A stretch of DNA of 64,000 nt from Spirochaeta africana DSM 8902 (GTDB taxonomy: Bacteria; Spirochaetota; Spirochaetia; DSM-27196; DSM-8902): the NCBI RefSeq assembly GCF_000242595.2, contig NC_017098.1, positions 620,001-684,000 of the forward strand. The letters run 5' to 3'. The position numbers were made by a program, and so were the translations under genes. Shown piece by piece: positions 1 through 64,000 of the stretch. The notes beneath the pieces were generated by a model that searched no databases, had not been told where the DNA came from, and was given only the letters and a program-made list of their open reading frames with translations. Position 1 is the first letter of the stretch. Each line of letters opens with the position of its first letter.

Positions 1-359
1 TGAACGAGATGAAGTATCTGCTGCATCCCCGCGGGGTGTTTACGCCGCAGTTGAACCGTGCCCCGCTGCGCAAGAGCATGGTGCTGGGGATCGCCGGGTT
101 CGTTTTTCTGTATCTGCTGCTGCTGCTGATAACCACATTGGTTGTGGCCCTGAGCGGTTCTTCGCTGCTGACCAGCTTTTCCACCGCGCTGGCTACCCTG
201 GGTAATATCGGCCCGGGATTCGATGCCATCGGTCCGACCGAGAACTACGCTGCCTTTCCTGACTGGCTCAAGTGGTACCTCTCGTTTATTATGCTGACCG
301 GGCGTCTGGAGGTGTACACCATTCTGATCCTGTTTACCCCGCGCTACTGGCAGAAATAG
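1..359 (+). CDS. trkH: TrkH/KtrB-type potassium transporter, C-terminal fragment
   Basis: This is the 3' end of a gene that begins before the window; the frame is open from base 3 to the stop at 357-359. The visible tail has a hydrophobic segment (about residues 25-50 of the ORF that starts at base 9), then LGNIGPGF, a GP-NYA stretch and MLTGRLEVYT, and ends at PRYWQK. This layout is characteristic of the last membrane-pore-membrane repeat of TrkH/KtrB K+ uptake subunits; GNIGPGF matches the fourth selectivity-filter loop. The protein would sit in the inner membrane and work with a TrkA/KtrA nucleotide-binding subunit, which is not visible here and may lie upstream. The ATG at base 9 is internal, not a true start. 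Confidence 0.85.
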   Translation, partial: NEMKYLLHPRGVFTPQLNRAPLRKSMVLGIAGFVFLYLLLLLITTLVVALSGSSLLTSFSTALATLGNIGPGFDAIGPTENYAAFPDWLKWYLSFIMLTGRLEVYTILILFTPRYWQK

Positions 360-395
360 GCTGATTTTCCCGGGCGAAACCGCTACATTGGAGCC

Positions 396-1667
396 ATGAG
401 CAAACCGATATTTTACTGTGCACTGTTTTTGATGCTGGTAGGGGGAGTGCTGGCCGGCAACGGTCTCGAGCATGAGGCTGCTGCCACTGCTGATGATGAC
501 AGCGAGCTCGCCGAGGCCGCCGAGCCCGGCGAGGCCGCTGAGGCCGGCGTGACCATTCAGTCCGCCGAGGCTGCGGAGCCCGTTGAGCCCGCCGAGCCCG
601 CCGCAGAGGATCTGCGGCCGGACGATTATCGCAACTGGTCGATCCTGCCGCTGCCGGTTACCGGGTATAATCCGGATCTCGGGGTAATCCTGGGTGCCTC
701 GGCGATTCTGCTGTATGGCCCTGATATCGGGGTGCCCGAGGAGCTGGTTACCGGTGCGGCGTCAAATACCGCCTCGCTGATCGCGATGTACACCACCAGC
801 GGCTCGTTTGTGCTGGGGGGCGGTGTACGGCAGTATCTGATGCAGGATCGCTGGCTGCTGGATGCCGGGGTTTCCTTCCGGCGCACGCCCCAGGATTACT
901 GGGGGATCGGTCCGGCTGCGGGTGCAGCGAACCCGGAAAGCTACACAGCGGACTCCTATTCCCTGCGGCTGGGGGGAGGTCGGGAGTTTGTACCGAATCT
1001 CTACCTTGGCTCGCGGTTGAGCTATCGCTACTATGCCCTGGCAGAATTGGAGACCGATGGGGAACTGATCGGCCAGGGTGTGGGCAATGGCAGTGAAACC
1101 GGGCAGTTTCCGTCGCTGGGCCTCTGGCTGCGCTATGACTCAACCGAGGGCAATGCATCCCCGTATCGCGGGATACTGGCCGTGGTCGAGCTCGACGGCT
1201 ACGCAGGGCTCTGGGGAAGCTCGCTGGACTATTCGGTACTCCGGGTTGACCTGCGGCAGTACACCCGGGTGCATCGGGAGCAGGTGCTGGGGGTACAACT
1301 GCTGTACCGACAGGGTTTCGGTGATGTGCCGTTTTTTGATCTGCCGGGTCTGGGCGGCGACAATATCTTTCGCGGGTATCCCTCCCGCCGGTTCCGGGAC
1401 ATGACGGCAGTCTCGCTGCAGGGCGAGTACCGGTTGCCGCTGCCAGGGCGCTTCGGGCTGGTCGGCTTTGCCAGCGTAGGACAGGTGGGGTCGTCACCGG
1501 CCGACCTGCGACTGCTGGCCGGCGGTACGGCCGGACTGAAGCTTGCCGGCGGCGCCGGGGTTCGCTTCCGGGTGGGGGATGCCCGTCAGGGACTGAATCT
1601 CCGGGTGGACGCTGCCTTCAGTGCAGAAGGGTTCGGGCCGTATATCAATGCCGGAGAGGCGTTTTAG
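396..1667 (+). CDS. Omp85/D15-like outer-membrane beta-barrel protein
   Basis: A 423-residue secreted protein. Residues 1-20 form a signal peptide. Residues about 25-75 are a low-complexity Ala/Glu/Pro linker (repeated EAAEP-type units). The rest alternates aromatic and glycine-rich strands like a beta-barrel. Near residue 320 it carries DNIFRGYPSRRF, which resembles the conserved RGY/RGF loop-6 motif of the Omp85/bacterial surface antigen (D15) superfamily. No POTRA domains fit in the short N-terminus, so this is a barrel-only member rather than BamA itself. GGAG at 390-393 precedes the ATG. Its cargo or role is unknown; it could act in secretion or lipid/phospholipase-type processes as other barrel-only D15 proteins do. 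Confidence 0.75.
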   Translation: MSKPIFYCALFLMLVGGVLAGNGLEHEAAATADDDSELAEAAEPGEAAEAGVTIQSAEAAEPVEPAEPAAEDLRPDDYRNWSILPLPVTGYNPDLGVILGASAILLYGPDIGVPEELVTGAASNTASLIAMYTTSGSFVLGGGVRQYLMQDRWLLDAGVSFRRTPQDYWGIGPAAGAANPESYTADSYSLRLGGGREFVPNLYLGSRLSYRYYALAELETDGELIGQGVGNGSETGQFPSLGLWLRYDSTEGNASPYRGILAVVELDGYAGLWGSSLDYSVLRVDLRQYTRVHREQVLGVQLLYRQGFGDVPFFDLPGLGGDNIFRGYPSRRFRDMTAVSLQGEYRLPLPGRFGLVGFASVGQVGSSPADLRLLAGGTAGLKLAGGAGVRFRVGDARQGLNLRVDAAFSAEGFGPYINAGEAF

Positions 1668-1756
1668 CCAGGGGAATGCCGGCCGTACCCTGCAGCAATG
1701 CCGGGACCGAGGTTGCGGTGGTGCAGGCGTCCGGTTAAGATAGGGCGAATCAGGGG

Positions 1757-2434
1757 GTGCCGGTGCCAAGCAGTACCGTTGAACAATACATCAAGATTAT
1801 CTATCTCCAGGCCGAGCGCAGTCGGCGCTCACTGGTACAGATGAAGGAGCTTGCCGCCGAGATGGGGGTTACCCCGGGGACCGCGACCTCTATGGTCAAG
1901 CATCTGGCCGAACGAGGGTTGATCCTCTACGTGCCGCGCAAGGGGGTGGAGCTGACCGATGCCGGGCGCAGCCTGGCACTTACCATGGTGCGGCGTCACC
2001 GGCTGATCGAGACCTTTCTCGAGCAGGTGCTGGGGTATGACTGGAGCGAGGTTCATGACGATGCCGAACGACTGGAGCATGCCGTTTCGGAGCAGTTTGT
2101 GGATCGCATCGATGCTTATCTGGGGAATCCGGAGTTTGATCCCCACGGGGATCCCATACCGACTGCCGATGGTGCGATCGAGCGGCATGAAACCTGCCCG
2201 CTCAGCCGCTGTCAGCCCGGCCAGCGGGTAGAGATCCGTCGGATCGGCAATACCGACAGCAGTGTGCTTTCCTTGATGAAGGAGTACCAGGTCATGCCTG
2301 GCGAGGTGTTTACCCTGGTGGACAGCAGTGCGGCCGGGGGTACGGTGAGCCTGCAGCACGACAGCAGCGCGGCGGTACGTACAATCGGCCTGGATCTCGG
2401 CAGCCGGATTCAGGTGGCGGTGCTGGCGGACTGA
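1757..2434 (+). CDS. DtxR/MntR-family metal-dependent transcriptional regulator
   Basis: 225 residues. The N-terminal winged helix (about 5-70) has the EQYIKIIYL opening, the recognition-helix segment GVTPGTATSMVKHL and the wing GVELTDAG. The middle dimerisation and metal-binding region (about 75-140) has RRHRLIETFL and HDDAERLEHAVS, with the His/Glu pattern used for Mn/Fe binding. The C-terminus (about 150-225) looks like a FeoA/SH3-like domain. The family represses metal uptake genes when loaded with Mn2+ or Fe2+. No metal transporter is adjacent, so the regulon is unknown. Two GTG starts are possible: 1757, or 1763 with AGGGGG (1752-1757) five bases upstream, which looks better placed. The 3' end overlaps the convergent Smr gene by 25 bp. 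Confidence 0.88.
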   Translation: MPVPSSTVEQYIKIIYLQAERSRRSLVQMKELAAEMGVTPGTATSMVKHLAERGLILYVPRKGVELTDAGRSLALTMVRRHRLIETFLEQVLGYDWSEVHDDAERLEHAVSEQFVDRIDAYLGNPEFDPHGDPIPTADGAIERHETCPLSRCQPGQRVEIRRIGNTDSSVLSLMKEYQVMPGEVFTLVDSSAAGGTVSLQHDSSAAVRTIGLDLGSRIQVAVLAD

Positions 2435-2733
2435 TCCGGCGGCAGCGACGGCAGCGGCTGCAGGCAGACGCTGGTGGCGCCCCAGCTGCCGCGCCCGCCC
2501 CAGTCAACCGCATATGACTCGACAAACTCCAGCCGCTCCAGGCAGCGGTGAACGGTCTGCAGCAGCACCCCCCGACCCTTGCCATGGATTATCCTTACCT
2601 GCAGTATGCCGTTCTGCCGGCATTCCTGCAGATAATCCGGTACCAGGTCCTTGACCTCTCGCGGCTGAAACAGGTGCAGGTCGAGCTGGCTGGTTATCGG
2701 CAGTCGGTATGGCTGGTCCATGTTGTCTTGCAT
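2410..2733 (-). CDS. Smr-domain protein
   Basis: About 107 residues from the ATG at 2733 (an ATG at 2721 is also possible; the frame stays open to 2775). It carries the two hallmarks of the small MutS-related (Smr) domain: LDLHLFQPREV near the start and IIHGKGRGVLLQTVH in the middle, followed by a GGRGSWGATSV segment. Smr domains are nucleases or nucleic-acid-binding modules found alone or at the end of MutS2. It is the last of four same-strand genes (glycogen synthase, HPt, HPr-like, Smr), 51 bp after the HPr-like gene. The stop lies inside the 3' end of the convergent DtxR-like gene. The ribosome binding site is weak, so the start is uncertain. Confidence 0.8.
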   Translation of the reverse strand: MQDNMDQPYRLPITSQLDLHLFQPREVKDLVPDYLQECRQNGILQVRIIHGKGRGVLLQTVHRCLERLEFVESYAVDWGGRGSWGATSVCLQPLPSLPPDQSASTAT

Positions 2734-2784
2734 ACAGTGTCTCGGGGTGAGGGGCAGGGTGTGGCAACCCCGCAAGCCGGCAGC

Positions 2785-3054
2785 TCAGTCGGTATCCATA
2801 AAATTCAGCGAGAAGATTTCCTCGATCTCGGCCGCCGCCTCGACCTCGTCCGGCCCCTCTACCTGCAGGGTGATAATATCACCTTGCTGAGCACCCAGGG
2901 CCAGTATCATCACGATTTCGCGGCAGTCGGCTTGCTGGCCATTCTTGGAGAGCACAATCCGGGACTGATGCTTGAGTGCGGCCTTGTAGAGCAGGCCCGA
3001 AGGGCGTACATGAATCCCCTTGGGATTGGTGACTGTCAGCTCTCTGGTGATCAT
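2785..3054 (-). CDS. HPr-family phosphocarrier with Glu at position 46
   Basis: 89 residues, the normal length for HPr. The active-site loop GIHVRPSG places His15 and Arg17 exactly as in HPr, so transfer of phosphate from PEP-dependent enzyme I to a partner is plausible. At the regulatory site, where HPr proteins have Ser46 in a KSLFKL or KSIMGL context, this one reads CREIVMIL, giving Glu46: a built-in negative charge where HPr kinase would act. The C-terminal VEGPDEVEAA and acidic tail are normal. It lies 55 bp after the HPt gene on the same strand, with GAGAGGGA upstream of the ATG. No enzyme I or EII gene is in the window. A regulatory rather than sugar-transport role is possible. Confidence 0.85.
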   Translation of the reverse strand: MITRELTVTNPKGIHVRPSGLLYKAALKHQSRIVLSKNGQQADCREIVMILALGAQQGDIITLQVEGPDEVEAAAEIEEIFSLNFMDTD

Positions 3055-3109
3055 CGTGCATCCCTCTCTATGGTAGAGTATACTGTTTTTTTTTCCGGTT
3101 TGCAGGGGG

Positions 3110-3445
3110 TCAGGATATCAGCCCGACCAGGGTGTCAATCTCGGCGCGAATCGCATCCAGATAGCTGCGCAGTTCGGCTGCCGGCTCGGCGTGCTGCTGC
3201 TCGGTCTGTAGTGCCAGCTCGGCGAGCCGGTGAAACCCCATATTGCGTGCGAAACCCTTCATCTTGTGTGCTGACCGCTGTACAGCCTCGGGTTCACCTC
3301 GTTCTATTGCGGAATGAATGCTCTCGATATAGGCCGGAAAGTCCTCCAGTGCATAGCCAATAAGCTCCTGCAGCAGGGCGCGATCGCCCCCCAGTCGCTC
3401 GAGAACCTCTTCCGGATTGAAATGCGCTTCCTCACTGCTCCCCAT
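3110..3445 (-). CDS. HPt (histidine phosphotransfer) domain protein
   Basis: About 111 residues. The four-helix HPt signature is SAHKMKGFARNMGF, in which the His is the expected phosphoacceptor, followed by a helical RLAELALQTE segment. It has no kinase or receiver domain, so it is a stand-alone phosphorelay intermediate. The frame extends to 3517, but the ATG at 3445 is preceded by GGGGAGGAG seven bases upstream and avoids overlap with the glycogen synthase gene, so that start is chosen. It follows the glycogen synthase stop by 17 bp and precedes the HPr-like gene, making co-transcription likely. Partner kinase and response regulator are not in the window. Confidence 0.85.
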   Translation of the reverse strand: MGSSEEAHFNPEEVLERLGGDRALLQELIGYALEDFPAYIESIHSAIERGEPEAVQRSAHKMKGFARNMGFHRLAELALQTEQQHAEPAAELRSYLDAIRAEIDTLVGLIS

Positions 3446-3462
3446 AACTCCTCCCCCGTGGT

Positions 3463-5286
3463 TTACCTCTGGGATAGAGTGTAGGCCTTCTGATAGTGTT
3501 TTATCAAGCGATCCCATCCGAATAGCGGGCTGCCGGCCTCGGTACGATTGCGCAGCTCGATGCGGTCACGACGTGACATCGCCGCGATATCCAGCATGTA
3601 GCCGGCCAGCTCCTCGACACAGTCCTGATAGCTTCGGGAGCGGCGGTCTACTACGTATAGTCCCTGTCGCCGATGATTGCGCATGCTTTTCTGCACATAG
3701 TCGCCAAATCCCGAGAGATTGCTGGTGATTGCCGGCACCCCGGACGAGACACACTCCAATGGGGTGTATCCCCAGGGTTCGTAGTAGCTGGGAAAGATGC
3801 CGAGGTGGCAGCCACGTACAAACTCGGGATACTCCATGCCAAACAGCGGGCTGAGCTGGGTTACAAAGTCGGGATGATACACAATCTTGACCGGGTCCTC
3901 GCGGTGGTTGAACAGCTTGACCCGGCGGATCGCCTGCAAAATCGGATCACCATCGCTGTCCACCATGGTGTGCGTGGTAACATACGGCAGCTCCTGCGAT
4001 TCCCAGCTCTGCAGAGAGCGGCGCAGCCGCAGCCGGATATGCTCCGAGATGCAGCTGTTCAGGTCCGGCAGACGTCGGCTCGGCTCGCGCAGGGCGCGGT
4101 ACAGCAGCGACTGCTTGATCTCCTCGGCCACCTCGTCGCAGGTGTTGCGCAGTTCTTCCAGCAGGGCGCGGGATTCCAGCACATTGGGGTTGATGCTGTG
4201 GTAGGGTGCCCGGGTTATAAAGAACATCACGATACTGGTTGGTGAACCCGCCTCCCGCAGTGCGGTGTTGACCCGGCTCAGTGCATCCAGGGTCATATCG
4301 AATCCCTTGTTGCGAAACTCATAGCGCCCGGAGGTGAAAAAATACAGGGTAGTGTCCAGATCCAGCGGGGTGCTGCGGAAAAAATGCCCCATGGTAAAGG
4401 CGTGGATCCGTTCCTTGTTCTGCTTGTGCAGGTTCTGGAACTCGTGCAGGGCCTCGAAGCGTTCGCTGTTGATCCCGTTGGGCAGCAGCAGGTCCGGGGT
4501 TCTGCCCAGCAGATGGGTGCACTCATCCGCGGTTATGGCACTGACCGTGGTGAAAACATCCGCACCGTTGGCGGCGGCCCGCTCGGTGCGGACCCCGGGC
4601 TCGATCCCGTAGTGGCGTGCCTCGCGCTGCCACTCGAAGCCAGCCAGATTCTCGTAGAAATCCAGATCCTGCATTGCCAGGTAGCGGCCCAGCAGGGTGG
4701 CGTGGGTAGTAAACACGGTGCGCAGGTGCCCCGGGCGCAGCGTTTCCGGCAGGGCCTGCAGCAGGGCGATCGGCAGACCGGCCATCCACTCATGAAAATG
4801 CGCAATCAGCGGGGATTGGACCGGCAGCAGCTCGCTGCAGCGCAGGCAGAACTCGAACAGCCCCAGATTGAAGCGGGCAACCTGCCGGAACAGGGGGTCG
4901 TTTGCCGGGCAGGGGATCCCCAGCTCGTCCTGCAGCTTGCGGCGAATGTCTTCATCGGACAGCGGTCCGGATTCCGGGTCTATCAGTACCACCTGCGGGC
5001 GCCCGGGGACCAGCCAGCGCCCGTAGACCACACGATAGCCGCGGGCGCGCAGCAGCTGGGCAGCCTGACCGAATACGCTGCCATCCTCGTCCTGCGGATC
5101 GACCACGGCATCTGCCTGAGCCGGGAAATACGGCCCGGTCAGTACATAGTGCTGATGGTTCCAGTGCTGCAGGATGCCGGGGATCTTGGTCCGGATAACC
5201 GTATAGATGCCGCCGACCTGGTTGCAGACCTCCCAGGCTGCCTCTATCAGGTGGGTGTTACGGGAAAGGGATGTACGTGCACTCAT
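3463..5286 (-). CDS. Eukaryote-type (GT3) glycogen synthase
   Basis: 607 residues. It matches the GT3 family (animal/yeast glycogen synthase) rather than bacterial GT5 GlgA: EVCNQVGGIYTVIRTK at the N-terminus, HFHEW, TTHATLLGRYL, the LPNG..F...HEFQNLH segment, TLYFFTSGRYEFRNKGFD and PSYYEPWGYTPLE with Glu503 and Glu511 (the E-x7-E pair). It would transfer glucose from a nucleotide sugar (UDP- or ADP-glucose) to glycogen. The C-terminus keeps Arg572, 573, 575, 579 and 581 in an arrangement like the arginine cluster that binds glucose-6-phosphate in eukaryotic enzymes, but lacks the long phosphorylated tail. It is the first gene of the cluster with HPt, HPr-like and Smr. The start ATG at 5286 has only a weak ribosome binding site. 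Confidence 0.9.
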   Translation of the reverse strand: MSARTSLSRNTHLIEAAWEVCNQVGGIYTVIRTKIPGILQHWNHQHYVLTGPYFPAQADAVVDPQDEDGSVFGQAAQLLRARGYRVVYGRWLVPGRPQVVLIDPESGPLSDEDIRRKLQDELGIPCPANDPLFRQVARFNLGLFEFCLRCSELLPVQSPLIAHFHEWMAGLPIALLQALPETLRPGHLRTVFTTHATLLGRYLAMQDLDFYENLAGFEWQREARHYGIEPGVRTERAAANGADVFTTVSAITADECTHLLGRTPDLLLPNGINSERFEALHEFQNLHKQNKERIHAFTMGHFFRSTPLDLDTTLYFFTSGRYEFRNKGFDMTLDALSRVNTALREAGSPTSIVMFFITRAPYHSINPNVLESRALLEELRNTCDEVAEEIKQSLLYRALREPSRRLPDLNSCISEHIRLRLRRSLQSWESQELPYVTTHTMVDSDGDPILQAIRRVKLFNHREDPVKIVYHPDFVTQLSPLFGMEYPEFVRGCHLGIFPSYYEPWGYTPLECVSSGVPAITSNLSGFGDYVQKSMRNHRRQGLYVVDRRSRSYQDCVEELAGYMLDIAAMSRRDRIELRNRTEAGSPLFGWDRLIKHYQKAYTLSQR

Positions 5287-5365
5287 ACCCTAACTATCCG
5301 GTATTCACCGCTCCGGTACAAGAGGCGGCTGTTCGAGTAGATCGGTTTAACTTCGGGGCGAAGGC

Positions 5366-5410
5366 AAAAAAAATCCCCGCACCGGCTGCGCAGACGCGTC
5401 CGATCGGGGA
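5366..5410 (-). terminator. Rho-independent terminator after slyD
   Basis: On the minus strand, CCCCG (5409-5405) pairs with CGGGG (5379-5375) around a GC-rich loop that can form extra pairs, and is followed by eight T (complement of A at 5366-5373). It lies between the slyD stop and the glycogen synthase start and should end slyD transcription. Confidence 0.65.
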
Positions 5411-5452
5411 ATGGTGCACAGCGGGCATGTGCCCGCAGGCAGGCAAGACGGG

Positions 5453-5914
5453 TTAGTGAACATGGCCGTGCGAGATTTCTTCCTCGCTGGCTTCGCGCAC
5501 CTCGCGAATCTCTACATCGAAGTGCAGGGTGGCGCCGGCCAGGGGGTGGTTGGCGTCTACCGTCACCTTGTCTCCCTCAACCTCCTTGACGGTAAGGATG
5601 GTGGGGGTGTCCTGGATCTGTGCCTGGAACTGCATACCGGGTTCAACCGATTCAACGCCCGAAAACTGCTCCTTGTTCAGATCGAATACCTTGTTTTCAT
5701 CCCACTCGCCGTAAGCATCGGCCGGGGCTATCACCGCTTGCACGCTCTCGCCGGCAGGCTTGCCTTCCAGAGCGGACTCCAGGCCTGGAATGATGTTGCC
5801 GGCACCATGCAGGTAGGCCAGTGGTTCACGACCCTCGGAGGTATCGATAACCGTGCCATCTCCATCCTTGAGGGTATAATCCATGGTTACTACTGAGTTT
5901 TTTGCAATATTCAT
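5453..5914 (-). CDS. slyD: FKBP-type peptidyl-prolyl isomerase, SlyD-like
   Basis: 153 residues. The N-terminal FKBP half contains the paired strands VVTMDYTLKDGDG and the GAGNIIPGLESAL segment. The inserted-flap region (about 70-125) matches the chaperone insert of SlyD, and NHPLAGATLHFDVEI followed by a short HGHVH end completes the SlyD pattern. It catalyses proline isomerisation and chaperones folding in the cytoplasm. The long His/Cys-rich metal-binding tail of E. coli SlyD is absent, leaving just three histidines. AGGAGG lies just upstream of the ATG at 5914. It is a single-gene unit with its own promoter candidate and terminator. Confidence 0.92.
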   Translation of the reverse strand: MNIAKNSVVTMDYTLKDGDGTVIDTSEGREPLAYLHGAGNIIPGLESALEGKPAGESVQAVIAPADAYGEWDENKVFDLNKEQFSGVESVEPGMQFQAQIQDTPTILTVKEVEGDKVTVDANHPLAGATLHFDVEIREVREASEEEISHGHVH

Positions 5915-5931
5915 ACTGCCTCCTGCACACC

Positions 5932-5960
5932 ACCCTATAGGCTCAGTCCATATCTGCCAA
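5932..5960 (-). promoter_or_regulatory. Candidate sigma70 promoter for slyD
   Basis: On the minus strand, TTGGCA (complement of 5955-5960), a 17-base spacer, and TAGGGT (complement of 5932-5937), about 20 bp before the slyD start. The -35 is good and the -10 is weak; an overlapping TATAGG with a 15-base spacer is an alternative. Confidence 0.4.
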
Positions 5961-6051
5961 GGGGGTGGGCAGGTCTCCGGCAGTGCGCAGCAGCCGCAAC
6001 GACGGGGTTAACTGTTGCGTTATGCGCAATAAAATAATGCTGATATTTCAC

Positions 6052-6080
6052 TTTACGCACCGGATGCCATTTGCTATATC
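6052..6080 (+). promoter_or_regulatory. Candidate sigma70 promoter for ilvC
   Basis: TTTACG (6052-6057), a 17-base spacer and TATATC (6075-6080), 38 bp before the ilvC start codon. A second AT-rich hexamer, TATAGT (6081-6086), lies adjacent. No leader peptide or T-box-like structure was recognised in the short leader. Confidence 0.4.
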
Positions 6081-6117
6081 TATAGTCAGGCAGAACGCAG
6101 TTCAAGAGGAGTCATGT

Positions 6118-7611
6118 ATGTCCAAGAATTATTTTAACAGTATACCCTGGCGAGAGGGATTGAAACAGCTCGGGACCTGTCGATTTATGGATCGCAGCGA
6201 GTTTTCGACCGGCATTGAGGTACTGAAAGGCAAGAAGATTGTGATTGTCGGTGCCGGGGCGCAAGGTCTGAATCAGGGGTTGAATCTGCGCGAGAGCGGG
6301 CTTGATGTCAGCTTTGCCTTGCGCAAGGAAGCGATCGAGCAGAAGCGAGCCAGCTGGAAGGGCGCAACCGACAACGGGTTTACGGTTGGCACCTATGACG
6401 AGCTGATCCCGACCGCCGATGTGGTCGGCAACCTTACGCCGGACAAGCAGCACACCAATGTAATCAACGCGGTTATGCCGCTGATGAAGCAGGGAGCAGC
6501 CCTGTGGTACAGTCATGGATTCAACATTGTCGAGGAGGGGATGCAGATTCGTCCCGATATCACGGTAGTGATGATGGCTCCCAAGGGGCCCGGCAGCGAG
6601 GTTCGGGTGGAATATGAGCGCGGGTTTGGTATCCCGACCCTGATCGCGGTTCATCCGGAGAACGATCCCGACGGCAACGGGTTTGCTATCGCCAAGGCAC
6701 TGGCAGTGGGAACTGGCGGCAGCCGGGCCGGGGTGCTGGCCTCCAGCTTTGTGGCTGAAGTAAAGAGTGACCTGATGGGCGAGCAGACGATTCTCTGCGG
6801 TATGCTGCAGACCGGCAGCCTGCTGTGTTTCGACAAGATGGTAGAGAAGGGGATTGACAAGGCCTGGGCAGCAAAGTTCATCCAGTACGGCTGGGAAACC
6901 ATAACCGAGGCCCTGAAGTTCGGCGGCATTACCGGGATGATGGATCGCCTCTCGAATCCTGCCAAGATCAAGGCCGTCGAGTTGGCCGATGAGCTCAAGC
7001 AGATCATGGCGCCGCTGTACCAGAAGCACCAGGATGATATCATCAGCGGCGAGTTCAGCCGGGTAATGATGGAGGACTGGGCCAACGACGATGCCAACCT
7101 GCTGGGCTGGCGAGAAGCTACCGGCGCAACCGCCTTTGAACAGACCGCCCCTGCCGATACCGTGATTCGCGAGCAGGAGTACTTTGACAAAGGGATTCTG
7201 ATGGTGGCCATGGTCAAGGCCGGGGTCGAGCTCGCGTTCGAGACCATGACCGATGCAGGCATCAAGGATGAGAGTGCCTATTACGAGAGCCTGCACGAGA
7301 CCCCGCTGATCGCCAATCTGATTGCGCGGAAAAAGCTCTACGAGATGAACAAGGTTATCAGCGACACCGCCGAGTACGGCTGCTATCTGTTCGATAATGC
7401 CTGCCGTCCGCTGCTGGCAGATTTCATGCGGCAGGTGGATACCGATGTGATCGGTGCCGGGCTGAGCCTGGCCGACACCAGCGTGCCGAACAAGCAGCTG
7501 GTTACCGTGAATGATGCAATACGCAATCATCCGGTGGAGATCGTCGGCAAGAAGCTGCGCTCCTACATGACCGCCATGAAAGAGATCGTGTTGGGCGCGG
7601 ATAACGCCTGA
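6118..7611 (+). CDS. ilvC: Ketol-acid reductoisomerase, class II (long form)
   Basis: 497 residues, close to the 491 of E. coli IlvC and much longer than class I enzymes (about 330). The N-terminal Rossmann fold has [19 protein letters not shown], followed by [14 protein letters not shown], whose Arg and Lys fit an NADPH phosphate-binding loop. The duplicated knotted C-terminal domain includes [12 protein letters not shown] with the Mg-binding Asp and Glu. It converts acetolactate or acetohydroxybutyrate to the dihydroxy acids of valine and isoleucine synthesis. The ATG at 6118 is preceded by AGAGGA (6105-6110); the open frame upstream to 5965 is non-conserved. No other ilv gene is nearby; it appears monocistronic with its own terminator. 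Confidence 0.95.
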
Positions 7612-7633
7612 GGAACAGGCTGCTCAGTGTAAA

Positions 7634-7670
7634 GGCCGGTGGGAACTGTGGTTCCTGCCGGCTTTTTTTA
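7634..7670 (+). terminator. Rho-independent terminator after ilvC
   Basis: GCCGG (7634-7638) pairs with CCGGC (7658-7662), with additional inner pairing of GGAAC with GTTCC, followed by seven T. It sits 22 bp after the ilvC stop. Confidence 0.85.
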
Positions 7671-7903
7671 TGGTGGCAGCGATTACGTGTGTGGCAGCGG
7701 TTGCCAGTGCGGTGACAGTGGCCAGTCGGGGCAGCCCGGTGCGCTGACTGCGGTTGCCGGGTCGGCCCGGTGCGGTCCTGGGCGGCGACAGTGGTTGCCT
7801 GGTGCGGGGCTGTGCAGGGCTGCAATTGCCGCCCTGCGAAAAAACCGGTAGATTAACTGATCACCTGGTACGACCCGATCGCCCGTCGGGAAAGGAGCCT
7901 GCA
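7671..7903. other. Intergenic region before the ClC gene
   Basis: A 233-bp GC-rich stretch between the ilvC terminator and the ClC start. It contains loosely repeated GTGGCAGCG / GGTTGCC / CAGTGGCCAG words. The reading frame of the ClC gene is open through part of it, but nothing there resembles the family. No clear promoter hexamers or structured RNA were recognised. Confidence 0.4.
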
Positions 7904-9241
7904 GTGCAGCACACCATGAGCCTTGGACGAACCGTGCAGCTGATCCTGCTGTATATCCTGGTCGGAATAGTCGCCGGCCTGGGAGCGATTATTTTCCAGC
8001 AGCTGCTGTCGCTTATGAATATCTATCTGATGGAAGGGATCGTCGGGTATACCGATATCGAGATTGTCAGCGGATTGCGGCGTTTCAGCCTGGCCTGGAA
8101 CCGTCCGGAGCTGCGGCCCTGGCTGCTGCCGCTATTGGCAGGTGCCGGCGGGCTGGCAACCGGGCTGATTGTGTATCGCTTTGCACCGGAGGCTGCCGGG
8201 CATGGGACCGATGAGGTAATCGAGTCCTACCACAAGGGGGATGGCGAGGTGCGGCTGCGGGTAAGCGTGGTCAAGACCATTGCCTCGGCCATTACCATTG
8301 GCAGTGGCGGCTCCGGCGGCAAGGAGGGACCGATTGCCCAGATCGGGGCCGGGTTCGGCTCGTTTATCTGTACCCGGATCCCCACCTATCGGCGCTATCG
8401 GCGAGAGATAATGCTGGCCGGGATGGCCGCCGGGATAGCCGCCATCTTCCGGGCGCCCCTGGCCGGGGCCATATTTGCCGCCGAGATTCTGCATGCCGAC
8501 ATGGAGTACAACGGCCGGGTGCTGGTGCCAGCGGTACTGGCCTCGGCGGTGTCGTACGGGGTATATGCCCTGTATTTCGGGTTTCAGGCAGTGTTTGTTG
8601 TGCCGGAGTTCAGCTATCAGTTTTCACTGCTGCATCTGCTGCCCTTCACTCTGGTGGGGGTGCTCTCCGCCCTGGCCGCGTTTCTGTTTGTCCGTTCCTT
8701 TTACGGCATCCGTGATCTGTTTGCGGCTGTAAAGCTTCCTCCCTGGCTGAAACCGGCCTTGGGCGGGGTGCTGACCGGGCTGATTGCCCTGCAGTTTCCC
8801 GAGGCACTGGGTGAGGGGTCGTTTCATCTCAAGCGGATCATCGAAGGGGATTTTGTACTGCGTGGCCTGCTGTTGCTGCTGGTAATGAAAACCCTGACAA
8901 CCTCATTCTCCATCGGCAGCGGTGGGTCCGGCGGGGTGTTCGGCCCGTCACTGTTTATCGGGGCGGTACTGGGCGGGATCTTCGGTACCGTCTATACCAT
9001 GCTGCTGCCGGCAACCGGGATCCCGGTGATTGTGTTCGTATTATTGGGTATGGTGGCGTTCTTTGCCGGGGCTGCCAACGCGCCATTTTCTACGGTAATC
9101 ATTGTTTCCGAGATGACCCGTACCTTCTCGCTGATGGTCCCGTTTCTCTGGGTGTCGATGTTCGGGTATCTGTTCTCCCAGAACTGGAATATCTACGAGA
9201 ATCAGGTGCGGCTGCGCGGGAATATCCTCGATCTTGAGTAG
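7904..9241 (+). CDS. ClC-family chloride channel/antiporter without CBS domains
   Basis: 445 residues with about 10-12 hydrophobic segments. Family motifs are visible: GSGGSGGKEGPIAQIGAGF (the GxEGP motif with the gating Glu) and GSGGSGGVFGPSLFIGA (GxFxP). The first filter motif, GSGIP in E. coli ClC, reads GHGTD here, so the anion-coordinating Ser is replaced by His. It ends shortly after the last membrane helix, without cytoplasmic CBS domains. It would move Cl- or another anion across the inner membrane. The GTG at 7904 has AGGAG at 7893-7897; an ATG at 7916 is also possible. It appears monocistronic and ends before a bidirectional terminator. Confidence 0.92.
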   Translation: MQHTMSLGRTVQLILLYILVGIVAGLGAIIFQQLLSLMNIYLMEGIVGYTDIEIVSGLRRFSLAWNRPELRPWLLPLLAGAGGLATGLIVYRFAPEAAGHGTDEVIESYHKGDGEVRLRVSVVKTIASAITIGSGGSGGKEGPIAQIGAGFGSFICTRIPTYRRYRREIMLAGMAAGIAAIFRAPLAGAIFAAEILHADMEYNGRVLVPAVLASAVSYGVYALYFGFQAVFVVPEFSYQFSLLHLLPFTLVGVLSALAAFLFVRSFYGIRDLFAAVKLPPWLKPALGGVLTGLIALQFPEALGEGSFHLKRIIEGDFVLRGLLLLLVMKTLTTSFSIGSGGSGGVFGPSLFIGAVLGGIFGTVYTMLLPATGIPVIVFVLLGMVAFFAGAANAPFSTVIIVSEMTRTFSLMVPFLWVSMFGYLFSQNWNIYENQVRLRGNILDLE

Positions 9242-9326
9242 CAGGTGAGGGTACACGAGCAACGGGTGAGGAGCGCATGATCAACCGGTGATGGACGCAG
9301 AAGACGAGCGCAGATGAATGAGGGCG

Positions 9327-9363
9327 AAAAAAAGCCGGAGCATACCTTGCTCCGGCTTTTTTT
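9327..9363. terminator. Bidirectional terminator between the ClC gene and gpmI
   Basis: AGCCGGAG (9333-9340) pairs with CTCCGGCT (9350-9357) around a 9-base loop, flanked by A7 on the left and T7 on the right. It can stop transcription from both convergent genes. Confidence 0.9.
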
Positions 9364-9380
9364 GTGTGCAGATACACAGA

Positions 9381-11021
9381 CTACTTGATCAGTGAGGATC
9401 CGCTCATTTCCGCCGGTTTTTCCAGTCCCATCAGCTGCAGGACCGTCGGCATTACATCGGCCAGGCGACCATCACCGCGTAGTGCGGCAGACGGGCTGTC
9501 GGGTGCCCCGCTGGCCTTGTCCGTCAGATCCGGGTCCACAATGATGCAGTCCACGTCGTAGGTAGTGTGCGAGGTGTGGGCGCTCTTGATCTCGGGGGCG
9601 TACATCTGCTCGGCGTTGCCGTGGTCTGCAGTGACCACCAGCTTGCCGCCGCGGGCCAGGGTGGCATCCACGATCTCCTGCACGCAGGCGTCTACGGTTT
9701 CGCAGGCCTTGATTGCCGCATCCAGCTTGCCGGTATGGCCGACCATGTCACCGTTGGCAAAGTTCACCAGGATAAAATCCTCGCAGTCATCGGCCTTGAT
9801 GCGGCCCAGTACCAGGTCGCGAACCTGCCCTGCACTCATCTCGGGCTGCAGGTCGTAGGTGGCAACCTTGGGTGACTGTGCCATCTGGTGGGTTTCGCCG
9901 TCGAAGGGCTCGTCGCGATAGTCGTTAAAGAAAAAGGTGACATGCGGGAATTTCTCGGTCTCGGCACAGCGAAACTGGGTCAGGCCCTTCTTGCTCAGAT
10001 ATTCGCCGGAAATGTTTACCATCTTGCCGGGTTTGGGGAAGGCGACATTCACCATGGTCGAGAGTTCGGCCTCGTAGGCGGTCATGGTTACCCAGAAGAT
10101 ATCCAGCTTGCTGCCGCGGTCGAATCCTTTCTCACCGGAATCCGGGGATGGTTTTACACTGCCATAGAAATCATCCATCACAAAGGATCGGATGATCTCT
10201 CGCGGGCGGTCGCCGCGGAAATTGTAGAATATCGCACTGTCGCCGTCTTTCATGCGGGTTTCCTGCCAGTCACTGCCGACAAAGCGTGGGGTAACAAACT
10301 CGTCCCCGGTCTGGCTGTCGTTGTCGGGGTTGTCATAGTAGTGCTGCATTGCCTCGGTGGCAGTGTCGAATACCGGAAGATCGGTGGCGCGCCCGGTCAG
10401 CATGTCGTAGGCGCGCTTGACGCGTTCCCAGCGATTGTCGCGATCCATAGCCCAGTAGCGCCCGGTAATCGAGGCTACCTGACCGATCCCGATCTCGGCG
10501 AGCTTTTCCTCGATCTGCCGGATGAATTCGATCCCGGTGTAGGGGCCGGTATCGCGCCCATCGGTAAACAGGTGCACCGCAACCTTGGTCTGACCGAGCT
10601 TTTTACACATCTCGACGCTTGCATACAGATGATTCAGCAGGGCATGTACCCCGGCGTCGGACGCCAGTCCCATGATATGCACCCAGCCGGCGTTCTTTTT
10701 GGCCCGCTCGATCCCGGCGGTCAGGGATTCATTCCGGAAAAAGTCACCCTCGCGAATGGCTTTGGTTATCCGTACCGAGTCCTGGTAGACAATCCGGCCG
10801 GCGCCCAGGTTCTGGTGGCCTACCTCGGAGTTGCCCATGGTGCCTTCCGGCAGGCCGACATCCTCGCCAGAGGTGGCAATCTGAACCCAGGGGTATTTTT
10901 TCAGCAGGGTATCACTGCAGGGGGTGTTCGCCAGTTCTACGGCGTTATAGTCGTGCTGGTCCGGGTTGGGGTTGCGTCCCCAGCCGTCGCGTACAATCAG
11001 TACAACAGGTTTTGGTGCCAT
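9381..11021 (-). CDS. gpmI: 2,3-bisphosphoglycerate-independent phosphoglycerate mutase
   Basis: 546 residues. It belongs to the alkaline phosphatase superfamily. Asp12 in VRDGWGRNP is a metal ligand, and Ser65 in GTMGNSEVGHQNLG is the phosphoserine nucleophile; the later HLFTDGRDTG and VVTADHGNAEQMY carry further Mn/Co ligands. It interconverts 3- and 2-phosphoglycerate in glycolysis without a cofactor, requiring metal. It is slightly longer than the usual 510-515 because of insertions in the middle. The start ATG has AAGGAG eight bases upstream. It is a single-gene unit, convergent with the ClC gene. Confidence 0.96.
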   Translation of the reverse strand: MAPKPVVLIVRDGWGRNPNPDQHDYNAVELANTPCSDTLLKKYPWVQIATSGEDVGLPEGTMGNSEVGHQNLGAGRIVYQDSVRITKAIREGDFFRNESLTAGIERAKKNAGWVHIMGLASDAGVHALLNHLYASVEMCKKLGQTKVAVHLFTDGRDTGPYTGIEFIRQIEEKLAEIGIGQVASITGRYWAMDRDNRWERVKRAYDMLTGRATDLPVFDTATEAMQHYYDNPDNDSQTGDEFVTPRFVGSDWQETRMKDGDSAIFYNFRGDRPREIIRSFVMDDFYGSVKPSPDSGEKGFDRGSKLDIFWVTMTAYEAELSTMVNVAFPKPGKMVNISGEYLSKKGLTQFRCAETEKFPHVTFFFNDYRDEPFDGETHQMAQSPKVATYDLQPEMSAGQVRDLVLGRIKADDCEDFILVNFANGDMVGHTGKLDAAIKACETVDACVQEIVDATLARGGKLVVTADHGNAEQMYAPEIKSAHTSHTTYDVDCIIVDPDLTDKASGAPDSPSAALRGDGRLADVMPTVLQLMGLEKPAEMSGSSLIK

Positions 11022-11170
11022 ATGTTGGTCTCCTTGTCATTAGAATAGAGCTTTCTATATCGATTTTTACCACATACCGGCGGGAATAACAACGCAGAGT
11101 GCGGGAATTGGAAAAACCGGGTAGGGGCTGTTTTCTCCGGCTGTGGGCGCGTTGGTTCGGGTGGGGCAGG

Positions 11171-12847
11171 TTACTCCGGCTGCGGCTCAGGCGAGAAGTC
11201 TATCCTGGGCTTGTTGCGCAGGTCGTAGCCCGATTCGCGGATTTTGCCGCCGCGAAACTGAAGGATGGTTTTGCGGGCGCCGGTATCAGGGGCCCGATAC
11301 TCCTGGCGACCAAACCAGACCGAGACTGCGGGGTAGATACTGTCCTCGACCACCAGCATGCTGCGGCGGGCGGATTCCAGCTGCTCTCGCAGCACCGGCA
11401 GCCTGTCCCGCAGTGCGGCAACGGCAGTGTTCAGCTCGTCGGCCTGCTCCTGCAGCTGCGTACGGGCCAGCTCGATTCGCTGGTTCTGCAGGCCGCTGCT
11501 GACTGCCTGTTCGAGCTGCTGCTGCTTGATTCTGATCTCGTCCAGCTGCTCCTGGCGGGATCGCAGTGCGGCTGTGGTGTCGCGGTACTCTAATACCAGG
11601 TCTGGTGGAATCCCGATGGTGACGCTGGTAGGGGACTCATTCAGATTCCCGAGCTTCTTGCACCAGCAGCAGCCGCCGGCAACCAGATCGCCGCCGATGA
11701 TCTCGGCACGGCGACCATTCAGCAGGCAATGCCCCTGGACCTGAACCGAGGAGTGCATTATTGCCTCTTCCAGCAGAAGATTGCCGCCGCACTGCACCTC
11801 ACAGCACTCGAGGTATTTGGCAAACAGGTCCCCCTGGCTGTGCAGCGATCCGCTGCCGTTACCGTTCATACCGCTCTGCAGCAGGATGCTGCGACCGGCT
11901 TTCAACCGGGCACGGCCAACACCGTGCGCAATCTGGATGTCACCCCCGGCTTCTATCTCGAATCCGTCGGCAACCCCGCCTTCTACCACTACCGATCCGT
12001 CGAAATGGATGTTCCCGGTGGCATAATCGACATTCCTCACCGTGACCACCGGTTCAACAGTCACCAGTTCTCCATCGAGCCGGACATTGCCGTCGCAGGC
12101 TGCCCGGAGCTGCGTTCTGTCCTCGCTCAGGCAGGTGTTTGGTCCTGGCTGCAGGCTGATATTCCGATCATCTTTCTCGGCGGGAATTGTTTCTCCGGTA
12201 ACGGTCCGGCCGTCGACCGGTTCGATCGGTGGCAGCAGCTCGGCGAGCAGCTGATCCGTATAGACCATCTCGATAAAATTCAGTTCCTTCAGATTGATGC
12301 GCCCGAAATCCATCTCGAGATACGGGCGTCCCCGGTCGGTGGCAAAGTGATACTGTATGCGATGTGCCGAACCGAAGACTGGTTCTGTGCCCCGGGCTAC
12401 GGTGTGGGTGCTGCCAAAAAGCCGGTCAGCGGCAATCTGTTCAAGGCGGGTGGTGTCGATCCCGGCGGTTATCCCGGCATCCAGAAGCCTTCGGGAAAGA
12501 TCCTCGGCCGTTGGCGGAGCTGCCCCTTTAAGCGGAGGGGTGATATGCAGGGTTGCGGACATCTCGTCCTCGGCGATGCCGGTCTCGATTACTGCCTCCA
12601 GCCGCGCGCCCTCCGGCCAGGCTATCAGCCGATGTGCGTGACCATCTGCATCCCGAATACGCTCCTGCAGCAGGCTGCGCTCTACCGCAGGCATCTCCAG
12701 CAGCCTCATGCGATTCAGTATGTCCTCCGGGTAGAGCTCGCTGCGGTGGGCCGGATCAACAACCAGACAGACCCAGCCATGTTGATAGAAAACCTGGAAG
12801 AACCTTTTGGGTGAGCGTGGTTCGGTTTCACGGTGTTTTCGGGACAT
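11171..12847 (-). CDS. FapA/DUF342-family protein
   Basis: About 558 residues. The N-terminal part (to about 200) is a mixed alpha/beta domain. The middle (about 215-420) is rich in short Gly/Val repeats such as VVVEGGVADGFEIEAGGDIQIAHGVG, the right-handed beta-helix pattern of DUF342/FapA proteins, and includes a Cys-rich GGCCWCKK turn. Residues about 430-510 form a Gln/Glu/Leu coiled coil, followed by a small beta domain near the end. Family members are described as flagellar-assembly or polymerase-associated, but the biochemical role is poorly defined. The ATG at 12847 with GAGG (complement of 12853-12856) is preferred over 12874. It is divergent from the rnf operon. Confidence 0.8.
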   Translation of the reverse strand: MSRKHRETEPRSPKRFFQVFYQHGWVCLVVDPAHRSELYPEDILNRMRLLEMPAVERSLLQERIRDADGHAHRLIAWPEGARLEAVIETGIAEDEMSATLHITPPLKGAAPPTAEDLSRRLLDAGITAGIDTTRLEQIAADRLFGSTHTVARGTEPVFGSAHRIQYHFATDRGRPYLEMDFGRINLKELNFIEMVYTDQLLAELLPPIEPVDGRTVTGETIPAEKDDRNISLQPGPNTCLSEDRTQLRAACDGNVRLDGELVTVEPVVTVRNVDYATGNIHFDGSVVVEGGVADGFEIEAGGDIQIAHGVGRARLKAGRSILLQSGMNGNGSGSLHSQGDLFAKYLECCEVQCGGNLLLEEAIMHSSVQVQGHCLLNGRRAEIIGGDLVAGGCCWCKKLGNLNESPTSVTIGIPPDLVLEYRDTTAALRSRQEQLDEIRIKQQQLEQAVSSGLQNQRIELARTQLQEQADELNTAVAALRDRLPVLREQLESARRSMLVVEDSIYPAVSVWFGRQEYRAPDTGARKTILQFRGGKIRESGYDLRNKPRIDFSPEPQPE

Positions 12848-12908
12848 AGCTACCTCATATTCGTATGTCGGCATTCCATGCCGCTACATAAGGCGGATGT
12901 CGAATTTC

Positions 12909-12937
12909 TTGACAGTTTCAGATATCAACTATAGGCT
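12909..12937 (+). promoter_or_regulatory. Candidate sigma70 promoter for the rnf operon
   Basis: TTGACA (12909-12914) with a 17-base spacer to TAGGCT (12932-12937), or a 15-base spacer to TATAGG (12930-12935). It lies about 80 bp before the first gene of the operon. The -35 is a perfect consensus, the -10 is not. Confidence 0.55.
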
Positions 12938-13015
12938 GAATACGGGCAGCAGCAAGGTGCAGCGGAGCGCACAGGTGGTAACGTGTGCGGCACCTTGTGA
13001 AGGATAGAAGACGCA

Positions 13016-13447
13016 ATGATGTATCAAGTCGACGGGGTGGCGGGAACAGCACTGTTCTCACACACCGGGGTGGTAACTGCAGTTGCCGATGGTATGGTGG
13101 AAGTGGAGATCCACCGTCCTGAGGGCTGCGGCGCATGCTCGCTGAAGTCAGCCTGCAGCCAGGGGAACCGCAAGGTTCTTACCGCCGTCCCGGTCTACCC
13201 ATGTAAACCCGGTGACTCTGTCACCGTGGAAATAACCAACCAACAGGGGTGGCAAGCGCTGTTTTTCGGGATCGTGCTGCCGTTCCTCTGCACCATCTCC
13301 GGTGTGCTGGCAACCGTGCATCTTACCGGGAACGAAGCGCTTGGAGCGCTTGTCGGCCTGGGAAGTGCTGCGGGATACTACGGCGTGTTTTATCTCTTCC
13401 GTTCTGCGGCTGCCCGAAGGTTTACTATAACCGCTCGGCCGGTCTGA
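13016..13447 (+). CDS. rseC: RseC/MucC-family membrane protein of the rnf operon
   Basis: 143 residues. The N-terminal soluble region has GVVTAVADGMVEVEI and the Cys motif CGACSLKSAC, the pattern of RseC. Two adjacent membrane segments follow (about 75-95 and 105-125). RseC is linked to maintenance of the reduced state of SoxR and to Rnf-type complexes, and in many anaerobes it is the first gene of the rnf operon, as here. The four cysteines may bind an iron-sulfur cluster (inference). It starts at ATG 13016 or the adjacent ATG 13019, with GAAGGA upstream. Confidence 0.85.
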   Translation: MMYQVDGVAGTALFSHTGVVTAVADGMVEVEIHRPEGCGACSLKSACSQGNRKVLTAVPVYPCKPGDSVTVEITNQQGWQALFFGIVLPFLCTISGVLATVHLTGNEALGALVGLGSAAGYYGVFYLFRSAAARRFTITARPV

Positions 13448-13507
13448 AGCTGTCCCCGCAGGGGGGGCAGGATCACGAGCAGTGGGCAATAAGGAAGGTA
13501 CGGCACA

Positions 13508-14383
13508 ATGATTTCAGTTCTCATCGGAATTGCTGCCATGGCCGGTACTGCCGCGCTTTTTGCGGCGGTGCTGTTCTGGGCATCACGGCGATTTGCAGTA
13601 CACGAGGATCCACGTATAGATACGGTTGCCGAGATGCTGCCGGGAATCAATTGCGGGGCATGCGGATTCCCCGGCTGTAGACAGATGGCAGAGGCCCTGG
13701 TGCGGGGCGCAGAATCGGGGGATATCAGCGGACTGTTCTGTCCGCCTGGCGGCGGCGATGCCATGAACGAGATCGGTGGGTTTTTCGGTCTGGATGTCGG
13801 CAGCGAGAAGCAGACGGTGGCGGTGGTACGCTGCGGCGGCAGTCGGGACGCAGCCCCGTCCAGGACGGTGTTTGATGCGGCCCAGAGCTGCGCGCTGCAG
13901 CATGCAGTACATGCCGGCAGATCCGGGTGCCCTTTCGGCTGCCTGGGCTGTGGCGACTGCGAACGGGTCTGTCCCTTTGATGCAATCATCGTCAATCCGG
14001 AGACCGGGCTGCCGGAGGTCGACGAACAGCGCTGTACCAGCTGCGGCAAGTGTGTTGTTGCCTGCCCGCGGGATCTGATTCAGATCCGCCCGGTCGGTAA
14101 GACCAGGAAACACAAGCGAGTCTGGATCAACTGCCGCAATACCCAGAAGGGCGGGCTTGCCAAAAAGAACTGCAGCGTGTCCTGTATTGGCTGCGGCAAG
14201 TGTGTAAAGGTATGCGACGACATCGTCCAGGCCATCACCATGGATAATAATCTGGCGTATATCGATCCGGATATCTGCATATCCTGCGGAAAATGCGTTG
14301 GTGTATGTCCGACCGGCGCCATAGCAGCTACCTTCCCGGCAGTGCGTCCCAAACCGAAGAAAAAGGAGGCTGTAGATGCCTGA
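13508..14383 (+). CDS. rnfB: Rnf electron transport complex subunit B
   Basis: 291 residues. An N-terminal membrane anchor (about 3-25) is followed by the 4Fe-4S domain GINCGACGFPGCRQMAEAL. The ferredoxin-like part has four cluster motifs: CLGCGDCERVCP, CTSCGKCVVACP, CIGCGKCVKVC and CISCGKCVGVCP. That gives about five [4Fe-4S] clusters, more than the short gammaproteobacterial RnfB. It accepts electrons from reduced ferredoxin or flavodoxin and passes them into the membrane complex. It overlaps rnfC by 8 bp. Confidence 0.95.
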   Translation: MISVLIGIAAMAGTAALFAAVLFWASRRFAVHEDPRIDTVAEMLPGINCGACGFPGCRQMAEALVRGAESGDISGLFCPPGGGDAMNEIGGFFGLDVGSEKQTVAVVRCGGSRDAAPSRTVFDAAQSCALQHAVHAGRSGCPFGCLGCGDCERVCPFDAIIVNPETGLPEVDEQRCTSCGKCVVACPRDLIQIRPVGKTRKHKRVWINCRNTQKGGLAKKNCSVSCIGCGKCVKVCDDIVQAITMDNNLAYIDPDICISCGKCVGVCPTGAIAATFPAVRPKPKKKEAVDA

Positions 14384-15752
14384 TCTGCTGCATGCGCTTG
14401 CCGGGATTACGGCCGGAACCTTTCGTCGCGGCGGGATTCATCCGCCGGAAAACAAACTGACCGAGGACAAGATGATCACCCCGGCGCCGATTCCGGAGCA
14501 GGTGTGGATTCCGCTGTCGCAGCATATCGGTGCCCCGGCCGAGCCGATAGTTGCCAAGGGTGATCAGGTGCTGGTCGGGCAGGTTATTGCCCAGGCCAAG
14601 GGCTTCGTGTCCGCACCGATCCATGCGCCGGTATCCGGTAAGATTGCCAGGATTGACGAGGTGGTTACCCTCTCCGGCTATCCCCAGCCTGCTATCCTGA
14701 TCAAGACCGATGGTGATTCCTGGATCGAAACCGCGGATCGTTCGGATGTGCTGGCAGCGGCGATCAGGCTGTCCCGGGAGGACATTATCGCCCGCATTGG
14801 CGAGGCCGGGATTGTCGGTCTGGGGGGTGCAGCCTTCCCGACCAGTGTAAAGTACACCCTCCCCCCCGGAAAGGTTGTCGATACCCTGATTATTAACGCG
14901 GTGGAGTGTGAGCCGTATCTTACCGCTGATTATCGCCTGATGCTGGAGCACACCCGCGAGCTGCTGGTCGGGATTCGACTGCTGATGCGCGCCCTTGGTG
15001 TGCAGAAGGCGTATATCGGCATAGAACGCAACACCCCGCAGGCGATAGAGCTGCTGCGCGAGGCTGTCGCAGATCACGGCGGTTTTGAGGAAGGCAGTCT
15101 CGAGGTTGTCGAGCTGCGCACCAAGTATCCCCAGGGCGCAGAGAAACAGCTGATTAATGCCGTGCTCGGGCGAGAGGTTCCCAGCGGCAAGCTGCCGCTG
15201 GATGTGGGTGCGGTGGTGAACAATATCGGCACTGCCTTTGCGGTGTATCAGGCAGTGCAGAAACACGTGCCGCTGGTACAGCGGGTGGTTACGGTAACCG
15301 GAACTGGCATAACCCGCCCCGGCAATTATCTGGTGCGGATCGGCACCCCGATCTCTGCATTGCTGGAGCTGGCCGGCGGTCTACCGGCCGATGCCGGAAA
15401 GATTATCGCCGGTGGACCCATGATGGGCAAGGCAGTCGACAACCTGGATGCCCCGATCACCAAGGGCACCTCTGGAATCCTGGTGCTGAACCGGGCGCAG
15501 TCGCGCCGTCCGCCCGAGCGCCCCTGTATTCGCTGCTCTCGCTGCGTCGGGGTGTGTCCGATGGGGCTGGAGCCGTATCTGCTGGAGACCCTTTCTCAGC
15601 TTGAGCGTGGCGCGGATCTTGATCAGCGGCAGATTCTTGACTGCATGGAGTGCGGTTCCTGCTCATTTACCTGTCCGGCTGGGCGACCCCTGCTTGATCA
15701 TATTCGCACCGGCAAACAGCTGGTGATGGCAATGCGACGGAGGAAATCATGA
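14376..15752 (+). CDS. rnfC: Rnf electron transport complex subunit C
   Basis: 458 residues. The N-terminal region (about 1-130) contains a barrel-sandwich-like part. The central GEAGIVGLGGAAFPTSVKY matches the FMN/NADH-binding fold shared with the 51-kDa subunit of complex I. Two [4Fe-4S] motifs, CIRCSRCVGVCPMG and CMECGSCSFTCPAG, lie near the C-terminus. It is the NADH-reactive peripheral subunit of Rnf. A strong AAAGGAGG precedes the ATG inside the end of rnfB, and its stop overlaps the rnfD start (ATGA). Confidence 0.95.
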   Translation: MPDLLHALAGITAGTFRRGGIHPPENKLTEDKMITPAPIPEQVWIPLSQHIGAPAEPIVAKGDQVLVGQVIAQAKGFVSAPIHAPVSGKIARIDEVVTLSGYPQPAILIKTDGDSWIETADRSDVLAAAIRLSREDIIARIGEAGIVGLGGAAFPTSVKYTLPPGKVVDTLIINAVECEPYLTADYRLMLEHTRELLVGIRLLMRALGVQKAYIGIERNTPQAIELLREAVADHGGFEEGSLEVVELRTKYPQGAEKQLINAVLGREVPSGKLPLDVGAVVNNIGTAFAVYQAVQKHVPLVQRVVTVTGTGITRPGNYLVRIGTPISALLELAGGLPADAGKIIAGGPMMGKAVDNLDAPITKGTSGILVLNRAQSRRPPERPCIRCSRCVGVCPMGLEPYLLETLSQLERGADLDQRQILDCMECGSCSFTCPAGRPLLDHIRTGKQLVMAMRRRKS

Positions 15753-16783
15753 GTTCACCACGTATAGTTGCACCTTCCCCGCACATTCATGCCGGGACAT
15801 CGACCCGTACCCTGATGTGGTGGGTGAATCTTGCCCTGCTGCCGCTGGTGATTACCTCGGTAGCTGTTTTTGGGCTGCGGTCACTGGTGGTAATCCTGAC
15901 CGCGGTTGCGGCATGCATGCTTACCGAGTATATATTGGCCCGCTTTGTGTTGAAAAAGCAGGTGCTGGTGGAGGACGGCTCGGCAATCGTGACCGGCATC
16001 CTGCTGGCAGCCAACCTGCCGGTTACCATCCCGTTTTACCAGGTGATTCTGGGCTCGGTGGTGGCAATCGGGATTGGCAAGATGGCCTTTGGCGGTATCG
16101 GGCATAACCCGTTCAATCCGGCACTGGTCGGGCGAACCTTCCTGCTGGTGAGTTACCCGGTCGAGATGACCACCTGGAGCCCTCCAGGGTTTCGTCTCTG
16201 GACCACCATGTCCGATGTAGTATCGACTGCTACCCCGCTGGGGGTAGTGGCCGAGGGGCCGGCCACCGAGATTTTCTCCAACCTGCCCGGCTACTGGGAA
16301 CTGTTCTGGGGCAATGTCGGTGGTACCCTCGGGGGTGTCGGTGTCTTTGCGATGCTTATCGGGGCAGTGATTCTGCTGGCCAAACGGATTATTGACTGGC
16401 AGACCCCGGCAGCATTTCTTGGCGGGCTGATCCTGATTACCGGGATCGCCTGGCTGGCAGACCCCGGTGAGTTTATCAATCCGCTGTACCATGTGCTGGC
16501 CGGCGGGGCCATGCTGGGTGCGGTGTTCATGGTGACCGACTATACCACCAGCCCGATGACCATGGCCGGTCGTATGGTGTTTGCCGGCGGCGCCGGAGTC
16601 CTGACCGCAGTGATCCGGCTCTTCGCTGCCTTGCCGGACGGGGTAGCCTATGCGATCCTGGTAATGAATGCCCTGGTCCCATTGATCGACCGGGGGTTTC
16701 CTCCCAGGCGGTTCGGTAAGCCCTGGACTCCGCCGGAGCCAGCGGCTGCCGGCAGCACACAACAGGAGCGTGCCCATGTCTGA
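15749..16783 (+). CDS. rnfD: Rnf electron transport complex subunit D
   Basis: 344 residues with about nine hydrophobic segments. SDVVSTATPLG (near residue 155) matches the NqrB/RnfD motif in which a Thr carries covalently bound FMN. GHNPFNPALVGR and the later VFMVTDYTTSPMT are conserved family segments. It is an inner-membrane core subunit of the Na+/H+-translocating Rnf complex. It overlaps rnfC by 4 bp and runs into the rnfG start. Confidence 0.95.
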   Translation: MSSPRIVAPSPHIHAGTSTRTLMWWVNLALLPLVITSVAVFGLRSLVVILTAVAACMLTEYILARFVLKKQVLVEDGSAIVTGILLAANLPVTIPFYQVILGSVVAIGIGKMAFGGIGHNPFNPALVGRTFLLVSYPVEMTTWSPPGFRLWTTMSDVVSTATPLGVVAEGPATEIFSNLPGYWELFWGNVGGTLGGVGVFAMLIGAVILLAKRIIDWQTPAAFLGGLILITGIAWLADPGEFINPLYHVLAGGAMLGAVFMVTDYTTSPMTMAGRMVFAGGAGVLTAVIRLFAALPDGVAYAILVMNALVPLIDRGFPPRRFGKPWTPPEPAAAGSTQQERAHV

Positions 16784-17384
16784 TGCAACCCGTACCCCGA
16801 AAAAAACCAACGCGGCGGCGATGATCGGTGTGCTCACCATGATTGCGGTGCTGTCCGGCGCGGCTCTCGGGTTTACCGATCTGATGACCCGCGATCGCAT
16901 CGAAGCCAACCGTATAGAGCGACAGATGGCGGCGGTTCGTCAGGTGCTGCCGGTGTATGCCAACGACCCGGGGCAAGAGCAGTGGGCCTACCCTGAACGT
17001 TCGGCACATATCGTATTCCCCGGGCGCGACGAGGAAGGCAGCCTGAGCGGGCTGGCAGTACAGGCCCGGGTAGGTTCCGGCTATGCCGGTGACATAACGG
17101 CAGTGACCGGCTTTGATATGGATGGCAGCATAACCCGGGTAGTGGTGCTGCAGCATGCAGAAACCCCCGGGCTGGGTGCCCGCATAATCGAACAGGATTT
17201 CACCAGCCAGTTTCAGGGGGTGCAGCCTGATGACAGTCAGCCGCGGCTGGCCCGCCGGGGCGGTCAGATCGATGCCATCACCGCGGCTACGGTAAGTTCC
17301 GAGGCGGTAGTTGAGCTGGTACGTCGCGCTGGCGAGGTATTCCGCGAATACCTCGCGGAATACCAGGAGGATACGGATGAGTAA
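16776..17384 (+). CDS. rnfG: Rnf electron transport complex subunit G
   Basis: About 202 residues with one N-terminal membrane segment (about 12-32) and a periplasmic FMN-binding domain. DAITAATVSS near residue 170 matches the motif that carries FMN on a Thr through a phosphoester bond, and HAETPGLGARI is the conserved upstream segment. AGGAG (16764-16768) favours the ATG at 16776 over the GTG at 16770. The 3' end holds a perfect hairpin just before the rnfE ribosome binding site. Confidence 0.92.
   Translation: MSDATRTPKKTNAAAMIGVLTMIAVLSGAALGFTDLMTRDRIEANRIERQMAAVRQVLPVYANDPGQEQWAYPERSAHIVFPGRDEEGSLSGLAVQARVGSGYAGDITAVTGFDMDGSITRVVVLQHAETPGLGARIIEQDFTSQFQGVQPDDSQPRLARRGGQIDAITAATVSSEAVVELVRRAGEVFREYLAEYQEDTDE
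17336..17364 (+). promoter_or_regulatory. Perfect 11-bp hairpin directly before the rnfE ribosome binding site
   Basis: GGTATTCCGCG (17336-17346) and CGCGGAATACC (17354-17364) form an 11-bp perfect stem with a 7-base loop inside the rnfG coding region. The Shine-Dalgarno AGGAGG (17365-17370) of rnfE starts on the next base. The structure could tune translation coupling or RNA processing between rnfG and rnfE. Confidence 0.6.
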
Positions 17385-18045
17385 AACAGTTTCCGCCCGG
17401 GTGGTGTTTACCCGCGGCTTTTTCAAGGAAAACCCGGTCTTTGCCCTGCTGCTCGGGATGTGTCCCACCCTGGGGGTTACCACCAGTGCCCTGAACGGGC
17501 TGGGAATGGGGCTGGCAACCACAGCGGTGCTGCTGGCCAGCAATGTGGTGATCTCGCTGGTAAAGAATATAATCCCGGATTCGGTCCGGATACCATCTTA
17601 CATCGTGATTATCGCCAGCTTTGTTACCATGATCGATCTTGCCATGGAGGCATTTCTGCCTGATCTGCATCTTGCGCTGGGGATTTTTATCCCGCTCATT
17701 GTGGTGAACTGCATTATTCTCGGTCGCGCCGAGTCGTTTGCCTCCAAGCATCGGGTCGGGCTCTCGCTGCTGGACGGTCTGGGGATGGGGCTGGGATTCT
17801 CGATGGCCTTGACCATGCTGGGCGGCATTCGCGAGGTGCTGGGCAGCGGCAGCCTGTTTGAAATCACCCTGCCGGTGATCAGTGAGGCGCCGATGCTGCT
17901 GTTTCTGATGCCGCCGGGTGCCTTTCTGGCACTGGGTCTGCTGATTGCCGGGGTAAATGCCCTGTACGAGCGGGCCGCGCAGACTGAGCCGCAGCCATTT
18001 ACCGTGCCGGTGCTGCATACCGCAAAGACTGGAGGTGAGGCGTGA
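17377..18045 (+). CDS. rnfE: Rnf electron transport complex subunit E
   Basis: About 222 residues with six hydrophobic segments. GFFKENPVFALLLGMCPTLGVTT near the N-terminus carries the conserved Cys of the RnfE/NqrD family, and VVNCIILGRAE in the middle carries the second. In the related Nqr complex this NqrD/NqrE pair of cysteines holds an intramembrane 2Fe-2S centre together with the partner subunit. The start overlaps the rnfG stop; AGGAGG lies at 17365-17370. Its stop overlaps the rnfA GTG start. Confidence 0.94.
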   Translation: MSKTVSARVVFTRGFFKENPVFALLLGMCPTLGVTTSALNGLGMGLATTAVLLASNVVISLVKNIIPDSVRIPSYIVIIASFVTMIDLAMEAFLPDLHLALGIFIPLIVVNCIILGRAESFASKHRVGLSLLDGLGMGLGFSMALTMLGGIREVLGSGSLFEITLPVISEAPMLLFLMPPGAFLALGLLIAGVNALYERAAQTEPQPFTVPVLHTAKTGGEA

Positions 18046-18614
18046 ATTATTTCTCTATCATGGTCGGGGCAATCCTGATCAACAACATCGTGCTGGTCCA
18101 GTTTCTCGGGATTTGTCCGTTTCTGGGGGTCAGTAACAAGCTGACCACCGCGATCGGGATGAGTTTTGCGGTGCTGTTTGTGATGACCCTGGCAACCCTG
18201 GCGACATTCCTTATCTATCACAGTATTCTGCTGCCGGCCGGGCTGGTATATCTGCAGACGGTTGCGTTTATTCTGGTGATTGCCTCGCTGGTGCAGCTGG
18301 TCGAGATTGTCATGAAAAAATCAAGCCCGGCACTGCATCAGGCGCTGGGGGTATTCCTGCCGCTGATTACCACCAACTGTGCCATCCTCGGGGTAGCCTT
18401 GCTGGTGATCCAGCGCGAGTATTCCCTTACCGAAGGGCTGGTGTTTGCCGTGTCGAGCGCGATCGGGTTCGCGATTGCGCTGATTGTGTTTGCCGGTATA
18501 CGGGAGCGGCTTGCCCTGGCGGATGTCCCCAAGCGTCTGCGCGGCGCCCCGATCAGCCTGATAACCGCCGGACTGCTGGCAATGGCCTTTATGGGATTTG
18601 CCGGATTGTTCTGA
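18042..18614 (+). CDS. rnfA: Rnf electron transport complex subunit A
   Basis: 190 residues, six membrane segments. It is paralogous to RnfE: NNIVLVQFLGICPFLGVS and TTNCAILGVALL carry the paired cysteines. It starts with GTG at 18042, overlapping the rnfE stop by 4 bp, and is the last gene of the operon. Only 9 bp separate its stop from the stop of the convergent NicO gene, with no terminator visible between them. Confidence 0.95.
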   Translation: MNYFSIMVGAILINNIVLVQFLGICPFLGVSNKLTTAIGMSFAVLFVMTLATLATFLIYHSILLPAGLVYLQTVAFILVIASLVQLVEIVMKKSSPALHQALGVFLPLITTNCAILGVALLVIQREYSLTEGLVFAVSSAIGFAIALIVFAGIRERLALADVPKRLRGAPISLITAGLLAMAFMGFAGLF

Positions 18615-18623
18615 GGCGGCGGC

Positions 18624-19688
18624 TCAGTACACCACCGCGCCGATGAACATCCAGTAGAGCCCGAACAGGATGATGGCTGCTGCGGCAGCCACCTCCAGCC
18701 ATTCATGCAGCAGGTGGCCAATCGGGCCGTGCATCCGCTGAATCAGGCTGCGTTTCCCCAGGACAGCAATCAGGCAGATTGATATCAACGTGATGCCCAT
18801 GCCGACAGCGAACATCCCGACCGCAACAAGTCCGACCGACAGGCTGCCGACTGCCAGGGCGAACAGCAGAATCATGGATGAGCCGGGGCAGGGGATGGTG
18901 GCCGACAGCACGATAGCCGGCAGCATCCGCCCGCGGCTGATCCAGTTGGCTACTTTTCCCGGCGGCTTTTCACACGAGCAGCTGCCCTCATACTCTTCGT
19001 GATGGTTGTGGTGGCTGTGATGGCTGTGGTGGCTGTGGTGGCTGTGGTGGCTGTGGTGGCTGTGGTGGCTGTGGTGGCTGTGGTGGCTGTGGTGGCTGTG
19101 GTGGTGTCCGCGAAACTTCCCCCACAGCAGTACAACCCCGACCAGTATGGCGGCGCCTGCGGTCAGCTGCTGCACCACCTCGGTAGCGCTGTCGATGGCG
19201 GCGCTCACCGATACCTGCAGGATGAACCAGGCGGTGAGTACAACCGCCGCTCCGGCGCCGGCATGCAGTACGGCGGTGCCGGCACCTGCAATGATCGCAT
19301 GCCGCGGTTTCGAGTCAGAGGCGAGAAAGTAGCCCAGCAGCAGTGTTTTGCGGTGTCCGGGCAGGGCTGCGTGTACCAGCCCGTACAGCAGGGCGATCCC
19401 GGCAACCAGCAGCAGTGTGCCTCGTTCCTGTTCTTCGCCAGCGTCCATCAGTTCGGCCAGACGTTGGTTAAAGCGTCGCTGCACCTGTGACGGCAGTGTT
19501 GCGGTGAGTCGACGGATCCCGCTGGGTATACGATTCTCTGCAGCTTCGCTGGTTGTCCCGGCGGATCGCTCGGGCTCCTGCGCGGCGCGAGAGGAACCCC
19601 CGCCGGAGGTGAACGGGTTGGCGTGCAGGCTCTGCAGTGACAGCAGTACCAACAGGGTGACGGTGAAGACAAGCGCTACTGATCTCAT
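18624..19688 (-). CDS. NicO/RcnA-family nickel/cobalt transporter with His-rich loop
   Basis: 354 residues: a signal-like N-terminal segment, a periplasmic-type stretch (about 25-85) and six or more membrane segments. The family motifs are visible as HAALPGHRKTLLLGYFL (compare HxxxPGHGK) and ATIPCPGSSMILLFAL. Between them lies a loop with a long (His-His-Ser)n run encoded by ten 9-bp repeats, then HHEEYEGSCSCEK with further metal ligands. It probably exports or imports Ni2+, Co2+ or a similar metal across the inner membrane. It is convergent with rnfA. The start ATG at 19688 has no strong ribosome binding site. Confidence 0.85.
   Translation of the reverse strand: MRSVALVFTVTLLVLLSLQSLHANPFTSGGGSSRAAQEPERSAGTTSEAAENRIPSGIRRLTATLPSQVQRRFNQRLAELMDAGEEQERGTLLLVAGIALLYGLVHAALPGHRKTLLLGYFLASDSKPRHAIIAGAGTAVLHAGAGAAVVLTAWFILQVSVSAAIDSATEVVQQLTAGAAILVGVVLLWGKFRGHHHSHHSHHSHHSHHSHHSHHSHHSHHSHHSHHNHHEEYEGSCSCEKPPGKVANWISRGRMLPAIVLSATIPCPGSSMILLFALAVGSLSVGLVAVGMFAVGMGITLISICLIAVLGKRSLIQRMHGPIGHLLHEWLEVAAAAAIILFGLYWMFIGAVVY
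19011..19100 (-). repeat. Ten tandem 9-bp repeats coding a His-Ser-rich loop
   Basis: On the plus strand the unit is GTGGCTGTG repeated ten times with one base change (second unit starts ATGG). It codes repeated His-His-Ser in the metal transporter loop. The near-perfect repeats suggest copy number could vary by slippage in steps of three residues without breaking the frame. Confidence 0.95.
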
Positions 19689-19756
19689 GGCCTGTACTAT
19701 AGTGAAAGCACCGCTGGTGGTTAAGGGGTTTGTACGGCGTTCGGCCCTGGCGCTGG

Positions 19757-20731
19757 TCAGTCCTGGCTGCCGGTCAGGCTCCGAATGTACTGGATCCGTT
19801 CAAAATCCTCGGGAATCGAGCTGCGCTGCTGGCTTACCTTGCCGCGCAGCTGGGAGATGTCGGAGAAATGGTGCTGATCCATGTATTGCTGCAGGCGGGT
19901 AATCACCGTGCCGATCTGTGCAAGCCCGTTCTTGTACAGGGTGCTGCACAGCTGTCCGGCCTGGGCACCGGCCAGCAGAACCTTGATCAGGTCATCGCCA
20001 TGATGGATGCCGCCGGAGGCAGCAAGCTGCATCCGGGTGCGCCCGTACAGCAGGCTGATCCAGCGCAGGGTCTGCCCGATATCGGCCCGGGTACTGAAGG
20101 GAGGCCCGCTGCGCAGCGCAAAATCATCAATGTTGATGTCGAACTGGTACAGCCGGTTGAATAGTACTACCGCTGCGGCCCCGGATTTATGCAGTTCATC
20201 TACCATGAGCGGGATTGAGGTGAAATAGGGGCTGATCTTTACCGCAATCGGAATCTTTACCGATGCAGCTGCCTCTCGCACCGCGTCGGCGTACCAGCGC
20301 CGGATATGGGCTTCATCGGTGTCTGCGTCTGACGGCAGTCGGGCCAGGTTCAGCTCGATAGCATGTGCACCGGCTGCTTCCAGCTGTGGCAGACGCTCGA
20401 CCCACCACTCGTGGCGGAATGCGTTCAGGCTGCCGATTACCGGGAAGCCGGTTCGCTCCCTGGCGTTGCGAATTATGGTGCAGTAGCGCTCCAGATCGAA
20501 GCCAGTCTGCAGGGCGGCGGCATAATCAGCGCCCTCCGGATGCGAGGAATGCTGCAGGCTATGGACGGTGGAGTCGATCTCTTCCTGGAACAGCGATTTG
20601 ATTACACAGGCTCCGGCACCTGCGTCCTCGCAGGCGGCGATTTTATCGGCGGTTCCGGTCAGACCGGAGCTGGAGACGATCACCGGGTTGGCCAGGTTAA
20701 GGCCGAGATACTGCACCTTGATATTACTCAT
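19757..20731 (-). CDS. Dihydroorotate dehydrogenase-like flavoprotein (paralogue 1)
   Basis: 324 residues with a TIM-barrel FMN fold of the DHOD class 1 type: GLNLANPVIVSSSGLTG at the start, IPIAVKISPYFTS (the phosphate/FMN Lys strand), VVLFNRLYQFDI and ASGGIHHGDDLIKVLLAGA (FMN phosphate site) near the end. The segment that should hold the catalytic N-x-x-CPN of PyrD reads NLARLPSDAD, so the usual active-site Cys is gone. Lys in VIKSLFQEE is kept where DHODs bind FMN. No pyrimidine genes are near. It is divergent from the flavodoxin/PFOR genes and similar to the gene at 24780-25790. Substrate unknown; a redox role beside pyruvate oxidation is an inference. Confidence 0.8.
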   Translation of the reverse strand: MSNIKVQYLGLNLANPVIVSSSGLTGTADKIAACEDAGAGACVIKSLFQEEIDSTVHSLQHSSHPEGADYAAALQTGFDLERYCTIIRNARERTGFPVIGSLNAFRHEWWVERLPQLEAAGAHAIELNLARLPSDADTDEAHIRRWYADAVREAAASVKIPIAVKISPYFTSIPLMVDELHKSGAAAVVLFNRLYQFDINIDDFALRSGPPFSTRADIGQTLRWISLLYGRTRMQLAASGGIHHGDDLIKVLLAGAQAGQLCSTLYKNGLAQIGTVITRLQQYMDQHHFSDISQLRGKVSQQRSSIPEDFERIQYIRSLTGSQD

Positions 20732-20785
20732 ACAGAAACTCTACTCGCTGCCGGTGATGGTGTCAAACGAATCTTTTGGTTTGGC

Positions 20786-20815
20786 TTGATGATCCGGTTG
20801 GGTAGGCTATATACT
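20786..20815 (+). promoter_or_regulatory. Candidate sigma70 promoter for flavodoxin
   Basis: TTGATG (20786-20791) with an 18-base spacer to TATACT (20810-20815); the overlapping TATATA at 20808 gives a 16-base spacer. It lies 33 bp before the flavodoxin start. Confidence 0.5.
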
Positions 20816-20848
20816 GAACTCACCAACAACGCACATAAGGAGAAAGAC

Positions 20849-21349
20849 ATGGCTAAGATTGGAATTATATTTGGTTCGTCGACCGGCAATACCGAGACAG
20901 CAGCCGAAAAACTGGTTGATGCGCTGGGTGATGCAGAAGCAAAAAACATTACCGAAATCAGCGAGGATGATCTGAATGGCTACGAATTCCTGGTGTTCGG
21001 TGCATCCACCTGGGGTGCCGGCGAGCTGCAGGACGACTGGGAAGACAACATCGATGTGCTGGATGACGCAGATCTGAGCGGAAAGAAGGTTGCATTGTTC
21101 GGCCTGGGCGACCAGGAAGGCTATCCGGACACCTTTGTAGACGCCATGGGAACCATTGCCGAAAAGCTGAAGGCTGGCGGGGCCACCATCGTTGGTCACT
21201 GGCCTACCGATGGCTACACTTTCGATGATTCAACAGCGACAGAAGGCGGCAAGTTCCTCGGGCTGGTGCTGGACGAGGAAAACCAGGCCGATGAATCCGA
21301 TGAGCGTATCGCCAAGTGGGCCGAGCAGCTCAAGAAAGAGTTTGCGTAA
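20849..21349 (+). CDS. Flavodoxin, long-chain type
   Basis: 166 residues. GIIFGSSTGNTE is the FMN phosphate loop. ASTWGAGELQDDWE and FGLGDQEGYPDTF are the isoalloxazine-binding loops with the flanking Trp and Tyr, and the C-terminal GYTFDDS belongs to the extra loop of long-chain flavodoxins. The protein is strongly acidic. It carries one or two electrons at low potential and could accept them from PFOR or feed Rnf. AAGGAG (20837-20842) precedes the ATG. The frame is open upstream to 20363 but that part is antisense to the DHOD-like gene. It has its own promoter candidate and terminator. Confidence 0.93.
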   Translation: MAKIGIIFGSSTGNTETAAEKLVDALGDAEAKNITEISEDDLNGYEFLVFGASTWGAGELQDDWEDNIDVLDDADLSGKKVALFGLGDQEGYPDTFVDAMGTIAEKLKAGGATIVGHWPTDGYTFDDSTATEGGKFLGLVLDEENQADESDERIAKWAEQLKKEFA

Positions 21350-21399
21350 CCCGGGTTTCTGATACAACTATCGGGCGGGTGCAGTGCCCGCCGTGAAGG

Positions 21400-21438
21400 C
21401 AGGCTGACGGATTGGTATCCGTCAGCCTGTTTTTTTTT
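21400..21438 (+). terminator. Rho-independent terminator after flavodoxin
   Basis: CAGGCTGACGG (21400-21410) pairs perfectly with CCGTCAGCCTG (21419-21429), 8-base loop, followed by nine T. It separates flavodoxin from the PFOR transcription unit. Confidence 0.93.
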
Positions 21439-21446
21439 ATGCACGA

Positions 21447-21475
21447 TTGCCAATTCGCATAAGGAGCGCTACAAT
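21447..21475 (+). promoter_or_regulatory. Sigma70-type promoter for the PFOR operon
   Basis: TTGCCA (21447-21452), an exact 17-base spacer and TACAAT (21470-21475). It lies about 90 bp before the PFOR start, giving a leader of roughly 80 nucleotides. Confidence 0.7.
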
Positions 21476-21500
21476 GGTGGCGATACGGTGCAATTCTGTC

Positions 21501-21524
21501 GGCCCTGTACGTCCGTTTAGGGCC
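21501..21524 (+). promoter_or_regulatory. Leader hairpin upstream of PFOR
   Basis: GGCCCT (21501-21506) pairs with AGGGCC (21519-21524) in the leader between promoter and start codon. It has no T-run, so it is not a terminator as it stands. Confidence 0.4.
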
Positions 21525-21564
21525 AGAGAACGTATAAGTATTTCAAAGAAAGGAAGGTATTCAC

Positions 21565-24500
21565 ATGGCGAAACGAATGATTACCATAGATGGTAACGAA
21601 GCCGCCTCGAGTATGGCGTATGCTTTTAGTGAAGTAGCCGCAATCTACCCGATTACCCCGTCCTCGCCGATGGGTGAGCTGGCGGATTCCTGGGCAGCCA
21701 GGGGGAGGAAGAACCTCTTCGGCCAGTCGCTGGACATTATAGAGATGCAGTCGGAGGCCGGTGCGGCCGGTGCGGTGCATGGGGCGTTGAGTGCAGGGGC
21801 GCTGACCACCACCTACACCGCATCCCAGGGGCTGCTGTTGATGATCCCGAACATGTACAAGATTGCCGGTGAGATGATGCCGACGGTTTTTCATGTCTCG
21901 GCCCGTTCGCTGGCAGCACAGGCGCTGTCAATCTTCGGGGATCACTCCGATGTTATGAGCGTGCGTATGACCGGTTTCGGTCTGCTGGCATCCAACAGTG
22001 TGCAGGAGGCACAGGATCTGGCAGCGGTAGCGCATCTGGCCAGCCTGGAAACCCGCATCCCGTTTGTGCACTTTTTCGATGGCTTTCGCACATCGCATGA
22101 GATGCAGAAGATCGAGGAGCTGGATTACGACACCTTGCGTACCATGGTCAATATGGAGTTTGTCGAGCGCTTCCGGGACGAGGCGATGCGTCCGGAAAAA
22201 CCGATCTGTAAGGTCGGTGCCCAGAACCCGGATGTCTACTTCCAGGGTCGCGAAACATCAAACCAGTACTACACCGATGCCCCGGCAGTGGTTCGCAAGT
22301 ACATGAAGATGCTGGGCGAGAAGACCGGTCGCAACTACGATCTGTACGAGTACATCGGGGCACCCGATGCCGAGAACATTATTATTGCCATGGGTTCCGG
22401 GGTGGAAACCATTGAGGAAACCATCGACTACCTGGTAGCCAAAGGCGAAAAGGTCGGGGCACTCAAGGTGCGGTTGTACCGACCCTTCTCGATCAAGGAT
22501 TTCTCGGATGCAATCCCGAAATCCGTCAAGAAGATTGCGGTGCTCGACCGAACCAAGGAGCCCGGTGCTACCGGCGAGCCGCTGTACCTGGATACTATCG
22601 ATGCACTCAAGGATCGCAATATCCACATCATCGGCGGACGCTACGGTCTGTCCAGCAAGGAGTTCACTCCTGCCATGGTCAAGGCGGTGTACGATCACCT
22701 GGCCAAAGACGGTCACCACGGATTTACCGTAGGCATCAACGATGATGTCACCCATCTGTCGATCCCGATTGGTGAGCCGCTGGATACCGAGCAGGAAGGG
22801 GTAACCCGCTGCAAGTTCTGGGGCTATGGATCGGACGGAACCGTCAGTGCCAACAAGAACAGTGTGAAGATTCTGGGAAGCGACACGGACCTGTATGTCC
22901 AGGCCTACTTTGACTATGACTCCAACAAGTCGGGTGGATATACCGTAAGTCATCTGCGCTTCGGTAAGAAGCCGATCAAATCACAGTACAAGCTCACCGC
23001 ATGTGACTTTATCGCGCTGCATCGACAGCAGTACATCGGTCGCTATGACATCCTTGAGGGGATTGTCGAAGGCGGGACCTTCCTGATTAACAGCGGTCTG
23101 GATTCCGACAAGCTGTTTGCCAAGTTCACCAAGGACATGCAGGACACCATTATCAAAAAGAAGGTGAAGGTGTATGCGATTGATGCCTCCAAGATTGCCA
23201 AGAAGGTAGGGCTGGGCAACCGCATTAACACGGTTATGCAGACCGCTTTCTTCAAGCTGGCCAACATGATCCCTGCAGATCAGGCTATCGAGCTTATCAA
23301 GAAGCATGTCGAGAAGCAGTTTGCATCCAAGGGGCAGGAGATTGTCCAGATGAACTGGGATGCGATTGATGCGGCTATTGATGCCATAGTCGAGGTGGAG
23401 ATTCCCAAGTCCATCGATACCCATGCCGATATCTCCGATGTGGTCCCGCCGGGATCCGACGATTTCGCCATGAAGATTGTGGATCCGGTGCTGCGCCTGA
23501 AGGGTGATGATATTCCGGTATCACTGATGCCGCTGAACGGGGCTGTTCCCACTAATACCAAACGGCTTGAGAAGGGTGGTACTCCGGGTAAGGTGCCGGT
23601 CAAGTGGATGGCCAAGTATGATGGTATCCGCGATGCCCAGTTCGAGGAGTCCTACTTCGAGTATCCTGGTTGCTGCCAGGGCTGTGGCGAGGTTATCTAT
23701 ATTCATATGATCACCCAGCTGTACGGGGACCGGATGCTGATTGCCAATGCAACCGGGTGTTCTTCCATATACGGGGGAACCTTTCCGACCACGCCGTTTG
23801 CGGTCGACAGCAAGGGGCGCGGCCCGACCTGGGCGAACTCCTTGTTCGAGGACAACGCCGAGTATGGCTTTGGTATGCGGCTGGCAATCGATGCCAACCG
23901 TAAGCAGCTCAAGAGCAATGTAGAAAAGGCACTCGAGTTGGGTGTCTCTGGCGAGATTGCCGAGGCCTTCAAGCGAAACCTGGAGCTGTGGAAGGATGTC
24001 GCGGCTGACGGCAAGGCGGCTTACGAGAAGACCGTTGAACTGCTGCCGGCAGCACTGAAATCAGCCAAGGGCGAACTCAAAGTGGTTCTAGCCAAGATCA
24101 ACGAGTTGCGAGACTACTTTGTGGACAAGTCGGTATGGTGCTTCGGCGGTGACGGCTGGGCCTATGACATCGGCTACGGCGGTCTGGACCACATCATGGC
24201 ATCCAACCGGAATGTGAACGTGCTGGTTATGGATACCGAGGTCTACTCCAACACCGGGGGTCAGGCTTCCAAGTCTACACCGCGTGGCGCGATTGCAAAG
24301 TTTGCCTCGGAGGGCAAGCAGACCGGTAAAAAGAACCTCGGTCTGATGATGACCACCTATGGATCCTGTTATGTTGCCCAGGTGAACTACGGGATGGATC
24401 GTGAGCAGACCCTCAAAGCGATCCAGGAAGCCGAGGCGTTTGATGGTCCGTCCATCATTATCGCCTACTCGCCCTGTATTGCGCATGGCTACGACATGAA

Positions 24501-24765
24501 GCTGACCACCAAGCAGTCCAAAAAAGCCGGGGAAACCGGGTACTGGCCGCTGTATCGCTTCAATCCGGCAGCCGAGGCCGAGGGTAAGCATCCCTTTATC
24601 TGGGAGTCGGTCGAGAAGACTGCAGACTTCAAGGAGTTTACCTCTCAGGAGATCCGTTATCGGGCGCTGGAGCTTGCCAAGCCGGACGAGGCAGAGCGAC
24701 TGCAGAAGCTTGCCGAGAAGGACAATGAGCGACGGTATGCTGATCTCAAGAAGCTTGAAGAGTAG
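21565..24765 (+). CDS. nifJ: Pyruvate:ferredoxin/flavodoxin oxidoreductase lacking the ferredoxin domain
   Basis: 1066 residues against about 1170 for typical single-chain enzymes. The pyrimidine-side domain I is intact (AIYPITPSSPM, MQSEAGAAGAVHGAL), as is the TPP domain (GGDGWAYDIGYGGLDH, YSNTGGQASKSTP). Ligands of the TPP-proximal [4Fe-4S] cluster are present: Cys704 and Cys707 in GCCQGCGE, Cys732 in ANATGCSS and Cys971 in AYSPC. The domain carrying two further [4Fe-4S] clusters, normally about 110-130 residues before GCCQGCGE, is missing: PTNTKRLEKGG...VPVKW runs within 15 residues into SYFEYPG. The enzyme should oxidise pyruvate to acetyl-CoA and CO2 but must hand over electrons by another route. 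AAGGAAGG precedes the ATG. The DHOD-like gene follows by 14 bp. Confidence 0.95.
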   Translation: MAKRMITIDGNEAASSMAYAFSEVAAIYPITPSSPMGELADSWAARGRKNLFGQSLDIIEMQSEAGAAGAVHGALSAGALTTTYTASQGLLLMIPNMYKIAGEMMPTVFHVSARSLAAQALSIFGDHSDVMSVRMTGFGLLASNSVQEAQDLAAVAHLASLETRIPFVHFFDGFRTSHEMQKIEELDYDTLRTMVNMEFVERFRDEAMRPEKPICKVGAQNPDVYFQGRETSNQYYTDAPAVVRKYMKMLGEKTGRNYDLYEYIGAPDAENIIIAMGSGVETIEETIDYLVAKGEKVGALKVRLYRPFSIKDFSDAIPKSVKKIAVLDRTKEPGATGEPLYLDTIDALKDRNIHIIGGRYGLSSKEFTPAMVKAVYDHLAKDGHHGFTVGINDDVTHLSIPIGEPLDTEQEGVTRCKFWGYGSDGTVSANKNSVKILGSDTDLYVQAYFDYDSNKSGGYTVSHLRFGKKPIKSQYKLTACDFIALHRQQYIGRYDILEGIVEGGTFLINSGLDSDKLFAKFTKDMQDTIIKKKVKVYAIDASKIAKKVGLGNRINTVMQTAFFKLANMIPADQAIELIKKHVEKQFASKGQEIVQMNWDAIDAAIDAIVEVEIPKSIDTHADISDVVPPGSDDFAMKIVDPVLRLKGDDIPVSLMPLNGAVPTNTKRLEKGGTPGKVPVKWMAKYDGIRDAQFEESYFEYPGCCQGCGEVIYIHMITQLYGDRMLIANATGCSSIYGGTFPTTPFAVDSKGRGPTWANSLFEDNAEYGFGMRLAIDANRKQLKSNVEKALELGVSGEIAEAFKRNLELWKDVAADGKAAYEKTVELLPAALKSAKGELKVVLAKINELRDYFVDKSVWCFGGDGWAYDIGYGGLDHIMASNRNVNVLVMDTEVYSNTGGQASKSTPRGAIAKFASEGKQTGKKNLGLMMTTYGSCYVAQVNYGMDREQTLKAIQEAEAFDGPSIIIAYSPCIAHGYDMKLTTKQSKKAGETGYWPLYRFNPAAEAEGKHPFIWESVEKTADFKEFTSQEIRYRALELAKPDEAERLQKLAEKDNERRYADLKKLEE

Positions 24766-24779
24766 GTAAAGGAGAGTGT

Positions 24780-25790
24780 ATGGCTAATTTACAGACAACG
24801 TATATGGGGATTCCGGTTCGGAATCCCCTGGTGGTCGGGGCATGCAGCCTGACATCGCACATGGACTCGATCAAAAAGGTGGAGGAGGCCGGTGCCGGGG
24901 CGCTGGTTATCAGTTCGCTGTTCGAGGAGCAGATCAATCTGCAGAAAGCTCGTATGGAAGAAGAGCTTTCGATGCATGACAATCTGGATGCCGAGATGGG
25001 CGATCTCTTTCCTGATGTTGAGCATGGTGGCCCGCAGGAGCATCTGTACTGGGTCAAAAAGGCCAAAGAGGCCGTCTCTATCCCGGTTATCGCCAGCCTG
25101 AACTGTACAGCGGAGGCCACCTGGGTCGAATGGGCAAAAAAGCTTGAGGATACCGGGGTAGATGGTCTTGAGCTGAACTTTTTTGCGCTTCCGCTGGATG
25201 CCGACCAGACCGCAGAGGCGGTGGAGTCGCAGCAGCTGCGGATTCTGCAGTTGGTGCTTGGAGCGGTCAAGGTGCCGGTTTCGGTCAAGCTGAGTCCTTT
25301 CTATACCAGTCCGCTGAATGTGGTAAAGCGCATGAGCGAGGCCGGGGTAAAGGGGGCTGTGCTGTTTAACCGGATGTTTCATCCGACCTTCGATATAGAG
25401 AAGGAGGCTAGCCGAACCCCGTTCAATCTCTCGCACTCAGATGACCATCGGCTGCCGCTGCGCTATGCCGGGCTGCTGCACGATGCGGTTTCGCTTGATG
25501 TGTGTTCCTCGAACGGTATTCATTCCTCGAAGGATGCAGTCGAGGTGCTGCTGGCTGGGGCCCAGGTGTTCCAGGTGGTGAGTACCCTGTATAAAAACAA
25601 GCTCGAGGTGATTCAGTCTATTGTGGGCGGTATAGAAAAGTGGATGGATGGCAAAGGATATGCCGATCTGGATGCTTTCCGCGGCAAGCTGAGTGCCAAA
25701 AACACCAATGATCGCTGGGACTATCGTCGGGCACAGTACGTGCGGACGTTGCTTAATGCAGATCAGCATGTGGCGCGACCGGCTCTTTAG
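24780..25790 (+). CDS. Dihydroorotate dehydrogenase-like flavoprotein (paralogue 2)
   Basis: 336 residues, same fold and layout as the gene at 19757-20731: GIPVRNPLVVGACSLTSH, VPVSVKLSPFYTSP, VLFNRMFHPTFDI and SNGIHSSKDAVEVLLAGA. The PyrD catalytic loop is replaced by LNFFALPLDAD, with no Cys-Pro-Asn. At the FMN Lys position this copy has VISSLFEEQ (Ser) where paralogue 1 has VIKSLFQEE. It starts 14 bp after the PFOR stop with AAAGGAGA, so the two are almost certainly one operon ending at the terminator at 25815. The tight linkage suggests a function with PFOR, for example as electron acceptor or in use of a related 2-oxo acid; the actual reaction is unknown. Confidence 0.82.
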   Translation: MANLQTTYMGIPVRNPLVVGACSLTSHMDSIKKVEEAGAGALVISSLFEEQINLQKARMEEELSMHDNLDAEMGDLFPDVEHGGPQEHLYWVKKAKEAVSIPVIASLNCTAEATWVEWAKKLEDTGVDGLELNFFALPLDADQTAEAVESQQLRILQLVLGAVKVPVSVKLSPFYTSPLNVVKRMSEAGVKGAVLFNRMFHPTFDIEKEASRTPFNLSHSDDHRLPLRYAGLLHDAVSLDVCSSNGIHSSKDAVEVLLAGAQVFQVVSTLYKNKLEVIQSIVGGIEKWMDGKGYADLDAFRGKLSAKNTNDRWDYRRAQYVRTLLNADQHVARPAL

Positions 25791-25814
25791 TCACCGCGTC
25801 TGTCCGAGTGCAAG

Positions 25815-25841
25815 CCTCCGGCAATGCCGGAGGTTTTTTTT
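25815..25841 (+). terminator. Rho-independent terminator of the PFOR operon
   Basis: CCTCCGGC (25815-25822) pairs with GCCGGAGG (25826-25833) around AAT, followed by eight T. Confidence 0.93.
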
Positions 25842-25850
25842 ATAATCATG

Positions 25851-25879
25851 TTGACAGCAAAATCGATGTCTGCTATATT
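25851..25879 (+). promoter_or_regulatory. Strong sigma70 promoter for tRNA-Thr/tRNA-Trp/secE/nusG
   Basis: Perfect TTGACA (25851-25856), 17-base spacer, TATATT (25874-25879). The first tRNA begins 18 bp after the -10. It starts the long run of translation and transcription genes. Confidence 0.85.
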
Positions 25880-25896
25880 TCGCGAACAGTTCACCA

Positions 25897-25968
25897 GCCC
25901 CTGTAGCTCAGCGGTAGAGCACCACCATGGTAAGGTGGGGGTCATCGGTTCAAGTCCGATCGGGGGCT
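25897..25968 (+). tRNA. tRNA-Thr (anticodon GGT)
   Basis: Full cloverleaf: acceptor GCCCCTG/CGGGGGC, D-arm GCTC...GAGC, anticodon stem CCACC/GGTGG with loop ATGGTAA (anticodon GGT), T-arm ATCGG-TTCAAGT-CCGAT, discriminator T. CCA is not encoded. Confidence 0.95.
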
Positions 25969-25990
25969 CTCATCCTAGGATGAAACACAA

Positions 25991-26064
25991 AGGCCAGTAG
26001 CTCCAATTGGTAGAGCGGCGGTCTCCAAAACCGCATGTTGTAGGTTCGAATCCTGCCTGGCCTG
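25991..26064 (+). tRNA. tRNA-Trp (anticodon CCA)
   Basis: Acceptor AGGCCAG/CTGGCCT, D-arm with GCTC..., anticodon stem GCGGT/ACCGC with loop CTCCAAA (anticodon CCA), T-loop TTCGAAT, discriminator G. CCA is not encoded. It lies 15 bp before secE, the tRNA-Trp/secE/nusG order seen in many bacteria. Confidence 0.95.
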
Positions 26065-26079
26065 AGAACGAGGTGGTGC

Positions 26080-26259
26080 ATGAAAAAGTTGGTACAATTC
26101 TTTAAAGACAGCGCCGCCGAGCTCAAGAAGGTTGTGTGGCCGACAAGGGATGAAGTGATATCTAATACCAAGGTAGTGCTTGTCTCCGTTGTCATTATCG
26201 CAGCGGCTTTGGGCTTGGTTGACTTTCTGTTTGTTTCGGCCATCGACCTGATTTTCTAG
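26080..26259 (+). CDS. secE: Preprotein translocase subunit SecE
   Basis: 59 residues. The amphipathic N-terminal helix [20 protein letters not shown] contains the conserved KKVxWPTR motif, followed by a single membrane helix (about 30-50). It is the small essential clamp of the SecYEG channel. GAGGTGG lies upstream of the ATG at 26080. It is followed 10 bp later by nusG. Confidence 0.95.
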
Positions 26260-26269
26260 GGTTATTTTA

Positions 26270-26824
26270 ATGGCGAAAAACTGGTATGTCCTGCACGTCT
26301 TTTCCGGGCACGAAAACAAGATTGAAAAGTTAATGCGGATCGCAATCGACAGCGGTGAATTCGGTGATCATCTTACTGATGTAAAGGTGCCGTCGGAGCA
26401 GGTTGTTGAGGTTCGTGACGGCAAGAAAAAGGTTTCGAACAAGAAGTTTCTTCCCGGATATATCCTGGTGGAGATGGATCTGCCGGATATCGGCTGGAAG
26501 AATGTGTGTTCACGGGTTCGCCGTATCCAGGGCGTTACCGGCTTTGTCGGTTCCGGGTCCAATATGAAGCCGCAGCCGATTTCCAAGGAAGAGGTCCGAT
26601 CCATTCTGCAGAAGTCGGGTGAATTCAAGGGTGAAAAGGTTCTGCGGCCCAAGCAGACCTTTGTTGTCGGGGAGTCGGTGCGAGTTACCGACGGGCCCTT
26701 CAGTACCTTTACCGGTACGGTGGACGAGGTTAACCAGGAGAAGGGTAAGCTGCGTGTAATGGTCGGGATCTTTGGCCGTGCCACGCCGGTTGAGGTTGAT
26801 TTTCTGCAGGTGGAAAAAATCTGA
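26270..26824 (+). CDS. nusG: Transcription termination/antitermination factor NusG
   Basis: 184 residues. The N-terminal NGN domain begins [14 protein letters not shown] and contains [13 protein letters not shown]. The C-terminal KOW domain begins [19 protein letters not shown]. It binds RNA polymerase and couples it to Rho or the ribosome. There is no extra domain II insertion of the kind seen in Thermotoga or Aquifex. It starts 10 bp after secE. Confidence 0.97.
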
Positions 26825-26852
26825 ATATGTTGTCCCTCGTAGAGGGGCAGTT

Positions 26853-26880
26853 GGGAGTCACAGCTGGCCTGTGACGATAG
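26853..26880 (+). promoter_or_regulatory. Candidate L1 autoregulatory site in the rplK leader
   Basis: GGGAG (26853-26857) leads into the stem GTCACAG/CTGTGAC (26857-26863 with 26869-26875), followed by GATAG. A stem flanked by GGGAG on the left and a GAU-type sequence on the right is the general form of L1-binding mimics before L11-L1 operons. A smaller hairpin CCCTC-GTA-GAGGG (26834-26846) precedes it. Confidence 0.45.
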
Positions 26881-26900
26881 AACCACACATGGAGTAACAC

Positions 26901-27332
26901 ATGGCAAAGAAGAAAGTGACCGCAGTAATCAAGCTGCAGGTTCCTGCTGGCAAGGCGACGCCGGCGCCCCCTGTCGGGCCGGCACTCGGTCCGCACGGGG
27001 TCAGTGCGCCCCAGTTTGTCCAGCAGTTCAATGATGTGACCAGCAAGTTTGAGCCTGGTCTCACTATCCCGGTCGAGATTACGGTCTACGCCGACCGCAG
27101 TTTCACGTTTATCACCAAGACCCCGCCGGCAGCAGTGCTTATCAAGAAGGCGCTTGGTCTGGCGACTGCGTCTGCCGAGCCGCACAAGGTCAAGGTCGGT
27201 ACCCTCAGTCAGGAGCAGCTGACCTCGATTGCCGAGACCAAGCTGCCAGACCTGAATGCAAACGATATTGAAGCTGCCAAGCGCATTGTTGCTGGTACCG
27301 CCCGCAGCATGGGTGTGCAGGTGGAGGCGTAG
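26901..27332 (+). CDS. rplK: 50S ribosomal protein L11
   Basis: 143 residues, the usual length. [23 protein letters not shown] and the FVQQFND segment are hallmark L11 sequences, with [13 protein letters not shown] in the linker to the RNA-binding domain. It forms the GTPase-associated stalk base with 23S rRNA. GGAGTAA lies before the ATG. It is followed by rplA after a single base. Confidence 0.97.
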
Positions 27333-27333
27333 T

Positions 27334-28002
27334 ATGAAGCGTGGAAAGAAGTTTATCGAGGCACAGCAGCAGGTGGACCGCGAGCGCCAGTATCCGCTTG
27401 ATGAGGCGCTGCAGCTGGTCAAGAAGGTTGCGTTTGCGAAGTTCGACGAGACCGTAGAGTTGGCCATGAATCTGAACGTAAAAAAGAGCACCACGGTGCG
27501 TGATACGGTCGTTCTTCCTCACCAGTTTACCGGTGAAAAGAAGGTGCTGGTGTTCGCCAAGGGCGACAAGGCGCAAGAAGCCAGGGACGCCGGTGCGGCC
27601 TACGTTGGTGATGATGATCTGATTCAGAAGATCCGTGACGGCTGGATGGATTTTGATGTGGCTGTTGCAACCCCGGACATGATGAAGGATGTCGGGCGGC
27701 TCGGTCCGATTCTTGGGCGTCGCGGTCTGATGCCGAACCCCAAGACCCAGACTGTTACCATGGATGTTGCCGGGGCGCTGGCTGAGTTGCGCAAAGGTCG
27801 TGTCGAGTTCCGCTCCGACAAGACCGGGGTGGTTCATCTTGCAGTCGGGAAGGTTTCCATGGACGCAGCCAAGATTGCTGAGAACATCAATCTGGTCCTG
27901 AGCGAGGTGGAAAAGAAACGCCCGTCCGACACCAAGGGCGATTTTATTCAGACAGTAGCGGTATCCTCTACCATGGGCCCTGGCGTCCGTGTTGGACTGT
28001 AG
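27334..28002 (+). CDS. rplA: 50S ribosomal protein L1
   Basis: 222 residues. [15 protein letters not shown] and the N-terminal [22 protein letters not shown] are typical L1 segments. It builds the mobile L1 stalk and probably represses its own operon through the leader site before rplK. The ATG at 27334 lies one base after the rplK stop (TAGTATG), so translational coupling is likely; the longer frame from 27256 lies inside rplK. Confidence 0.97.
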
Positions 28003-28014
28003 TGAGGTGTTGAT

Positions 28015-28551
28015 ATGAGCGAATACGTAACACGAGTTAATGAATCCAAGAAAGAAGCTGTTGCGCGCCTCAAGGAGATGTTCTCCGAGACGCAGGACTT
28101 CTTTTTTGCTGATTATCGCGGGATGTCGGTTGATCAGATTACCCAGCTCCGGCGCAAGCTGCGCGAGAACAATGCGGAGTTCCGGGTGGTCAAGAATCGC
28201 TACGCAAAGATTGCGCTGCAACAGCTTGAAAAGCCGGATGTTTCAGAGTACCTTGTTGGCCCCACTGCGATGGCCCTTTCTATGGGTGATTCCAGTGCGG
28301 TAGCAAAAGAGATATATGCCCTTACCAAGGACTGGTCACTCGAGGTGAAAGGCGGCATCGTGGACGGTAACGTCTTCGATTCTGCCCAGGTGGAGGCATT
28401 CTCCAAGCTGCCGGGTCGCATGGAGCTGTTGGCTATGCTCATGGGTACCATGAATGCGCCGGTGCAGAACTTTGTGTATGCGCTTAATGCGGTGCCAACC
28501 AAGCTGGTGCGCACCCTGCAGGCTGTAGCTGATCAAAAGGCTGCTCAGTAA
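28015..28551 (+). CDS. rplJ: 50S ribosomal protein L10
   Basis: 178 residues. The N-terminal rRNA-binding part has FFFADYRGMSVDQITQLRRKLR and VVKNRYAKIAL. The C-terminal helices, which bind L12 dimers, follow. It anchors the L12 stalk. Only 12 bp separate it from rplA, so an L10-type leader, if present, would have to lie within rplA. Confidence 0.96.
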   Translation: MSEYVTRVNESKKEAVARLKEMFSETQDFFFADYRGMSVDQITQLRRKLRENNAEFRVVKNRYAKIALQQLEKPDVSEYLVGPTAMALSMGDSSAVAKEIYALTKDWSLEVKGGIVDGNVFDSAQVEAFSKLPGRMELLAMLMGTMNAPVQNFVYALNAVPTKLVRTLQAVADQKAAQ

Positions 28552-28563
28552 ACAAGAAAAATC

Positions 28564-28605
28564 GTCCGCGTTAGTCTTCACGTGTGAAGCCATGCTATCG
28601 CGGAC
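28564..28605 (+). promoter_or_regulatory. Hairpin between rplJ and rplL
   Basis: GTCCGCG (28564-28570) pairs with CGCGGAC (28599-28605), enclosing a second stem CTTCAC/GTGAAG (28576-28581 with 28584-28589). There is no T-run. It may help set the high L12:L10 ratio by RNA processing or by opening the rplL start region. Confidence 0.5.
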
Positions 28606-28629
28606 AGAAAATTACAAGGAGAAGATAAT

Positions 28630-29013
28630 ATGGCAATTTCCAAAGACGAGATTCTGGATGCAATCGCGGGCATGACTGTGCTCGAGGTATCCGAGCTGGT
28701 AAAGGCAATGGAAGAGAAGTTTGGCGTAACTGCTGCTGCTCCCGTTGCAGTTGCTGCTGCCGGCGCTGCTGGTGGTGCTGCTGAGGCTGCCGAAGAGCAG
28801 TCCGAGTTTGATGTGATCCTGAAGGGTATCGCCGATGGCAAGAAGATTCCGGTAATCAAGGAAGTTCGTGCTATCACCGGTCTGGGCCTGAAGGAAGCCA
28901 AGGAGCTGGTTGAGGCCGGCGGCAAGGCTGTCAAGGAAGGGGTCGACAAGAAGACCGCTGACGAGCTCAAGGAAAAGCTGGAAGCAGCCGGCGCTGAAGT
29001 TGAGCTTAAGTAA
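28630..29013 (+). CDS. rplL: 50S ribosomal protein L7/L12
   Basis: 127 residues. The N-terminal dimerisation region (about 1-35) is followed by an Ala/Gly/Val-rich hinge (about 38-55). The C-terminal factor-binding domain has EKSEFDVIL-type and [21 protein letters not shown] segments. It is the multicopy stalk protein that recruits translation GTPases. AAGGAGAAG precedes the ATG. Confidence 0.97.
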
Positions 29014-29042
29014 GGCGACTACGATATACTTGGTTCGCAACT

Positions 29043-29083
29043 CACAGGGCCACCGGGCGCATCTTGCGTCGGTGGTCTCTGTG
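29043..29083 (+). promoter_or_regulatory. Hairpin between rplL and rpoB, possible attenuator
   Basis: CACAGGGCCACCG (29043-29055) pairs with CGGTGGTCTCTGTG (29070-29083) with one unpaired position, around an inner GCGCA-TCT-TGCGT stem. There is no T-run, so it would act as a pause, processing site or partial attenuator, as known between rplL and rpoB in other bacteria. Confidence 0.5.
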
Positions 29084-29171
29084 TGTCCGGGAGGCGGGGT
29101 GGCTGTGTCGCTTTCCGGATATCTCGCGCATTGTGCGCGTCAGCATGGCCAAAATCCTACGGGGGTGATCA

Positions 29172-32100
29172 ATGTTCGATAGAACGCAGACCATTACACG
29201 AGAGACGGTTGGAGAAGGACGAGACCCGGTGGTGCAGCTGCCGGATCTCGTTGGTGTACAGCTGTCGTCTTACGAGCGCTTTCTGCAGCGTGAGAAGCTG
29301 TTGAACGGGCAGCCGGTAGATAAACAGGGTCTGGAAGAGGTTTTTCAAGCGATCTTCCCGATTGAGAGTCCGGCCGGCGACATGCGCCTTGAGTACGATC
29401 ATTACTCGCTTGATGAAGCAAATATCAAGTTCAGCGAGGCAGAGTGCAAGCTGAAGGGACATACCTATGCGGTGCCGCTCAAGGCCCGGATCAATCTTGT
29501 GTTCCTGGAAACGGGGGAGATCCGGCAGAAAGACATCTACATGGGCGATATCCCGCTCATGACCGATCGGGGCACCTTTATCATTAATGGTGCCGAGCGC
29601 GTCGTAGTCAGTCAGATTCATCGCTCGCCTGGTGTTATCTTCTCCCATGAGAAGGGCGTCTACAGCTCCCGGATAATTCCTTATCGGGGTTCCTGGCTCG
29701 AGTTCGAGATCGATCAGAAGAAAGAACTGATCTATGCCAAGATCGATCGCAAGAAGCGTATCCTCGGTACACTGTTTCTGCGTGCTCTCGGCTTTGAAAC
29801 CCGCGAGGCGTTGATCGATCTGTTCTACCAGAAGAAGACCATCAAGCTGTCGGACTCCCGCGCAGACAAAGAGCAGTATGTCGGGAATGTGCTGTCGAAT
29901 GCGGTATACCTGGGCGAAGGGGATGAGCGTAAGAAGCTCTACCGGGCTGGTGACAAGCTGCATCCCCATGATATCGACGAGCTGTTGCACTCGGGTATCA
30001 GCGAGGTGCAGATTATCGATACCGATCACCCTGATTCACTGCACTCTGATATCATACTGAACTGTTTTGATCGCGAAGAATCAAAGTTTACTCACTCCGA
30101 CAGCGATGGTGACGAGCCTACCCGTGAGGAGGCCCTTACGGCTGTCTACAGTGTGCTCATGCCTGGCGAGCCGATTACCCTGGAGGGGGCCGAGAAGGAC
30201 TTTCAGTCCATGTTTTTTACCTCGCGCCGCTACGATCTGGGGCGGGTTGGTCGCTACAAGCTGAACAAGAAGTTTGATTACGAAACCCCGACAGAGGAGC
30301 ATATCCTTACCAAGGAAGACATCGTAAATACGATGCACTACCTTATCAAGGTGTATATTGGCGAGTCTTCGGTGGATGATATCGACCATCTTGGTAACCG
30401 CCGTGTGCGTTCTGTTGGTGAATTGCTGGGTAACCAGCTTAAAACTGCTTTCAGCCGCATGGAGCGTATCGCCAAGGAGCGGATGTCGCTCAAGGATACC
30501 GACACCATCAAGCCGCAGGATCTGGCCTCGATCAAGCCGATCGTTGCCGCGATCAAGGAGTTCTTCGGCAGTTCACAGCTCTCACAGTTCATGGATCAGG
30601 TGAATCCGCTTTCCGAGCTGACCCACAAGCGTCGCTTGAATGCCCTTGGCCCTGGCGGTCTTACCCGCGATCGTGCCGGTTTCGAGGTGCGTGATGTTCA
30701 CTATACCCACTACGGGCGTATGTGTCCGATCGAGACCCCGGAAGGCCCGAATATCGGGCTGATCGTCAGCCTGGCTAACTACACCCGCGTGAACGACTAC
30801 GGTTTCCTGGAGACCCCCTATCGCCGGGTTGTAGACGGTGTTGCAACCGATCAGGTCGAGTATCTCTCGGCAATGGATGAAGAGAAATTCTATATTGCTC
30901 AGGCGAATGCCCCGCTGAACGATAAGGGGCGGTTCGAGTCGGATATGGTTTCGGTACGCCGGAACGGTGACTACACCACCAAGCCGCCAGAGGATATCCA
31001 GTATATGGATGTGTCGCCCAAGCAGGTTATTTCGGTTTCGGCTTCGCTAATTCCTTTCCTGGAGCATGACGATGCCAACCGTGCCCTGATGGGTTCAAAC
31101 ATGCAGCGTCAGGCGGTGCCGCTGGTATACCCTGAGCCGCCGCTGGTCGGTACCGGAATGGAGGGTAAGACCGCCTATGATTCCGGCGTGGTGCAGCGCG
31201 CCAAACGGGCCGGGGTGGTAGAGTACGTAACCTCCGAGGTGATCCGGATAGCGCCGGATGGTGCCAAGAAGTCCGGTCAGCTTGACGAGTATCCATTGTT
31301 AAAGTATTCACGCACCAACCAGGACACCTGCTACAATCAGCGCCCGATCGTTACCCCGGGTCAGCATGTGGATGCCGGGGCGGTTATCGCCGACGGTCCC
31401 TCCACCTATCAGGGTGAGCTGGCGCTCGGGAAAAACATCCTGATCGGCTTTGTGCCCTGGAACGGCTACAACTACGAGGATGCTGTTCTTATCTCCGAGA
31501 AGATCGTCAAAGAGGATGTCTTTACCTCGATTCACATCAAGGAATTCACCATTGATGTTCGAGAGACCAAGCTCGGGGTTGAAAAGCTGACCCGTGACAT
31601 TCCGAATACCTCGGAAAAATCCCTGGACCAGCTGGATGAAGAAGGCATTATCCGGGTTGGCGCCAAGGTTCAGTCCGGGAGTATTCTGGTTGGTAAGGTA
31701 ACCCCCAAGTCTGAAAGTGAGACTACCCCGGAGTTCAAGCTGCTGAATTCGATTTTCGGGGAAAAGGCGAAAGAGGTTCGTGACAGTTCCCTCAAGATTC
31801 CGCACGGCTATGACGGCACCGTAATCGATGTGCAGCGCCTGCGCCGCTCCGAGGGAGACGATCTTGCTCCCGGCGTCGAGCAGGTGGTAAAGGTGCTGGT
31901 GGCGACCAAGCGGAAGCTGAAGGAAGGGGACAAGATCGCCGGTCGCCACGGGAACAAGGGGGTAATAGCCCGGGTTCTTCCCGAGGAAGACATGCCGTAT
32001 TTGCCGGATGGCACCCCGCTGGAGCTGTGTTTGAATCCGCTCGGGGTCCCTTCGCGAATGAACCTCGGCCAGCTGCTGGAGACCCAGCTCGGCTGGGCCG

Positions 32101-32672
32101 CAGCGGCCCAGAACAAGTGGTTTGCTACCCATGTGTTCGAATCGGCTTCGGCTCAGGATGTAGCGCGGAAGCTGGAAGAGGCCGGGCTGCCGGGGACTTC
32201 CAAGACGGTCCTGTATGACGGTCGTACCGGCGAGAAGTTTGTAAACGAGGTTATGGTTGGCTACATGTATGTCATCAAGCTGAACCACCTGATTGACGAC
32301 AAGATGCACGCCCGTTCAACCGGTCCGTACTCGCTGGTTACCCAGCAGCCGCTTGGTGGTAAGGCCCAGTTTGGTGGTCAGCGACTGGGTGAGATGGAGG
32401 TATGGGCTCTTGAGGCCTATGGTGCCGCCAATACCCTGCAGGAGCTGTTGACCATCAAGTCCGACGATATGAACGGTCGCGCCAGAATTTACGAGAGTAT
32501 CGTTAAGGGTGAGCCAAGTACTCACGCCGGGGTTCCGGAATCCTTTAATGTTCTTGTTCAGGAGCTGCGAGGGCTGGCTCTCGATATGGCCATTTACGAC
32601 TCCAAGGGTAAGCAGATACCGCTTACCGAGCGCGATGAAGAACTGATTAACCGTCAGGGCAGCAATTTCTAG
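29172..32672 (+). CDS. rpoB: DNA-directed RNA polymerase subunit beta
   Basis: 1166 residues. All main regions are readable, including the rifampicin pocket [55 protein letters not shown] and the C-terminal [24 protein letters not shown]. In the pocket, Asn490 stands at the position of E. coli Ser531 and Val477 at Asn518. Asn at 531 is known from Borrelia and other spirochaetes and is associated with natural rifampicin resistance. It is shorter than E. coli RpoB (1342), lacking lineage-specific inserts. It is followed 8 bp later by rpoC. Confidence 0.98.
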
Positions 32673-32680
32673 GAGGAAAG

Positions 32681-35600
32681 ATGCGCGAAATCCAGGATTT
32701 TGACAGTATTATGATACGGCTGGCATCGCCTGACCAGGTTCGCGCCTGGAGCTATGGCGAGGTCAAGAAGCCGGAAACCATTAACTATCGCACCTTGCGC
32801 CCGGAAAAGGACGGTCTGTTTTGTGAGCGTATTTTCGGGACCACCAAAGAGTGGGAGTGTTCCTGCGGCAAATTCAAGTCCATCCGGTACAAGGGAGTGA
32901 TTTGTGATCGTTGTGGCGTTGAGGTAACTCACCCCCGCGTCCGCCGTGAGCGCATGGGTCATATCGAGTTGGCAGCGCCGGTGTCGCACATATGGTATTA
33001 TCGCTCGGTCCCGTCACGGATGGGGCTGTTGCTTGATCTTACCATGGCAGCGCTGCGTTCAATTCTGTATTACGAAAAGTACATAGTTATTGATCCGGGC
33101 GATACCGATCTGAACAAGATGGATCTGCTGAGCGAAGAGGAATATCTCGAGGCCAAGGATCGCTACGGGATGTCCTTCTCGGCAGGTATCGGCGCCGAAG
33201 CGGTGCGTACCCTGCTTGAGGGGCTCGATCTTGAAGGGCTTTCGGGTGAGCTTCGCATGAAAATGGTCGAGAAGGGTGCCAAGGCCGACAAGCGCCTTCT
33301 TAAGCGTATCGAGATTGTCGAGAACTTTCGTGACAGCGAGAACAAGCCGGAGTGGATGATTGTTGATGTTATTCCGGTTATCCCGCCCGAGTTGCGGCCG
33401 ATGGTTCAACTGGATGGGGGGCGTTTCGCTACCTCCGACCTGAATGATCTCTACCGCAGGGTAATTAACCGGAACAACCGTCTCAAGCGGCTTATGGCAC
33501 TCAGTGCGCCAGATATCATCATTCGCAATGAAAAGCGTATGCTGCAGGAGGCGGTCGACGCTCTGTTTGATAACAGCAAAAAGAAGCGGGTAGTGAAAGG
33601 TGCCAGTAATCGGCCACTCAAATCACTCAGCGACATGCTCAAGGGCAAGCAGGGGCGGTTTCGTCAGAATCTGCTTGGTAAGCGTGTCGATTACTCCGGG
33701 CGTTCGGTCATTGTTGTCGGCCCCGAACTCAAGTTGCATCAATGCGGTCTGCCGGTAAAGATGGCGCTGGAGCTGTTCAAGCCCTTCATTATGAAGAAGC
33801 TGGTCGAAAAGGATGTGGTGTACAACATCAAGCGGGCCAAGTCCTTGGTAGAGCAGGAGGCGCCTGAGGTGTTCGCTGTCCTGGACGAGGTAGTACAGGA
33901 GCACCCGGTTCTGCTGAACCGTGCGCCAACCCTGCACCGCCTGGGTATCCAGGCCTTCGAGCCGGTTCTGGTAAGCGGCAAGGCGATTCGCCTGCATCCG
34001 CTGGTGTGCCATGCCTACAATGCCGACTTTGACGGTGACCAGATGGCGGTGCACGTTCCTTTGACCCAGGCGGCACAGATAGAGTGCTGGACGCTGATGC
34101 TGTCCTCGCGCAACCTGCTGAACCCCGCCAACGGCAAGCCGATTGTGTTCCCCAGTCAGGATATGGTGCTGGGTCTGTACAATTTGACCAAGGACCGGGC
34201 CGGTGAGCTTGGAGAAGGCAAACGTTTTGGCGATGTGAACGAAGTGATTATGGCGCGTGAAAGCGGTGCTATCAGCTATCTGGCGCGAATTCAGCTGCGG
34301 ATGGAGGGTGAGTGGATTACCACTACCGCCGGCCGTGTGCTGCTGAACGAAGCCTTTCCGGCGACGGTGCCGTTTGTCAACCACACCATGGGCGACAAGC
34401 AGCTGCGTGAGTTGATTGGAGAGGTGCATCGATTGCAGGGCAGTCATGTTACCGTCCAGCTCCTTGATGCGATCAAGAACATGGGTTTCAAGTACGCGAC
34501 CCTGTTTGGTGCAACCATCGGTATCGATGACATCAAGATTCCGGAAGTCAAGGCCGAGATGATCGACAAGGCCAATGCAGAGGTTCTGAATATCCAGAAT
34601 CAGTATCTGCAGGGGCATATAACCAACGACGAGCGATATAACCGTGTTGTTGAGGTCTGGAGTAAGACGAACGAAGACCTGACCGGTGTTATGATGACCA
34701 ACCTCGAAAAGGACCTTGACGGGTTTAACCCGGTCTATATGATGGCCAGCTCTGGTGCCCGAGGAAGCCGCAGTCAGATTCGCCAGCTGGCTGGTATGCG
34801 TGGTCTGATGGCCAAGCCGTCAGGGGACATCATCGAGCTGCCGATCCGATCGAACTTTAAAGAGGGCCTGTCGGTTATCGAGTTCTTTATCTCAACCAAC
34901 GGTGCCCGTAAGGGGCTTGCTGATACCGCGCTCAAGACGGCTGACGCCGGCTACCTGACCCGCCGACTGGTGGATATCTCGCAGGATGTGGTTGTCAGCG
35001 AGGATGACTGTGGTACCATCAACGGTATCGAGATGCGAGCGCTCAAGGACGGTGAAGAGGTCGTAGAGAGCCTTACCGACCGCATCGAGGGGCGATTTAC
35101 CCTGGAGCGGGTTCGACATCCGATTACCGGTGACATTATTATCGATGTAAACCAGGAGATAACCGAAGAGGTCGCGGCGCAGATCGAGGCCGCCGGTATC
35201 GAGACTGTCCGGATACGCACGGTGCTTACCTGCGAGTCGAAGCACGGTGTGTGTATCAAGTGTTACGGGCGCAACCTTGCCAACAACCGCACCGTAGAGG
35301 TCGGCGAGGCTGTCGGTATCATCGCCGCTCAGTCGATCGGTCAGCCCGGTACCCAGCTTACGATGCGTACCTTCCATATTGGTGGTGCAGCTACCCGTAC
35401 CAGCGAAGAAAGCCGGATCTATCTCAAGTATCCGGTGCTGATTCGCCAGATCAGCGGGAATATCGTCGAGCCCAATCCGGGAGAGCAGCTGTTTACCCGC
35501 AAGGGCTTCATTACCCTGAGCAAGATCCTGCAGCGCATCGATCTGAAAAAAACCGATAAGCTGCTGATCCCCGAGGGGGACAAAGCAGTCAAGGGTCACC

Positions 35601-36937
35601 CGGTTCTCTCGCGCGGCGGCAAGGAGCTGCTGGCCGAGGAAAACGCCTATGTAGTGAACAAGGGTGACGTGTTGTTGCTGGTTGGCCAGGAACAGCGGGT
35701 CGAGATTCGCAATGGTGCCGAGCTGTATGCTGTCGAAGGGCAGGAGCTTGCAGCTGAGGAGACCATCGCTACCTTCGACCCCTTTACCGAGCCGATTATT
35801 GCCGAGTACGACGGTAAGATCCGTTACGAGGACATCGACCTTGGGACTACCCTGAAAGAAGAGGTAAACGAGGACACCGGGAATGTGGAAAAGAAGATCA
35901 CCGAGTTCTCGCTGGAATCCCTTCAGCCGCGTCTGATCATAGAGGATGATAAAGGCAACGAGATTACCTCGTACTACCTGCCTGGCGGGGCGTACCTGTC
36001 TATCGAGGACGGGGAGTCGGTCAAGGCCGGGCGCACCCTGGCCAAGATTCTCAAGGAAAGTGCCAAAACTGCTGATATTACCGGTGGTCTGCCGAGGGTT
36101 GGCGAGCTGTTCGAGGCACGCCGGCCAAAAAATCCGGCAGTCCTTGCGCAGGTTGGCGGTACCGTCAAGTTCAAGGGGATCCTGAAGGGCAAACGGGTTA
36201 TCGTGGTCGAGGATGCTTACGGTGCCGAGTTCAAGCACATGGTGCCGATGGGCAAGCATCTGCTGGTTCGTGAGAACGACATTGTCGAAGCCGCCGAGCC
36301 GTTGTGTGACGGTGCCAGGGACCCGCATGATATCCTGCAGATCCTTGGCGAGAATGCCCTGCAGGCCTTCCTGGTAAACGAGGTTCAAGAGGTCTATCGA
36401 CTGCAGGGGGTACTGATTAACGACAAGCACATCGGGGTTATTATCCGCCAGATGATGCGCAAGGTCGAGATCATCAATGTCGGGGATACCCATTTTATCT
36501 ATGGCCAGCAGGTAGACAAGTACCGCTTCCATGAAGAAAACCGTAAGGTACAGCGCGAGGGTGGTCAGCCATCGGTGGCGCGACCGCTGCTGCTGGGTAT
36601 AACCCGGGCATCGCTGAACATCGACAGTTTCATCTCTGCGGCAAGTTTCCAGGAAACAACCAGGGTGCTTACCAATGCGGCAATCGCCGGGTCGTATGAT
36701 AATCTTCGCGGACTGAAGGAAAATGTTATTATTGGTCATCTGATTCCTGCCGGTACAGGGATGCGTTCATACAAGAACATCAAGCTGTATGACGAAAATC
36801 AGGAAGACCTTGATGTACACATGCAGCAGATCATCGAACAGCGGGAGCGTGAGCGGGCTGAGGCCCAGGAGCGTGAGCGTGAGATGGGGCCCGAGGCCGA
36901 GGCATATGCCGAGTCTGCAGAAGGAAATGGCAGCTGA
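32681..36937 (+). CDS. rpoC: DNA-directed RNA polymerase subunit beta'
   Basis: 1418 residues. The N-terminal zinc site has [20 protein letters not shown]. The catalytic loop NADFDGDQM, which holds the active-site Mg, is intact. The bridge/trigger regions are readable, and the second zinc site is formed around [13 protein letters not shown]. The C-terminus ends in a short acidic/Arg-rich tail rich in Glu-Arg pairs ([13 protein letters not shown]). AGGAGGAAAG precedes the ATG. It is followed by rpsL after 85 bp. Confidence 0.98.
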
Positions 36938-37022
36938 TCCCGCAAGGGATCAGCTTGACAAAGAACGTGAGGTGCGATACAGTCGCATTCCAGCGTATAA
37001 ACTAATGGGAGATATGTACTGA

Positions 37023-37397
37023 ATGCCTACTATTAACCAATTGATTCGTAATGGTCGCAAGACCATGATAAGAAAGACCAAGTCTCCGGCACTGCAGTCG
37101 TGCCCGCAGAAGCGCGGTGTATGTACTCGTGTTATGACGGTTACGCCAAAGAAGCCGAACTCGGCGCTGCGTAAAGTAGCTCGTGTCCGTCTGAGTAACG
37201 GAATCGAGGTTACCGCGTATATTCCTGGTATCGGTCATAACCTCCAGGAGCACTCGGTGGTTCTGCTGCGTGGTGGTCGTGTAAAGGACCTTCCCGGTGT
37301 GCGGTACCACATTGTTCGCGGTGCCAAGGATACACTCGGGGTTGACGATCGTCGACAGGGTCGGTCCAAGTACGGAACCAAGAAGCCGAAGGCGTAG
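37023..37397 (+). CDS. rpsL: 30S ribosomal protein S12
   Basis: 124 residues. [38 protein letters not shown] (decoding-centre loop with wild-type Lys at the streptomycin positions) and [13 protein letters not shown] are intact. It monitors codon-anticodon pairing. GGAG lies upstream of the ATG (GGGAGATATGTACTGA ATG), within reach of a terminator-free 85-bp spacer after rpoC. Confidence 0.97.
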
Positions 37398-37406
37398 GAG
37401 CGAAGA

Positions 37407-37877
37407 ATGCCAAGAAGAAAGATTGTTGCACGCAAGCCGGTACTGCCGGATTCACGGTTTAACAACACTACCGTCAGTCGGTTTATCTGCCGCATGATGC
37501 TGGACGGCAAGAAGTCGACCAGTATGAAGGTTATGTACGGCGCGATGGATATGCTTGAGGGCAAGGCCGATGAGTCAAGCCTTGAGGTTTTCCTGAAGGC
37601 TATCGAGAATGTAAAGCCTACCGTCGAGGTGAAATCCCGTCGGGTTGGTGGTTCGACCTACCAGGTCCCGGTAGAAGTGAAGGAGAATCGCCGTGAAGCC
37701 CTCGCAATGCGGTGGCTGATCCAGGCTGCCCGTTCTCGCAGCGGTAAATCAATGTCGCAGAAATTGAGTGCGGAGCTGCTGGATGCCTTTAACAGCACCG
37801 GAACTGCGTTCAAGAAAAAGGAAGATACCCATCGAATGGCAGAGGCTAACAAGGCCTTCGCTCATTATCGTTGGTAG
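37407..37877 (+). CDS. rpsG: 30S ribosomal protein S7
   Basis: 156 residues. [18 protein letters not shown] is the standard start, with [26 protein letters not shown] in the middle. It nucleates assembly of the 30S head. It follows rpsL by 9 bp. The usual next gene, fusA, is absent; a 278-bp gap with hairpins and a promoter leads to tuf instead. Confidence 0.97.
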
Positions 37878-37890
37878 AAAAAGGAGTGCG

Positions 37891-37931
37891 CGCCGCAAGT
37901 GATGCACCGCAGGGTGCATCATACTGCGGCG
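37891..37931 (+). terminator. Strong two-part hairpin after rpsG
   Basis: CGCCGCA (37891-37897) pairs with TGCGGCG (37925-37931), enclosing GATGCACC/GGTGCATC (37901-37908 with 37913-37920). It has 15 bp of stem but no T-run, so it may be a 3' stabiliser or a Rho-assisted end of the str transcript. Confidence 0.5.
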
Positions 37932-38002
37932 AGTAAACCAAACCGATCATCCGGTCGGTTGCCGCTTTCGGGCGGTGTTCGGGTGATTAGGTGGTTTGTC
38001 GT

Positions 38003-38023
38003 ACCCGCGTTGCGGGTGTTTTC
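38003..38023 (+). terminator. Weak terminator between rpsG and tuf
   Basis: ACCCGC (38003-38008), loop GTT, GCGGGT (38012-38017), followed by GTTTTC. The stem is short and the T-run poor; read-through is likely. It lies just before the tuf promoter. Confidence 0.5.
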
Positions 38024-38041
38024 TCGCCCCCATATGCTTGG

Positions 38042-38070
38042 TTGACAAACCTGTGCCTTCTCACTATTAT
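38042..38070 (+). promoter_or_regulatory. Strong sigma70 promoter for tuf
   Basis: Perfect TTGACA (38042-38047), 17-base spacer, TATTAT (38065-38070), giving a leader of about 80 nucleotides before the tuf ATG. Confidence 0.85.
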
Positions 38071-38127
38071 CGGAAACTCACACGTAACGGCCGCATGGTT
38101 TTACGTAAAGAGAACAAAACGAAATGT

Positions 38128-38145
38128 TTGCGTTACTTAACGCAA
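38128..38145 (+). promoter_or_regulatory. Hairpin abutting the tuf ribosome binding site
   Basis: TTGCGTTA (38128-38135), loop CT, TAACGCAA (38138-38145), followed immediately by GGAGG (38146-38150). The 2-base loop would open one pair. It could control access of the ribosome to tuf. Confidence 0.5.
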
Positions 38146-38155
38146 GGAGGGCGTA

Positions 38156-39349
38156 ATGGCTAAGGAAAAATTTGAGAGAACGAAACCTCATATTAACGTC
38201 GGCACCATCGGTCACGTTGACCATGGTAAAACTACGCTGACTGCTGCGATCTCGATCGTAAGCGCAAAGGTTTCCGGAAGCGGCAAGGTCATGAACTATG
38301 ATGAGATTGACAACGCGCCGGAAGAAAAAGAGCGTGGTATTACCATTAACAGTCGGCACATCGAGTACGAATCTGCCCAGCGGCACTATGCACACGTAGA
38401 CTGCCCGGGTCACGCCGACTACATCAAGAACATGATTACCGGTGCTGCCCAGATGGATGGTGCGGTTCTGGTAGTATCTGCAACCGATGGTGCAATGGCA
38501 CAGACCAAAGAGCACGTTCTGCTGGCTCGTCAGGTTGGTGTTCCTGCGCTGGTTATCTTCATCAACAAGGTAGACCTGGTAGACGATCCCGAGATCGTTG
38601 ACCTGGTAGAAGAGGAGATGCGGGACCTGCTGAACTCCTATGACTTCCCTGGCGATGACGTTCCGGTTATCAAGGGTAGTGCGTTCGAGGCGATGGAGAA
38701 TCCCGAAGACGATGCCAAAACCCAGTGTGTTGTAGACCTGCTGGAAGCAATGGACACCTACTTTCCGATTCCGGATCGTGCGGTAGACAAGCCGTTCCTG
38801 ATGCCGATCGAAGATATCTTCTCGATCCAGGGTCGTGGTACTGTTGTTACCGGTCGTGTTGAAAGCGGTGTGGTAAAGGTTGGTGAGGAAGTCGAGATCG
38901 TTGGTATTCGCGACACCCAGAAGACCACTGTTACCGGTGTCGAGATGTTCAATAAGCTGCTCGATTCCGGTGAAGCCGGGGACAATATCGGTGCCCTGCT
39001 GCGCGGTATCGACAAGAACGCTGTTGAGCGTGGTCAGGTTCTGGCCAAGCCGGGCAGCATTACCCCGCACCACAAGTTTACCGGTGCTATCTACTGCCTG
39101 AGCAAGGATGAGGGTGGTCGCCACTCGCCGTTCTTCTCCGGTTACCGTCCGCAGTTCTACTTCCGGACTACCGACATCACCGGTGATGTTCAGCTGCCGG
39201 AGGGTAAGGAAATGGTAATGCCCGGTGATAACGCCGAGATTACCGTTACCCTGATTCACCCGATTGCTATGGACAAGGGTCTCCGCTTTGCTATCCGCGA
39301 AGGTGGTCGTACCGTTGCCAGTGGTCAGGTTACCGAGATTATTGAGTAA
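38156..39349 (+). CDS. tuf: Elongation factor Tu
   Basis: 397 residues. G1 is [11 protein letters not shown], the switch I region is [11 protein letters not shown]3 is [12 protein letters not shown] and G4 is NKVD; domains 2 and 3 follow with [15 protein letters not shown]. It delivers aminoacyl-tRNA to the ribosome. Small differences from most EF-Tu are [10 protein letters not shown] (usually PMPQTxEH). It has its own strong promoter, and a terminator-like hairpin after it leads directly into rpsJ. Confidence 0.98.
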
Positions 39350-39359
39350 TTGCTTTGTG

Positions 39360-39391
39360 TTGGGCCTTGCCTTGCGCAAGGCCCAATTTTT
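39360..39391 (+). terminator. Terminator/attenuator between tuf and rpsJ
   Basis: TTGGGCCTTGC (39360-39370) pairs with GCAAGGCCCAA (39376-39386), an 11-bp stem with a 5-base loop, followed by five T. The rpsJ ribosome binding site GGAGG starts on the next bases and no separate promoter is visible, so partial read-through probably feeds the S10 operon. Confidence 0.85.
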
Positions 39392-39405
39392 GGAGGTCTT
39401 CTTCG

Positions 39406-39708
39406 ATGGATAAAATTCGAGTTCGCCTGAGGGGCTTCGATATCGAGTTGATTGATCAGAGTGCTCGATCAATCGTACAGACAGTGCAGAAATCCGGCGC
39501 TAAGGTATCTGGTCCCATACCGTTACCCACTCGGATAAACAAGTATACGGTTCTGCGTTCACCGCATGTTAACAAGAAGGCGCGTGAACAGTTTGAGATG
39601 CGCACGCACAAGCGCTTGATCGATATTTTAGAACCTACGTCATCCGTTATGGATGCTCTGATGAAGTTGGAGCTGCCCGCTGGCGTGGACGTAGAGATCA
39701 AACAGTAA
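39406..39708 (+). CDS. rpsJ: 30S ribosomal protein S10
   Basis: 100 residues. [21 protein letters not shown] and [30 protein letters not shown] are typical. It binds the 30S head and, as NusE, NusB in antitermination. GGAGG is at 39392-39396. It is the first gene of the long S10-spc-alpha cluster. The frame upstream of 39406 lies inside the tuf terminator and is not coding. Confidence 0.97.
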
Positions 39709-39743
39709 TCTTCGCCTGAGCGAAGCAAGAACTGAGGAAAACA

Positions 39744-40367
39744 ATGGTTAGTTTGATCGGAAAAAAGATTGGGATGACACAGGTATTTACAGAGGACGGA
39801 ACCCTGGTTCCGGTAACTGTGCTGCAGTTTGATCCCAACTATGTAGTGGGGCGACGTACCCCGGAAAAGAATGGATATGAGGCGGTCGTGATCGGCTCTG
39901 GTGCGGTAAAAGAACAGCGCGCCACCAAGCCGTACGCCGGACAGTTTCCTGAAGGTGTTGGTGTGTTGCGGCACGTCATGGAGTTTCGTGTATTCGATGC
40001 AGAGGTCTCTGTCGGCGATGAGCTGAATGTTGATCTGTTCGAAAACGTGGTTCATGTTGATGTAGCCGGGATTTCCAAAGGTAAGGGATTTCAGGGTGTG
40101 ATGAAGCGCCACGGATTCGGTGGTGGTCGCAAGACCCACGGTTCCAAGTTTCATCGTGCCAACGGTTCAACCGGTATGGCGGCCTACCCTTCCAAGGTTC
40201 TGAAGGGTACCAAGATGGCCGGTCGTATGGGTGGTGACAACGTTACCGTTCAGAATCTGCGCATTGTGCAGATTGATGCCGAGAACCGCGTAATGCTGGT
40301 TCGCGGCGCGGTTCCCGGGGCTCGCAACTCAATGGTTGTTGTTTCCGCTGCCAAAAAGAAGAACTAA
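39744..40367 (+). CDS. rplC: 50S ribosomal protein L3
   Basis: 207 residues. IGKKIGMTQVFTEDGTLVPVTVL starts the protein, and KGFQGVMKRHGFGGG, SKFHRANGSTG and KMAGRMGGDNVTVQNL form the extension that reaches the peptidyl transferase region. It is an early assembly protein of the 50S subunit. Lies 35 bp after rpsJ with GAGGAAA before the ATG. Confidence 0.97.
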   Translation: MVSLIGKKIGMTQVFTEDGTLVPVTVLQFDPNYVVGRRTPEKNGYEAVVIGSGAVKEQRATKPYAGQFPEGVGVLRHVMEFRVFDAEVSVGDELNVDLFENVVHVDVAGISKGKGFQGVMKRHGFGGGRKTHGSKFHRANGSTGMAAYPSKVLKGTKMAGRMGGDNVTVQNLRIVQIDAENRVMLVRGAVPGARNSMVVVSAAKKKN

Positions 40368-40380
40368 GGTAGGATAAGCT

Positions 40381-41013
40381 ATGGACATGCAAGTTCTTTC
40401 AGTTGACGGAAAGAAAAAAAAGACGATCCAGCTGAATGATGAAGTCTTTAACCGTGAGGTCAGCGAGGGTGCCATTTACCATGCGATTCGCAATGAGTTG
40501 GCGAATATGCGTCAGGGTACTGCTGCTACCAAGGTTCGGAGTCAGGTAAAGTTCAGTGGACGGAAGCCGTGGCGACAGAAGGGTACCGGCCGAGCACGTG
40601 CTGGCAGCCGTCGATCGCCAATCTGGGTAGGCGGTGGCACCATTTTCGGGCCACAGCCGCGAGATTACAGTTACGTTCTTCCGCGTAAGCTGAAGCGTCT
40701 GGCGTACAAGTCTATCTTGAGTCAGAAGGTGCAGCAGGAAGACATCGTAGTTGTGGAGGATTTCGCGCTTGAGTCAGGCAAGACCAAGGACATGGTTGCT
40801 ATCCTGAGCAAGCTGATACCGGCAGAGCGTGCGGTGCTGGTCGTTGCCGGCAACGACGAGCTGGTCAAGCGAGCCGGACGCAACATTCCCTGGCTGACCA
40901 CCCTGAATTACCAGCGTCTGCGGGCGCATGACTTGTTCTACGGTAAGAAGGTGGTTATGACCGAGTCGGCAGCGTTGGGTCTGAATGACTTCTACGCCGC
41001 CAAGAAGGCATAG
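40381..41013 (+). CDS. rplD: 50S ribosomal protein L4
   Basis: 210 residues. The central loop that lines the peptide exit tunnel is readable as [19 protein letters not shown] and [15 protein letters not shown]. In some bacteria L4 represses the S10 operon through its leader; the short leader before rpsJ here shows only the terminator hairpin. Confidence 0.97.
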
Positions 41014-41024
41014 AGAGGGATTCC

Positions 41025-41309
41025 ATGAAATCAAAAGAAGTGATCATCGAGCCGATTCTTACGGAAAAGACGAATGATCTGCGGGAGAAAAATCAGTTCG
41101 TATTTCGGGTTGATGCTCGAGCAAACAAGATCGAGGTGATACAGGCCGTCCAGAGTATTTTTAATGTTACTCCGATTGGCTGTAACATCATCAATGTTAA
41201 GGGAAAGCCTCGACGGGTTCGTTACCAGGTAGGGCGCACCCCGTCGTGGAAGAAAGCTATCGTTACCTTGAAGAGTGGTGATTCGATCCCCCTCTTTGAG
41301 GGTGTGTAA
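41025..41309 (+). CDS. rplW: 50S ribosomal protein L23
   Basis: 94 residues. EPILTEKTNDLREKNQFVFRVD at the start and a NVKGKPRRVRYQVGRTPSWKKAIVTL end are typical. It sits at the exit-tunnel mouth and docks trigger factor and SRP. The gap from rplD is 11 bp. Confidence 0.96.
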   Translation: MKSKEVIIEPILTEKTNDLREKNQFVFRVDARANKIEVIQAVQSIFNVTPIGCNIINVKGKPRRVRYQVGRTPSWKKAIVTLKSGDSIPLFEGV

Positions 41310-41328
41310 GGTATAGAAAGGGAGCATT

Positions 41329-42183
41329 ATGGGTGTTAAACAGTATAACCCGAAAACTCCAGGGCAGCGCTACAAGACTACGGTCGATTACTCGGTGCTG
41401 TCCAAGGATAAGGCAGAGAAGAGCCTGACAAAAGGAAAGTCTTCGAAGGCAGGTCGCAACAACGGCGGGCGCATCAGCGTGCGACGACGTGGCGGTGGGC
41501 ACAAGCAGCGCTATCGGGAAATCGATTTCCGGCGCAACAAGTTTGTGGTCGATCCTGACACCAGCATCACCAAGGGTATCCCTGGGGTGGTCAAAACCCT
41601 TGAGTACGATCCGAACCGCAGCTCGTTCATCGCGCTGATCAGCTACTGTGACGGTGAAAAGCGCTACATCATTGCGCCCAAGGGGCTGCAGATTGGTGAC
41701 ACCGTTATGAGTGGTGATGATGCCGAGGCGAAGGTAGGGAATGCCCTGCCGCTCGAGCGAATACCGCTCGGGTCGGTCGTGCACAATATCGAGTTGCAGC
41801 AGGGTCGCGGCGGTCAGATGTGTCGCGCTGCGGGTACATCGGCCACCGTTGTGGCCAAAGAAGCGGACTATGTAACTGTCAAGCTGCCGTCCGGTGAAAT
41901 GCGAATGGTTTTCAAGCGTTGCCTGGCCACTATGGGGGCAGTCGGAAACGAAGATCACATGAATGTGACACTGGGTAAAGCAGGCCGTGCACGCTGGCTT
42001 GGTCGCCGACCCAAGGTTCGTGGTGTTGTTATGAACCCGGTAGACCATCCGCATGGTGGTGGTGAGGGTCGAACCTCCGGTGGTCGTCATCCGGTTTCTC
42101 CGTGGGGTACACCCACCAAGGGATACAAAACCCGGAAGAAGCGCAAGTCGTCCAGCAAATTCATTGTGAAGAAGCGGAAGTAG
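41329..42183 (+). CDS. rplB: 50S ribosomal protein L2
   Basis: 284 residues, slightly longer than the usual 273-277. Typical segments are [22 protein letters not shown], the conserved [17 protein letters not shown] loop near the peptidyl transferase centre and a basic [15 protein letters not shown] end. GGGAGC precedes the ATG. Confidence 0.97.
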
Positions 42184-42192
42184 GAGCAGGTC

Positions 42193-42474
42193 GTGTCTAG
42201 ATCTATTAAAAAAGGCCCTTTTATTGCAAAGAGCCTGTACAAGAAAGTAGTTGATCAGAACAAGTCAGGCGAGCGAAAAATGATAAAAACATTTTCCCGG
42301 ACCTCGACAATCATCCCCGAGATGGTCGGACTGACTATTTCTGTGTATAACGGGAAAACCTGGGTACCGGTATATATTACCGAGAACCTGGTTGGTCACA
42401 AGCTGGGAGAGTTTTCTCCCACACGGCTTTTCCGGGGCCATGCCGGTTCCGATAAAAAAGCCGGGAAACGGTAG
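42193..42474 (+). CDS. rpsS: 30S ribosomal protein S19
   Basis: 93 residues from a GTG start (GTG TCT AGA). [17 protein letters not shown]-like [13 protein letters not shown] and [16 protein letters not shown] are standard. It forms part of the 30S head with S13. GGAGCAGGTC lies before the GTG, 9 bp after rplB. Confidence 0.97.
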
Positions 42475-42485
42475 GACGGTGAACT

Positions 42486-42848
42486 ATGGCAAATAATACC
42501 GGATACAGCGCGAAAGCCAAGTTTCTGCTGGTGTCGCCTTCCAAGGTTCGTCGTGTAGCGGCTGTTGTTCGTCGTCGCCCTTTTCCGGAGGCTGTCGCTA
42601 TTCTCGACAACCTTCCGCATAAGGGAGCCAAGCTGCTGCAGAAAGTCGTTCGCAGCGCTGCTGCGAACGCCCTGTACGCCAACAAGAATCTGATGGAAGA
42701 CATGCTGTTCATCAAGGAACTGCGTGTCGATGAAGGCCCCCGCATGAAGCGCATCTGGCGCCGCGGTCGCGGACGGGCAGATGTTCTGCAGAAACGGATG
42801 AGCCACATTACTGTTGTGGTCGATGAAATCGCAAAGGCGGGAGAGTAA
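42486..42848 (+). CDS. rplV: 50S ribosomal protein L22
   Basis: 120 residues. The N-terminal AKFLLVSPSKVRRVAAVVR and the C-terminal ELRVDEGPRMKRIWRRGRGRAD hairpin, which lines the exit tunnel and contacts macrolides, are intact. It ends 4 bp before the rpsC start. Confidence 0.96.
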   Translation: MANNTGYSAKAKFLLVSPSKVRRVAAVVRRRPFPEAVAILDNLPHKGAKLLQKVVRSAAANALYANKNLMEDMLFIKELRVDEGPRMKRIWRRGRGRADVLQKRMSHITVVVDEIAKAGE

Positions 42849-42852
42849 TTGT

Positions 42853-43557
42853 ATGGGACAGAAAGTTAATCCGATTGGATTTCGTCTTGGGGTGAACAAG
42901 ACCTGGAGCTCCAAGTGGTTTGTCGATCCCCGCGATTATGCTGATACATTGCATGAGGATCTCAAGCTTCGCAAGTTGCTGCTTGATACCCCGGAAGCCA
43001 AGAATGCCGATATCTCCGAGGTCGAGATTATCCGCCATCCGCAGCGGATTACCCTGGTGATCCATTCTTCGCGGCCAGGGGTGATTATCGGTGCCAAGGG
43101 TTCGACCATTGAGCGGATCGGTAACTACCTGCAGAAGGCTGCTGGCAAGAAGATTCAGATCAAGATCAAGGAAGTCAAGCGACCGGAAACCGATGCGCAG
43201 ATTATCGCGCTGAATGTCGCCCGGCAGCTGAAGGGACGTGGTTCTTTCCGTCGAACCCTCAAGATGACAGTGGCAGCTGCCCAGAAAGCTGGAGTACAGG
43301 GAATCAAGATTCGCTTGTCCGGCCGACTCGGTGGTGCCGAGATGAGTCGTACTGAATCCCACAAGGCGGGACGCGTTCCGCTGCACACCATGCGTGCTGA
43401 TATCGATTACGGTACCGCAACCAGCGATACCGCTCAGGGCTCCATCGGGGTCAAGGTATGGGTGTTCAAGGGTGAAGTGTATCGTCGCAACGCGAAAGAA
43501 GATGCCGGTTCGCTGGTTCGCAAAAAGCGTGAGCCGGCGGCTGCAAGGAGCAAATAA
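42853..43557 (+). CDS. rpsC: 30S ribosomal protein S3
   Basis: 234 residues from the ATG at 42853 ([12 protein letters not shown]); the frame open to 42814 lies inside rplV. The KH domain has [15 protein letters not shown]. The C-terminal domain has [13 protein letters not shown] and [15 protein letters not shown]. It helps unwind mRNA at the entry site. Its stop overlaps the rplP ATG (TAATG). Confidence 0.97.
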
Positions 43558-43994
43558 TGCTGAGTCCGAAAAGAGTAAAGTTCAGAAAACAGCATCGCAG
43601 CGTTAATACCCGCCTTCTGCGCAAGGCATCCCGGGGTAACAAGATCTCCTTCGGGGACTTTGCACTGGTGGCGCTGGAACCGAAATGGATCACCAATCGC
43701 CAGATAGAGGCTGCTCGTATCGCCATGACCCGCCACATCAAGCGTGGTGGTAAAGTATGGATCCGGGTTTTCCCGGATATGCCGTACACCAAGAAGCCCG
43801 CTGAAACCCGAATGGGTAAGGGTAAGGGTAACCCGGAGTCATGGGTAGCCTGTGTGCGACCTGGCATGGTTATGTTTGAGATTGCCGGTGTTGATCCCAA
43901 GCTTGCCGAGCGTGCCATCGAGCTCGCCGGCGCCAAGCTGCCGATCAAGACCCGTTTCGCGGTGCGCAAGGATTTGGAGATAACAAATGCGTAA
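43557..43994 (+). CDS. rplP: 50S ribosomal protein L16
   Basis: 145 residues. [37 protein letters not shown] and [17 protein letters not shown] are typical; the latter loop reaches the A-site tRNA region. It overlaps rpsC by one base and rpmC by 8 bp. Confidence 0.97.
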
Positions 43995-44208
43995 TTCGTT
44001 TAAGGATTTAACGTTCGAAGAACTGTTGGCAAAGCGGGAAGAGATGATCGCTAAGTATCGTGATCTTCGGTTTCAGCGAGTCGTCGGCCATGTTGATAAT
44101 CCGGTTCAGAAGCGGGTTATGCGCCGTCAAATCGCTCGACTGAATACGCTGATCTACAACCACGAAGAGGTCGTGCAAGAAAGCGGCGCTTCAGGGAATG
44201 AGGGATAA
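43987..44208 (+). CDS. rpmC: 50S ribosomal protein L29
   Basis: 73 residues forming two helices: [23 protein letters not shown] and [16 protein letters not shown]. It sits next to L23 at the tunnel exit. The C-terminal tail after Tyr57 (about 15 residues, acidic) is a little longer than in E. coli (63 residues). Confidence 0.93.
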
Positions 44209-44211
44209 GTC

Positions 44212-44484
44212 GTGGACGTACAGAACAAGATTAATACGGTTGGTAAAAAGGTGTACACTGGCCAGGTCGTCAGCGACAAGATGGACAAGACCATCGTTGT
44301 GCTGGTAGAGACCAAAACACTGCACCCGTTGTACAAGAAATATGTCAATACCTCCAAGAGGGTAAAGGCACATGATGAAACAAACCAGGCTGGAGTTGGT
44401 GATACCGTTCGGGTTATAGAGGCTCGTAAGGTTAGCAAGCACAAGGCCTGGCGCCTGCTCGAAATCGTCGAGCGCGCCAAGTAA
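44212..44484 (+). CDS. rpsQ: 30S ribosomal protein S17
   Basis: 90 residues from GTG 44212. [23 protein letters not shown] and HPLYKKYV are conserved, with the C-terminal [20 protein letters not shown]. Early 30S assembly protein. The gap from rpmC is 3 bp. Confidence 0.96.
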
Positions 44485-44494
44485 GGAGTTCGTC

Positions 44495-44863
44495 ATGATC
44501 CAAATGAATACGTACCTGAATGTTGCAGACAACAGTGGCGGTAAAAGAGTACAGTGCATCAAGGTTCTTGGTGGCTCTGGGCGAAAAACCGCCAGCATCG
44601 GCGATGTCATCGTCGTAGCAGTAAAGGACGCAATCCCGAACGCCCCGGTAAAAAAGGGAAACGTCGAGAGAGCAGTTATCGTTCGTACGAAGAAAGAAGT
44701 TCGACGGGGGGATGGAACCTACATCCGCTTTGACGATAATGCTTGCGTCATCATCGATAGCGCCAGTAACCCGAAGGGTAAGCGAATCTTTGGTCCGGTT
44801 GCGCGCGAGTTGCGCGAGAAGGACTACATGAAAATCGTTTCACTCGCTCCGGAAGTACTGTAG
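44495..44863 (+). CDS. rplN: 50S ribosomal protein L14
   Basis: 122 residues, the standard length. [27 protein letters not shown] at the start and [26 protein letters not shown] at the end are typical. It forms intersubunit bridges. GGAG precedes the ATG; rplX follows 8 bp later. Confidence 0.97.
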
Positions 44864-44871
44864 GTGAGAAC

Positions 44872-45186
44872 ATGATAGGAAAGATTAAGCTCAAGAAAAA
44901 TGATCAGGTCAAGATCATTTCCGGCAAGGACAGCGGCAAAACCGGTCGCGTCCTGAGTGTGGATCGAATCCGTGGTCGTGTTGTTGTGGAGGGGGCGAAT
45001 CTGGTCAAAAAGACCAAGCGCCGCCGCAGCGAACAGGACCAGGGAGGAATCATCGAGATTGAGGCTCCGCTTCACATTTCCAATGTGATGGTGGTGACCA
45101 AGAACGGTAAGACTACACGTGTTGCCATCCAGCAGAAGGGTGACAACAAGGTGCGGATCGCCAAGAAGACAGGAGAGGAATTGTAA
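44872..45186 (+). CDS. rplX: 50S ribosomal protein L24
   Basis: 104 residues. The KOW motif [18 protein letters not shown] lies near the start, followed by [16 protein letters not shown]. It is an assembly initiator for the 50S subunit. The final base of its stop overlaps the rplE start (TAATG). Confidence 0.96.
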
Positions 45187-45743
45187 TGGCTGCTGAAAAA
45201 TATATTCCTGCTCTGCGAACCAAGTACCGGGAAGAAATCAAGGATGCGATGGCCAAGGAATTTGGCTACAAGAGCTCCATGGAGATCCCGACCGTAGAAA
45301 AAATTGTACTCAGTATGGGTGTGGGTGAAGCGGTAAAGAACAAAAAGGTTCTGGATTCCGCTGTACAGGAACTCTCCCTTATCGCTGGTCAGAAGGCTGT
45401 CAAAACCAAGGCTCGCAAGTCAATTGCGAACTTCAAGATTCGCGACGGCATGGAGATCGGTGCCAAGGTTACGCTTCGGGGTGACCGGATGTATGATTTT
45501 CTGTACCGATTGATCAATGTTGCACTCCCGCGTGTGAAAGACTTTCGGGGTATCAATCCCAATGCCTTTGACGGGCATGGTAATTACTCCCTCGGCGTGC
45601 AGGAGCAGATCATTTTTCCGGAAATCGACTACGATAAAATCGAGACCATTTCGGGCTTGAATGTAGCGATCATTACCACAGCCAAAACCGACCAGGAGGG
45701 CAAGTCCCTTTTGGCCAAGTTTGGCATGCCGTTCAAGAAGTAA
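45186..45743 (+). CDS. rplE: 50S ribosomal protein L5
   Basis: 185 residues. [45 protein letters not shown] and the [27 protein letters not shown] segment are standard. It binds 5S rRNA. The gap to rpsZ is 15 bp. Confidence 0.97.
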
Positions 45744-45758
45744 GTAAGAGAGGAACGC

Positions 45759-45944
45759 ATGGCGAAAAAATCGTTAATCGTAAAGTCCCAGCGAACTCCA
45801 AAGTTCAGTACACGCAAGGTTAACCGCTGTCGCATTTGCGGCCGTCCGCGCGGATATATGCGGAAGTTCCAGATGTGTCGTATCTGTTTTCGGGATCTGG
45901 CCAGTAAAGGCCTGATACCCGGGGTAACCAAATCCAGCTGGTAG
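45759..45944 (+). CDS. rpsZ: 30S ribosomal protein S14, zinc-binding type (S14p type Z)
   Basis: 61 residues. The zinc ribbon is complete: Cys24, Cys27, Cys40 and Cys43 (CRIC...CRIC), so this is the short C+ form, not the 101-residue zinc-free form. It sits in the 30S head. No second S14 is in the window. Confidence 0.97.
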
Positions 45945-45953
45945 GGAGCGAAT

Positions 45954-46352
45954 ATGAGTGTTTCAGATCCAGTAGCTGATATGCTGACGAAAATTCGAAA
46001 TGCCAGTATGGCGCGATTCGAATATGTAGACGTAACTCCATCCAAGTTAAAGATGGAGATCATTAAAATCATGAAGAATGAAGGATTCGTTAAGAACTTC
46101 AAAAAGATTACCCAGGATGACGAGAACGTTATCCGGATTTTCCTGAAGTACGACGAGAAACAGAATCCTGTCATTCACGACCTTCAGCGGATTTCTACTC
46201 CGGGTCGTCGGGTGTACACCGGGTATCGCAAGATGCCGCGGATATACAACGGGTTCGGGACACTTATCGTCTCGACCAGCGACGGGGTAACCACCGGCCG
46301 GAAAGCCTTGGACAAGAAGGTCGGCGGTGAACTTATCTGTTCAATCTGGTAG
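45954..46352 (+). CDS. rpsH: 30S ribosomal protein S8
   Basis: 132 residues. [27 protein letters not shown] at the start, SSTPGRR-like [12 protein letters not shown] in the middle and GLIVST-like [11 protein letters not shown] then GGELICSIW at the end are typical. In E. coli S8 represses the spc operon by binding the L5 region; no matching site was identified by eye. Confidence 0.97.
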
Positions 46353-46366
46353 GCAAGGGGTTAAGT

Positions 46367-46906
46367 ATGTCACGTATTGGTAGACTGCCGTTTACTGTAC
46401 CAAGTGGTGTTACTGTTTCGGTAACCGACAATGAGGTTGTGGTAAAGGGCCCGAAAGGTGAATTAAAGCAGGATTACAATCCGCTGGTAGCTATCTCCGT
46501 CGAAGACGGTGTGGGTACCGTCACCCGGAAGAATGAATCCAAGGCCGCCAAGTCTTTCCACGGTTTGTACCGCCGACTGATCGAGAATATGATCGTCGGC
46601 GTGAGTAACGGTTATGCCATCGGGCTGCAGATCAACGGGGTTGGATACAGGGCAGAGGTAAAGGGTAACATAGTAACCCTGAACCTCGGGTTCTCCAATC
46701 AGGTTGAGTATGTAGTACGCGAGGGTGTTGAGGTTGCTGCAGAAGGACCGAACAAGTTGGTGGTCAAAGGCATCGACAAGGCCAAGGTTGGCCAGGTTGC
46801 CGCCGAGATTCGATCCATCCGGCCGCCGGAGCCTTACAAGGGCAAGGGCGTCAAATATGAAACCGAGACTATCCGCCGCAAGGTTGGTAAGTCCGGCGTT
46901 AAGTAG
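46367..46906 (+). CDS. rplF: 50S ribosomal protein L6
   Basis: 179 residues with the internal duplication of L6. MSRIGRLPFTVPSGV, VKGPKGEL and the C-terminal GIDKAKVGQVAAEIRSIRPPEPYKGKGVKY are standard. It sits near the sarcin-ricin loop. Confidence 0.97.
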   Translation: MSRIGRLPFTVPSGVTVSVTDNEVVVKGPKGELKQDYNPLVAISVEDGVGTVTRKNESKAAKSFHGLYRRLIENMIVGVSNGYAIGLQINGVGYRAEVKGNIVTLNLGFSNQVEYVVREGVEVAAEGPNKLVVKGIDKAKVGQVAAEIRSIRPPEPYKGKGVKYETETIRRKVGKSGVK

Positions 46907-46924
46907 GACAGGTAGGAAGGAACC

Positions 46925-47284
46925 ATGAAGCGCATTCAAGATAAGCGAAGACGAAAAAATCGGCGGAAGCTGCGGGTGCGGGGCAAGATCTCCGGTACTT
47001 CCAGCCGTCCCCGAATCAGTATCTTTAAGAGCAACAAAAATCTGTATGTACAGGTGATTGATGATGTTGCCGGTAAGACCCTGGCCAGCGTTTCTACGCT
47101 GTCCAAGGACAACAAGGCCATGCGCCCTCGTGTAGAGGACGCTGCCAAACTCGGCGAGGAGCTCGGTGCCCAGTTGAAGAAACTGAAAATCACCGAAGCA
47201 GTATACGATCGGAACGGTAACCTGTACCATGGGGTCATCAAGGCTTTTGCCGATGGTACGCGCAAAGCCGGGATCCAGCTGTAG
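46925..47284 (+). CDS. rplR: 50S ribosomal protein L18
   Basis: 119 residues. RRKLRVRGKISGTSSRPRISIFKSNKNLYVQVIDD and the C-terminal YDRNGNLYHGVIKAFADG are typical. It binds 5S rRNA together with L5. GGAAGGAACC precedes the ATG. Confidence 0.96.
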   Translation: MKRIQDKRRRKNRRKLRVRGKISGTSSRPRISIFKSNKNLYVQVIDDVAGKTLASVSTLSKDNKAMRPRVEDAAKLGEELGAQLKKLKITEAVYDRNGNLYHGVIKAFADGTRKAGIQL

Positions 47285-47293
47285 GAGGAACCT

Positions 47294-47782
47294 GTGGAAT
47301 ACGATAAAGAGTTTACAGAAAAGCTGATCAAGCTGAACCGTGTATCCAAGGTAGTCAAGGGCGGGCGCAGGTTCTCGTTTTCGGCACTGGTAGTGGTTGG
47401 CGACAAAGCCGGCCGCATCGGTTACGGATACGGCAAGGCCAACGACGTTGCCGAGGCTATCCGCAAGGGTGTTGAACGAGCCAAGAAAAACCTGGTTACG
47501 ATTCCCCTTAAGGGTAACACTGTTCCGCACTGGATTCAGGGCAAGTACAAGAGTGCAGAGGTGCTGATAAAGCCTGCTGCACCTGGTACCGGTGTTATCG
47601 CCGGCGGTCCGGTTCGTGCGGTTATGGAAGTTGGAGGTGTGCATGACGTTCTGTCAAAATCTCTTGGCAGTCAGAACCCGGTAAACATCGTGAAGGCGGT
47701 ATTTAACGGACTGGAAAACCTCATGGATGCCAACACGATTGCAAAGAATCGTGGCAAAAAAGTTCGGGAACTTTGGGGTTAG
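47294..47782 (+). CDS. rpsE: 30S ribosomal protein S5
   Basis: 162 residues from GTG 47294, with GGAGG just upstream. [26 protein letters not shown] is the double-stranded RNA-binding part; [39 protein letters not shown] is the C-terminal part. It lies at the mRNA entry site and affects fidelity. Confidence 0.97.
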
Positions 47783-47786
47783 CAGA

Positions 47787-47981
47787 ATGGCAAAGAAAGC
47801 TGCGAAGAAAGTAAAGATAACTCTGGTACGGAGTACTATCGGACGAAAGCCCGAACACAAGCGAACGGTTCGCTCACTTGGTCTCAAAAGGATCGGGAGC
47901 ACCGTTGAGCAGGAGCTCAACCCCGCTATTCAGGGTATGATCGACTCCGTATCGTTTATGGTAAATGTTGAGGAGCTTTAG
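47787..47981 (+). CDS. rpmD: 50S ribosomal protein L30
   Basis: 64 residues from the ATG at 47787. [34 protein letters not shown] is the conserved core. The frame open upstream to 47727 lies inside rpsE. The gap from rpsE is 4 bp and to rplO 2 bp. Confidence 0.95.
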
Positions 47982-47983
47982 AA

Positions 47984-48427
47984 ATGGCAGAACTACACGC
48001 ACCTGCAGGGGCAACCCGCAAGAAGAGAATAAAAGGTCGCGGTCCCGGTTCCGGTAACGGGAAAACCTCCGGTAAGGGGCACAAAGGCCAGAACGCTCGT
48101 TCCGGCGGTGGCGTACGCCCCGGATTCGAAGGGGGGCAGATGCCGCTGTATCGCCGTATCGCCCGACGTGGTTTCTCCAATTATCCGTTCAAAAAGATCG
48201 CTTTGCCGGTACACACCGGAGAGCTGGAGACAGCTTTCGCAGATGGCGAGGTGGTGAACATGGATTCTCTGGTTGAGAAGCGACTGATCCGCAAGAATGT
48301 CAAGCTGGTCAAGATCCTCGCCAAGGGTGAACTTAAAAAGAAGCTGACCATCGAGGGGCTTCCCGTGAGCTCCGGCGCTCGAACAATGATCGAGGCTGCC
48401 GGCGGCGCGATCTCGAGTACAGAGTAA
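47984..48427 (+). CDS. rplO: 50S ribosomal protein L15
   Basis: 147 residues. GRGPGSGNGKTSGKGHKGQNARSGGGVRPGFEGGQMPLYRR is the Gly-rich RNA-binding extension, followed by a globular C-terminal domain ending in VSSGARTMIEAAGG. It is followed 5 bp later by secY. Confidence 0.97.
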   Translation: MAELHAPAGATRKKRIKGRGPGSGNGKTSGKGHKGQNARSGGGVRPGFEGGQMPLYRRIARRGFSNYPFKKIALPVHTGELETAFADGEVVNMDSLVEKRLIRKNVKLVKILAKGELKKKLTIEGLPVSSGARTMIEAAGGAISSTE

Positions 48428-48432
48428 TCGGT

Positions 48433-49755
48433 ATGGCACGTAATCCATTAGTTGATATTTTTCGAATCAAGGATCTGCGCGAAAGGCTTCTGTTTACCTT
48501 CGGTATGCTGGTGATCTTTCGCCTGGGTACCGCAATCCCGATTCCGGGGATCAATGTAAGCGCGCTGCGTGCGTATTTTATGGCGCAGCGAGCTGGCGGC
48601 GGGATGTCCATCGAGGGTTACCTGGATTTCTTTTCGGGCGGCGCGTTTTCCAATTTCTCCATATTTATGCTGGGGATTATGCCGTACATCTCGATGCAGA
48701 TTATCATGCAGCTGATGGTAATCGTGTTCCCCTCGCTCAAACGTATCTCGGAAGAGGAAGGCGGACGCAAGCGCATTCAGAAGTACACCAGGTATGGGAC
48801 TGTTCTGGTCTGTATTATTCAGTCATTTGTGGTTACCGTGTATGCAGACAGCATACCGAATGCAATTACCATGAACAGGACCGTGTACGGACTTACTGCA
48901 ATGCTGACGGTAACCGTTGGCACCCTGTTTCTGATGTGGATCGGTGAACAGATCACTCAGCGCGGTATCGGCAACGGGATTTCGTTGCTGATCTTCGGTG
49001 GTATCGTTGCCCGTATGCCGGCTGCGGTGTGGCAGCTCATCCAGGCCATTCGCATGGATAATCTGAATCCGGTGTTTGTTCTGGTAGTATTTGCCATGTT
49101 CATCGTGGTTGTCGGCCTGGTTATTTACGAGCAGCGCGGGCAGCGCAAGATACCGGTGCATTACGCCAAACGTGTAGTCGGGCGCAAGATGTATGGTGCG
49201 CAAAACACCTATATCCCGTTCAAGATCAACCCGTCAGGGGTTATCCCGGTTATCTTTGCATCAGCGATACTTACGTTTCCGCTGCAGATTGCACAGAGCC
49301 TGGGACCAAACTGGCGCTGGATTGCAAACTTTGCCAACTGGCTGAACCCGACCGGGACACCGTACATGGTTGTGTATACGCTTATGATTATCTTCTTTGC
49401 GTATTTCTATACCCAGGTCACGCTGAATCCGGTAGAAATTGCCAAGAACGTTCGCGAGAATGGCGGCTCGGTGCCGGGGATCCGGTCTGAAAAGATGGAA
49501 GAATACTTTACAAAGATCCTGAATCGAATTATTCTCCCGGGTGCTCTGTTCCTGGCTTTTATCGCGATCATACCGACGATCGTACAGCGACTGTTTAACT
49601 TCCCGCTGGAAGTAGCCTACCTTATGGGTGGTACCTCGCTGCTGATTCTGGTAGGGGTCGACCTCGACCTCATGTCGCAGATCGAAGGGCATTTGACAAT
49701 GCATCATCATGAAGGCCTGACCAAGAAGGGCCGTATCAGATCGCGTAATCTGTAA
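48433..49755 (+). CDS. secY: Preprotein translocase subunit SecY
   Basis: 440 residues with ten membrane helices. Helix 2a/plug region [25 protein letters not shown] and the cytosolic loops with KYTRYGTV and [47 protein letters not shown] are conserved. It is the channel of the Sec translocon, with SecE encoded upstream of nusG. The gene that often follows (rpmJ, or adk/map/infA) is absent; rpsM starts 17 bp later. Confidence 0.97.
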
Positions 49756-49772
49756 CGCAGGAGGAATACATA

Positions 49773-50138
49773 ATGGCACGTATAGCAGGTATAGACTTGC
49801 CGAACAAGCCGGTGCGCATTGCACTGACATACATCTACGGAATCGGACGCACATCGGCAGAAAAGATTTGTGAAAAGACTGGAGTAGACGGACAGCAGCG
49901 GATGAATGATGTACCCGCAGAGGATCTGAACAAGCTGCGTTCCGTCATAGAAAATGATTTCAAGGTTGAGGGTCGTCTTCGAACCGAGATCTCACTGAAC
50001 ATCAAGCGTCTTATGGATATCGGATGCTATCGCGGACTGCGTCACCGACGCGGCCTGCCGGTACGCGGACAGCAGACCCAGACCAACGCTCGTACCCGTA
50101 AGGGTAAGCGCAAGACGGTTGCCGGTAAGAAGAAGTAG
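49773..50138 (+). CDS. rpsM: 30S ribosomal protein S13
   Basis: 121 residues. [29 protein letters not shown] at the start and [25 protein letters not shown] at the basic end are standard. It contacts the P-site tRNA and S19. AGGAGG precedes the ATG. Confidence 0.97.
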
Positions 50139-50174
50139 GATTTCGCCTAAATTATCAATCGGAGGATTAGATCC

Positions 50175-50558
50175 TTGGCAAAAGTTACACGGAAGAAAAA
50201 AGACAAAAAGTCAGTATACGAGGGAAAGGTCTTCATACAGGCCACCTTCAATAACACCATCGTTACTGTTACCGACGCAATGGGCAATGCCCTGAGCTGG
50301 GCCAGTGCCGGTTCACTTGGTTTTAAAGGGGCAAAGAAATCTACCCCGTATGCTGCCCAGACAACGGCAGAAACTGCTGCGCAGAAGGCCATGGATTATG
50401 GTCTGCAGGAGGTTCAGGTTTATGTTAAGGGACCTGGTGTTGGCCGCGAAAGCGCAATTCGTTCGCTTGGTGCTCTGGGACTGCGGGTTCGATCAATCAA
50501 AGATATTACCCCGATCCCGCACAACGGGTGTAGACCACGCAAGAGCCGACGCGTCTAA
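50175..50558 (+). CDS. rpsK: 30S ribosomal protein S11
   Basis: 127 residues. It begins at a TTG (TTG GCA AAA GTT), the only start in frame that follows GGAGGA (50161-50166) at good spacing. [41 protein letters not shown] and [11 protein letters not shown] are standard. It forms the platform of the 30S subunit near the mRNA exit. Confidence 0.97.
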
Positions 50559-50598
50559 GACGCGTCGACCTATGATCAGGTAGGCACGAGGAGCATAC

Positions 50599-51666
50599 AT
50601 GGCACGAAAGAATTTGTTGCAGGGTTTCAAGCGCCCCAAAGGGATCACATTTGAGCATTCGGAAGTAAACCCTGAGTATGGAAAATTCGTCGCGTATCCT
50701 TTTGAGCGAGGCTATGGGCACACTATCGGGAATACCCTGCGTCGTGTCCTGCTGTCCTCTCTCCAGGGCTATGCGATTTCCGCTATTCGAGTAACCTCTT
50801 ACGCCACCGATGGCAGCGCACACGTTCTGTCGAACGAGTTCGAGGCCATTCCGGAGGTCCAGGAGGATACCGCAGACATCATCTACAATCTGCGACAGGT
50901 TCGATTCAGTCTGCCCGAAGATATGGATTCAAAAACCATTATGGTTAACCTGAAGGGAAAGGGCCGGATTACCGCGGCCGATCTTGAGGTTGATACCGAT
51001 GTCAAGGTAGCCAATCCGGAGTTGTATCTTATGACCCTGATGGCAGATGCAAATATTGATATCGAAATCCAGGTCGATATGGGGCGTGGCTATGTACCGT
51101 CGGAGAGTAACGAGGAGTACATAGATGTGGTGGGTACGATACCGCTTGATGCCGTATATACCCCGATCAAGCGAGTGAAATACGAGGTAGAGAATACACG
51201 TATCGGACATCGTACAGACTTCGACAAGCTGATACTGGAGGTATGGACCGATGGTACCATCAAGCCGGATGATGCCGTTGCCGAAGCTGCCAAGATCGCC
51301 AAGGATCATCTGACGATATTCATCAATTTTGACGAGGATCAGATCGTTACCGACGAACAGGACGATGAAGAGTCACGCCTGCTGGAGAGCTTTCTCAGCA
51401 CACCGGTTGAAGAGCTCGAACTGTCAGTTCGCTCCAGTAACTGTCTGAAGAATGCGGACATCCGCACTATCGGTGATCTTACGGCGAAGACCGAGGACGA
51501 TATTGCCAAGACTCGCAACTTCGGGAAAAAATCGCTTCAGGAAATCAAAGAAAAGCTTGCTGAATGGAACCTTACATTGGGAATGTCGGATTACAGCTCG
51601 ATCAAGGGCAATCTGAAGTACCACCAGAAAGCAGGTACGGGAAAGGAAACGCAAGATGAGGCATAG
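50599..51666 (+). CDS. rpoA: DNA-directed RNA polymerase subunit alpha
   Basis: 355 residues. The N-terminal dimerisation domain has [25 protein letters not shown]. The C-terminal domain (about 265-330), which binds UP elements and regulators, has [22 protein letters not shown] and [17 protein letters not shown]. It is slightly longer than E. coli alpha (329) because of a C-terminal extension. It overlaps rplQ by 11 bp. Confidence 0.98.
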
Positions 51667-52189
51667 AGTTAATTATAACCCGTTGAGCCGTACGGCCAGT
51701 CATCGCAAGGCGCTGCACCGCAGCATGGTTACCAGTCTGTTTCGCCACGAGCGCATCAAGACAACCAAAGCAAAGGCAAAGGCTATCCGTCGCACCGCAG
51801 AGAAAATGATCACACGTGCCAAGGTTGACAGCGTACATAACCGGCGAATGATCAATCGGGACATCAAGGATCAGGAAATCCTGAACAAGCTCTTTACCGA
51901 GATTGGACCGCGCTTTAAACAGCGCCCGGGCGGCTATACGCGGATTCTGAAGCTTGGTCCCCGACCTGGTGACGCTGCCGAGATGGTGCTGCTGGAACTG
52001 GTACAGGAAGAGCTGCAGGAAAAGCCGAAGAAAAAGAAGCCGGCGAAGAAGGCTGCCCCCAAGAAGGCAGACCCCAAGCCGGATGCAGACGAGGCCGCAG
52101 CTGATGCAGCTGCCGAAACTGCCGCAGCAGAGGAAGCAGCAGATACCGCTGCAGCTGAAACTGCCAAGACCGAAGACGCAGCTGAGTAA
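51656..52189 (+). CDS. rplQ: 50S ribosomal protein L17 with Lys/Ala/Glu-rich C-terminal extension
   Basis: 177 residues against 116-130 in most bacteria. Residues 1-118 are a normal L17 ([60 protein letters not shown]). Residues about 120-177 are an added tail, first Lys/Pro-rich, then Ala/Glu/Asp-rich. Its role is unknown; low-complexity tails occur on L17 of several lineages. It is the last gene of the ribosomal cluster and is followed by a strong terminator. Confidence 0.96.
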
Positions 52190-52226
52190 CCCCCGGCTGC
52201 GCGCCCAAAATATTGGGCCAGTCCTG

Positions 52227-52256
52227 AAAAGCACCCTGTCACGGGTGCTTTTTTTT
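52227..52256 (+). terminator. Rho-independent terminator of the ribosomal protein cluster
   Basis: AAAAGCACCC (52227-52236) pairs with GGGTGCTTTT (52243-52252), 6-base loop, and the T-run continues to 52256. A small GCCCAA/TTGGGC hairpin (52203-52218) precedes it. Confidence 0.92.
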
Positions 52257-52309
52257 ATTACACTGATACATGAAAGGTGCCGATAGATTGGGTGGAGGTC
52301 TGTGGCTGC

Positions 52310-55204
52310 GTGAGCGGTAAAAAAGTAATAACGAGTTTTTCAGTTACTATTATACTCATAAGCCTGTTTATTCTGGCCGCCTATGGAGGCGGCCTGGACT
52401 GGTTTGAAGCCAGGTTCTATCAGTCAGCCGTCCTTACCTCGTATACAGATCAACTGGAAAATGCCGAGCAGCAAATCGATGGCATGTTTACTCGCATAGC
52501 TGAACGTCTTGCTGTTATCGTGGAGCAAGAAGGCTTTCCCCAGGTGTTTCAGATAAACCAGCCTGCCGAGGCCGTACAGAATCGCAGGGTTGCAGTTGGT
52601 CGGATTGCCGAGAGCTATCCATCCTTTATGGATGTTCGGGTGTTCGGACTGAGGGACGAGCGGCTGCATTACAGCACTGCTGCGGATGATACGATTGAAC
52701 AAACGCCTGAACGTACGGTGTATGCCGAGGTGATACTGCGCGAGGATTTGCAGCGGATCTATCGCATGGTAGAGGGGGTCACGGACCCTCAGATAATACT
52801 GGACCCGGAAACCGACGTTGTGCATTTCTCCCATCCTGTTACCGATTCGCTGGGACTGACTCGTGGCAATGCAGTGTGGAGTTTCAGTATCGAATTGCTT
52901 ACTGCCGGCCTGAGGAATCTCGGGCTCCTACAGGTTCGCGAACGCCCGTTAATCATTGATGAGAATACTATCCTGTTGAACAGTACCCCGGAACGGTCTG
53001 GCATAGATTCGCAACTAATGGAAACCACCGCCGAGATTGAGTATCTCCGCAGTCCGGACACTGATTTGTCACTTGTCGCGGTGCAGATATCGCCTGCGGA
53101 TGGCTACCGTCTTGTACTGCTGCGTCCGGAAGAGAGTTTCCTCCTGGCTGAGCCGATACGGGCTGTTATTGTTGCTGCACTGTCGCTGACGTTGTTTCTG
53201 ACCGTGTTTCTGCTGCTGAACACCCGCAGCGACCCGGTGCTTACCGTCAGGGACCGGATGAAACGGCTGCAGCTGGAGGTCTTTCAACAGTTTCTGGAAT
53301 CACCGGATGGCCTGGATCAGCGCTCGTTGGAACGGGAGCTCGATCGTTTTCGCTACACCATGCATCGTCGCCTGACCGCCGGGCTTGGTCGGGTGAATGA
53401 AGATACCCAGCAGCATATCGAACAACTTATCAGCACCGGATGGCATGATATTCATGGGCTGCTTGCAGGTGGTGGGCAGAAGAGCCTCGATGTTGATCGC
53501 CTTGAACAGACCCTGGAACAGGTATTGTCTCGAATTCAGACCGTACCAGCTGCTGCTGACGCACGCGGTGGCGCTCGGCCCCCTGCCGCTCATCCCGCAC
53601 CACAGACCGCTGAAGACCTCGAGGAGATAAAAGAGGCAGAAGATCTCGAGGAGATTGCCGAGGCCGAACCTGTCGAAGAGCTCGAGGAGATTGAAGAGGC
53701 CGAGCCGATCGAAGAGCTCGAGGAGATTGAAGAGGCCGAACCGGTAGAGGATCTCGAGGAGATTGCCGAGGCCGAACCTGTCGAAGAGCTCGAGGAGATT
53801 GAAGAGGCCGAGCCGATCGAAGAGCTCGAGGAGATTGAAGAGGCCGAACCGGTAGAGGATCTCGAGGAGATCGTCGAGGCCGAGCCGGTAGAGGAGCTCG
53901 AGGAGATCGCCGAGGCCGAACCTGTCGAGGAGCTCGAGGAGATCGCCGAGACCGAACCTGTCGAAGAGCTCGAGGAGATTGAAGAGGCCGAACCTGTCGA
54001 AGAGCTCGAGGAGATTGAAGAGGCCGAACCGGTAGAGGATCTCGAGGAGATCGCCGAGGCCGAGCCGGTAGAGGAACTTGAGGAGATTGAAGAGGCCGAA
54101 CCGGTAGAGGATCTTGATGAGATCGCCGAGGCCGAACCAGTCGAAGAGCTCGAGGAGATCGCCGAGGCCGAACCGGTAGAGGAGCTTGAGGAGATTGAAG
54201 AGCTTGGGCAGCTCGGATCTATCGAGGATCTGGATCAGCTCCTGGGCACTACGGTAGACAGCGACACGGCGGCGGGATCTGCAGCCGGTGAGTTGTATCA
54301 GGACCTGGAATCTGCATTGCCGGAGCGTGAGTCGGATATTGAAACCCTTGAATCAGCCGACCCGGCGGGGAAAAAGCCCCCGGTTGAGGTGCTGGAGGAC
54401 AACGGTGACACCGCTGATCTGGTGCCGGTTGCCGGTTCTGATGATATCACTCGAGGGTACGAATCGTTCGAGCCGGTGCGAGAGGGGAGTCTTATTCAGT
54501 ATGAACCTGACTACAGGTTTACCGTTTACGAGATTACCCATGCGGCCATTCAGGATGACCATGGGGTATTCTCTATAGATCCATCCCAGTATGACGCTGC
54601 CGCACCTGCAGATAAAAGCGAATTCAGTGACCTGGTGCGCTCGGTATTGGGAGAGGCCGCCGAGCACGAGGCCGGATCAATTCCGCGCCTGCCGACGCGG
54701 GTGCGCAGTAACGATATCTGGAACAATATTGTGCGTGGCGAGTTTCGTATTGATGGCTTGTTTGCTTCGGATAAGCTCGAAGAGATCCCGCTCTACCGCT
54801 CCCTTATGCTGATGAGCCGCCTGCTGGAAACACCGGTGGTGGCGGCATTCAGAGACAGGGGTGATCGATTGCATGCCTTCGGGGGGCTGGGGCTGGCAGA
54901 AAGCTGCCTTGCCGGACTGCATGTGCCATATGTTGCGGTGCCGGATGGGTTACTGCAGGGGTTTGAGACCCGAAAAGCACTGATTGTAGATACTATTGAA
55001 TCTGTTCAGGATATCTTCCAGCACAGCTGCGAGAATGAGGTGTTCCCGGGGCTGCGGAAGCTGTTGTGGCTGCCGGCACGTTTCAGAAACGAGTACTGGT
55101 ATCTGCTGTTCGCATCAACCAGGGACGACTGGGATCCCATCGGATTGCTTGCTGAACGCGGCGTGGAGTTGACCGCCGCAGCTTACGAAGAGCTGCCGGT
55201 GTAA
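52310..55204 (+). CDS. Two-TM membrane protein of unknown function with 15 Glu-rich 12-residue repeats
   Basis: About 964 residues from the GTG at 52310 (GGAGG at 52294-52298); GTG codons at 52277 and 52292 are alternatives. It has a membrane segment at about 5-25, a presumably periplasmic domain (about 30-280) with the look of a small-molecule or signal-sensing domain, and a second membrane segment at about 284-306. A coiled-coil-like cytoplasmic part (about 310-430) follows. Residues 452-631 are fifteen copies of a 12-residue unit (AEPVEELEEIEE type), very acidic. The C-terminal folded domain (about 735-964) has no recognised motif. There is no kinase, GGDEF or methyl-accepting signature. 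It may be a sensor/scaffold, but no function can be assigned. Confidence 0.8.
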   Translation: MSGKKVITSFSVTIILISLFILAAYGGGLDWFEARFYQSAVLTSYTDQLENAEQQIDGMFTRIAERLAVIVEQEGFPQVFQINQPAEAVQNRRVAVGRIAESYPSFMDVRVFGLRDERLHYSTAADDTIEQTPERTVYAEVILREDLQRIYRMVEGVTDPQIILDPETDVVHFSHPVTDSLGLTRGNAVWSFSIELLTAGLRNLGLLQVRERPLIIDENTILLNSTPERSGIDSQLMETTAEIEYLRSPDTDLSLVAVQISPADGYRLVLLRPEESFLLAEPIRAVIVAALSLTLFLTVFLLLNTRSDPVLTVRDRMKRLQLEVFQQFLESPDGLDQRSLERELDRFRYTMHRRLTAGLGRVNEDTQQHIEQLISTGWHDIHGLLAGGGQKSLDVDRLEQTLEQVLSRIQTVPAAADARGGARPPAAHPAPQTAEDLEEIKEAEDLEEIAEAEPVEELEEIEEAEPIEELEEIEEAEPVEDLEEIAEAEPVEELEEIEEAEPIEELEEIEEAEPVEDLEEIVEAEPVEELEEIAEAEPVEELEEIAETEPVEELEEIEEAEPVEELEEIEEAEPVEDLEEIAEAEPVEELEEIEEAEPVEDLDEIAEAEPVEELEEIAEAEPVEELEEIEELGQLGSIEDLDQLLGTTVDSDTAAGSAAGELYQDLESALPERESDIETLESADPAGKKPPVEVLEDNGDTADLVPVAGSDDITRGYESFEPVREGSLIQYEPDYRFTVYEITHAAIQDDHGVFSIDPSQYDAAAPADKSEFSDLVRSVLGEAAEHEAGSIPRLPTRVRSNDIWNNIVRGEFRIDGLFASDKLEEIPLYRSLMLMSRLLETPVVAAFRDRGDRLHAFGGLGLAESCLAGLHVPYVAVPDGLLQGFETRKALIVDTIESVQDIFQHSCENEVFPGLRKLLWLPARFRNEYWYLLFASTRDDWDPIGLLAERGVELTAAAYEELPV
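53663..54202 (+). repeat. Fifteen tandem 36-bp repeats (12-residue acidic units)
   Basis: Each unit codes AEP(V/I)E(E/D)LEEI(E/A)E. Units 1-3 (53663-53770) and 4-6 (53771-53878) are a near-exact 108-bp duplication that differs at two bases near the end of the block. The array stays in frame throughout, so copy number could change without truncation. Confidence 0.95.
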
Positions 55205-55212
55205 ACGGGGCG

Positions 55213-55240
55213 GCCGAACAGGGGCGGCGTCCTGTTCGGC
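55213..55240. terminator. Hairpin between convergent genes
   Basis: GCCGAACAGG (55213-55222) pairs with CCTGTTCGGC (55231-55240), 10 bp with an 8-base loop. It lies between the stops of two convergent genes; no good T-run follows on either strand, so termination efficiency is uncertain. Confidence 0.45.
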
Positions 55241-55247
55241 TCGCGCA

Positions 55248-55910
55248 TCAGTTTTGTTTATAGCTGTTTTCAGTCCCGGTATTGGCCAGAAATGTTTTAC
55301 GCGCCTGCAGTACATCGTTTTTGAGTTGCTCACACTTCTGCTGAACCATGACCTCAAGATCGAAAAGCGAGACAGCTGCCTGCAGGTTCTGATCGTTCGG
55401 CATCGGGAACGGTGTGTGTGCAAAGGCTTTCTTCGAAATCAGAGGAATGGTTTTTCCGTGGGTCAGATCTGCCAGTATTTGCTGCCCGAGCGTTGATTTG
55501 TAGTACATGGCGGTCAGCACGGCGGTTGATCTATCCTGATTTCTGGATCGCAGTACCAGAATGTTACTGCTGGGGATCGCGGACAGCTTGAAATCCGGTG
55601 CAACAATCGCTACTCTTCCGATTGATCCGACGATACTCACGAGTACATCGTTAGGCTGCAGCTGGTATTTCCTGGCAACATCAATCTGGGTATCAACTGT
55701 GATGCGCCGGTCAAGCTGGTTCAGATAACCGCTGTCAGGAAAATCTGTGATAGAGGCAACGAAGAACTCCTGTGCAGTGCTGCTGCGGTGCGCTTCGGGC
55801 TCGTCTTTCACCAGGGGAGAACGCAACAGATGGGCGATCTCGGCTGGAGTGGTGGTATCAATGTTGTGGAACAGGGATGCAGTACTTGATGATAATTGCG
55901 TTGCAATCAT
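55248..55910 (-). CDS. Solitary HsdS-like target-recognition-domain protein
   Basis: 220 residues. It resembles one half of a type I restriction specificity subunit (HsdS): a recognition-domain pattern QPNDVLVSIVGSIGRVAIV, then SSNILVLRS and YYKSTLGQQIL...GKTIPLISKKAF, followed by a C-terminal helix (about 175-210) like the HsdS conserved helical spacer. Full HsdS has two such units (about 400 residues). No methylase or nuclease gene is near. It could be a remnant, a DNA-binding regulator, or a partner for a methylase encoded elsewhere. Its codon use and base composition are more AT-rich than its neighbours, suggesting transfer. GGAGA lies before the ATG. Confidence 0.6.
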   Translation of the reverse strand: MIATQLSSSTASLFHNIDTTTPAEIAHLLRSPLVKDEPEAHRSSTAQEFFVASITDFPDSGYLNQLDRRITVDTQIDVARKYQLQPNDVLVSIVGSIGRVAIVAPDFKLSAIPSSNILVLRSRNQDRSTAVLTAMYYKSTLGQQILADLTHGKTIPLISKKAFAHTPFPMPNDQNLQAAVSLFDLEVMVQQKCEQLKNDVLQARKTFLANTGTENSYKQN

Positions 55911-55938
55911 ATAGTCTCCAGATAATAAGGTTATTTAC

Positions 55939-55967
55939 AGAGTAATGCACCGTGACAACGAAGTCAA
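55939..55967 (-). promoter_or_regulatory. Sigma70-type promoter for the HsdS-like gene
   Basis: On the minus strand, TTGACT (complement of 55962-55967), an exact 17-base spacer and TACTCT (complement of 55939-55944), about 28 bp before the start codon. Confidence 0.6.
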
Positions 55968-55998
55968 TAGTATGCACAAATAATTACAGGAGCAAAAT

Positions 55999-56445
55999 GT
56001 GGCAAAAAACTACAATATCTACACCGATGGGGGCTGCCATGGCAACCCGGGACCCGGCGGATGGGCCTATGTCATAGAGTTTGATGGTGAGCATACGGAG
56101 AACTCCGGCTCAGACGGAGCTACCACCAATAACCGGATGGAGCTGTCTGCGGTTATTGAGGCGTTGACATGGGTTCAGCATCGCGGCGACTACCGAGAGA
56201 TCCATGTTACTACCGATTCGCAGTATGTTAAAAACGGGATTACGACCTGGATTCATACCTGGGTACGAAATGGCTGGAAGACCAGTAAAAAAGAGCCGGT
56301 AAAAAACCGTGATCTATGGATGCAGCTGTATGAGCTGAACCAGCTGCTGCCGGTGGACTGGCACTGGACCAAAGGGCACGCAGGCCACACCTACAACGAG
56401 CGATGTGATGCGCTGGTGCAGGAAGCTATTCGTCTTCGGGAATAA
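55999..56445 (+). CDS. rnhA: Ribonuclease HI
   Basis: 148 residues. Catalytic residues are Asp10 (YTDGGCHGNPGPGG), Glu48 (NNRMELSA) and Asp73 (TTDSQYVKNGI); the last acidic residue is in GHTYNERCDALV. It degrades RNA in RNA-DNA hybrids. The GTG at 55999 is in frame; AGGAG (55988-55992) supports it, while the overlapping ATG at 55997 is in a different frame. Divergent from the HsdS-like gene. Confidence 0.95.
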   Translation: MAKNYNIYTDGGCHGNPGPGGWAYVIEFDGEHTENSGSDGATTNNRMELSAVIEALTWVQHRGDYREIHVTTDSQYVKNGITTWIHTWVRNGWKTSKKEPVKNRDLWMQLYELNQLLPVDWHWTKGHAGHTYNERCDALVQEAIRLRE

Positions 56446-56494
56446 CCGGACTGCTACATGATGCACGGCAGCAATAATCGGTGTAGTAATAGGT

Positions 56495-58066
56495 GTGAGA
56501 CCTCATACTATTATTGGTTATGTACCGAATGGCTACACCGGATGCCTGGTTTATCTGGAGGTTGATATTCGGCATGGTATTCCCGGTATTCAGATTATTG
56601 GCCTGCCCGAGGGGGCGGTTCGGGAAGCACGTGAACGGGTCCGTATTGCCTTGTCGAACGCCGGGTTCGGGGTTACCGGCAAGAAAATTCTGGTTGGGCT
56701 TGGGCCTGCAGGTATCCCCAAGGCTTCGGCAGGGCTCGATCTGGCAATTGCGCTCTCTATCCTGACAGCGGAAGCGGGTTTGACGCTTCCCGAACCGATA
56801 GCTGTTATTGGCGAGCTGGGCATCCACGGTTCCATTCTGCCGGCTCAGGGTGTGCTGGCCGCAGTGGACGAGGCGGTCAGATCCGGTGCGAAAGCGGCAA
56901 TCGTTCCACGGGACAACCTGGCCGAGGCGGCTTTGATATCTGCCTGCCGGCCGATCGGGGTTGATAGCCTTGCGGGAGCATGGCATGCCGTACTGACGCT
57001 TGCGGCTGGGGAATTCCCTGAGACCGACGGTTTCAGCGCCGAGACAGCACCTGTCCCCGCGCCAATAGCTGCGCCTGATTTTGCAGATCCAGGTGCCCCG
57101 GTAGTGCGTGGCACCGCCGAGCAGCTGCGTCGTCTGACCATTGCTGCTGCAGGCGGCCACCATATCGGGTTGTTCGGACCTCCAGGTACCGGCAAAACTT
57201 TGGGGGCACATCAGCTTGGTTCGCTGCTGCCGCCGCTGCTCCCGCAGGAGATGATCGAGACAGTTCGTGTCTGGAGCCTGGCCGGGTTGCCGTTTCATGC
57301 TGATGCCGGGGTGTGGCACCCGCCGGTGCGCGCCCCGCATCACAGCGCATCGGTAGAGGGTATGATAGGCGGAGGGCGCTATCTGCAGCCAGGTGAGGCA
57401 TCCCTGGCGCATAACGGGCTGCTTATCCTTGATGAGGTAGCCGAGTATCCCCGAGGTGTTCTGCAGGCGTTACGCGACCCACTGGAGAGCGGTGTTGTCC
57501 GGCTGGTCCGGGCAGGAACTCAAGCCCTGTTCCCGGCACGAGCTATGGTGTGTCTCACTGCCAACCTCTGTCCCTGTGGATCTTACGGTAAACCACGGGG
57601 TGTCTGTTCGTGTACGACTGCCGAGATCAGCCGCTACTGGCGCAAGTTTGGCGGTGCGGTAATGGATCGGATTGCTGTTCGGGTAGCCTGCCTCCCGGAC
57701 GAAAAGCCGGTGCAGGTATCAACTGCTGAACTGCGTGTCCGGGTGGCAGCAGCCCGACAGCGCCAGCGTGAGCGTATCTGCGGCAGGGGAGGCTTTCGCA
57801 ACAGCCAGCTGCAGCGCTCGGACCTGCTGGAACACGGAGAGTTCTCTGCACTGGCAGCACACACTGCAGACCGACTGGCACTGCAGCATGGTCTCACGTT
57901 TCGCGGAAGCCTGCATGTGCTGCAGATGTCCCGTACGATCGCCGATCTGGAGCAGCAGGACGCGGTCCTTGTGCAGCACGTCGAAGAATCGGCAGCTATA
58001 CGCTGTACAATCGGCGGGGGAAATCCCTGGAACTGGCTGGCGCAGGGGCAGCGTGCCAGGTCTTGA
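56495..58066 (+). CDS. comM: YifB/ComM-family Mg-chelatase-like AAA+ ATPase
   Basis: 523 residues from GTG 56495. The N-terminal domain (about 1-170) has LEVDIRHGIPGIQIIGLPEGAVREARERV, the YifB family start. The AAA+ core has Walker A GPPGTGKT (228-235) and Walker B LLILDEVAEYP, with a CPCGSYG...C zinc-like segment after it, then a C-terminal Mg_chelatase_C region. ComM in Vibrio is a hexameric helicase for branch migration during natural transformation; whether this organism is transformable is unknown. It may overlap the next gene only if that gene used an upstream TTG start. Confidence 0.92.
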   Translation: MRPHTIIGYVPNGYTGCLVYLEVDIRHGIPGIQIIGLPEGAVREARERVRIALSNAGFGVTGKKILVGLGPAGIPKASAGLDLAIALSILTAEAGLTLPEPIAVIGELGIHGSILPAQGVLAAVDEAVRSGAKAAIVPRDNLAEAALISACRPIGVDSLAGAWHAVLTLAAGEFPETDGFSAETAPVPAPIAAPDFADPGAPVVRGTAEQLRRLTIAAAGGHHIGLFGPPGTGKTLGAHQLGSLLPPLLPQEMIETVRVWSLAGLPFHADAGVWHPPVRAPHHSASVEGMIGGGRYLQPGEASLAHNGLLILDEVAEYPRGVLQALRDPLESGVVRLVRAGTQALFPARAMVCLTANLCPCGSYGKPRGVCSCTTAEISRYWRKFGGAVMDRIAVRVACLPDEKPVQVSTAELRVRVAAARQRQRERICGRGGFRNSQLQRSDLLEHGEFSALAAHTADRLALQHGLTFRGSLHVLQMSRTIADLEQQDAVLVQHVEESAAIRCTIGGGNPWNWLAQGQRARS

Positions 58067-58098
58067 TTGCGACTTCAGTACAGGCGTATATTAGTCCG

Positions 58099-59343
58099 AT
58101 GCGGCTCTACACGGAAAATCACATACGTTTGCTCGCCGGTGTGTGCGTTCTGGCAGGCATGCTGCTGGCGCTTGCAGCTGGTGGTATTGGTGCCTATCTG
58201 GCCGGTGACCGGGCCGCCGTGGCCGGTCCGGCTGGCTTGGAGCAATCCGGTGTCGCATCGGGAGAAGGGGCGTCGGCCACGCCGGACTCGCTGATCTCAT
58301 CGGCAACAACCCCGCCGGACTCAGTGCTGTATGCCGACGAGGCAGAAAACATTGCAATCTATGAACGCTTGAATCATGGGGTGGTGAACATCACGACCGA
58401 AACCCTGAGCTACACCTGGTTTCTGGAGCCGGTGCCCCGCGAAGGCAGTTCCGGATCAGGATCGATTATCGATGACCGGGGCTATATCCTGACCAATCAT
58501 CATGTAGTGAAGGATGCCTATCGGGTATTTATTACCCTGGCTGATGGTGATCAGGTCATGGGTGAGGTTGTCGGCGTGGATCCGGAGAACGATCTTGCGG
58601 TACTCAGATTTGATCCTGGCAGCCGTGAGCTCACCGTGATCCCGATGGGATCAAGTGAGGACCTGCGGGTCGGGCAGCGCGCACTGGCTATCGGCAATCC
58701 CTTTGCGCTGGACCGTACCCTTACGGTCGGGATTATCTCCGGGTTGGGGAGGCCGATTCGTGCACAGGGGAATCTGGTGATCCGGGACATGATCCAGACA
58801 GATGCCTCAATCAATCCCGGGAATTCCGGAGGGCCGCTACTGGATTCTCGCGGCAGGATGATAGGCATCAATACCGCCATTTTTTCCCAGTCGGGGGGCT
58901 CTATCGGAATCGGTTTTGCGGTGCCGGTGGCAACAGCACGTCGGGTCGTGCCAGATCTGATCGAGTACGGGGTTGTGCGGCGGGGCTGGATAGATATTGT
59001 TCCGGTACAGCTGTTTCCGCAGCTTGTCCGCGCAGCCGGACTGCCGGTGCAGGAAGGGCTGCTGGTAAACAGGGTTATAGCCGGTGGTCTGGCAGAGGCT
59101 GCGGGGTTGCGCGGCGGCAGCGGAGCCAATGCCGTGCGATACGGCAGCTCGATCATTCGCCTTGGCGGTGACATCATTACCGAGGTGGATGGTATACGCA
59201 TCAGGTCGCTGGCAAATTTGTACGAGGCATTGGAGGATACCTCGCCGGGTGATACGGTAGAGGTGGTGTATGTTCGCGGTCGCCGTGAGCATCGAGTACA
59301 GGTCGAACTCTCGGAACGTCCCGAGCAGTTCCAGTGGAGTTGA
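58099..59343 (+). CDS. HtrA/DegP-type serine protease with one PDZ domain
   Basis: About 414 residues from the ATG at 58099. A membrane anchor or signal segment lies at about 9-35. The trypsin-like domain has His135 (TNHHVV), Asp165 (PENDLAVL) and Ser243 (NPGNSGGPL). A single PDZ domain follows (about 300-410) with the GLAEAAGLRGG and GDIITEVDG segments. It is a DegS-like envelope protease: membrane-tethered with one PDZ. In E. coli DegS senses misfolded outer-membrane proteins. No sigma-E system is visible here. The ribosome binding site is weak; an in-frame TTG at 58063 is the other candidate. Confidence 0.92.
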   Translation: MRLYTENHIRLLAGVCVLAGMLLALAAGGIGAYLAGDRAAVAGPAGLEQSGVASGEGASATPDSLISSATTPPDSVLYADEAENIAIYERLNHGVVNITTETLSYTWFLEPVPREGSSGSGSIIDDRGYILTNHHVVKDAYRVFITLADGDQVMGEVVGVDPENDLAVLRFDPGSRELTVIPMGSSEDLRVGQRALAIGNPFALDRTLTVGIISGLGRPIRAQGNLVIRDMIQTDASINPGNSGGPLLDSRGRMIGINTAIFSQSGGSIGIGFAVPVATARRVVPDLIEYGVVRRGWIDIVPVQLFPQLVRAAGLPVQEGLLVNRVIAGGLAEAAGLRGGSGANAVRYGSSIIRLGGDIITEVDGIRIRSLANLYEALEDTSPGDTVEVVYVRGRREHRVQVELSERPEQFQWS

Positions 59344-59345
59344 GT

Positions 59346-61331
59346 ATGCCGCCATTTCGAGTAGCATCAGCCTATGAACCGGCCGGGGATCAAGGCACGG
59401 CGATTGAATCGCTTGTCGCTGGTGTGCAGGGTGGTGAACGCTTTCAGGTACTGCGCGGTGTAACCGGCAGCGGCAAAACCTACACCATGGCCAAGGTGAT
59501 TGAGGCAACCCAGCTGCCAAGTCTGATCATCTCGCATAACAAGACCCTGGCTGCACAGCTGTACCGCGAGTTCAAGGAGTTTTTTCCGGACAACGCGGTG
59601 GAGTACTTTGTCAGTTACTACGACTACTACCAGCCGGAGGCGTATGTATCCTCGCGTGATCTCTATATCGAGAAGGACGCGTCGATCAATGACGAGATTG
59701 ATCGACTCAGACTGGCGGCTACGACCAATCTCTTTGAACGACCGGATGTGATCGTGGTAGCAACGGTTTCCTGTATCTACGGACTGGGGAGTCCGCAGGA
59801 TTACCGAACCATGCGGCTGCGCTTTGATGTTGGCCAGGAACTTGATCTAACTGCCGTGCGCAGTCGACTGGTTTCACTGCAGTATGAACGTAACGATGCC
59901 GTGCTGCGCCGTGCCAGTTTTCGTATTAAAGGGGATACGATGGAGATCTATCCCGCGTACATGGAGCATGCATACCGGATAGAGCTTGAGTTCGATGAAA
60001 TTATCTCGCTCAAGGAGATTCATCCCCTGACAGGTGAGGTTATCGAGCAGCGCCAAACGGTGTTTGTATATCCTGCCAAGCATTTTGTCATGCCGGAGTC
60101 GCAGATGCTGCCGGCTCTCGACGGCATAAAACAGGAGCTGGCAGCGCGGTACACGGAGTTGCAGGAGAAGGGCAGGCTGGTAGAGGCGCAGAGACTCAAG
60201 AGTCGTACCGAGTATGATATCGAGATGATGGAGGAGATGGGGTACTGCAACGGGATAGAGAACTACTCCCGCCATCTGAGTAATCGCTTTCAGGGCGAGC
60301 GCCCGGCTGTTCTGCTGGATTACTTTCCGGATAACTATCTTACCTTTATTGATGAGTCGCATGTAACAGTCCCTCAGATCGGGGGCATGTATGCTGGAGA
60401 CCGCAGTCGGAAACAGTCGCTGGTAGAGTACGGGTTCCGCCTTCCCTCTGCACTGGACAATCGCCCTCTGTTTTATGAAGAGTTTGAACAGCTCATGGAT
60501 CGCACCGTGTTTGTCAGTGCTACACCGGGCGAGAAAGAGCTGCAGAAGGTTTCCACCGTAGTGGAGCAGATCATCCGCCCGACCGGACTGGTGGATCCTC
60601 AGGTACAGATCCGACCTACCGAGGGGCAGATCGAGGATATCTATGCCGAGATCCAGAAGCGTATCGGCATGAACGAGCGTACCCTGATCACCACCTTGAC
60701 CAAAAAAATGGCCGAGGATCTTACCGAATACCTGACCAACATGGGCTTGAAGGTCCAGTACCTGCACTCCGAAGTCGAGACGGTTGAACGGGTAGAAATC
60801 CTGACGGCGCTGCGGACCGGTACCTACGATGTGCTGGTAGGAATCAACCTGTTGCGTGAGGGGCTGGACCTGCCGGAGGTATCCCTGATTGCGATCCTCG
60901 ATGCCGACAAGATCGGGTTTCTGCGCAGCGCTACCAGCCTGATTCAGACCATCGGGCGGGCAGCCCGTAATGTGAACGGGCTGGTGTTGATGTACGCCGA
61001 CAAGATGAGCGACGCCATGAGAACTGCCATAGATGAAACCGAGCGGCGTCGCAGCATTCAGCTGGAGTATAACCAGGCTCACGGGATAACCCCGCAGACC
61101 ATCAGGAAATCGATCCAGGATATACTGGTTCGACAGACAGAGCAGAAGCGTCAGGATGAAAAGACGAACATAGAGATTATTTCCAGCGGGTTTAATGTGA
61201 TGCAGGCACGTGATCGGAAAAAACTGATTGCCGAGCTGGAAAAATTGATGCTGGAACATGCCAAGAACCTCGAGTTTGAAGAGGCTGCTGTTGTCAGGGA
61301 TGAAATTGATAAAATCCGCTCCCTCGGATAG
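59346..61331 (+). CDS. uvrB: Excinuclease ABC subunit B
   Basis: 661 residues. Walker A VTGSGKT, the beta-hairpin YYDYYQPEAYV with its conserved tyrosines, FIDESHVTVPQIGGMY (motif II) and GRAARNVNGLVLMYAD (motif VI) are intact. The C-terminal UVR motif ELEKLMLEHAKNLEFEEAAVVRDEI binds UvrC. It verifies damage in nucleotide excision repair. The ATG at 59346 has GGAG at 59335-59338; it begins 2 bp after the HtrA-type gene stop. Confidence 0.97.
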   Translation: MPPFRVASAYEPAGDQGTAIESLVAGVQGGERFQVLRGVTGSGKTYTMAKVIEATQLPSLIISHNKTLAAQLYREFKEFFPDNAVEYFVSYYDYYQPEAYVSSRDLYIEKDASINDEIDRLRLAATTNLFERPDVIVVATVSCIYGLGSPQDYRTMRLRFDVGQELDLTAVRSRLVSLQYERNDAVLRRASFRIKGDTMEIYPAYMEHAYRIELEFDEIISLKEIHPLTGEVIEQRQTVFVYPAKHFVMPESQMLPALDGIKQELAARYTELQEKGRLVEAQRLKSRTEYDIEMMEEMGYCNGIENYSRHLSNRFQGERPAVLLDYFPDNYLTFIDESHVTVPQIGGMYAGDRSRKQSLVEYGFRLPSALDNRPLFYEEFEQLMDRTVFVSATPGEKELQKVSTVVEQIIRPTGLVDPQVQIRPTEGQIEDIYAEIQKRIGMNERTLITTLTKKMAEDLTEYLTNMGLKVQYLHSEVETVERVEILTALRTGTYDVLVGINLLREGLDLPEVSLIAILDADKIGFLRSATSLIQTIGRAARNVNGLVLMYADKMSDAMRTAIDETERRRSIQLEYNQAHGITPQTIRKSIQDILVRQTEQKRQDEKTNIEIISSGFNVMQARDRKKLIAELEKLMLEHAKNLEFEEAAVVRDEIDKIRSLG

Positions 61332-61364
61332 AATGTCACCAAGGGTGTTCTACGGGGAGTTGTA

Positions 61365-61748
61365 ATGAAGCACACAGTTGGAATAATTCAGGCAACGGTT
61401 GTCTGTTCGCTGCTGCTGTTGGCAGGCGGCTGCAGCAGGGAGACAGCTGTAGCTCCACCGGTAAGTAACCCGGAATTCCGCAGATACCAATGGGTAGTGG
61501 TAACCGATGAGTATGTCCCGGTGTACGCAGAGCCTGTGCGTACCGCGCGTCCGGTTGCGGTTCTGCGCGAGGGTGAGGTGCTGCCGGTGGGCAACCTTCA
61601 GGTGCGTCAGGACACCGTTCACGGGCAGCAGGGGCGCTGGTACTACCTGGAAATTGCCGATGCCGAGAATGGCTGGGTGTTTGAGTCTTCCTTTCGCGGT
61701 TTTTATCTGTTGGAACAGGCGCAGCACTATACCAGGGTTCCCCGGTAA
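61365..61748 (+). CDS. Lipoprotein with SH3-like domain
   Basis: 127 residues. A lipoprotein signal peptide (about 1-24) ends in the lipobox LAGGC. After a short linker, residues about 45-115 form an SH3b-like fold: VTDEYVPVYAEP, VLREGEVLPVG and WYYLEI...NGWVFESS, a typical bacterial SH3 arrangement. It would be anchored to a membrane and may bind cell wall material. GGGGAG precedes the ATG. Its stop overlaps the DUF445 gene start by one base. Confidence 0.8.
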   Translation: MKHTVGIIQATVVCSLLLLAGGCSRETAVAPPVSNPEFRRYQWVVVTDEYVPVYAEPVRTARPVAVLREGEVLPVGNLQVRQDTVHGQQGRWYYLEIADAENGWVFESSFRGFYLLEQAQHYTRVPR

Positions 61749-63223
61749 TGATAGTCCTCGATCATGCCAGACTGCTGTTATTTATCGTGCCTCCCCTGGG
61801 AGGCGCCATTATCGGGTATCTGACCAACGCGCTTGCTATCAGGATGCTGTTTCGGCCGCTTCGGGCCTATCGGATAGGCAGGCTGAGAATCCCGTTTACT
61901 CCGGGTATTATTCCCCGGCAGCGGGGACAACTGGCAGACAGTATCGCGCGCATGGTGGGATCAACCCTGCTGACACCCGAGGCCCTGCAGCAGCATCTGG
62001 GTCGACCGGCGATGAGGTCGGCTGTCAGAGAGCGCGTATCCTGGTATACCGGGAGAATACTGTCGGCGGAGTTCCAGCCCGACAGTGAAAGCCTGGCTGC
62101 GCCCCTGGCAAGTGCGGTTTCGTCGCCGCTTTTTGCCGAGCTGCTGCAGCGGGGTACAGCAACCCTGGTGGAGCGCCTGTCTGGCATACAGATCGCAGAC
62201 CTGTCGGGGGTGTTTCGCGGCAGTCCGAACAGCAAGACCAGGCGCCGCTGTGTTACTGCGCTGCGGCATGCCGCCAGAAGCGGCAGTCGTCATCTGCGTG
62301 CTTTGGAACAGCCTGCAGCTGCATACCTGCCGGATACCCTGGTACAGGATCTGGCCTTGTTTGCGGATCGTCATTACAACGAGCTGTGGCAGCGCGTGCT
62401 GCGGTGGCTGCGGACACCTCATATGCAGCAGGAACTGTCCAGCAGGGGGCGTGTGCTGCTAAAGCGGATCCTGCAACGGCTCAAGTTCTTGCAGCGGTTT
62501 GTGGTAACTGCCGGACAGTATGACCGTAATCTCGATGAACAAATGCCGTATATCGTACGCGACCTGGTTCAGCAGCTGGAACAGACTGTGTTCAAGCCGG
62601 AGACCCGCAGGCTGATTCTGGATGAGCTGCAGGTGCTGGTTCGGGAGCTGCTGGACTGCCGACCTGGTGAACTCGAACAGCGGCTGGATATCGACCTGGA
62701 ACAGTTGGCAGACAGGCTGGTGGTACAGCTGTGCAGTCAGTCCGGGGTTCCGGCTGTAACGGCAGGTGACATACTGGCGGCAACCGGTCTGGGCACGCCG
62801 CAGCAGGCAGCTGGACAGGCGGTACAGCGTCTGCTGCACTGGCTGGGAGTGCGGCCGACCGGGGATGCAGTTGAGGTGCGCCGCCGTGTCGAGCAGCGTA
62901 TGCAGCAGCTTATGACCGACCTGCTGCCGGGCAGGATCAGGATTGCCGGATTCATAGCCTTGACCGACAGTCAGAAAAACCGGCTGGATGATTTTCTGTG
63001 TGACCGTTTCTTCCGCCTCGCGGAGGCAAAGCTGCCGCAGGTGGTCCAGGCGGTAGACTTTACCGGGTTGGTACGGGACAAGGTCAACGGACTGGATGTG
63101 CGGCAGGTCGAGCAGCTGCTGCTGCTGGTAATGCAGCGCCACCTCAAGTTCATAAATCTGTTCGGGGCACTGCTGGGTGCAGTTATCGGCAGCGGGCAGG
63201 TTGTACTGACGCTGCTGCTCTGA
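61748..63223 (+). CDS. DUF445-family membrane protein
   Basis: 491 residues. The N-terminal segment PPLGGAIIGYLTNALAIRMLFRP with PFTPGIIPRQRGQLADSIARMVG is the DUF445 (YheB) signature; a second membrane segment closes the C-terminus (FINLFGALLGAVIGSGQVVLTLL). The middle is long and helical. The role of the family is poorly defined, mostly membrane-associated. It overlaps the lipoprotein gene by one base and is convergent with the gene at 63246. Confidence 0.88.
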   Translation: MIVLDHARLLLFIVPPLGGAIIGYLTNALAIRMLFRPLRAYRIGRLRIPFTPGIIPRQRGQLADSIARMVGSTLLTPEALQQHLGRPAMRSAVRERVSWYTGRILSAEFQPDSESLAAPLASAVSSPLFAELLQRGTATLVERLSGIQIADLSGVFRGSPNSKTRRRCVTALRHAARSGSRHLRALEQPAAAYLPDTLVQDLALFADRHYNELWQRVLRWLRTPHMQQELSSRGRVLLKRILQRLKFLQRFVVTAGQYDRNLDEQMPYIVRDLVQQLEQTVFKPETRRLILDELQVLVRELLDCRPGELEQRLDIDLEQLADRLVVQLCSQSGVPAVTAGDILAATGLGTPQQAAGQAVQRLLHWLGVRPTGDAVEVRRRVEQRMQQLMTDLLPGRIRIAGFIALTDSQKNRLDDFLCDRFFRLAEAKLPQVVQAVDFTGLVRDKVNGLDVRQVEQLLLLVMQRHLKFINLFGALLGAVIGSGQVVLTLLL

Positions 63224-63245
63224 GCAGCAACGCCTGCGGCAATTA

Positions 63246-64000
63246 CTACTGCGGGGGGAAGCTCAGCTCCGGGATACTCTCGGCAGCTGCTTCCGAGAAC
63301 CAGCTGCTCAATGCCTGGAGACGGTTGGAGATACTGTTGCGTATTCGCGACTGGATGCCGAATGTCATGACCGGCTCGGCGTGGATATATCCATATACCA
63401 GCAGCCCTTCGGGAAGCGGATGCAGCAGCAGGCTGATGCGCATGTCGTCATCCCGTATCGCCGGGAAAATACCATAGCGCACCGTTGCATGATTTCGCAT
63501 GTCCACCCGGATACTGTGCTGATTGTAGTGGTAGGCGATGCGGTAGATATTCTCTCCAAAGGTCGAGTCGTGCTGCAGCAGATAGTACTCGGCGGTTGCA
63601 GGTATGGTATCCGTAACCGATACTGCTGCCGTCTGGCGTGAACGGGGCGAACGGACAAACCGCGACTCGGTGAACAGGGTGCGCATCCGTTCACGGCTGG
63701 CAGAGTAGTACTCGATACCGGCCATTGTTTCCACTGCCAGCATCAGGCGATACAGATGGAGGTGGAAATCGTGGTCGGTGTACAGGTAATCGGCGTCGGG
63801 ATCGGCAGGGATAAACTGCAGGGTCTCCGCAAGCAGGCCCGAATCCGGGAGCTGATCTGCCTGCTGCATAGCAGCGACCGGCGGCATCAGTCTGGCACCG
63901 GTGCCGCTGTCGTCATACCGGAACAGGGTGTGATCCTGCAGCAGCTGCTGCTGTTGGGTGGTGCTCAGGTAATCCAGCAGGGACGGCAGGCGGGGCTGGG
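63246..64000 (-). CDS. Unknown protein, 5' end beyond the window
   Basis: The frame is open from the window edge to the stop at 63246-63248, giving at least 251 residues; an ATG at 63887 is likely internal. The visible part has no strong hydrophobic segment. It contains beta-strand-like stretches (ISLLLHPLPEGLLVYGYIHAEPVM) and a run of Gln (TTQQQQLL) upstream. It ends in a short Pro-rich tail. No family was recognised. It is convergent with the DUF445 gene. Confidence 0.65.
   Translation of the reverse strand, partial: QPRLPSLLDYLSTTQQQQLLQDHTLFRYDDSGTGARLMPPVAAMQQADQLPDSGLLAETLQFIPADPDADYLYTDHDFHLHLYRLMLAVETMAGIEYYSASRERMRTLFTESRFVRSPRSRQTAAVSVTDTIPATAEYYLLQHDSTFGENIYRIAYHYNQHSIRVDMRNHATVRYGIFPAIRDDDMRISLLLHPLPEGLLVYGYIHAEPVMTFGIQSRIRNSISNRLQALSSWFSEAAAESIPELSFPPQ

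What the first reader, a model, noticed from the sequence alone, without database searches (positions are those of the whole stretch)
55248..55910. Solitary half-size HsdS-like protein with no restriction or modification partner
The protein looks like a single target-recognition domain plus helical spacer of a type I specificity subunit, with its own promoter (TTGACT-17-TACTCT) and intact frame. No hsdM or hsdR lies within the window. Half-HsdS proteins can dimerise and redirect a methylase, so it may act in trans, or be a DNA-binding regulator of a new kind. It is flanked by housekeeping genes and looks more AT-rich than they are.
Basis: partly seen in the sequence, partly recalled or inferred. 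Interest (0 to 1): 0.5.

Follow-up and report, generated by a model that had tools for sequence, protein, structure and literature searches.

The report
Inherited orphan DNA-reading half-protein in spirochaetes
A spirochaete gene that looks like a leftover half of a restriction enzyme is instead an intact gene passed down under selection, in the same chromosomal slot, in part of a bacterial order and without the enzyme it once served, which suggests that the cell has put a DNA-reading module to a new use.

Summary
The gene is real: 220 aa, minus strand, 55910-55248, with a plausible promoter of its own. Its protein is a single HsdS-type target-recognition domain (TRD) plus one 39-residue helix (AlphaFold pLDDT 86.9; best solved matches Esub1 Z 18.0, PacII S 17.2, HsdS 1yf2 16.7). 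The one-contig 3.29-Mb genome has no hsdM, no hsdR and no other hsdS by Pfam; its one DNA methylase found by PF02384/PF07669 is a type ISP enzyme with its own specificity domain.

It is not a remnant. 15 of 46 genomes of the order carry it, 15 of 15 beside and divergent from rnhA-comM. Its tree shares 10 of 12 splits with the neighbours' tree, dN/dS is 0.06-0.17, and carriage shows no association with hsdM or hsdR. The TRD is better conserved (0.48) than the helix (0.24), the reverse of an ordinary HsdS. The nearest relatives seen outside spirochaetes are C-terminal TRDs of plasmid M/S fusion proteins.

Best reading: a domesticated half-S, probably a homodimeric DNA-binding protein outside restriction-modification. 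Target and role are unproven; no shared operator was found. Esub1 is the best functional lead.

The parts
55248..55910 (-). orphan half-HsdS gene, 220 aa (single TRD, about residues 22-171, plus C-terminal helix 173-211)
55939..55967 (-). probable promoter TTGACT-17-TACTCT of the half-HsdS gene; TTGAC on this strand in 15 of 15 carriers
   Evidence: sequence; comparative; not listed by the generic scan
55911..55998 (.). divergent intergenic region shared with rnhA
55999..56445 (+). rnhA (RNase HI), divergent neighbour, adjacent in 15 of 15 carriers
56495..58066 (+). comM (Mg-chelatase/ComM-type AAA ATPase; the name ComM is recalled), next gene after rnhA in 15 of 15 carriers
52277..55204 (+). 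convergent acidic-repeat protein gene that bounds the slot on the other side

Best explanation
The gene is a domesticated half-S: a single HsdS-type target-recognition domain with one helix, related to the C-terminal TRD of M/S-type (methylase plus half-specificity) proteins, and kept as an ordinary chromosomal gene without methylase and nuclease. Shown: intactness, predicted fold, inheritance in one slot, purifying selection, absence of type I partners in this genome by the profiles searched. Inferred: it still binds DNA through the TRD; two copies pair through the C-terminal helix, as half-HsdS proteins do, to read a bipartite, roughly palindromic site; it acts by occupying DNA (regulator, architectural or recombination/uptake factor) rather than by guiding methylation. 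Control of the divergent rnhA-comM genes or of itself is the simplest guess, not shown. My odds: domesticated and outside R-M, 0.85; still a sequence-specific DNA binder, 0.7; local transcription regulator, 0.3.
For: Fold. Only PF01420 gene in the genome, no HsdM, no HSDR_N. 15 of 46 genomes of the order, bits 254-306, no stop inside in 15 of 15; 15 of 15 beside rnhA-comM. Neighbour tree shares 10 of 12 splits; 2000 label shuffles mean 0.27, maximum 3; identity tracks ComM, rho 0.75 over 105 pairs; dN/dS 0.055-0.17 in 6 pairs, like rnhA and comM. TRD mean pairwise column identity 0.48, helix 0.24. No association with hsdM or hsdR. Near full-length match (profile 10-202 of 205, 136 bits) to the C-terminus of the Sulfuricurvum M/S protein.
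Against: No DNA target was found: no bipartite palindrome is shared by 10 representative regions beyond shuffles. Net charge is within 1 of zero in 9 of 15 members (pI 6.0-10.3), so DNA binding is not obvious from charge. Only one of five close pairs shows an unusually conserved intergenic stretch. Dimerisation was not modelled. dS exceeds 1 in 5 of the 6 pairs, so those ratios are rough. The gene is not found in 31 of 46 genomes, many of them drafts, and the tree needs 7 changes, so it is dispensable over long times. Methylases outside PF02384 and PF07669 were not searched.
Confidence: 0.6

Rival explanations
1. It works in DNA uptake or recombination, or in phage-host conflict, as Esub1 may, by binding incoming or recombining DNA; the neighbours comM and rnhA act on such DNA.
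For: Esub1 is the best solved match by profile (E 3.7e-9 against 0.0018 for the next) and by fold (Z 18.0), is also a single TRD of 198-206 aa, and was crystallised with a protein called Prx. I take this Prx, from recall, to be the streptococcal phage protein paratox, which lowers DNA uptake (start of the abstract of PMC11129628 in the listing). comM adjoins in 15 of 15 carriers.
Against: No call shows that this Prx is paratox or that Esub1 is streptococcal, and what Esub1 does could not be read: no paper naming it was found. rnhA and comM are adjacent without the gene too. Natural transformation in these spirochaetes was not examined. Odds put at 0.15 because the Prx link is recalled.
Confidence: 0.15
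2. It is a working specificity subunit that pairs in trans with a methylase elsewhere.
For: Half-S proteins and distant orphan S subunits do work with methylases (H. pylori, passages of PMC3936762; engineered half-HsdS, passages of PMC6158711). 5 of 15 carriers have an HsdM of 150 bits or more, 7 of 15 one of E 1e-20 or better.
Against: Own genome has no HsdM; its one candidate is a type ISP enzyme with its own specificity domain, 351 bits. 5 of 15 carriers have neither HsdM (strong or partial) nor HSDR_N (of these, G034 and G018 are 76% and 89% complete). The region after the TRD is not matched by the Pfam profile and the helix is poorly conserved. Methylases of PF01555, PF02086 and PF00145 were not searched.
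Confidence: 0.08
3. It is a nuclease built on the same fold, like the HsdS-like type II enzyme R.SwaI.
For: HsdS-like nucleases exist (R.SwaI, passages of PMC6158711); a similar size is recalled.
Against: No methylase is encoded beside it, and no nuclease family was among the matches (of 46 PADLOC families only 25 were listed). Catalytic residues were not tested against such structures.
Confidence: 0.05
4. It is a decaying relic of an R-M operon.
For: Solitary; not found in 31 of 46 genomes.
Against: dN/dS 0.055-0.17; no stop inside in 15 of 15 (the stops flagged in three matches are the genes' own ends); same slot; conserved TTGAC element; no hsdM or hsdR match on the slot contigs.
Confidence: 0.03
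5. It is an anti-restriction decoy that occupies type I sites or titrates foreign HsdM.
For: The fold would permit either; 5 of 15 carriers also hold a strong HsdM.
Against: Kept in genomes without a type I system; no match in 50,697 phage records and none confirmed in viral contigs, a scan that depends on two short peptide patterns.
Confidence: 0.07

Closest known systems
Type I specificity subunit HsdS (1yf2, 3okg, 2y7c)
   Same: TRD fold and helix arrangement (Z 13.8-16.7); PADLOC Specificity_I in 15 of 15 members; PF01420 here, though at E 0.001 it found only 6 of the 15 slot genes
   Different: One TRD, no hsdM or hsdR in this genome, TRD conserved and inherited vertically, region after the TRD diverged
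Esub1 (8vsq, 8vsr)
   Same: Single TRD of 198-206 aa, best profile and fold match
   Different: 16% identity over the aligned fold; no Prx-like partner looked for here; Esub1's host and function not readable with these tools
M/S fusion proteins (Sulfuricurvum WP_013450026.1, Lactobacillus WP_014566283.1 and others)
   Same: C-terminal TRD matches most of the orphan; in Sulfuricurvum also its start, RSQLIKDE against RSPLVKDE
   Different: They carry an N-terminal N6_Mtase domain in 8 of 8 opened; three of eight sit in front of hsdM and hsdS genes
Orphan S subunits of H. pylori and M. catarrhalis
   Same: Away from hsdM and hsdR (passages)
   Different: Those genomes hold a type I methylase that uses or may use them; in M. 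catarrhalis TRDs move between loci
Engineered half-HsdS (SauSTORF499P CC398-1)
   Same: One TRD that dimerises to a full S (passages of PMC6158711)
   Different: Works with HsdM in R-M

Membership tests
Type I HsdS subunit | HsdS-type TRD fold | tested here: met
Type I HsdS subunit | two TRDs in one chain | tested here: not met
   one TRD, 220 aa
Type I HsdS subunit | cognate hsdM and hsdR in operon or genome | tested here: not met
   own one-contig genome: none by PF02384, PF07669, PF04313
Type I HsdS subunit | TRDs exchanged and highly variable while the helices are conserved | tested here: not met
   TRD 0.48, helix 0.24; congruent tree. The expectation for HsdS is established knowledge, not measured here
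Type I HsdS subunit | conserved region after the TRD | tested here: inconclusive
   PF01420 match stops at 135-141 of 168 in 6 of 6 orphans found, while 33 of 35 other matches run past 150; but the Sulfuricurvum M/S match stops at 135 too
Half-S that homodimerises for a methylase | single TRD plus long helix | tested here: met
Half-S that homodimerises for a methylase | methylase partner | tested here: not met
   (this genome; PF02384 and PF07669 only)
Half-S that homodimerises for a methylase | homodimer | not testable with these tools
   only single chains can be folded
Esub1 type | single-TRD fold of about 200 aa | tested here: met
Esub1 type | binding by a Prx-like protein | not tested
M/S fusion protein | homologous C-terminal TRD | tested here: met
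   136 bits to Sulfuricurvum, 50-82 to the other 7 of 8
M/S fusion protein | N-terminal methylase domain | tested here: not met
   220 aa in all
Transcription regulator of rnhA or itself | conserved operator in the divergent region | tested here: inconclusive
   no shared palindrome; one of five pairs with an invariant stretch
HsdS-like type II restriction enzyme (R.SwaI) | nuclease active site | not tested
   known only from passages of PMC6158711

The most novel reading that the evidence does not exclude
Stand-alone HsdS-type TRD proteins (this spirochaete family, Esub1, and M/S fusions whose methylase motif IV looks inactive) are one class of restriction-derived DNA-binding proteins that no longer restrict or methylate and that act where DNA is taken up, recombined or repaired; phages target them, if the Prx crystallised with Esub1 is paratox, as I recall.
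Probability: 0.13. Interest if true: 0.75.

Novelty: new variant of a known kind. Interest (0 to 1): 0.5.

Why it matters
Orphan S subunits are usually taken for spare or broken parts of restriction systems. A half-S inherited in one slot in five of an order's eight families (as labelled), under selection like that on rnhA and comM, would be a clear case of a restriction DNA reader put to cellular use, and gives a named cultured carrier (Alkalispirochaeta alkalica DSM 8900) in which its target and role can be measured.

Tried and rejected
Operator search: palindromic and bipartite patterns in 10 representative divergent regions (of 15) gave nothing beyond shuffles (P 0.50, 0.69, 0.62); only GTCAA, the -35 element, stood out, in 10 of 10, P 0.015 of 200 shuffles. 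Intergenic constraint: only pair G014/G007 was exceptional (identical 40-nt windows; 0.08% of all windows reach that); the four other pairs were not.

Partner by co-occurrence: no association with HsdM at 150 bits (5 of 15 against 8 of 31, P 0.73) or at E 1e-20 (7 of 15 against 10 of 31, P 0.52), nor with HSDR_N (6 of 15 against 11 of 31, P 1.0). The 150-bit line was my choice, made after seeing the list. Phage or mobile origin of the gene itself: no phage match, none confirmed in viral contigs; 11 plasmid records, 23-30% identity, of which I opened 7; H7 and H8 look like copies of H6, and H9 and H11 are annotated as S subunits. A solitary half-HsdS in another class (L063) had one weak 22-bit match in 99 other genomes, so I did not count it in this family.

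Esub1 function: not found in the library. Orphan HsdS: listings; I read passages of PMC6158711, PMC11129628, PMC3936762, PMC6241649 and PMC5476646, no whole paper. In the two on orphan S subunits (PMC3936762, PMC6241649) the genomes also hold a type I methylase. No spirochaetal orphan was in these listings or in that; subscription journals and preprints are largely missing from the library. VIA-align and Foldseek lists did not show R.SwaI; this excludes nothing.

Dropped rows: five near-duplicate regions were left out (15 to 10). In one search, 41 of 46 genomes were used, with a warning of long branches, G000 among them; G040, whose slot lies off the contig, was counted there as a non-carrier, so one of the 7 changes may be false.

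Full report
The observation. The reading frame at 55910-55248 (minus strand) codes for 220 residues without interruption. Pfam places residues 63-175 in Methylase_S, PF01420, at 26.9 bits over a cut-off of 22, and PADLOC's Specificity_I profiles reach 39.5 bits. The genome is one contig of 3,285,855 bases, 99.98% complete; the size is what I recall for Spirochaeta africana DSM 8902, a name that no search of this genome gave. PF01420 has one match in it, this gene. PF02384 has three: two are RNA-methylase-like genes, judged by me from the ORFs, and one is a 1620-aa type ISP enzyme (Mrr nuclease, helicase, coupler and Type_ISP_C specificity domains), which should read its own DNA target. PF07669 adds no other partner (one further match, 23 profile positions, below the cut-off), and HSDR_N has none. 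Other methylase families were not searched.

Structure. An alignment of the window protein with 12 relatives gave a model with mean pLDDT 86.9 and pTM 0.81: a TRD followed by a 39-residue helix, 173-211. Foldseek's best solved matches are PacII S, Esub1, BsaXI S and HsdS proteins; VIA-align gives Esub1 Z 18.0 over 183 residues at 2.8 A, PacII S 17.2, HsdS 1yf2 16.7. By sequence profile, Esub1 (3.7e-9) stands far ahead of the HsdS chains (0.0018 and above).

Distribution and slot. With a profile of 15 members, 15 of 46 genomes of the order carry the gene (254-306 bits); over 296 genomes of the phylum, matches outside the carriers reach at most 60.3 bits. Carriers fall in five of the order's eight labelled families. 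A separate scan of named genomes gave 12 loci, which hold 12 of the 14 relatives' genes letter for letter: Spirochaeta, Spirochaetaceae and Spirochaetales MAGs and Alkalispirochaeta alkalica DSM 8900. In 15 of 15 carriers the gene lies beside rnhA and divergent from it, with comM behind rnhA. rnhA is found in 44 of 46 genomes. Among 30 rnhA loci examined, 7 are carriers and the other 23 show no remnant in frames of 40 codons or more (best 5.6 bits; some of these loci are cut short by contig ends). In seven longer non-carrier loci the slot is closed, with the acidic-repeat gene running up to rnhA (4 of 7), or holds one or two other genes, among them an apparent small membrane protein (3 of 7); no remnant scores above 4.4 bits.

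Vertical inheritance and selection. Pairwise identity of the half-S tracks that of ComM (rho 0.75, 105 pairs), UvrB (0.56, 78 pairs) and, more weakly, RnhA (rho 0.39, 105 pairs; Mantel r 0.86, 0 of 5000 permutations as high). Its tree shares 10 of 12 inner splits with a tree of RnhA+ComM+UvrB, against a mean of 0.27 and a maximum of 3 for 2000 label shuffles; the two splits that differ are deep. dN/dS in six close pairs is 0.055-0.17; for rnhA and comM in the same pairs it is 0.05-0.12, two saturated pairs aside; dS exceeds 1 in five of the six half-S pairs, so the ratios are rough. On a tree of 41 genomes presence needs 7 changes, against 12.5 for shuffled labels, so old presence with several losses, or a few gains, are both possible; the shared slot and congruent tree favour losses.

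Why it is probably outside restriction-modification. Carriage shows no association with hsdM (150 bits or more: 5 of 15 carriers, 8 of 31 others, P 0.73; E 1e-20 or better: 7 of 15, 10 of 31, P 0.52) or with HSDR_N (6 of 15, 11 of 31, P 1.0); five carriers, this genome among them, have neither, although the carrier relatives are drafts and small numbers could hide a weak link. Within the family the TRD is conserved (mean pairwise column identity 0.48, 146 positions) and the helix less so (0.24, 38 positions), the reverse of what is established for HsdS. Invariant residues include R30, P32, L33, K35, S53, D56, N116, R121, G152 and K160.

Origin. Outside spirochaetes, 11 plasmid records match. 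I opened 7 of them, and one more found with Esub1: 8 proteins of 538-632 aa, annotated M/S, N-6 DNA methylase or hypothetical, each with an N6_Mtase domain in front (8 of 8) and the matching TRD at the C-terminus. The family profile matches the Sulfuricurvum one over positions 10-202 of 205 at 136 bits and the seven others at 50-82 bits; its start, RSQLIKDE, resembles RSPLVKDE here. In five of the eight, the place where N6 methylases have (N/D/S)PP(Y/F) (recalled motif) reads IPPF, FPPF, CPPW, FPPM or FPPL; my pattern found nothing in the other three, which were not inspected further and of which one scores 225 bits to N6_Mtase. So several of these proteins may not methylate. A 102-residue stretch of Esub1 finds 16 plasmid records, 9 annotated N-6 DNA methylase, 6 S subunit and 1 unannotated, with the Lactobacillus gene common to both searches, and no phage record. 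The spirochaete gene is best seen as such a TRD on its own.

Mechanism. Half-HsdS proteins dimerise and read bipartite sites (passages of PMC6158711; of PMC3936762). I infer the same here, without a methylase. What the binding does is open. A TTGAC element on the gene's strand in 15 of 15 carriers suggests that the gene is expressed. No common operator was found. The neighbours suggest DNA metabolism but are adjacent with or without the gene. Esub1, crystallised with Prx, is the best functional lead; that this Prx is the streptococcal competence-blocking phage protein paratox is my recall (paratox and its abbreviation Prx: abstract start of PMC11129628), and I could not read what Esub1 does.

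Verdict. The finding is real, and more interesting than a remnant: an orphan half-S kept by selection. Known kind (HsdS-type TRD), new variant (domesticated, vertically inherited, no type I partners here). Function inferred only.

Noticed in passing
window 52277-55204: 975-aa protein with a long run of acidic repeats (LEEIEEAEPVE type) and no Pfam match; its N-terminal part recurs beside rplQ in relatives.
   Followed up: partly
L034:3161-9884 (own genome, about 1558161-1564884): Type ISP restriction enzyme of 1620 aa followed by a GmrSD_N protein: the only DNA methylase found in the genome by PF02384 and PF07669.
   Followed up: partly
L020, L021, L022, between the half-S gene and rnhA: Inverted repeat TATACAAC/T-N12-GTTGTATA just upstream of rnhA in three family-7 genomes; could be an RNA hairpin or an operator.
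   Followed up: no
L119:7389-7916, L121:3221-3769, L122:2927-3418, L026:10518-11036: Small gene of an apparent membrane protein (MVYRF..., MIHRIRF...) in the same slot in families 2 and 3; in family 5 it lies just behind the half-S gene on the same strand. That they are one family is my reading of the letters.
   Followed up: partly
L113:4786-6579, L126:1786-3603, L127:1720-3558 and others: Plasmid M/S fusion proteins with a degenerate motif IV, two of them (L126, L127) without an annotated hsdM or hsdS in the 3 kb seen on each side: possible pseudo-methylases.
   Followed up: partly
L063:1444-2028 and L064:1243-2124: Single-TRD proteins apparently standing alone (1.5 kb seen on each side) in another class of the phylum, L063 beside a TOPRIM/primase-like gene (my reading of the ORF).
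   Followed up: partly
window 55953-55966: TGAC-N6-GTCA palindrome overlapping the -35 of the half-S promoter; not a pattern shared by relatives.
   Followed up: partly
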